Positions 1-6,001 of a stretch of DNA of 6,001 nucleotides are shown here, one piece after another. Source of the stretch: Methanomassiliicoccales archaeon (GTDB lineage: Archaea; Thermoplasmatota; Thermoplasmata; Methanomassiliicoccales; UBA472). The notes beneath the pieces are model-generated. The model was not told where the DNA came from, searched no databases, and saw only the letters and a program-made list of their open reading frames with translations. The position numbers were made by a program, and so were the translations under genes. The stretch's first letter is position 1, and each line of letters begins with the position of its first letter. The stretch is taken from NCBI GenBank assembly GCA_013329565.1, contig DUJZ01000066.1, forward strand, positions 1-6,001, read 5' to 3'.

Positions 1-113
1 TGGTCCTCGTACCACACGTCGTAATACTTGCCCAGGACCTCGTAGAGGTCCGGCTCCTCATAGCTTGTATCCGATCTTCCGGAGGAATCCTCTTCTTTTT
101 TGAACGTCCTCAT
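1..113 (-). CDS. N-terminal part of an unidentified protein, cut by the window edge; possible methyltransferase
   Basis: Reading leftward from an ATG at 113-111, an open frame runs off the window with 37 codons visible. The later part encodes the segments EEPDLYEVLGKYYD and VWYED. Nearly every codon there ends in G or C, as in the other genes of this window, while the two other frames on this strand give Arg/Thr/Ser-rich nonsense. I therefore take it as coding. The ATG at 113 has a GGGAG about 9 nt upstream, but it would make the gene overlap the DUF355 gene by 56 nt. The only other common in-frame start seen is a GTG at residue 33. A Tyr-Tyr-Asp-x-x-Tyr stretch near the N-terminus is common in class I SAM-dependent methyltransferases, but no SAM-binding motif lies inside the window, so that identity is a guess. 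It is probably co-transcribed with the DUF355 gene. Confidence 0.55.
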   Translation of the reverse strand, partial: MRTFKKEEDSSGRSDTSYEEPDLYEVLGKYYDVWYED

Positions 114-540
114 CCTGCTCAACTCCCACTGGCGTCTGTCCATCTATCACGCCGATTATCCCGCGCCCCAGGGCGCTCTCCGCCACCACCAGCTCCAATT
201 CGTTGGCGGTAGCGCAGAATATGGAGCACACCTCGGGCACCTGCTTGATCCTCTGCAAAACGTTCACGGGGTAAGCGTCCCGCATGACCACGAAAAAGGT
301 GTGCCCCGCCCCGACCTTCAGGGCGTTCCGCAGCGCGCACTCCTTCAGCTCCGGGTCGTTGCCCTCCACCCTCACCAACCTTTCGCCGGAGGCCTCGCAG
401 AAAGCCACGCCGAACCTGGCCTGCGGCACGGAGTTCACCATCGCCTCGTAGAGGTCCTCGGCGGTCTTGATGAAGTGCGACTGCCCGACGATCACGTTGG
501 CGTCGGCGGGCCTCTCCACCGGAACGTTGTACTGCCTCAT
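58..540 (-). CDS. Adenosine-specific kinase family protein (DUF355)
   Basis: This 160-residue protein matches the DUF355/COG1839 family across its whole length, which is the family's usual size. Signature stretches are VGQSHFIKTAEDLYEAM near residues 18-34, KVGAGHTF at 75-82, and ATANELELVVA followed by GRGIIGVIDG at 110-134. It ends FLRKIGYKL, as family members commonly do. Structural and biochemical work on a hyperthermophile homologue led to the name adenosine-specific kinase, but the physiological role is thinly supported. It has no signal peptide or membrane segment and should be cytosolic. The ATG at 540 has GGTAGGAG just upstream, unusually close to the start. A TATA-like element lies about 35 nt upstream, so a short leader is likely. 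It diverges from the endonuclease IV-like gene, and its 3' end is overlapped by the gene to the left. The family call is strong and the kinase function is inherited from the family name. Confidence 0.88.
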   Translation of the reverse strand: MRQYNVPVERPADANVIVGQSHFIKTAEDLYEAMVNSVPQARFGVAFCEASGERLVRVEGNDPELKECALRNALKVGAGHTFFVVMRDAYPVNVLQRIKQVPEVCSIFCATANELELVVAESALGRGIIGVIDGQTPVGVEQDEDVQKRRGFLRKIGYKL

Positions 541-567
541 GCTCCTACCAGTCTTACAATCCTCACC

Positions 568-580
568 CGGATATTTACAT
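568..580 (-). promoter_or_regulatory. Putative TATA-box promoter of the DUF355 gene
   Basis: Read leftward, this AT-rich island in GC-rich DNA gives ATGTAAATAT. It is centred about 35 nt from the ATG at 540. Archaeal spacing of about 27 nt to the transcription start would place that start near 548, leaving a leader of about 8 nt. The match to the TATA consensus is moderate. Confidence 0.4.
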
Positions 581-594
581 TGTGCCCCGCGGCA

Positions 595-606
595 ATTTAC
601 TTTATC
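595..606 (+). promoter_or_regulatory. Putative TATA-box promoter of the endonuclease IV-like gene
   Basis: The plus strand carries AATTTACTTTAT, centred about 26-27 nt upstream of the ATG at 627. In archaea this spacing would put the transcription start on the ATG itself, suggesting a leaderless mRNA. In keeping with that, no Shine-Dalgarno-like sequence is visible before 627. A second AT-rich element at 571-580 could also serve the plus strand. Confidence 0.45.
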
Positions 607-626
607 GTGGCATCCGATTCATACCC

Positions 627-1418
627 ATGATTCGCACCGGCCCGGCCGGATATCCGGAAGGTTCTCGCTCCCCGACGGACGCCGTGCGCAAGGTCAGGGC
701 GGCCGGTCTGAGCGCGCTCGAGATTCAGTTCGTCCGCAATGTTCTTTACGATCCGATCAAAGCGGGAGAGGCCCGGCTGGAGGCGAAGGAGGGCGGGGTG
801 CTGCTCAGCGTCCACGCGCCCTATTACATAAACCTGAACTCATCTTCGCCAGGGACCCGGGAGAAGAGCGAGGAATGGATTCTGAGGGCGATGCGCGGCG
901 CCGAGGCGTTCGGAGCGTGGATGGTCGTGGTGCACGCCGCCACCTACGGCTATGACGCCGAGAGGTGCACCGAAAAGGTCGTCGATTCGCTGAGAAAGGT
1001 CCGGGATAGGGCGGACTCCGAATCCCTGAACGCGGTCATCGGCCTGGAGACCATGGGCAAGAAGGCGGTCTGGGGCACCGTCCCGGAGATACTGGAAGTG
1101 ATGGAAGAGGTCCCCGGCGTCCGGCCGGTGGTGGACTTCGCGCACCTGCAAGCCCGGGGTCCGCCGCTCAACGCGGAACGATTACAGGTCCTGCTGAACG
1201 CGTTATCCAACGTACCTCGCCTGCACTGCCATCTCAGCGGCATCGAGTTCACCGCCGCCGGGGAGAGGAAACACCTTCGGCTGGGGGAAGGGTTGGACCA
1301 TCGGATGGTCCTCGACGCCCTACGGGATTCGGGAACGGAGGCCACCGTCATCTGCGAGTCGACTTCTCCGATGGAGGACGCCCAGATCATCCGACGATAC
1401 CTGGGCCAGGACATTTAA
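627..1418 (+). CDS. Endonuclease IV-like (Nfo/AP endonuclease family 2) TIM-barrel protein
   Basis: This 263-residue protein has the ordered metal-ligand motifs of the xylose-isomerase-like/endonuclease IV superfamily. They are SVHAPYYINL (His63), VVHAATYGY (His103), GLETMG (Glu141), VVDFAHLQAR (Asp170, His173), HCHLSGIEF (His202), KHLRLGEG (His216) and ICESTSP (Glu244). Enzymes of this type use a trinuclear zinc site to cut DNA at abasic sites during base-excision repair. E. coli Nfo is slightly longer, at 285 residues. Aligning the shared LGEG puts Arg214 where Nfo has its Asp229 zinc ligand, so one ligand looks changed. HLSGIEF followed by a GE-x-KHL stretch resembles methanogen proteins annotated as deoxyribonuclease IV. 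The frame is open upstream to an ATG at 582, but I prefer 627 because the TIM-barrel start begins there and the promoter spacing fits. A sugar-phosphate isomerase role is the main alternative. The gene diverges from the DUF355 gene. Confidence 0.8.
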   Translation: MIRTGPAGYPEGSRSPTDAVRKVRAAGLSALEIQFVRNVLYDPIKAGEARLEAKEGGVLLSVHAPYYINLNSSSPGTREKSEEWILRAMRGAEAFGAWMVVVHAATYGYDAERCTEKVVDSLRKVRDRADSESLNAVIGLETMGKKAVWGTVPEILEVMEEVPGVRPVVDFAHLQARGPPLNAERLQVLLNALSNVPRLHCHLSGIEFTAAGERKHLRLGEGLDHRMVLDALRDSGTEATVICESTSPMEDAQIIRRYLGQDI

Positions 1419-1421
1419 TAA
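1414..1421 (+). promoter_or_regulatory. Putative TATA-box promoter of the zinc-ribbon gene
   Basis: TTTAATAA overlaps the stop codon of the preceding gene and is followed by more AT-rich sequence up to 1436. A transcription start would fall near 1443-1446, giving a leader of about 25 nt that includes the ribosome-binding site. Read-through from the upstream gene is also possible, because the gap between the two genes is only 52 nt. Confidence 0.4.
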
Positions 1422-1460
1422 ACAACTTGAAATAATCACAGAGCGATCTTACGCCAGCAG

Positions 1461-1466
1461 GGTGGG
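1461..1466 (+). promoter_or_regulatory. Ribosome-binding site choosing the ATG at 1471
   Basis: GGTGGG ends 4 nt before the ATG at 1471, and its GGTG core matches the archaeal anti-Shine-Dalgarno. The frame is also open from a GTG at 1462, but that codon lies inside this site, so 1471 is the better start. Confidence 0.5.
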
Positions 1467-1470
1467 TCAT

Positions 1471-2454
1471 ATGCCAGGAGACCAGAGCGAGGCCAACGAG
1501 GAAGAGGTTTTCGAGTTCGACTGCCCCGAGTGCGGCAAGCATATCGTGGGCGAGGCGGACAAGTGCCCGGGCTGCGGCACGGAGTTCGTCATCGAGGAAG
1601 TGCCGATGGTGGATTGCCAGTCCTGCGGCGAGGCCTGCCCGCTGGAATCCGATGTATGTCCTTCGTGCGGCAAGAGCCTGGTGGACGAGGGCGAGGACGA
1701 GCTTCGTCAGGAGTTCCCCAGGCTGGTGGCCGAAGTGAAGCCGCTGCTGATGATCTCGAAGGACTACGGGGTGGAGGTCGGGGAAGGCCGCCGCCTCATA
1801 GACAAGGCCGTACAGGCAGGAAAGCAGAGGGACCTGGCCACCGCGGTGCAGATGGTCAAGGAGGCCCGCTCCTCCATCAAGGCCGCGCTGGACGAAAAGC
1901 TGGTCGCTGAAGAGAGCAACCTGGAGAAGCTGGTGGAGATAGTCTCCCGCTCCGGCGTCGACCCCAAGGAGGTCTCCGGATCCCTGTCGGCGTTGCGAAG
2001 TCTGCGCGAGGAGGGGGACGTGGAGGGCGCCCTGCGGGCAGCGGTCAAGGGCCGCAAGGCCGCGGAGCGCTCCTCGGGGAAATACCTGGAGGCGAACGAC
2101 ATGGTGGAATCGCTGTCCCGACTGATCGACGTGTGCGACCAGTTCTATCTGGACTCCCGGGAGGCCAAGCGCATGCTGAACGAGGCCCGGGACGCCGGGG
2201 ACCACGGCGACTGGGGGATGATGGGCATCCTGTCTCGCAAAGGCCGCGAGCAGCTGATGCGGGCGCTGCCGGAAGCGACCAAGAGCGAGATGCGGAAGGC
2301 GAAGAACCAGCTTCTGGACGCCAAGACCGAAGGCAAGGACGTGCGCACCCTGGTGAAGGTCCTCAAGGACGCGGGAGTGGCGATGAACCGCGAGCGCTAC
2401 GATCAGGCGTTGGAACGCCTCTCGGACTTCAAGGACGAGCTCAAGCGGCTTTAA
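1471..2454 (+). CDS. Double zinc-ribbon protein with a four-repeat helical region; function unknown
   Basis: The 327-residue product opens with a short acidic leader. Two four-cysteine zinc ribbons follow, each with CxxC knuckles: Cys18/21 with Cys32/35, and Cys49/52 with Cys63/66 (an extra Cys is at 56). From about residue 83 to the end it is charged and predicted helical. I see four degenerate units of about 55-60 residues: roughly 83-144, 149-206, 211-270 and 273-327. Each has a helix, then a Gly-Val/Asp turn, a Leu-rich helix ending near Ala-Gly or Glu-Gly, and a final helix with an A/L-x-x-A/K pattern. It has no signal peptide or membrane segment and is probably cytosolic. Zinc ribbons followed by long helical regions usually mean a scaffold or a nucleic-acid or protein adaptor, but I do not recognise a named family. 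Its stop codon overlaps that of the convergent DUF835 gene, so there is no room for a separate terminator between them. Confidence 0.8.
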   Translation: MPGDQSEANEEEVFEFDCPECGKHIVGEADKCPGCGTEFVIEEVPMVDCQSCGEACPLESDVCPSCGKSLVDEGEDELRQEFPRLVAEVKPLLMISKDYGVEVGEGRRLIDKAVQAGKQRDLATAVQMVKEARSSIKAALDEKLVAEESNLEKLVEIVSRSGVDPKEVSGSLSALRSLREEGDVEGALRAAVKGRKAAERSSGKYLEANDMVESLSRLIDVCDQFYLDSREAKRMLNEARDAGDHGDWGMMGILSRKGREQLMRALPEATKSEMRKAKNQLLDAKTEGKDVRTLVKVLKDAGVAMNRERYDQALERLSDFKDELKRL

Positions 2455-3458
2455 CGTTCCCGCACCAAGCGCATCTCCCTCTCCAGTATCGAGCGTTCCT
2501 GCGCGCTGAGGCTGGCCGGGTCTATTGACAACAGGAACAGGGCCTGCTTTTCGCTGATGCGGTCCACCAGCGACCGGATGAAGCGCAGCGCCCCTTCGAA
2601 CGAATTGCTGCTTATGAGGTACTGCAGGTCATCGATCAGTATGACCGCGTTCTCCTGCCGCTCCATGAACTCTTCCAGCACCACCACGATCTTCTCCAGG
2701 GATGGGGGGATGGTCCGTTCCGCCTCCGATTCGTGGTCCGTGAGCCAAATAAGCTCGGCCTCGATCTCGTTGTAGGACTTGCGCAGCAGTCGCGGGTTGG
2801 TACGAGATATCGCCAGTCCGGCGTACCCTTTGGCCAGGTAGCCGACGAAGATGCCGTGCGAGAAGTCCCGGGACCGCTCCTCCACCAGGTAGCTCTCTCC
2901 ATCGTCCAGCTCCAGCTCCACGTCCCGCAGGTCGCGCTTGCCGGCCATCTCCAGCGATTTTTCGCGGTGGTACTTCATGATGGCCTGCTTGAGCTCCAGG
3001 ATGCTGGCTCCTTCCCCCGATCCCTCGCCGGCGCTCTCCACCCGCAGGTTGTCGCGGTAGAAGTGCATGATGAACTCGGTGAGGTCGGGCGCCCGGTCCT
3101 GCCGATAGTCCTCGATGAGAGTTGCCAGAGCGTTGCGGTCGGCGACCCTCATCAGGGTTATCGACGTGTCGGGGAATATCGAATCGCCCAGGGTGAACTC
3201 CGCCGCTCGCTCCCCGCGGTACATCATCTCCACGCTGTTGTTGCCGGAGGGTTTGAAGCTGTAAAGAGCGACGGTCGGCGATCCCTGATCGAACACCAGC
3301 ACTCCGTTGGACGAATCTCCGTCCAGGGTCAGAACGGTGCGCAGATACCCGGTGAACTCTCCCTTCTTGATGGTGTCCAAAAGCTCACGGAGCGAGGCCT
3401 GCCCGCCCTTGCGCTCTTCCACTTTCTCCGCGGACGGCAGACGCATCTCAGAAATCAT
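2451..3458 (-). CDS. DUF835-domain protein with an N-terminal DUF4388/DUF2226-like region
   Basis: This is a 335-residue protein. From about residue 188 it matches the archaeal DUF835 domain: YLVEERSRDF, then GLAISRTNPRLLRKSY (214-229), IWLTDHES (237-244), ILIDDLQYLISSNSFE (273-288), and a final helix with SIDPASLSAQERSILERE. The DUF835 pattern of an SRT-NP motif and a buried I-L-I-D-D-L-Q-Y-L-I strand is clear. The fold resembles a P-loop-less RecA/KaiC-like core, and the domain often ends archaeal signalling proteins, but its activity is unknown. Residues 20-105 (SLRELLDTIKKGEFTGYLR, then GVLVFDQGSPTVALYSF) resemble the DUF4388/DUF2226 type of small sensor domain seen in archaeal and bacterial regulators. 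A Gly/Ser/Glu-rich linker spans about 141-150. The ATG at 3458 has an AGGGT 4 nt upstream, and a second ATG at 3446 is possible. A TATA element about 36 nt upstream fits a very short leader. It is probably a cytosolic regulatory or scaffold protein. Confidence 0.82.
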   Translation of the reverse strand: MISEMRLPSAEKVEERKGGQASLRELLDTIKKGEFTGYLRTVLTLDGDSSNGVLVFDQGSPTVALYSFKPSGNNSVEMMYRGERAAEFTLGDSIFPDTSITLMRVADRNALATLIEDYRQDRAPDLTEFIMHFYRDNLRVESAGEGSGEGASILELKQAIMKYHREKSLEMAGKRDLRDVELELDDGESYLVEERSRDFSHGIFVGYLAKGYAGLAISRTNPRLLRKSYNEIEAELIWLTDHESEAERTIPPSLEKIVVVLEEFMERQENAVILIDDLQYLISSNSFEGALRFIRSLVDRISEKQALFLLSIDPASLSAQERSILEREMRLVRER

Positions 3459-3486
3459 GTGACCCTGATGACGAAGGGGAATGCCA

Positions 3487-3500
3487 GATAATATATTTGT
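3487..3500 (-). promoter_or_regulatory. TATA-box promoter of the DUF835 gene
   Basis: Read leftward, the region gives ACAAATATATTATC, a strong AT-rich element with a TATATTA core centred near 3494. The expected transcription start is near 3467, about 9 nt before the ATG at 3458. It lies back-to-back with the tRNA promoter, with only about 20 nt between them. Confidence 0.6.
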
Positions 3501-3518
3501 CTGAATGGCCGAAACAAC

Positions 3519-3529
3519 AAATTTTAAAT
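3519..3529 (+). promoter_or_regulatory. TATA-box promoter of the tRNA-Thr gene
   Basis: AAATTTTAAAT is preceded by purine-rich GAAACAAC, which could act as the TFB recognition element (BRE). The TATA centre lies about 32 nt upstream of the first tRNA base, so transcription would start roughly 5-6 nt before the mature 5' end. Such a short leader is common for archaeal tRNA genes. Confidence 0.65.
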
Positions 3530-3556
3530 GGCCGTAGCGGTTGATGTCGGCCTAGC

Positions 3557-3653
3557 GCCACTGTAGCTCAGCGGTAGCCCCTTCACGGGGCCGCTATAGA
3601 GCGGCGGTTTCGTAAACCGCAGGCCGGGGGTTCAATACCCTCCAGTGGCTCCA
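3557..3653 (+). tRNA. tRNA-Thr (anticodon CGT) with a D-loop intron
   Basis: All arms can be drawn by hand. The acceptor stem GCCACTG (3557-3563) pairs perfectly with CAGTGGC (3643-3649). The discriminator is T at 3650, typical of archaeal tRNA-Thr, and CCA is encoded at 3651-3653. The D stem is GCTC (3566-3569) with GAGC (3599-3602). The anticodon stem GCGGT/ACCGC (3604-3608/3616-3620) holds the 7-nt loop TTCGTAA with anticodon CGT at 3611-3613, which reads ACG. The variable loop is 5 nt. The T stem is 3626-3630/3638-3642 with one G-T pair, and the loop is TTCAATA. The only abnormality is a D-loop of 29 nt, where about 7 is expected. Removing 22 nt restores an AGCGGTA loop and a standard 72-nt body. 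The gene has its own upstream TATA box and converges on thiC, ending one base before the thiC stop codon. Confidence 0.93.
3577..3598 (+). other. Noncanonical tRNA intron (about 22 nt) in the D-arm, within a bulge-helix-bulge fold
   Basis: The extra D-loop bases fold with the exon. The D stem (3566-3569 with 3599-3602) forms the outer helix. AGCGG (3570-3574) pairs with CCGCT (3591-3595) as the central helix. CCCC (3578-3581) pairs with GGGG (3587-3590) as the intron hairpin, with loop TTCAC. Three-base bulges, TAG at 3575-3577 and ATA at 3596-3598, lie on opposite strands on either side of the central helix, the arrangement cut by archaeal splicing endonuclease. TAG occurs at both edges (3575-3577 and 3597-3599), so a 22-nt intron could be drawn in four registers. 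I chose the one starting after the second base of the first bulge. Cleavage after 3597 instead would leave one more A in the D-loop. Confidence 0.78.
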
Positions 3654-3654
3654 T

Positions 3655-4923
3655 TCATTCTTCCAGGTACTTCTGCACGAGCTTGATGGCGCACACGTCC
3701 CCGCACATCGAGCACCCCTCGTCCTCGGCGGTATCTCCGCGCTTGCGGTATCTCCGCGCCTTCTCCGGATCGATCGCTTCCCGGTACATCGCTTCCCAGT
3801 CCAGCCTCTTGCGCGCCCGGGCCATGCGCTCGTCGCGTTCCGCCCCGCGGCCTAACGCGAGATCTGCGGCATGGGCCGCGATCTTGCTGGCGATGACCCC
3901 CTCCTTGACGTCCTCCACGTCCGGAAGGGACAGATGCTCGGCCGGCGTGACGTAGCAAAGGAAGTCCGCCCCGGCGAAGGCGGCGATCGCCCCACCGATG
4001 GCCCCGACGATGTGATCGTATCCGGGGGCGATGTCCGTGACGAGGGGACCGAGCACGTAGAACGGCGCGTTGTCGCAGACGCGCTTCTCCAGGAGGACGT
4101 TGGCCTGTATCTGTGACATGGGAACGTGACCGGGGCCTTCCACCATGCATTGCACGCCAGCTTCGCGGCAGCGCTGCACCAGTTCGCCGAGGATGATCAG
4201 TTCCTGGACCTGCGCTCTGTCGGTGGCGTCGGCCACGCATCCCGGGCGCAGTCCATCGCCAAGGCTGAGGGCGAACTCGTACTTCTGCGCCAGCTCCAGC
4301 AGGTAGTCGAAGTTCTCGTAGAGCGGGTTCTCCATCTTGTTGTGCAGGATCCAGGCGGTGAGGAACGATCCGCCGCGGGAGACGACGTCGGTGAGGCGGC
4401 CGGAGTTCCGGAGGCGCGAGACCGATTCCAAGGTGATGCCGCAATGGACGGTCATGAAGTCCACGCCGTCCTTGGCGTGACGCTCGATCCCGGAGAACAT
4501 ATCATCCTCGTCCATGTCCACCACCGCGCTGCGCCGGGCGGCGCGCAGGCCTTCCTGGTAGATCGGAACGGTTCCGACAGGCACCCGGACCTCCTTGAGT
4601 ATCGTCCGGCGAATGGCGTCCACGTCCCCGCCGGTGCTGAGGTCCATGATGGCGTCCGCGCCGTACTTGACGGCTACCCGGGCCTTCTCCAGCTCCGGCT
4701 CCAGGTCCGGGAGGTCCCTGGACGTGCCAACGTTGGCATTGATCTTTACGGTAAGGCCTTCCCCGATGGCGCACGGTTCCGGCGAATGAATTGGGTTGCA
4801 AGGGATGACCGCCCGGCCGGTGGCCAGCATCCTCCTGATCCACTCGGGGTCCGCCCCTTCGGCCTTGGCCGCCCTCCTGACCTCCTCCGAGGGACCGGCC
4901 CTCGCTTGGAACATTATGCTCAT
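3655..4923 (-). CDS. thiC: Phosphomethylpyrimidine synthase ThiC (thiamine biosynthesis), short archaeal form
   Basis: ThiC is a radical-SAM enzyme that rearranges aminoimidazole ribotide into HMP phosphate, the pyrimidine half of thiamine. This 422-residue copy lacks the extra N-terminal domain of bacterial forms of about 600 residues. Hallmarks are KINANVGTS (60-68), DLSTGGD (94-100), GTVPIYQ (117-123), TVHCGIT (158-164), SRGGSFL (182-188), [11 protein letters not shown] (219-229), EGPGHVP (262-268), [20 protein letters not shown] (285-304) and AEHLSLP (328-334). His266 and His330 fit the active-site metal ligands. The 4Fe-4S cysteines near the C-terminus are Cys404, Cys407 and Cys411, a CX2CX3C spacing. 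The frame extends upstream to a TTG at 4935, but the ATG at 4923 has GGTGG 5 nt upstream and starts like other short ThiC proteins. No TPP riboswitch is apparent upstream. It stands alone, diverging from gyrB and converging on the tRNA gene. Confidence 0.96.
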
Positions 4924-4943
4924 CGCCGCCACCAACCCGTTTT

Positions 4944-4953
4944 CCTGATTTAT
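4944..4953 (-). promoter_or_regulatory. AT-rich element, possible proximal TATA box of thiC
   Basis: Read leftward, this gives GCAATAAATC, centred about 27 nt before the thiC ATG at 4923, which would make the mRNA leaderless. The GGTGG before the ATG argues instead for a longer leader started from the element near 5053. The two cannot be separated by eye. Confidence 0.3.
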
Positions 4954-4986
4954 TGCTTACCTCTCGAGCCTGGTCGGATATGAAGG

Positions 4987-5004
4987 TTTCCCTGCCCCGG
5001 GAAA
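4987..5004. repeat. Small inverted repeat in the thiC-gyrB intergenic region
   Basis: TTTCCC (4987-4992) and GGGAAA (4999-5004) form a 6-bp stem around a 6-nt loop. If thiC is transcribed from the distal promoter, this hairpin lies in its leader. No function can be assigned. Confidence 0.35.
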
Positions 5005-5047
5005 GGTGGCGAAACGCTAGGAAAATAGGTCGAAAAATACCCCTGTT

Positions 5048-5060
5048 TGCTTATATAGCC
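5048..5060. promoter_or_regulatory. TATA-like element between divergent thiC and gyrB
   Basis: GCTTATATAGCC contains a nearly symmetric TATATA core. The plus-strand reading TTATATA is closer to the archaeal consensus and would start gyrB transcription near 5080, leaving a leader of about 100 nt. The opposite reading, TATATAA, could start thiC near 5027 with a leader of similar length. A second element, the palindrome GTATTAATAC at 5077-5086, could also act as a gyrB TATA box with a start near 5108. Confidence 0.45.
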
Positions 5061-5120
5061 AGATGGTAAACCCAGGGTATTAATACTTTGATGCCATACG
5101 CTTACTCAGCGGATGGGATG

Positions 5121-5144
5121 CGGTCGAACTCATGGTCTCGACCG
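5121..5144 (+). repeat. Perfect 7-bp inverted repeat upstream of gyrB
   Basis: CGGTCGA (5121-5127) and TCGACCG (5138-5144) are exact inverse complements separated by 10 nt. They lie 40-63 nt before the gyrB ATG and downstream of both candidate TATA boxes. The repeat could form an RNA hairpin in the gyrB leader or be a dimeric operator. If gyrB started at an upstream ATG it would be coding. Confidence 0.45.
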
Positions 5145-5183
5145 AACGGTATCGCATTCATCGATTCACAGAGGGTATCCAAT

Positions 5184-6001
5184 ATGGAGGACGCGAGCTA
5201 CAACGCCAACAGCATACAGGTGCTGGAAGGCCTGGAGGCCGTTCGCAAGCGGCCAGGCATGTACATAGGCAGCACCGACACCAGAGGTCTTCATCATCTG
5301 GTCTACGAGATCGTGGACAACGCCATAGACGAGGTGATGGGAGGCTACTGCACCAACATCGATATCTCCATCAACCAGGACGGCAGCGTCACCGTGGCCG
5401 ACGACGGGCGCGGGATCCCAACCGGGCTTGTTCCGAAATACGAGAGGTCGGCGGTGGAGATGGTTCTGACGGTCCTTCACGCCGGCGGCAAGTTCGACCG
5501 CAAGAGCTACAAGGTGTCCGGCGGCCTGCACGGCGTAGGCATGTCCGTGGTGAACGCCCTCTCCGAATGGCTGGACGTAAAGGTGCGCCGCGAGGGCAAG
5601 GAGCACTACCTGAGGTGCGAGAGGGGCATCGTCACCGTTCCCCTGAAGGAGCTGGGGCCGGCCGAAGGGTCCGGGACCACCATCACCTTCATGCCCGACA
5701 AGACCATCTTCGAGACGGTCCTGTTCGAGTACGACACGCTGGCGGAGAAGTTCAAGGACCTGGCGTACCTGAACAAGACCGCGACGATCTCCTTCAAGGA
5801 CGAGATCTCCGGGCGCCAGGACCGCTTCCACTTCGAGGGCGGCATCATCGAGTTCGTGGAGGACCTCAACCGCAGCCGGACCAAGCTGCACGAGAAGCCG
5901 ATATACCTCATGGCCGAGAAGGACAACGTGATCGTCGAGCTGTCCATGCAGTACACGGACGCCTACGCCGAGAACATTTATTCTTTCGTCAACAACATCA
6001 A
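5184..6001 (+). CDS. gyrB: DNA gyrase subunit B, N-terminal 272 residues (cut by window edge)
   Basis: GyrB supplies the ATPase of the gyrase A2B2 complex, which introduces negative supercoils. The visible part is the GHKL ATPase domain plus the start of the transducer, and its numbering runs in register with E. coli GyrB. SIQVLEGLEAVRKRPGMYIG covers 10-29, and VYEIVDNAIDE (40-50) has the catalytic base Glu42 and Mg-binding Asn46. DDGRGIP is at 73-79, the ATP lid GGLHGVG at 113-119, and GTTITF at 164-169. Asp73, Arg136 and Thr165, which contact coumarin drugs in bacterial gyrase, are all present. I chose the ATG at 5184 because GAGGG lies 8 nt upstream and the protein then starts like other GyrB proteins. 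The frame is also open from ATGs at 5118 and 5091. Gyrase in euryarchaea is known to be of bacterial origin, and gyrA often follows gyrB, here outside the window. Topoisomerase IV ParE is a less likely alternative. Confidence 0.95.
   Translation, partial: MEDASYNANSIQVLEGLEAVRKRPGMYIGSTDTRGLHHLVYEIVDNAIDEVMGGYCTNIDISINQDGSVTVADDGRGIPTGLVPKYERSAVEMVLTVLHAGGKFDRKSYKVSGGLHGVGMSVVNALSEWLDVKVRREGKEHYLRCERGIVTVPLKELGPAEGSGTTITFMPDKTIFETVLFEYDTLAEKFKDLAYLNKTATISFKDEISGRQDRFHFEGGIIEFVEDLNRSRTKLHEKPIYLMAEKDNVIVELSMQYTDAYAENIYSFVNNI

Follow-up and report, generated by a model that had tools for sequence, protein, structure and literature searches.

A tRNA-Thr(CGT) gene carrying 22 additional bases in its D-loop is located at positions 3557-3650 of the window, i.e. 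the complete stretch of 6,001 nucleotides analysed here, which originates from an uncultured archaeon related to the methanogen Methanomassiliicoccus. With respect to the predicted fold of the transcript and the comparison with homologous genes, these bases very probably constitute an intron at tRNA position 20/21 that would be excised by the endonuclease EndA from a strict bulge-helix-bulge (BHB) motif, followed by joining of the exons by RtcB into tRNA-Thr(CGU).

The interrupted tRNA-Thr(CGT) gene

The Rfam tRNA model spans the gene over its full length with a score of 57 bits (gathering score 29) and treats 23 residues as an insertion into the D-loop. All four stems (acceptor, D, anticodon and T) are complete: the acceptor GCCACTG/CAGTGGC is followed by TA and the D stem GCTC/GAGC, the anticodon arm GCGGT-TTCGTAA-ACCGC, the variable loop AGGCC and the T arm GGGGG-TTCAATA-CCCTC, after which T73 and an encoded CCA end complete the gene (Table 1). 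The Rfam match and the intact stems bear out the original prediction of a tRNA-Thr(CGT) that is complete save for 22 extra bases in the D-loop. ARAGORN, run with the bacterial code, reported no tRNA anywhere in the window. A split or permuted tRNA gene was rejected, as the 94 bases hold both halves in order, and the location of the insert at position 20/21 differs from that of canonical 37/38 introns, which are inserted one base 3' of the anticodon.

The convergently oriented thiC gene adjoins the tRNA gene on its 3' side. On the other side, a gene encoding a DUF835 protein (PF05763) extends from 2451 to 3458 on the reverse strand, and matches to this protein recur near the locus in many relatives. 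Inspection by eye additionally revealed the motif TTTTAAAT at positions 3522-3529, some 30 bases ahead of the tRNA gene, which might be an archaeal box A (TATA) element.

Table 1. Features of the tRNA-Thr(CGT) locus in the window, and loci of interrupted tRNA-Leu(CAA) genes
Feature	Position or locus	Strand	Evidence
5' exon: acceptor 5' strand, T8 A9, D stem 5' strand, A14 G15 C16 G18 G19 T20	3557..3575	+	Rfam, cloverleaf reading
5' half of the D stem (GCTC), forming the outer BHB helix with 3599-3602	3566..3569	+	fold
Central helix 5' strand AGCG (14, 15, 16, 18), pairs with 3592-3595	3570..3573	+	fold, covariation
5' bulge GTA, predicted cut after 3575	3574..3576	+	fold; cut inferred
Predicted intron, 22 nt, tRNA position 20/21	3576..3597	+	fold, covariation, intact orthologues; cut sites inferred from BHB rule
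5' half of the inner helix (GCCCC), paired to 3587-3591 (GGGGC); loop TTCAC 3582-3586	3577..3581	+	fold, covariation
Central helix 3' strand CGCT (within intron)	3592..3595	+	fold, covariation
3' bulge ATA, predicted cut after 3597	3596..3598	+	fold; cut inferred
3' exon: A21 to discriminator base T73	3598..3650	+	Rfam, cloverleaf reading
Anticodon CGT (Thr)	3611..3613	+	cloverleaf reading
Encoded CCA end	3651..3653	+	sequence
thiC, convergent with the tRNA gene, conserved neighbour at the locus	3655..4935	-	PF01964, 637 bits; neighbours in relatives
Interrupted tRNA-Leu(CAA) genes	L335 (G041); L362-L374, L378-L386, L388, L389

Fold of the unspliced RNA and predicted splice sites

When the unspliced RNA was folded alone, the minimum free energy (MFE) structure and the centroid both corresponded to a strict BHB, which is composed of the D stem, a central helix of 4 bp, two bulges of 3 nt on opposite strands and an inner hairpin. 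The MFE of -48.3 kcal/mol compares with a mean of -34.2 kcal/mol (sd 3.18) for shuffled sequences (z -4.43), and none of 200 shuffles was as good. Archaeal EndA enzymes cut between the second and the third base of each bulge, and application of this rule to both bulges delimits a predicted intron of 22 nt. The D-loop AGCGGUA predicted after splicing is identical to that of most intact orthologues in family f2, and of some others.

In the proposed processing pathway, EndA would cut the BHB formed by the D stem, the exon bases 14 to 18 and the intron at these two sites, and the RtcB ligase would join the halves to yield an ordinary tRNA-Thr(CGU). The tRNA elbow would form only after splicing, since the central helix of the precursor engages A14, G15 and G18 in base pairs and G19 lies in a bulge.

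Covariation across interrupted homologues

A set of 57 distinct interrupted D-loops was compared in one fixed reading frame. All 57 sequences can form the central pairs 2, 3 and 4; central pair 1 is paired in 45, but is replaced by A14-G in the remaining 12, which counts against the intron interpretation. Central pair 3, involving position 16, is C-G in 55 sequences and T-A in two, indicating a joint change of one base in the exon and one in the intron. For the inner pairs 1, 2 and 3, pairing is seen in 57/57, 56/56 and 56/56 sequences, respectively, and none of 2000 shuffles was as good. As a control, the 3' side was shifted by one or two bases, whereupon 11 of 12 columns resembled their own shuffles; the exceptional column (inner pair 3, slid by -2, 29/52) was matched by 60 of the 2000 shuffles. 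On an EF-2 tree, inner pairs 1 to 3 change at least 6, 6 and 9 times among 32 genomes, and due to this recurrence their agreement does not reflect one inherited event. The 5' bulges read G-N-N throughout the set and the 3' bulges AAA, AGA, ATA or AAG, with single occurrences of ACA and CAA, while the length of the insert ranges from 13 to 31 nt around the constant core. The comparison with sister genomes that the original prediction had called for thus demonstrates that the BHB is kept in relatives by covarying sequences.

Some observations within the same set count against a uniform BHB. The five shortest inserts (13-16 nt) have an inner helix of only 1-3 bp, and the 13-nt insert of genome G179 from family f32, found with the same letters at locus L146, possesses the central helix with in effect no inner helix. 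The inserts of G179, a distant lineage (L154/L294), and of L146 are therefore better called bulge-helix-loop. Removal of the insert would leave G rather than A at position 21 in six of the 57 sequences. Unconstrained MFE folding of the 57 pre-tRNAs, a weak test, recovered the tested BHB pairs completely or with a single exception in 16 only. The cost of forcing the BHB on these pre-tRNAs had a median of 1.2 kcal/mol and a maximum of 5.6 kcal/mol, and amounted to at most 2 kcal/mol in 37 and at most 4 kcal/mol in 53 of them.

Distribution, copy number and genomic context

The spliced sequence was searched for in 61 genomes, comprising that of the window and 60 relatives, and in 150 genomes of the class, whose families carry the working labels f1 to f33. 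Among the 61 genomes, tRNA-Thr(CGT) is interrupted in 41 and intact in 16, and four were left unscored (G017 with a D arm consisting of N, G053 and G057 of f6 without a match to the CGT pattern, and G056 of f2 with an unread D arm). The interrupted form was detected in all ten members of the window's genus and in 10 of the 12 other members of f1, as well as in the single genomes of f3 and f4 (1/1 each), in f5 (6/6) and in f6 (13/15). The intact form is present in 15 of the 16 genomes of f2 and in G011 of f1.

The class sample added 16 of 17 genomes of f8, the seventeenth of which was not read, and both genomes of f24. A stricter pattern, which undercounts, yielded at least 19 interrupted genes among 389 genomes of the phylum, distributed over f1, f3, f5, f6, f8 and f32. 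Moreover, a scan of the GTDB r220 species genomes resulted in 49 loci, 36 of which are assigned to Thermoplasmatota by the NCBI taxonomy, including 22 from Methanomassiliicoccales; older labels, Euryarchaeota or Methanomicrobia, are attached to the remaining 13, each of which shares its whole D-loop with a G-numbered genome of the class. The carriers include UBA472, which falls within the window's genus (the D-loop of L123 equals that of G003), Methanomassiliicoccus sp. UBA6, MXMAG1, DTU008 and RumEn M1.

A pattern combining the CGT anticodon loop with the T arm matched once in 57 of the 61 genomes, twice in G018 and G038, and not at all in G053 and G057. The second match in G038 was rejected as a tRNA, as it has no anticodon stem. 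Accordingly, the search for a second, intact tRNA-Thr(CGT), whose presence beside a silent interrupted copy would have spoken against the original prediction, points to a single gene for this anticodon in 57 of 61 genomes. The genome of the window, which is 83% complete, additionally contains uninterrupted threonine tRNA genes for the anticodons TGT and GGT (L004, L005).

The thiC gene was found within the fetched flank of interrupted loci from f1, f3, f4, f5, f6 and f8, at a distance of about 1 kb in the latter family. It is also located near 10 of the 14 fetched intact loci of f2 and near the intact gene of G011. Since this neighbour is kept, the intact f2 genes accompanied by thiC very likely correspond to the interrupted gene of the other families at an identical locus.

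Splicing enzymes

The EndA protein encoded in the genome of the window comprises 347 amino acids, counted from a start codon that we selected, and contains two PF01974 domains; two such domain matches were detected in 32 of the 33 genomes searched. Among solved structures, 5x89 and the 305-amino-acid protein 1r0v are the closest relatives in sequence. In 3p1z_B, which we take to be EndA of A. pernix, 11 residues including K44, P45 and R46 (numbers counted from the alignment) are without counterpart in the C-terminal unit of the window's EndA, and an insert resembling this loop was not seen in any of the 30 aligned EndA sequences. K44, P45 and R46 are named as residues of the Crenarchaea-specific loop in a passage of PMC12397907. 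Archaeal endonucleases are further described, in the relevant section of PMC8707768, as recognising the BHB regardless of the domain of the mature tRNA and also in loops of the D arm, which fits a D-loop intron in the present gene. RtcB was detected in nine of nine genomes, the match in the genome of the window covering 283 of 426 positions.

The EndA alignment also revealed a difference in a stretch that is presumably close to the catalytic Lys. Four of the five sequences from the intron-free family f2 read SGGVKK at this place, and 24 of the 25 other rows have His (AHGVKK or AHGVRK), the last one having Gln. A link of this change in f2 with the loss of the intron is possible.

Alternative interpretations of the insert

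It is improbable that the intron is excised in the register of the original prediction, i.e. from a 5-bp helix AGCGG/CCGCU with the bulge UAG, cut one base further 3' and leaving an 8-nt D-loop. The G19 residue could indeed pair with D-loop base -8 in 56 of the 57 homologues (38 G-C and 18 G-U), but base -8 covaries with D-loop base 8 in all 57, this first inner pair being G-C in 38, A-T in 18 and C-G in one sequence; the 4-bp register is favoured because the same 3' base would have to pair with the never-varying G19 in the 5-bp register. Moreover, the MFE structure shows the 4-bp helix, and cleavage at UA|G and AU|A would result in one extra A in comparison with the D-loop of the f2 orthologues. 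Of the originally described fold, the D stem, the central helix, the inner hairpin and two 3-base bulges on opposite strands, including ATA, are retained, whereas the central helix, given as 4-5 bp, is narrowed to 4 bp (AGCG/CGCT) and the 5' bulge TAG is moved by one base to GTA, with G3577 outside the bulge in the inner helix. The mature sequence resulting from the junction 3575^3598 is identical to that from the junction 3576^3599 proposed before.

Persistence of the 22 bases after maturation, as a hairpin that enlarges the D arm, would be in line with the stable fold. This explanation is nevertheless highly improbable, as the strict 3-4-3 core of the BHB is kept while the inner hairpin varies in sequence and length, the exon bases 14 to 18 required for the elbow would be paired, intact orthologues have a plain D-loop of 7 nt and EndA is present. 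The window stems from a fragmented metagenome assembly with a completeness of 83%, from which a pseudogene or an insert created by an assembly error might arise, yet the insert recurs with covariation in many separate assemblies, the interrupted gene is the one CGT gene in most genomes and no damage is seen in its acceptor, anticodon and T stems, so that such an origin is extremely improbable. The reading as a D-arm BHB intron, already put forward in the original prediction, is supported by the strict fold, the covariation, the single CGT gene and the intact orthologues that display the spliced D-loop.

Probable gain and loss of the tRNA-Thr intron

The EF-2 tree was calculated for 68 genomes: 80 had been searched, ten without a whole EF-2 gene were excluded, and G198 and G077 were removed on account of their long branches. 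Over 59 scored rows, at least five changes are needed for the tRNA-Thr intron. The intact family f2 is nested within the order, with the interrupted G024 of f4 as its sister (support 100/99), and this position among interrupted families favours a loss in f2. The genome G011 is nested in f1 (support 99/96) and represents either a second loss or a rewriting of the gene, the latter being considered because the D arm and also the anticodon stem differ from those of its relatives. At the respective locus, L083, an intact tRNA-Thr(CGT) gene stands beside thiC and a DUF835-type gene, and its arm appears rewritten instead of merely freed from an intron.

The genomes read from f13 (two), f27 (one) and f31 (one) contain intact genes. 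The tRNA-Thr(CGT) gene of G100 from f25 (L246) is devoid of a D-loop insert and has extra bases in the anticodon loop resembling a canonical 37/38 intron. As f13, f27, f31 and f25 branch with modest support (89/70 and 81/94) between f8 and the order, the tree is compatible with a single gain followed by several losses as well as with independent gains in f8 and the order; f24 has no placement on this tree. The insert of the distant G179 is probably of separate origin. The most likely history is a gain of the intron within Thermoplasmatota, followed by free changes of the inner hairpin around the fixed 3-4-3 core and a clean loss in f2.

A second putative D-loop intron in tRNA-Leu(CAA)

Interrupted D-loops were also detected in tRNA-Leu(CAA), where 22 distinct sequences were collected from f3, f5 and f6 and from six members of the window's genus (Table 1). 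They share the form GGTC, bulge AAA/AAT, inner hairpin, GGCC/GACC/GATC and a second bulge AAA/AAT. The inner pairs covary, pair 2 being A-T in 15, G-C in six and G-T in one sequence, and pair 3 being T-A in 17 and C-G in five. Removal of the insert yields the D-loop of the intact genes in other genera of f1. An internal loop is present on the D-stem side, and the BHB is therefore less strict than that of tRNA-Thr(CGT). An intron of this kind was not found in the genome of the window, which is incomplete (83%).

Among the matches listed for G005, G015, G041 and G122, 20 long tRNAs other than tRNA-Thr(CGT) were inspected. One of them, the tRNA-Leu(CAA) of G041, contains an insert in the D arm; in the remaining 19, the anticodon stem comprises 5 bp and the additional bases lie in the anticodon loop.

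Comparison with known introns and significance

Neither BHB introns nor the position 20/21 are new, the latter appearing on a published list of non-canonical intron positions in the section of PMC4090602 concerned; what is new is the clade with this type of enzyme. According to a passage of the same review, Euryarchaeota, which have alpha4 or alpha2 endonucleases, possess tRNA introns solely at the canonical position. The alpha2 enzymes are called strict for canonical introns or canonical BHBs in parts of PMC4090602 and PMC4033280, which counts against the present interpretation, and non-canonical introns are tied in passages of PMC4033280 and PMC12397907 to enzymes of broad specificity with an extra loop. 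The non-canonical BHB introns of Crenarchaeota, Nanoarchaeota, Thaumarchaeota and others have in common with the tRNA-Thr intron a BHB at both splice sites, the position 20/21 and the restoration of a normal tRNA. In contrast, the host described here belongs to the Methanomassiliicoccales within Thermoplasmata, encodes a two-domain EndA without the Crenarchaea-specific loop and has few instead of many such introns per genome. Canonical 37/38 introns are present in other tRNAs of the same genomes and show the same succession of stem, 4-bp central helix, 3-nt bulges and inner helix, but are built on the anticodon arm and not on the D stem and D-loop.

The original prediction had regarded a D-arm intron as unusual for a euryarchaeon. 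The D-arm location holds, whereas its rarity is qualified by its conservation in many species and by a passage of PMC3218864 reporting non-canonical introns in three thermophilic euryarchaeal methanogens. Those introns likewise lie off position 37/38 in archaea formerly filed as euryarchaea, but in a lineage that differs from the present one, and neither species nor positions are specified in the passage. Korarchaeum, according to a section of PMC4033280 the sole alpha2 archaeon in which non-canonical introns occur, combines a homodimer-type EndA with introns at unusual positions. The EndA of K. cryptofilum is said there to share a specific loop with the (alpha-beta)2 enzymes, whereas the EndA described here has none at that place.

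Searches in listings of open-licence PMC papers did not reveal a D-loop intron of tRNA-Thr(CGT), and GtRNAdb may already list such genes. The BHB models of tRNAscan-SE 2.0 include euryarchaeal introns, as stated in an excerpt of PMC8450103, and this program may well annotate the present gene already. In contrast, tRNA finders without a BHB step can miss an interrupted gene, as ARAGORN did.

Tentatively, the data might be extended to a clade-wide D-loop intron system of the Methanomassiliicoccales and a neighbouring lineage of Thermoplasmata, in which a loop-less two-domain EndA would act on tRNA-Thr(CGU) and tRNA-Leu(CAA), the bases of the D-loop would be tied up in the precursor and splicing would serve as an obligatory folding checkpoint before finishing and charging, with several gains and clean losses of the introns; this wider scheme is less likely true than not. 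The intact family f2 with the same locus makes the loss of a tRNA intron traceable. The occurrence of D-loop introns with strict BHB geometry beside a loop-less two-domain EndA in this clade moreover suggests that such enzymes are limited by the shape of the BHB and not by its location within the tRNA.
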